13,458 nucleotides of DNA. It comes from Chrysochromulina parva. Lineage: Eukaryota; Haptophyta; Prymnesiales; Chrysochromulinaceae. Below the pieces are notes generated by a model that was given only the letters and a program-made list of their open reading frames with translations, ran no database searches and had not been told where the DNA came from. Positions 1-13,458 of this stretch are shown one piece after another (the stretch's first letter is position 1; each line of letters begins with the position of its first letter). The translations under genes were made by a program, and so were the position numbers. The stretch spans positions 1 through 13,458 of the forward strand of contig PJAB01001586.1 of the NCBI GenBank assembly GCA_002887195.1, in the 5' to 3' direction.

Positions 1-26
1 GACGGCTCCGCTCCCCTCGGTCAACA

Positions 27-43
27 CAAGTACTGAGTACTTG
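27..43. repeat. Short perfect inverted repeat downstream of the nucleoplasmin-like gene
   Basis: The 7-bp arms CAAGTAC and GTACTTG are separated by TGA. It lies in the 220 bases downstream of the gene's stop, where I see no credible coding sequence. The function is unknown and the arms are short enough to be a coincidence. Confidence 0.4.
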
Positions 44-220
44 CTCGCTCGGGCTACTCAATTTCGCTAGTGAGGTCGGTCTCTCCCAGCACACAGTGTG
101 ATCTCTGGTGCTCGCTGCCCGAGACACGAGGTTTGAGACATTCTCTCCGAAGTACATAACCATAACATCCTTACAACTCGGCCGACCGGAGGATTCTCAA
201 CTCTTGCATGCGTTCTGATC

Positions 221-1105
221 TCATGCCATCGCCATACCTCGTGATCGCTTCGACGCTGCTTGTCGGCGTTGCGCGCGCGTGCCACCCTGGCTGCCACCCT
301 GGCTGCCACCCTGGCTGGCGCCGCCGCCGCCGCCGCCGTCGCCGCCGCCGCCGCTGCCCTTTCTGCTGCTGCTCGGTGCCAGCGCCGCCGCTTTGGACGG
401 CCGCGGCCGCTTCGCCGCACCGCTCGCTGCACCGGTCGATGCGCGCTCGACATGGCGCTCAACCATCCATTGGACGAACTCCTCCGAGTCCGCCTCGCTC
501 GGGTCGTCCTCGGCGCCGCTCTCGAACTCGATGCGGTCGTCGCCCTCGGGCAGCAGCACCTCGATGTTCTCCTCCGCGTCGTCCTGGGCGTCCTCGGCCT
601 CGCGCGCTGTTGGTTTCTTGCCACCCGCGGTCCGCGATGGCGCGATGTCGGCGGCGGTCGGCCACCCGTCCTCGTCCGACTCGCCGTCGCCAGTGCCCAC
701 GCCGATGCTCACGGGCGCGCCGCTGCGCCGACGCTGCTCGCGCACCGCCGCCCAGGCGGCCTTGTTGGCAGCAGCGACGCCGGTGCGCTCCTTGCTGTCC
801 ACGATGAGTCGGCCGAGCACGTGGAAGGCGCGAGGCCCAGTCGCCTTGAGGAAGAGCCATGCCATCTGGTCGGGGTCGTTGGTCACCACCGTGCTGAGCG
901 TCGCCTGCATGCGGCCGCCCGGTGGCAGGGAGCACAGCACAAAGTTGTGTGTCGCAAGGTCCAATGCGAGCGTACACCTTGCGTCAGGCGGAGCGCCCGG
1001 CGCGAGCGCGCAGTGCTTGATCTCGAGTGCGGAGCAGCCGGGCATCGCGATTTTGCACCCTTTGTCGCCCGGCGTGACCTTGCACGCGATGAGCGAGGTG
1101 CGCAT
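221..1105 (-). CDS. Nucleoplasmin/HD2-like acidic nuclear protein (probable histone chaperone)
   Basis: The 294-residue product has the three-part build of nucleoplasmin-like proteins (plant HD2 proteins, the N-terminus of FKBP39-type proteins). Residues 1-102 form a beta-rich core with the family-like strand NFVLCSLPPG at 54-63 and a final strand around FHVLGRLIVD. An acidic stretch (about 138-210, rich in D/E) follows, then a basic Gly-rich tail with a likely nuclear-localisation patch (AKRPRPSK, 231-238). Such proteins bind histones or act in chromatin and the nucleolus; that role is inferred from the fold. The reading frame is open upstream to 1228 without domain sequence, so I chose the ATG at 1105, where the core begins. 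The tail holds a poly-Gly run and three GGSQ/GGAS repeats encoded by short tandem repeats. It diverges from the kinase/PARP gene at 1754. The assignment rests on pattern recognition of a weakly conserved fold. Confidence 0.6.
   Translation of the reverse strand: MRTSLIACKVTPGDKGCKIAMPGCSALEIKHCALAPGAPPDARCTLALDLATHNFVLCSLPPGGRMQATLSTVVTNDPDQMAWLFLKATGPRAFHVLGRLIVDSKERTGVAAANKAAWAAVREQRRRSGAPVSIGVGTGDGESDEDGWPTAADIAPSRTAGGKKPTAREAEDAQDDAEENIEVLLPEGDDRIEFESGAEDDPSEADSEEFVQWMVERHVERASTGAASGAAKRPRPSKAAALAPSSSRKGSGGGGDGGGGGGASQGGSQGGSQGGTRAQRRQAASKRSRGMAMA
281..316. repeat. 12-bp tandem repeat, 3 copies, in the 3' end of the nucleoplasmin-like gene
   Basis: The unit GCCACCCTGGCT is repeated three times exactly (281-292, 293-304, 305-316). 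It is followed by a CCG/TCG run to about 358. On the minus strand these encode the GGSQ repeats and a poly-Gly tract. Because the unit is a multiple of 3, copy-number change would keep the frame. Confidence 0.9.
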
Positions 1106-1400
1106 TCGGCCTCCTTTCTGAGTCGTCGGCGAGCGACCCGCGACCACGTCGTCAGTCCAAGTGCTGTGAACGGAATGCTGTGAACATTCCAAATTTCTCA
1201 AGTCAAGTCTACACATAAAAACAGACAACCATACGGAAGCCTACATGTAGACTACTATTGGGTGCTATTGTACAATATCCGGAAGCCAGCTGTGGTGGAA
1301 GGGAGTGGGCGGAGATGACGGACAGGGGATCCATCTAGAGGTGACACGTCATAAGTGCTGATACGTGCCCTCGGAGTGGAAGGAGTACCAGCCGGGTGGT

Positions 1401-1471
1401 GGCCGATCTCGAGCCGATGAGCGCCACTCTTACGACGAATCGACGTTCAGGAAATCGGCTTGAGATCGGCC
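1401..1471. repeat. 18-bp inverted repeat with 35-bp loop
   Basis: The left arm GGCCGATCTCGAGCCGAT (1401-1418) is the reverse complement of 1454-1471, with one mismatch in 18. It could form a cruciform or hairpin, act as a paired protein-binding site, or be the remnant of a small inverted-repeat element. It sits in the divergent promoter region about 280 bases before the kinase/PARP start. Confidence 0.8.
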
Positions 1472-1486
1472 GCGTCAAGTATGAGG

Positions 1487-1524
1487 CTTGACTTGACTTG
1501 ACTTGACTTGACTTGACTTGACTT
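1487..1524. repeat. (CTTGA)n pentanucleotide array, about 7.6 copies
   Basis: This is a perfect run of the 5-bp unit CTTGA over 38 bases. Every period contains TTGACT, which matches the W-box (TTGAC followed by C or T) recognised by WRKY factors in plants. Whether such factors exist in this organism is unknown, so the plain reading is a microsatellite in a promoter. Confidence 0.9.
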
Positions 1525-1533
1525 CACACCGTG

Positions 1534-1591
1534 AGCCGTTTCACAGCCGTTTCAACTCCGGCTCGAGGTACAGCCGTTTCTCAGCCGTTTT
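1534..1591. promoter_or_regulatory. Four AGCCGTTT boxes in two helically phased pairs
   Basis: AGCCGTTTC occurs at 1534, 1545 and 1572, and AGCCGTTTT at 1583. The spacings are 11, 27 and 11 bases. On the other strand each contains AAACGGCT, with the AACGG core known from Myb-type and M-phase (MSA) elements in plants. The 11-base spacing within each pair is close to one helical turn. They lie 163-220 bases before the ATG at 1754. A regulatory role is inferred. Confidence 0.45.
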
Positions 1592-1753
1592 TACATTTCA
1601 CACAGAGTTTGCGCTTGCGTGTTTTTGCCGGCGACGCACGGGCACGGAAAGCGAGCGAGCCGGCCAACAGGCCTCTTTCGCCTGCCTGACTGGGAGTGAT
1701 TTCAGAGCCACCGGACCGGCGTACGTACCAGAAAGAGAGGCGTCAATCCGACC

Positions 1754-2430
1754 ATGTTGACCACATTTCCAGGAGACATGCTGTTCCTCCTCGGCACACT
1801 GGGACAACTCAGCACAACCCTGCTCGTGCAGGCCGCCCCCGCCGCTGCCGCCGACCCCGACGCCGAAAGTGCCGCCGGCGCCGCGGCGCTCGGCGTGAGC
1901 GCACGTGGCCGCCGGGAACTCTTTGGTGTACCTCCACCGTCCCCACCGCGGATGCCCATCAACCCCTGTGATTGTATCGACCAGTCAATGGGATGCACCT
2001 CTGCCAGCGGAGTCGATGTGAGATATTTTCGAACAACGTTTGGGGAAGATAATATGTGTGGCTGCGATATCGTATCGATCTGGAGTGGCTTTACTTGCTT
2101 CGTATATGGAGGCCACGATGGTTGCCCTTCGAATTCAAAACCGACTTCGAAAGGTTTAGCGTATAGGAGCTGCAACCAGCAAAACCCCAACGGACTGGAA
2201 GCCCCCAACTGGTTCAATGGCCCCACGACGCCAAAGACGCAACTCGCGGTCGCGTGGGTCGTCATGCTCTTCTTCTTGCTACTTTTTGGATTGGCAACTG
2301 TATTGGATACATTGGATCCGAGAATGAGGGGGACCAATTGGGGGCTTATTGACGGAGTGATGACGTGTTGCCTGTTCGGGCTGCCCTTCCTGATCTGCCT
2401 CACTGTGTGGATTGTGCTGATGAATCAGCA

Positions 2431-2464
<34 letters not shown>

Positions 2465-5400
2465 ACATTGCCGCCGCCGCCGCCGTCGCCGCCACCGCCA
2501 CCATCGCCGCCGCCGCCGCCACCATCGCCACCATCGCCACCATCGCCACCCTCGCTTCCGCCGGCCCCGCCGTCGCTTCCACCGGAACTCGAGACGAGCA
2601 GCGCAACTGGGCTGATCGTTGGCGCTGTAATCGTCCCGATTGCCCTTGCCACCCTCGTCTTCATGCTCTTTCGTCGCTATTGCAAAGATAAGCTGAATTC
2701 TAGGTGGGTGGCGGCCCAGGCGGCGTGGGTGGCGGCCCAGGCGGCGGCGGTGGCCAAAAGGGAGGCGGCCAGGAAGGCTGCTGACTCCGCCGCGGCCGCC
2801 TCCTCCTCTGCAAAAGATGCTCGAAAAGATGCCTCTGCAGCCGCTGCCTCTGCGGCCGATGCCTCTGCGGCCGCTGCCTCCTCTGCTGCCGCTGCAAAAG
2901 CAGCCGCTGCCTCTGCGGCCGCCTCCAAATCTGCGGCCGAAGCCTCTGCGGCCGCCTCCTCCTCTGCTGCCGCTGCAAATGCGGCCGCTGCGGCCGCTAC
3001 TTTTGCGGCCGCCTCCAAATCTGCGGCCGAAGCCTCTGCGTTCGCCTCCTCCTCTGCTGCCGCTGCAAAAGCAGCCGCTACCTCTGCGGCCGATGCCTCC
3101 TCTGCGGCCGCAGAGGCAGCGGCCGAGAAAGCCAAGGCCGAGAAGGCGGCGGCCGACGCGAGGGCGGTGGCCGAGAAGGCGGCGGCCGAGAAAGCCAAGG
3201 CCGAGGTGAGGCACTGGGAGATGAAATTGGACAAGATGGAAAAGGCTCGCGCGAAGCTCTGCAAGGCGCAGGACCGCGTGCGCCTCTTGGCCGCAGTGGC
3301 GGCCAACGAGGACGAGTCACTGCGCGACGCCACGAAGATGCGAGACGAGGCCCGCGTCGCCTTGGTCCGTGTGCTTGATGATGCGCTGAAAGTACACAAC
3401 AAGGGCGAGGAGCAGTGGCGGAGCCTGAACGATGAGGCGGCCGCGTTGCAGCAGAAGCAGCAGGGGGAGTGCGGGCTCACGCTTGCCGAGGAGCTGCGGC
3501 TCGAGTGTCTGCACAGTCAGGTGCTGCCCGTGCTCGACGAGTGGGTGGCGCAGATAGGCAGAGTGCACGAGGAGCGCGAGGACTTGCGCCGCCACGTGAG
3601 CGGCGAGCCGCCAAGCCTGGGTGATCTGCGCGAGAAGCACGAAGCGTTCAAGAAAGCAAAGAGTGCTCTCAAGAAGGCGACGCGCGACCTCGAGGACGCC
3701 AAAGATGACGGCGTCGGCCTCGCGCCCACGGAGGCTGCGCTCAAGGCCGCCCGCAGCACTGTGCAGGCTGCGGAGCGCGCGCTACACCAAGCGCGCGTCG
3801 AGGCGGCGACACTCGCGTCGGCGCACTTCCCGGAGCTCTTCGCGAAGGAGCCGCTGCTCAAGCTGGGTGCGGCGGAGGGGGTCGATTCGGACGAGCTGCG
3901 CGCGGTGCTCGTTGAGCGAGAGCTCTCGCACTACGGCAGCCTGGAACCGATCAGCGAGGGGCGGCACGAGGTCTTCAAGACGAGCTACGACGGCAAAGAT
4001 TGCGTGCTCAAGAAGTACAAGATGTCCGAGTGGAAGCTGCTCGCCAAGGAGGTGAGGCTGCTCGGTCAGCTCTCCCACTGCCCGTTCATGGCCCCCGTCG
4101 AGGCCGTCTTTGTGGTGCAGTCCGAGCCGTACGCCGCGTACGTCCAGCTGCGCTATTTTTCGGGCGGTAACATGCTCCAGTGGCTGAACAGGACAGCCCC
4201 TCAGCCAGCGCCCAAGGTTCCCGAACAGAAGGGGGGACGGAAATTTGGCATTTGGAGCGATTGGAGCGATTGGAGCGATTGGAGCGATAGTAGGAAGCCC
4301 GAGATTTGGCAGCGCAAGGCGCTGCTTGGGCAGCTGTGCGAGGCGCTCCGCCACCTGCACAGCCACGGCCTCGCGCACGGCGACGTCAAGCTCGAGAATG
4401 TCCTCGTGGCGCTCGAGGGCGAGCGCGCGAAGGCGCACCTGGCCGACTTCGAGTCCGCGCGCCGCCAACACTCGATGGACACGCGCAGCAGCCTGAGGTC
4501 GAGCACGGGCGGTGGCATCGCCTTCACCGAGCTCTACGTGGCGCCCGAGATCCTCAAGGCGAGCAGAGAGGGCCGCGAGCGAGACGCCAAGCCCACCGCG
4601 ATGGGCGACATGTTCTCCTACGGCGTCTGCTGCCTCTTCGCGTGCTGCTTGCCGCCGACTGCCAAGGAGCAGCAGGACGCCATCCGCCGCTTCGACGTCG
4701 AGGACGACCGCATGCTCAGCGCATGGTCGCGCGAAGCGGCGAAGCAGGCGGACGCGCACTTGCCCGACCTACTCGAGAGCCTTCTTGCCGACGCGGCGAC
4801 CAGCGAGGAGGCCCTCGCACGGCGACTGAGCGCGAGCCAGACGCTTCGGCACGCATTCCTCGACACGGCCGCGGCGCACGAGATGAGCACCAAGGCTCAG
4901 CAGGCGGCCGCCAAGGCGTCACAAGAGGCGGCGCAGCAGATGGCTGCCGTCGAGCAGGAGGCGGCGCGTCGGGATCGTGAGGCTGCCTGGCGTGAGGCCG
5001 AGCAGCGCCGCAAGCAGGCGGAGCAGGAGGAGGCGCTCGAGGCTAATATTAAGCAGTTCGAGCTCGAAGCGGCGGCGAAGCGCAATGAGAACCAGCGTGA
5101 GCAGCGCCGCCTCGAACAAGAGCGGCAAAAAGTGCGCGAGCAGGAAGCGGAGGCGGAGGCGAAGGCGCGGGCGGCGGCGCAGCTCATGAGTGACGCCAAG
5201 GCAGTGCGCGCGGATGCAGACCGCGAGGCCGCGCAGCAGCGCGCACAGGCGCAGGCCAAGCGCAAGGAGCTCGAAGCTGAGGAGAAGCGAGTGGCGCTCA
5301 AGTGTAATCAGAGAAAGGCCGAGGCGGAGAGCGCAGAGGCCAAGGCCACCAAGGCGCGCGACGACCTTCGCATCGAGCGCACCAAGGCCCGCGACATGCC

Positions 5401-6289
5401 CGACTACTGGGAGAAGCGAATTGCGACCAGTTCGCTGGATGGCCTCGCCGCGATTGCCCTCGACCGCACTGGCCGCGATCGTAGCACGTGGGCCGCACTC
5501 GAAAGGCTGATGCAGACCGACCCAGTGACGCTGAAACAGGACGGTGCCGATCGGAGCGGCACCACTCACGACCGGCTGAAGCTCGCGTGCGCGTGGCGCC
5601 TCGAGAACCCGGCGCTTTGGGAAAAGTACATGGTCGGCGTGCAGGAGGTGACGAACGGCATGAAGCGCATCCGGCAGGGGGGCGTGGCAACCGCGGGCGG
5701 CGCGCCGCCCCTTACGCGCGGCGCAGCGGACGCCCTACCCGGTCAATCGCGCGCGGACGTCAATGAGGCCTTCCTGATGCACGGCACGAACGCCGGCGTG
5801 CTCATCAACATCCTTTCCACGGGCTTGAACGAGCGCTTCGCCGGCACGGGCGCCGGAGCCGCGTACGGCGAGGGCTCCTACTTGGCCGAGGACGCGGGCA
5901 AGAATGACCAGTACACCGAGGTGGATCTGCAGTACGATGGGAGCTCGGAGCTGCACAAGCGGCTGTACGCGCACGGTGCGCGCCACCCGGGCAAGGTCTT
6001 CTACATCCTCGTGTGCCGTGTGGCGCTCGGCCATCACGTGCGTACAAAGGAGACGGGTAGGAAGGCCACGAGCACCGATACGGGTCGACCCGTGTTCCCC
6101 AAAACGTTCCGCGAGCTCGACACGGTGGCCGGCGTCTCTCCGCCCGTGCATCACCACTCGCTGCTTGCCGACGTCATGGACGTTGGCGCGCGCTACCGCG
6201 AGTTCATCGTCTTCCACTCGGAGTACATCTACCCCGAGTACCTGGTGGCTTACCAGCGGTACGAGGGCGACCGCGGCCCAATGGCGTGA
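1754..6289 (+). CDS. Three-pass membrane receptor-like protein: Cys-rich ectodomain, kinase domain and PARP domain
   Basis: This is a single open frame of 1511 residues. Domains in order: signal peptide (about 1-28); ectodomain with eight cysteines (72, 74, 81, 102, 104, 115, 124, 140); TM1 (about 164-184); TM2 (about 199-223); proline-rich loop (227-278); TM3 (about 287-307) followed by RRYCKDK; Ala-rich repeats and coiled coil (about 315-700); kinase domain (about 730-1038); second coiled coil (about 1040-1210); and PARP domain (about 1275-1505). The kinase has Lys753 in VLKKY, HGDVKLEN (Asp877, Lys879, Asn882), DFE in place of DFG (Asp898) and APE at 930-932; the glycine loop is degenerate. 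The PARP part has ENPALWEKY, His1343 (HGT), Tyr1376 and Glu1483 (YREFIVF), which is the H-Y-E triad of active enzymes, and ends YPEYLVAYQ as in tankyrases. N-out/C-in topology puts both enzymes in the cytosol. A start at the ATG at 1778 would also keep the signal peptide. Activities are inferred. Confidence 0.85.
2431..2588 (+). repeat. Proline-rich low-complexity coding tract (PPSPP)
   Basis: CCG/CCA and TCG codons encode residues 227-278 of the kinase/PARP receptor as PPSPP and PPPPPSPP units. In the predicted topology this tract is the only loop exposed outside between TM2 and TM3. That fits extensin-like, possibly hydroxylated and glycosylated stretches of algal surface proteins. Confidence 0.85.
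2860..3110 (+). repeat. 90-bp imperfect tandem repeat encoding an Ala/Ser-rich helix
   Basis: Two clear copies have a period of 90 bases: the anchor GCGGCCGCCTCCAAAT occurs at 2915 and 3005, with the following 70 or so bases closely matching. A decayed partial copy lies upstream. They encode 30-residue Ala/Ser units containing AAASKSAAEAS. A further direct repeat, with a 21-residue period, lies just downstream (3121 and 3184). All sit between TM3 and the kinase domain and keep the frame. Confidence 0.75.
4252..4287 (+). repeat. 9-bp tandem repeat, 4 copies, inside the kinase domain
   Basis: TTGGAGCGA is repeated four times exactly and encodes (WSD)n within the kinase, between the strand region YVQLRYFSGGN and the helix leading to HGD. 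This is the hinge/alpha-D to alpha-E part, where kinases tolerate insertions. It appears young because the units are identical. Confidence 0.9.
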
Positions 6290-6604
6290 GTGTGGATGCG
6301 CTAGAGTGTCCTGTCCGCGCGGTGGGGCAAATTAGAAGAAAGGATTACTTAGACCTGTAAAAAGTGTATCCGTTCGTCCGTCGCTCTCTCGAGTGGGTTT
6401 GCGTGCGTCACAAGCATCGTGTGACATGGATTTAACACCGTTTATCCCCTGCGTTTATCTGATCACCAAATCTACTTCGACGCCGTATCTGAGCTCGTGA
6501 TCTTGCTTCTCGCCGGGCCGCGATTTCATGTCAACAAGATACAAGCGTGTCGTGTCGGCGACCATGATATCGACGAACGACGAATGCGTCCCTCCGTCCC
6601 CTCA
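6290..6604. other. Intergenic region between convergent genes
   Basis: These 315 bases separate the stop of the kinase/PARP gene from the stop of the esterase gene, so they should carry both 3' untranslated ends. No AATAAA is visible. A TGTAA (6356-6360), the motif used as a poly(A) signal in green algae, lies 67 bases after the first stop, which is weak evidence. No open frame or RNA gene is apparent. Confidence 0.5.
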
Positions 6605-7555
6605 TCATAAGTGTGAATGAGATCGCCTCTCCGAACGCATCCCGAGCAGGTGGCGCCGTCCCGAGCAGGTGGCGCCGTCCCGAGCAGGTGGCGCCGTCCC
6701 GAGCAGGTGGCGCAGCGGCCGCTCGGCGCGCCGCCCCCAGTCCCGTTCACTGTGGCGGCCGCCGGGCTCGCGGTGCCATGCGAGCTCAACTGTCTCATTG
6801 TGCCCCCGCAGCGCCGACAGCATGCCGTCGACGCCCGCATTGAGCGAGGTGTCCAGCCACCAGAAGCCTCCCTCGTTCAGACCTTCGAGGAGGTCGACAC
6901 GGCGGTCGGGAGTGTCGCCGCCGTTGTCGATGTAGATGCGCGGCTTTCGGGACGCGCGCGCGAACCGATCGCCTCCGCGTAGCGCCACTTCTGCGATGAG
7001 AGGCGCATTGAAGGCGGGCGACAGGCAGGCCGCGTGACCAAAGACGTCGGGTCGCCGATAGACGGAGAGGAACGCGGCGGTGCCCCCCATCGAGGCACCC
7101 AGGGCGTGCGTGTGCTCCGCCGAGGGCAACGTGCGGAAAGCGCGGTCGATCGCGGGCTTGAGCTCGCTGCACAAGTACGACAAGTAGCGCTGCCCGAAGA
7201 TGGGCACGTCGAGGTTGTACTCCAGCCATCGGCGGCGCACCAGAGGGAGCATCTCCGGTCCGAGGTCGCCAGGCATCAACGGGCCAACGTGGTCTATCAT
7301 CACCACGATGGGCTCCTCTATGGTACCCTCGTCGATCAGCTCGGACAGTGTCACGTGCAAGCGCCACGACTTCCATGCTTCCGCCATCAAGTGTTGGCCG
7401 TCGTGGCAGTAGAGCGTCGGGTAGCGACGGTCGGGAGAGGATTCGTACGACCTGGGCGTCCACACGCGAATGGATCGTTCAGGTAGGCGCCAGTCGTACG
7501 AGGAGGAAGGCAGCGCAAAGGGCTGCACGTGGCCGGCTCCGGCAGGAATCCGCAT
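6605..7555 (-). CDS. Esterase-D-type alpha/beta hydrolase (putative esterase)
   Basis: The product from the ATG at 7555 is 316 residues. The sequence follows the putative-esterase family (enterochelin esterase / esterase D type): a strand with RSIRVWTPRSYE, the YPTLYCHDGQ motif, the nucleophile elbow GASMGG with Ser155, a likely Asp in YIDNGGD (Asp214), and the catalytic His in GGRHSERDW (His268). The complete triad suggests an active hydrolase of small esters or thioesters; the substrate cannot be told. The open frame extends upstream to 7660 but without an ATG, and family-like sequence begins near MRIPAGAGHVQPF, so 7555 is the best start. The last 30 or so residues come from a 19-bp tandem repeat and are not family sequence. 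The gene diverges from the surface-protein gene at 7747 with under 200 bases between starts. Confidence 0.8.
   Translation of the reverse strand: MRIPAGAGHVQPFALPSSSYDWRLPERSIRVWTPRSYESSPDRRYPTLYCHDGQHLMAEAWKSWRLHVTLSELIDEGTIEEPIVVMIDHVGPLMPGDLGPEMLPLVRRRWLEYNLDVPIFGQRYLSYLCSELKPAIDRAFRTLPSAEHTHALGASMGGTAAFLSVYRRPDVFGHAACLSPAFNAPLIAEVALRGGDRFARASRKPRIYIDNGGDTPDRRVDLLEGLNEGGFWWLDTSLNAGVDGMLSALRGHNETVELAWHREPGGRHSERDWGRRAERPLRHLLGTAPPARDGATCSGRRHLLGMRSERRSHSHL
6641..6713. repeat. 19-bp minisatellite, about 3.8 copies, at the 3' end of the esterase gene
   Basis: The unit CCCGAGCAGGTGGCGCCGT occurs at 6641, 6660 and 6679, with a partial, diverging fourth copy at 6698. As 19 is not a multiple of 3, the esterase frame reads successive copies in different phases (HLLGT, then PPARDG, then ATCSG, then HLLG again). 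The repeat therefore forms the extra C-terminal tail. Confidence 0.9.
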
Positions 7556-7746
7556 GCTGTAGAGGGCTCGTTGATGGCCGCCGCCCCGGGGCGTGGCGAG
7601 CGATCCGCGGACATCGGCCGCAGTTTGTAACTCCAAAAGCGAGCACAATCGCAGTGACAATCCAATTTCCAGGATTCTGCCTCATGGAGTTCGGACGTGC
7701 CGCCCGCTTCGCAGTTTCGTTCGAAAACGCCGTCGTGAGCAGCACG
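7556..7746. promoter_or_regulatory. Short divergent promoter region between the esterase and surface-protein genes
   Basis: These 191 bases lie between the chosen ATGs of two divergent genes and must serve both promoters. A CCAAT box is visible at 7662-7666 on the plus strand. An alternative in-frame ATG for the right gene lies at 7684. No TATA box is clear. Confidence 0.4.
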
Positions 7747-10496
7747 ATGGCTGCTTTCGTCCCGGGCCTGGCGGCCGCACTCGTGGCCGCCTTGCCGCCG
7801 TCGTGCTCCATCACGGAAGGCTACCGCCATCGCTGGGAGGCAACCGAGCCGCCGTGGGTGCTCTACGCTGACCAGAACTGCCCGTCGGACCGTGGCGTCG
7901 TCGAGGACTCGGCAATCTGGTCGGGCCTCGCTGTGCAGCAGGTCTCGAATGCCAGCAGCGGCGCGGCCGCAGGGTTTACACGCTACGGCCGCACGACGCA
8001 CACGGCGCGTAAGTTCCGGGGCCGACTCGGCACGCCGTTAGGCCTGATGGTCGCGGGCGGCGAGCTGCTGTGGGTCGAGGAGCTCGACAACTCTCTCCAA
8101 CCTCCGCAGGGCACGCTCAAGCGCTGCCCGGTGGACTATCAGACGTCAAGGTGCGTCGCGGAGCCGACGGTGATCATCGGGCGCATCAATTGCCCGCAGG
8201 ACTTTGCGCTCGATTACACGCGCGGCCACGCGTACGTGATCCAGTACGGCGGCGGCAACTCGAGCACCGCCTCGCTCTCGTGCGGCGGCGAGCCGCGCAT
8301 CACGCGGTTCGACCTGGCGGCCGCGGCCGACGGGAGCTCGCGGCCGACGGACGTGGTCACGCCCGCCACCACCGGCCTCTTCACACCGCGCTACCTGGCG
8401 CTCGACCCGATCGCCGGCTACCTATTCTGGACAGATGCGATGCGATCGGGCGGCGCGCTCATGAGATCGAATCTCGACGGGAGCTCGCCGCTGCAGCTCA
8501 TGCTGCTCCTCCACGTGTCCGGAGTCGCCGTCGACACGAGCCGCAAGGCCCTCTACGTGACCCACGCCGTGCAGGGCGCCTCGATCCTCTACTCGTCATA
8601 CGACGGCCGTTACCAGAAGCATGTTTCGTCACAGCGCTTCTTCGAGCCACGTGGCCTCGCGGTGGATCCCTCCGGTACGATGGCCCTCTGATGGCCCTCT
8701 GATGGCCCTCTGATGGGCCTCTTCTGAGCCTCGGATGGCCCTCTGATGGCCCTCTGAGTGCCCTCTGATGGCCCTCTGATGGGCCTCTGATGGGCCTCTG
8801 ATGGCCCTCTGAGTGCCCTCTGATGGATCTCTGATGGCCCTCTGATGGGCCTCTGATGGCCCTCGGATGGCCACTGACGAGCCGCGGGGCCTCGCGGTGC
8901 GCACCCTCAGATGGCGCCGTGGCGGTGGTCGAGTTCGACACGTTCGACACGGCGCGCGGGGACTGTGACCCGACCGCCAACGCCGGCGCCGGCGCACTCG
9001 CATGCACGCGGCGCAATCTCGGCCGTATCTCGCGGGTCGGATGCAGCTGGCGAGCGGATACCACCACTACCGGCCGTGCGCCCGGCCTTGCCGAGTGCTG
9101 CTGTGCGACGGTTACATCGGTCCGCATGGGCTGCGCTCTCATTTGCTTACCGCCCGGCGTGCGGCCGCCCTCGGCACCACCGGTGCCGCCGCGCACGCCG
9201 CCAGGCGTCTTCAACGCCAACTACACCGCGGCGTTCGCGCCCATCCTACCCGTTCGGGATTACAGCCTGATGAGCGTCGACAACGAGACGATGCTCTTCG
9301 TGGGCGGCTATGTCCAAATCGGGACACAGGCGGTCTCGTGGGGCGACCCGACCCATCTGGCCCTCGTCACGGCCACCCGCCTCCCGCCCTTGGGCTACGT
9401 GCCCTCGGGCACCAGCAGCGGCACCGGCAACGGCAGCGCACCGAGCCGGTACGCCGCACCGCCGCCGCCGATGGCCCCCGGTCCACTCCTATATGGCAAC
9501 TGCACGCCCGGATGCGGCCGTGCGACGGGAATCGACGAGTGCGCGCCCTGTACTCTCGGCACGTATGGGACCGGGGACGGCATCTGCCGCCAGTGTCCGA
9601 TCGGAAAGAGTGGCGCCACGCCGCGTGCGAGCACAGCGGCGGTGGCATGTGCCACGTGCGCCCCGGGGTCGTACAGCCCGGTGCACGGCGCAACGGCCTG
9701 CCGGCCCTGCCCACCGGGCGCCTTCTGTGCCGATGGCTGGTCGCTCGATCCGATCACACGCCTTCTGCGCCAGGTCGCGATGACTGGCGCCATCCCACTC
9801 CCCGTCGAATGCCCGGCTGGCACGTACAGCCCCGACCATGGCAACGACGGCCCCGAGGACTGCATCGCGTGCCCTGCAGGCACAGTCGCGCCACAGTCGG
9901 GTGGTCGCTCGTACGCGGCAGCGTGCGTGCCGTGTCCCGCGGGCATGTCGAATGGCAACCCGGGCATGGCGCGCTGCCATAATTGCACGCCTACGCAGGC
10001 GCAGCCACGCACGGGCCAGCCATTCTGCGACATCTGTGCGCCGGGCACGTTTAGTAACGGCTTCGGACGCACCGCTTGCACCGAGTGCCCCGTGGGCTCC
10101 TTCAACCGCTTTTCGGGCGGCGGGCACCCCAATTGCACTGCATGCCCCCCGGGCACCTATGGCAACACGCGCGGCAGGAGCTCCTGCATCCCGTGCCCGA
10201 ACGGCACCGCGAGTGCCCGGCGCGGCGCGACCAGCGTGGGCACGTGCGCTCCCTGTACACGTGGCACGTACAACAGCGCCTTCGGAGCCTCCGCCTGCAT
10301 GCAATGCCCCACGAGTGCCATGCCCGGCTATCGAGCCGCCGTCAAGGCCCTCGACGACGCCGCGGCCGCCGTGTGCGAGGCGAGCGGTCTCTTCGCCTCG
10401 GAGGCCCCGCCGCGGACCAGGAGCGTCGCCTGGCGTCTGGCCTCCGCACTGGGGCTAGTGATCACGACCCTCTGCCTTTGCCAGGTCGGGGCCTGA
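7747..10496 (+). CDS. Secreted/surface protein with LDL-receptor-B-like propeller and GCC2/GCC3-type Cys-rich repeats (two exons)
   Basis: I read this as join(7747..8674, 8911..10496), giving 837 residues. The start at 7747 gives a clean signal peptide (MAAFVPGLAAALVAALPPSC); the in-frame ATG at 7684 is an alternative. Exon 1 carries propeller blades of the YWTD (LY) type: LALDPIAGYLFWTD (Trp228) with the following RSNLDG, plus blades at INCPQDFALDY and VSGVAVDTSRKALYVTH. The intron falls within a further blade, and joining restores GLAVDPSDGAVAVVEFD, a normal blade strand. Exon 2 continues into a Cys-containing stretch. About eight or nine repeats of the CxxC-PxGTYS-GxxxCxxC type (about 507-775) follow, as in ephrin-receptor-like/GCC2_GCC3 domains. 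The C-terminus is hydrophobic (WRLASALGLVITTLCLCQVGA), either a GPI signal or a final membrane segment. It is probably a cell-surface adhesion or receptor protein, with no enzyme domain seen. Function unknown. Confidence 0.75.
8675..8910 (+). other. Predicted GT-AG intron filled by a minisatellite
   Basis: The donor is CCG|GTACGA at 8674/8675 and the acceptor CCCTCAG|ATGG at 8910/8911. Exon 1 ends with one base of a codon and exon 2 supplies the other two, so splicing is in phase and gives Ser-Asp-Gly inside a propeller strand. Without splicing the frame hits TGA at 8689-8691. The 236-base length is ordinary for an algal intron. No transcript evidence is available here. Confidence 0.75.
8679..8873. 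repeat. 11-bp minisatellite, 17 full copies plus a partial one
   Basis: The consensus unit is GATGGCCCTCT. Seventeen contiguous 11-base units run from 8679 to 8865, with variants such as GATGGGCCTCT, GAGTGCCCTCT, GATGGATCTCT and TCTGAGCCTCG. They are followed by GATGGCCA. On the plus strand any three consensus units contain TGA in every frame, so the array cannot be coding in the direction of the host gene. Confidence 0.95.
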
Positions 10497-11376
10497 GCGC
10501 CTTCCGGGCGCGGCGTTGCCCTCAGTGCGTGCCACACGTGTGCCGTCGCACCCACCCGCACGGCCGCAGCGCCAGGTCGCACAGCTGTCAGCACAGCTGT
10601 ATCTAGAGGTAGGAACCTGGGTCGGCTCGAAAAATTATCAACGCGCCGCGTAGGTAGGTTTAATTCATGGCTTAATTTTTATGTCGGCGGTAAGACAAAC
10701 TGACTAAACTGAACGAAAAACCGCGTAGGTAGGTTTAATAATTCATGGTTTAATTTTTATGTCGGCGACGGAAGACAAACTGACTAAACTGAATCGGGTC
10801 GTCCGGTCCGTAACTCACGCCGCCAGCGCCACGGGCACGGCTCCCCCCGCGGCTCTCGGATCGGATGCGTCTCGCGACAAACGCTACAGACTCGCTGCAC
10901 TCGCCCTCGCGGCCCTTCAAGAACGTTCAAGGCTCAAGCCTCATACAATACTTACTGTACCGGTAACTCTGACTGTACCCGGTATCTACCGTAAGCTCCT
11001 GCGCGCGCGGGCGAGGTACGGCAACACAGAGCCAGGACCCGCCCCGCGCCTCGACATGCGGCGACATGATTTCGCTCGAGACAGCCCCTGACGATCGGAA
11101 CTCACGCACGTCACCCGCCGGCCGCCGGCCAGAACCATTCTATGCTGTTAAGTCACTGTCGTTGGCCCGGGAACGGGCCTTTGTCGCGACCGTCGTTTTG
11201 GGCACGACGTGGAGGGTGGGCATCGGCTCCTCGTGGAAGGTGAGGCGCTGCAGCAAGTCGCGGTCTCCCCAATATCCCCTGCCGCTTGCACAATGGACGG
11301 CTGGTTCATGTGGTGTCCATAGGGTCCCCTCAACAAAGGGTAGGGCTCCCTCTTTGGCGAACGCATCTGCCGTCCC
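10497..11376. other. Intergenic region between convergent genes
   Basis: About 880 bases lie between the stop of the surface-protein gene and the last recognisable base of the broken PARP domain. They contain a 75-bp tandem duplication (10646-10793), two ACAGCTGT palindromes (10581 and 10593), a short GGCCCG/CGGGCC hairpin (11164-11179) and CTGTACC(C)GGTA repeats near 10960-10990. A 110-codon ATG frame (10759-11091, plus) starts inside the second duplicate and shows no recognisable domain. I do not consider it a supported gene. Confidence 0.5.
10646..10793. repeat. Tandem duplication, period 75 bp
   Basis: 10646-10713 and 10721-10793 are near copies, both beginning CCGCGTAGGTAGGTTTAAT and ending GACAAACTGACTAAACTGAA. 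They differ by a 3-base insertion, one substitution and a small change after GTCGGCG. The units are markedly more AT-rich than the surroundings. Confidence 0.9.
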
Positions 11377-11919
11377 CTAGAAGTGCACCACGTACTTGGG
11401 GAGGAGCTGAGCGCCCGTCTTGAAGACGACCCAATCATCTCTCGGGTACCAGCTGTCTCCACCTCCTGTCGTCCACCCTTTCCAGGGAGCGCCAAGCACA
11501 GTATCACTGACCTGCTGTCTTTGCCGTAGAACTTGGGCGACTTAGGGCCCGTAGCAGCGTAAATGCCGTGCCCGTATCTTGCGCCGTTGGCTATCAGCGG
11601 ACCTCCCGGTTGCCCCCCCCACCTTGAACCCTCCGGTGCAGATGCTCTGGACGGTAGCAGCACTTGACGTGCCATGAAAGACCCAAATCTCCTCCTTCAA
11701 GTCGCGCGCGGAGAACTGAGCCTTGAGCCGCTCGTATGCGTCCTGAACTGGCTTGCTCTCGTACACGTCGATCTGCTTCACTTGATTCTCCTGGTCAACC
11801 TTGCCAAGGAGCGGCGGAGGCGGAGACAACGGTGGCAGCGGTTGAGGCAGGGGCGTGGTAACGGTGGCACAGAGGTGGCGGCCTTGCGATGCGCTCGCGA
11901 CCTGTGCTATGCTGTCAGA
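11377..11919 (-). pseudogene. Second PARP domain, broken by two single-base frameshifts
   Basis: Three reading frames in succession encode one PARP-type domain. 11919-11621 gives a Pro-rich lead, VKQIDVYESKPVQDAYERL and IWVFHGTSS with the catalytic His (11676-11674). After a run of eight C (11613-11620), another frame gives the Tyr-containing ANGARYGHGIYAATGP (Tyr at 11561-11559) and SVILCLALPGKG. From about 11460 a third frame gives YPRDDWVVFKTGAQLLPKYV and stops at 11377. The position of the catalytic Glu is Asp (DDWVVF). The first break is one extra base in the homopolymer; the second looks like one missing base near 11458-11467. It may be a decaying domain, sequencing error, or the C-terminal end of the kinase/PARP gene immediately upstream on the same strand. 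Confidence 0.75.
11613..11620. other. C8 homopolymer at a frameshift
   Basis: Eight consecutive C (G on the coding strand) lie exactly where the PARP reading frame changes. A run of seven would join GFKVGG directly to the in-family continuation, whereas a run of nine would meet stops at once. This makes a homopolymer-length change (biological or technical) the simplest cause. Confidence 0.85.
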
Positions 11920-13458
11920 TCATCCCAGCGAATCATCTTGCCCCTCTGAAGCTTTGGCTGCTTGTGCCTTCCTTCTGCGTCGCATATTTTCCTCAATTGC
12001 CCCTTCAACGGCTGAGCGTAAGGATCTCGAGCAGGAGGCGATTCGTACTCAATGAGGTAGGCGGGGAACGCTCGGTGATTCTCGTAAACGACTGCCTCGA
12101 TGTTTTCATGCGAGGTGTTTGAATGGCATCCTGGCGTCGGGAGCTTCGATTCTGGTTTTGTGAGGTTTACGACACCGGAAGGCACAGGAGCTCGGACGCC
12201 CATCTTGCCGAGCGTAACACGCGCCAACAGGATGGACTTCGTCACACCCATGCCTCGGTCGCGCGTCTGACGCTCAAAGTACATAGAGAGGCGCGGATCT
12301 GCCGCAAAGTAAATGCCCACACCGTACGCATTGAATTCCTGGGACGCATATTGCGTCATGAAGCCGCTTTCGATGTTCTCTTGGATGGAGTCGTTCCCGT
12401 TGAAGAGCCACACCTCATTCGGGTCACCACCGTTTTTAGCCTTGATCATCTCTCGCTCAGCCTTGTAAATATTATACTGGGCTTCGTTGTCATTGCGCAC
12501 CACCCTTTTCACGACGAGGTTGGGAGTCTTGGCGAAACTCTTGAAGGCATTGCCAACGACAGCCGTTTCTTCGGCGTCGCACACGATTTGTTGTGCCAGC
12601 CGAGGCGGCGCCTTGAGCATTGCCCTCACCTTCTCAACCTCCGCCTGCACCTTGGTCACCTCCGCCATCCTGTTGTCAATCTCCACCTTCTTAGCTGCTA
12701 GATCTTTCTGCGCAGCAAGTACTTTTCGGAGTTCCTCTTTCTGTCCCGCCATCTTCTTAGCCAGCGCCTCCTCCTGCTCCTCCAGCTGACGCCGCCGCTG
12801 CTGCGCCTCCGATTCCGCCTCGCGCTCCCTGCGCGCCGCCTCCGCCATTTGCTGCGCCGCAGCTCTCGTGGCAGCCGTCGCCGCCGCGCTCGCAGCCGTG
12901 CTCGCCGCCTGCGCCGCCTCGGTGTCATGGAATGGATGCAACAGAGTCTGCTTCGCGCTGAGGCGCACGGAGATCGCCTCCGCATTCGTCGCCGCATCGG
13001 CAAGAAGGCTCTCGAGTAAGTGCGGCAAGTGCGCGTCCGCCTGCTTCGCCACTTTGTGCGACCAATCGCTGAGCTTGCGGCCGTCCTCGACTTTAAAGCG
13101 GCGGATTGCTTTATCCTGCTCCTCTTTCTTCGGTGGCAGGCAGCACGCGAAGAGGCAGCAGACGCCGTAGGAGAACATGTCGCCCATCGCGGTGGGCTTC
13201 GCGTCTCGCTCGCGGCCCTCGTTGCTCGCCTTGAGGATCTCGGGCGCCACGTAGAGCTCGGTGAAGGCGATGCCACCGCCCGTGCTCGCCCTCAGGCTGC
13301 TGCGCGTGCCCATCGTTTGTTGGCGGCGCGCGGACTCGAAGTCGGCCAGGTGCGCCGTCGCGCGCTCGCCCTCGAGAGACACGAGGACATTCTCAAGCTT
13401 GACGTCGCCGTGCGCGAGGCCGTGGCTGTGCAGGTGGCGGAGCGCCTCGCACAGCTGC
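11907..13458 (-). CDS. Partial kinase/PARP-like protein, inverted relative of the 1754-6289 gene (5' end beyond the window)
   Basis: The open frame enters from the right edge, so the N-terminal membrane part, if any, lies outside. It begins within the kinase domain (LCEALRHLHSHGLAHGDVKL), with HGD at 13412-13404, DFE, APE and the same GDMFSYGVCCLFACCLPP stretch as the left copy. A charged coiled coil (about 12560-12950) follows, then a PARP-like domain (about 12040-12520). Here the catalytic His is Asn: VWLFNGND, AAC codon at 12401-12399. The Tyr (GIYF, 12311-12309) and Glu (IEAVVY, 12098-12096) are kept. A short basic tail leads to TAG at 11907. Loss of the His that binds NAD suggests reduced or absent transferase activity. 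The broken PARP domain at 11377-11919 follows in another frame and could belong to the same gene through an intron or a frameshift. Confidence 0.8.
   Translation of the reverse strand, partial: QLCEALRHLHSHGLAHGDVKLENVLVSLEGERATAHLADFESARRQQTMGTRSSLRASTGGGIAFTELYVAPEILKASNEGRERDAKPTAMGDMFSYGVCCLFACCLPPKKEEQDKAIRRFKVEDGRKLSDWSHKVAKQADAHLPHLLESLLADAATNAEAISVRLSAKQTLLHPFHDTEAAQAASTAASAAATAATRAAAQQMAEAARREREAESEAQQRRRQLEEQEEALAKKMAGQKEELRKVLAAQKDLAAKKVEIDNRMAEVTKVQAEVEKVRAMLKAPPRLAQQIVCDAEETAVVGNAFKSFAKTPNLVVKRVVRNDNEAQYNIYKAEREMIKAKNGGDPNEVWLFNGNDSIQENIESGFMTQYASQEFNAYGVGIYFAADPRLSMYFERQTRDRGMGVTKSILLARVTLGKMGVRAPVPSGVVNLTKPESKLPTPGCHSNTSHENIEAVVYENHRAFPAYLIEYESPPARDPYAQPLKGQLRKICDAEGRHKQPKLQRGKMIRWDDLTA

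Follow-up and report, generated by a model that had tools for sequence, protein, structure and literature searches.

Analysis of a 13,458-nucleotide stretch of the Chrysochromulina parva genome (hereafter the window) showed a single open reading frame on the plus strand (1754..6289; 1511 amino acids plus stop) that combines a protein kinase domain and a C-terminal PARP domain. The presence of both domains in one protein, as claimed in the original prediction, was strongly supported, since their order and catalytic residues were kept across relatives. The protein is probably a member of an undescribed algal family of signalling enzymes, comprising a one-polypeptide core, a presumed kinase-to-PARP switch, an N-terminal targeting part, and an exchangeable tail. 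For the core, the domain arrangement, its reappearance in relatives, and the conservation of catalytic residues in both domains could be read directly from the sequences.

The intact frame was confirmed, coordinates and residues included. The stop-free stretch comprised 1529 codons; in first-order Markov windows (n = 200), the longest such stretch had a median of 311 codons and never exceeded 506. Codon-position GC was clearly that of coding DNA from approximately position 3250 onward (GC3 0.80–0.93), whereas GC3 at 1754–3250 was 0.60–0.73 without a clear peak, and codon periodicity was weak over the first 1.5 kb. Misassembly or a chance frame was rejected because the same domain order was found in other proteins, including one from the named alga Tetraparma gracilis. 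A search of the kinase-PARP protein against NCBIfam gave no match over the cut-off.

The core started with a conserved, helical-looking domain preceding the kinase (PRE; 3311..3913, residues 520–720). The kinase domain (3926..4861, residues 725–1036) matched PF00069 over residues 754–1036 (E 7e-18; 65.4 bits vs. a cut-off of 31.7), and Lys753, HGD877, and DFE898 were located where they had been predicted, together with E766, N882, and APE932. An in-frame 9-bp repeat coding WSD (4252..4288, 4.1 copies) lay inside the kinase and was missing from the nine other rows of the 10-row alignment A1. The kinase was linked to the PARP by a putative coiled coil (4886..5395), recognised by eye and helical in a low-confidence model. 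The best PDB relatives of the family kinase profile were the MAP kinase kinase-like protein 9gmp, ULK1, and ULK2. With ULK/MAPK-activated-type and receptor kinases it shared PF00069; it differed from them by its HGD and DFE, where HRD and DFG are usual, by the lack of a recognisable glycine-rich loop (no GxGxxG by eye in alignment A1), and by the fused PARP. Measured against eukaryotic protein kinases in general, PF00069 and the Lys, Asp, and Asp residues were thus present and the glycine loop, HRD, and DFG were lacking. Compared to the paralog C1032, dN/dS was 0.28 for the PARP, 0.42 for the kinase, and 0.60 for PRE; values were high in some other pairs (0.68 for the tail vs. C1631, 0.90 for the kinase vs. 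C1693), and many pairs were close to saturation.

The C-terminal part, which we designate PARP-A (5396..6289, residues 1215–1511), was searched for the PARP profile on which the prediction depended and gave a significant PF00644 match over residues 1333–1501 (E 4.5e-14; 52.9 bits vs. a cut-off of 26.7), with His1343, Tyr1376, and Glu1483 at the predicted positions. The full HYE triad was found in 37 of 40 rows, this protein included, a count covering PARP-A rows as distinct from PARP-B and PARP-C rows; the exceptions were P0015, P0016, and P0032, the last of which ends early. An AlphaFold model of the domain (pLDDT 84.9, pTM 0.88) was compared to the PDB with Foldseek, and all 50 matches listed, of 408, were tankyrases; for tankyrase 4tor the E value was 8.7e-14 with a TM score of 0.76 by target length and 0.58 by query, and an rmsd of 6.7. 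As modelled, the domain has an ADP-ribosyltransferase fold, and on the basis of PF00644, this fold, and the triad the protein can be placed in the PARP (ARTD) superfamily.

Among known PARPs, the PARP-A profile was closest to tankyrase (best E 2.5e-16), followed by PARP15, 12, 14, and 10. Tankyrases (PARP5a/5b, clade 4) have the HYE triad and the same C-terminal position of the PARP, but are defined by ankyrin repeats and a SAM domain before it (PMC2964712). In contrast, the protein described here had no ankyrin or SAM match in Pfam, carried a kinase and coiled coil instead, and shared approximately 18–22% identity with tankyrases in the fold matches listed; by its accompanying domains it does not fit clade 4. 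PF00644 with HYE is common to it and to PARP clades 1–6 (Citarelli et al., 2010; PMC2964712), and in the accessible text of that paper the term kinase occurred twice, both times in the reference list. No description of a kinase-PARP fusion was found in the accessible portions of the open-licence literature, including PMC2964712, PMC7955679, PMC3617106, PMC10328945, and PMC10587436. Since related proteins show this pairing as well, these sequences suggest an undescribed protein family, for which PRE, kinase, coiled coil, and PARP were found colinear in one frame.

The fusion was indeed present in relatives: the order of helical domain, kinase, coiled coil, and PARP was found in four frames of the same genome and in at least 17 database proteins, the searches having scored the best 8000 candidates, so that counts are lower bounds. 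Of the 33 PARP-A profile rows with more than 200 positions, 21 also held a kinase (four from the own genome and 17 from databases). These rows form the tail tree, which omits P0015, P0016, P0028, frames cut short (at most 200 PARP-A positions), and P0031 onward. The 17 database rows were not independent: P0012 and P0014 had PARP-A tails almost equal to that of C1032, P0005 and P0007 shared their N-terminus, and several rows came from metagenome assemblies, in which mosaic sequences may arise artificially. P0015 and P0016 were considered as cases in which the PARP had been replaced by another ADP-ribosyltransferase, and this was rejected since their ART domain is N-terminal and a damaged PARP-A is retained at the C-terminus. 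The Tetraparma gracilis protein TeGR_g11050 (P0031) was colinear from PRE to PARP, with 28% identity in a single alignment of 909 columns (E 9e-79), and had the HYE triad. It differed by a C-terminal extension of approximately 245 residues, in which a nucleotidyltransferase-like domain was weakly matched (E 0.15), and by a PARP of 22.8 bits, below Pfam's 26.7, and sources label it as hypothetical or kinase-domain-containing. Because of this sub-threshold PARP and the kinase-only naming, kinase-PARP proteins of this kind probably escape notice.

Phosphorylation and ADP-ribosylation are known to regulate each other, via separate proteins. Coupling of both activities in cis, as originally proposed, is a reasonable inference here: the coiled coil would pair two copies, in which the kinase may phosphorylate itself or its partner; this phosphorylation would switch the C-terminal PARP, which could then ADP-ribosylate the complex itself or proteins close to it. 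Location and trigger of the core would be chosen by the N-terminal part, which in relatives carries ankyrin repeats or another ADP-ribosyltransferase in place of the membrane segments present here. The joint 791-residue model from kinase to PARP was poor (pLDDT 49.9), so it supported no contact between the two domains. A conserved protein with both writers would make the cross-talk testable in one purified molecule.

The original prediction described the protein as a membrane receptor. The N-terminal region (1754..2242, residues 1–163) is the least certain part of the gene; it was Pfam-negative, contained eight Cys between residues 72 and 140, and starts with a plausible signal peptide, judged by eye. 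The three predicted membrane segments were recovered as strong hydrophobic segments (Kyte-Doolittle 2.52–2.78 over 19 residues) at residues 166–184 (2249..2305), 205–223 (2366..2422), and 287–305 (2612..2668), with a Pro-rich repeat stretch (2423..2605) after the second, a basic stretch after the third, and an Ala-rich linker of tandem repeats further on (2704..3205; 90-bp unit at 2903–3079). In a true receptor, an external ligand bound by the ectodomain would turn on both activities of a cytosolic core, and the odd number of segments does put the core opposite the ectodomain. Receptor kinases have one membrane segment, this protein three. A block resembling segments 1 and 2 and the Pro-rich stretch also occurred in C799 from this genome (65% over residues 152–261) and stayed in one frame, and an 18-residue block similar to segment 2 was found in P0005 and P0007 (E 0.029). 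Against this, mismatches between the window and C799 were 21, 23, and 20 by codon position, without third-position excess (dN/dS 0.89); gaps in multiples of three were discarded as a coding sign, being circular in an alignment built from proteins. Moreover, only two of 12 database relatives with a visible N-terminus had a strong hydrophobic segment there, and these were the near copies P0005 and P0007; and residues 1–330 as a query matched one protein over 6% of the query (best 8000 candidates scored). Thus, the hydrophobic segments stood, while the receptor label was weakly supported in view of the variable N-terminus, the rarity of segments among relatives, and the weak codon signal, and we regard a true receptor as possible but doubtful. 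The same weak signal before position 3250, together with the lack of a membrane segment in most relatives, would fit a shorter protein, with transcription or translation beginning inside the Ala-rich linker and the segments lying in a stretch that is open yet either untranslated or separate. This is rather unlikely, as the frame is open across 1.5 kb, the membrane segments of P0005 and P0007 share one frame with this core, and Pro- and Ala-rich stretches alone blur the codon signal.

Two further alternatives concern the function of the core. The kinase could be a pseudokinase that merely regulates or tethers the PARP, as the unclear glycine loop, HGD, DFE, and the R at position 753 of P0015 might indicate. 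Yet D877, N882, and D898 were kept in all 32 kinase rows and K753 in 28, i.e., in 28 of the 29 rows covering the position (the other being P0015, and three not covering it), while Glu766 was kept in 29, replaced by Gln in two, and not covered in one, which makes a pseudokinase improbable. Non-RD kinases, whose motif is found here, are linked with immune receptors. The family might act in immunity against viruses or bacteria, with fast-changing tails and partners as integrated sensor or decoy domains; the tail exchange and displaced tails described below, a TIR match just below the Pfam cut-off that adjoins one PARP-A tail, and also a Deltex domain next to another PARP are in line with this. 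PADLOC matches to mad6, PD-T4-6, and MkoA sat on or overlapped the kinase and were set aside as general kinase similarity. In viral contigs, six PARP-region patterns gave no match and two alignment A1 patterns matched 66 stretches, none of which was confirmed; in genome contigs, two patterns matched 32 stretches, again with none confirmed. With so few patterns this is weak evidence of absence, and on the same basis a viral or prokaryotic origin was rejected. Overall, an immune role appears unlikely.

Within the signalling-enzyme family preferred here, the PARP tail behaves like an independently evolving module, exchangeable and able to join other proteins, judging from shared DNA blocks, other partners, mixed partners in the tail tree, and displaced tails. 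The tail DNA block was common to C1631, C165, and C911, with its left edge at 5395–5399 in all three; at the protein level, similarity did not always begin at residue 1215 (1126 in C911, 1128 in P0022, and as late as 1274 in P0027). In the same genome, the tail also ended frames with a kinesin, a 3-hydroxyacyl-CoA dehydrogenase, an S51 peptidase, or a weak TIR match. Partners were mixed in the tail tree (six label changes, at least three of them forced), and 12 of its 33 rows came from frames without a kinase match, indicating that the tail need not be paired with a kinase. A GTGAGT splice donor overlapped the stop codon of this gene and of C1631 and lay some 60 bases beyond the stop in C911; being present at two of 15 gene ends, it was dropped as a sign of alternative tails.

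The minus strand of the window carried another kinase-PARP gene (11907..13457), absent from the original prediction and incomplete because the contig end cuts it, with a kinase (12921–13457) and a PARP of another type, PARP-C (11910–12617). By eye, PARP-C had FNG at the position expected for the catalytic His, so that not every family member looks active. Downstream of this gene, also on the minus strand, lay a displaced remnant of a third type, PARP-B (11380..11814), broken and in more than one frame. It is one of two displaced PARP-B tails, each situated just downstream of a gene ending in a different PARP.

Bacterial polymorphic toxins have exchangeable tips. By analogy, marine algae may use modular ADP-ribosylation, in which C-terminal PARP tails A, B, and C are swapped among kinases, motors, metabolic enzymes, and membrane proteins, the tail that has been replaced is left downstream as an orphan cassette in eukaryotic signalling genes, and kinase-PARP proteins form the main signalling arm, phosphorylation controlling ADP-ribosylation of the same molecule. 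We put this three-part reading forward as a whole and tentatively, with its truth more doubtful than probable. Exchangeable tails would provide a natural set of fusions in which a PARP is placed under the control of different partners. The same genome held six macrodomain places, and PARG matches on one contig. That it belongs to an alga was evident from 58 places encoding light-harvesting proteins, for one of which fucoxanthin chlorophyll a/c proteins ranked alongside further algal antenna proteins among the best PDB relatives.

The frame at 1754–6289 (+) of the window (contig C1586 of the Chrysochromulina parva genome, 45 Mb in 2199 contigs with 58 places for light-harvesting proteins) comprised 1511 open codons plus a stop, far above expectation (the longest open stretch in 200 Markov windows was at most 506). 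A protein kinase (residues 754–1036) and a PARP domain (residues 1333–1501) both exceeded their Pfam cut-offs within it, confirming the predicted union of the two domains in one open frame. Codon-position GC was coding-like from about 3250 onward and not coding-like upstream of that. A perfect 9-bp tandem repeat coding WSD, perhaps length-variable, was present inside the kinase (4252–4288, +).

All residues assigned to the kinase and PARP sites in the original prediction proved correct by position in the alignment rows. His875, Asp877, Asn882, Asp898, and Phe899 were present in all 32 kinase rows, and position 900 was Glu in 31 and Asp in one; Lys753 was found in 28 of the 32, with Arg in one row and three rows not covering the position. 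Poly-ADP-ribosylating PARPs carry the triad HYE, but its presence is no proof of polymer formation. The full triad occurred in 37 of 40 rows of PARP-A, the tail type of the main gene; the Tyr was absent in database proteins P0015 and P0016, and the Glu column held no residue in P0016 and P0032. Judged by eye, a further tail type, PARP-B, kept His and Tyr with an Asp near the Glu position, and in PARP-C, the tail of the minus-strand gene, FNG replaced the HG motif, suggesting that both may differ in activity. The PARP-A structure model was good (pLDDT 84.9, pTM 0.88), and all of the best 50 of 408 PDB matches to it were tankyrases; a tankyrase also ranked first by the PARP-A profile. The joint kinase-to-PARP model was poor, and no conclusion rests on it. 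Because the main-gene protein lacks the ankyrin-SAM arrangement of tankyrases, it was filed as a variant within PARP proteins and not as a tankyrase.

By their sequences, kinase-PARP proteins form a family. A protein database search with residues 720–1511, in which the 8000 best candidates were scored, returned at least 28 matching proteins, 18 of them with query coverage of at least 99% (P0002–P0015 and P0017–P0019 at 100%, P0026 at 99%), including P0015, which carries a damaged PARP. Family profiles found more than 200 PARP-A positions in 33 rows, 21 of which also had the kinase: four own-genome frames (the window and contigs C1032, C678, and C1693) and 17 database proteins. The rows are not all independent: P0012 and P0014 have PARP-A tails nearly equal to that of C1032, and the P0021 tail equals that of C165. 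PF00069 and PF00644 were both present in 7 of 31 own-genome frames in the Pfam scan (31 of 34 PF00644 places). A second search took P0026, the most distant member, as its query and yielded at least 56 proteins: P0026 itself, 15 more that had precomputed PF00644, P0031, and 39 kinases that lacked PARP. The same domain order was present in P0031 of the ochrophyte Tetraparma gracilis, which aligned with the main-gene protein from PRE (the conserved helical-looking domain before the kinase) through PARP at 28% identity; its PARP scored 22.8 bits, below the Pfam cut-off of 26.7. P0015 and P0016 carried an NAD:arginine ADP-ribosyltransferase domain (PF01129, 9e-11 in P0015) at the N-terminus, ahead of the kinase, and their C-terminal PARP-A was damaged.

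The DNA block encoding PARP-A in the main gene was common to C1631 (87%), C165 (79%), and C911 (71%), with left edges at 5395–5399 in all three and right edges at 6260–6298. Upstream of it lay an S51 peptidase with membrane segments in C1631, a long protein with no Pfam partner above cut-off in C165, and, in one frame with PARP, a 3-hydroxyacyl-CoA dehydrogenase in C911 (L013). One open frame of 1138 codons on C307 (L058; 207–3620, −) joined a kinesin motor (PF00225, 9e-98) to a PARP-A tail; on C297 (L021) the tail followed, in one frame, a TIR match just below cut-off, and on C1954 (L017), where the frame also had a CW zinc finger and DUF5710, PARP-A stood mid-protein, not terminally. Protein alignments showed less tidy edges than the DNA blocks, with tail similarity starting at residue 1126 (C911), 1128 (P0022), 1192 (C1631), 1212 (C165), or 1274 (P0027); given this spread, the tail may bring some of the coiled coil along with it, or the similarity there may be one of composition. 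In a tail tree of the 33 rows, with long branches and some unsure placements, kinase and non-kinase rows were intermixed, giving six changes, at least three of them forced by well-supported branches. Elsewhere in the genome, a Deltex C-terminal domain was in frame with a PARP below cut-off on C128 (L047), and an IBR half-RING was in frame with PARP on C1850 (L041).

Judged by its nearest own-genome relatives, the main gene is a mosaic: its tail was closest to C1631 (dS 0.16), and its kinase had a dS of 0.20 to the window's minus-strand gene, whose tail is of another type. This second kinase-PARP gene (11907–13457, −), truncated by the contig end, shared 83% DNA identity with 4330–5046 of the main gene; protein identity fell from 95% at residues 841–900 to 60% at 1021–1080, and its PARP tail, unlike that of the main gene, seemingly has no catalytic His.

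PARP-B occurred in frame in P0023 and P0025, behind the kinase and a region which in P0025 was 78% identical to the part of C1631 matching Peptidase_S51 (PF03575, 3.3e-9). The C. parva genome held two near-complete PARP-B places, a weak partial match on C188, and a distant similarity on C544 (33%, E 5e-6). Both near-complete places adjoin, downstream, a gene ending in another PARP type. On C1631 (L011), the PARP-B similarity (2454–2936) began 9 bases after the stop and lay within a 168-codon open frame, and the order was S51 part, PARP-A, PARP-B; in relatives, PARP-B follows the S51 part. In the window, a remnant broken over more than one frame (11380–11814, −) starts about 90 bases after the stop of the minus-strand gene. 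The simplest reading is that a new tail replaced the old one, which stayed in place downstream, though two cases are a small number; tandem duplication may instead have been the source of these adjoining tails, or they may represent alternative last exons.

The proposed membrane receptor is weakly supported: three hydrophobic segments are clear in the N-terminal part of the main-gene protein, but this part varies among relatives. Of the 17 database proteins that combine the kinase with a near-complete PARP-A, 12 had N-termini to compare, since P0002, P0004, P0006, P0012, and P0019 begin within PRE, leaving theirs out of view. A strong hydrophobic segment was found in 2 of the 12, P0005 and P0007, which differ over their first 140 residues only at residue 1 and whose segment-2-like block is short (E 0.029). 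Among other relatives, the N-terminal part contained ankyrin repeats in P0011 or was a long start rich in Ala and Lys. A block at the end of contig C799 was 65% identical to residues 152–261 and partly Pro-rich; changes by codon position (21, 23, and 20, without third-position excess) and a dN/dS of 0.89 over 74 codons weigh against it as support. The membrane anchor is possibly one variable option at the N-terminus, and the protein is not yet classed as a receptor kinase.

Kinase and PARP domains are each already known; no description of their conserved combination was found in the passages of the literature searched, nor in those of a 2010 PARP family survey (PMC2964712). Against C1032, dN/dS was 0.28 for PARP and 0.42 for the kinase, which suggests purifying selection on both, though other pairs reached 0.90. 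Readers and erasers of ADP-ribosylation were encoded in the genome (macrodomain at 6 places, PARG on 1 contig). The domains, their order, and the conserved residues were observed here; in the most likely mechanism, which is inferred, two protein copies would pair through the predicted coiled coil, the kinase would control the PARP tail, and the N-terminal part would pick site and trigger.

Elsewhere in the window, a Cys-rich protein with six Ephrin_rec_like stretches (8856–10496, +; PF07699, 1.3e-30) possibly forms one gene with the LDL-receptor-like frame at 7348–8691. An 11-bp minisatellite of 17.6 copies lies at 8679–8872, with similar DNA at L043, L045, and L046 on other contigs. The minus strand also encodes a putative esterase (6605–7660; PF00756, 1.1e-20) and a protein with a Nucleoplasmin-like domain (221–1228; PF17800, 2e-6).
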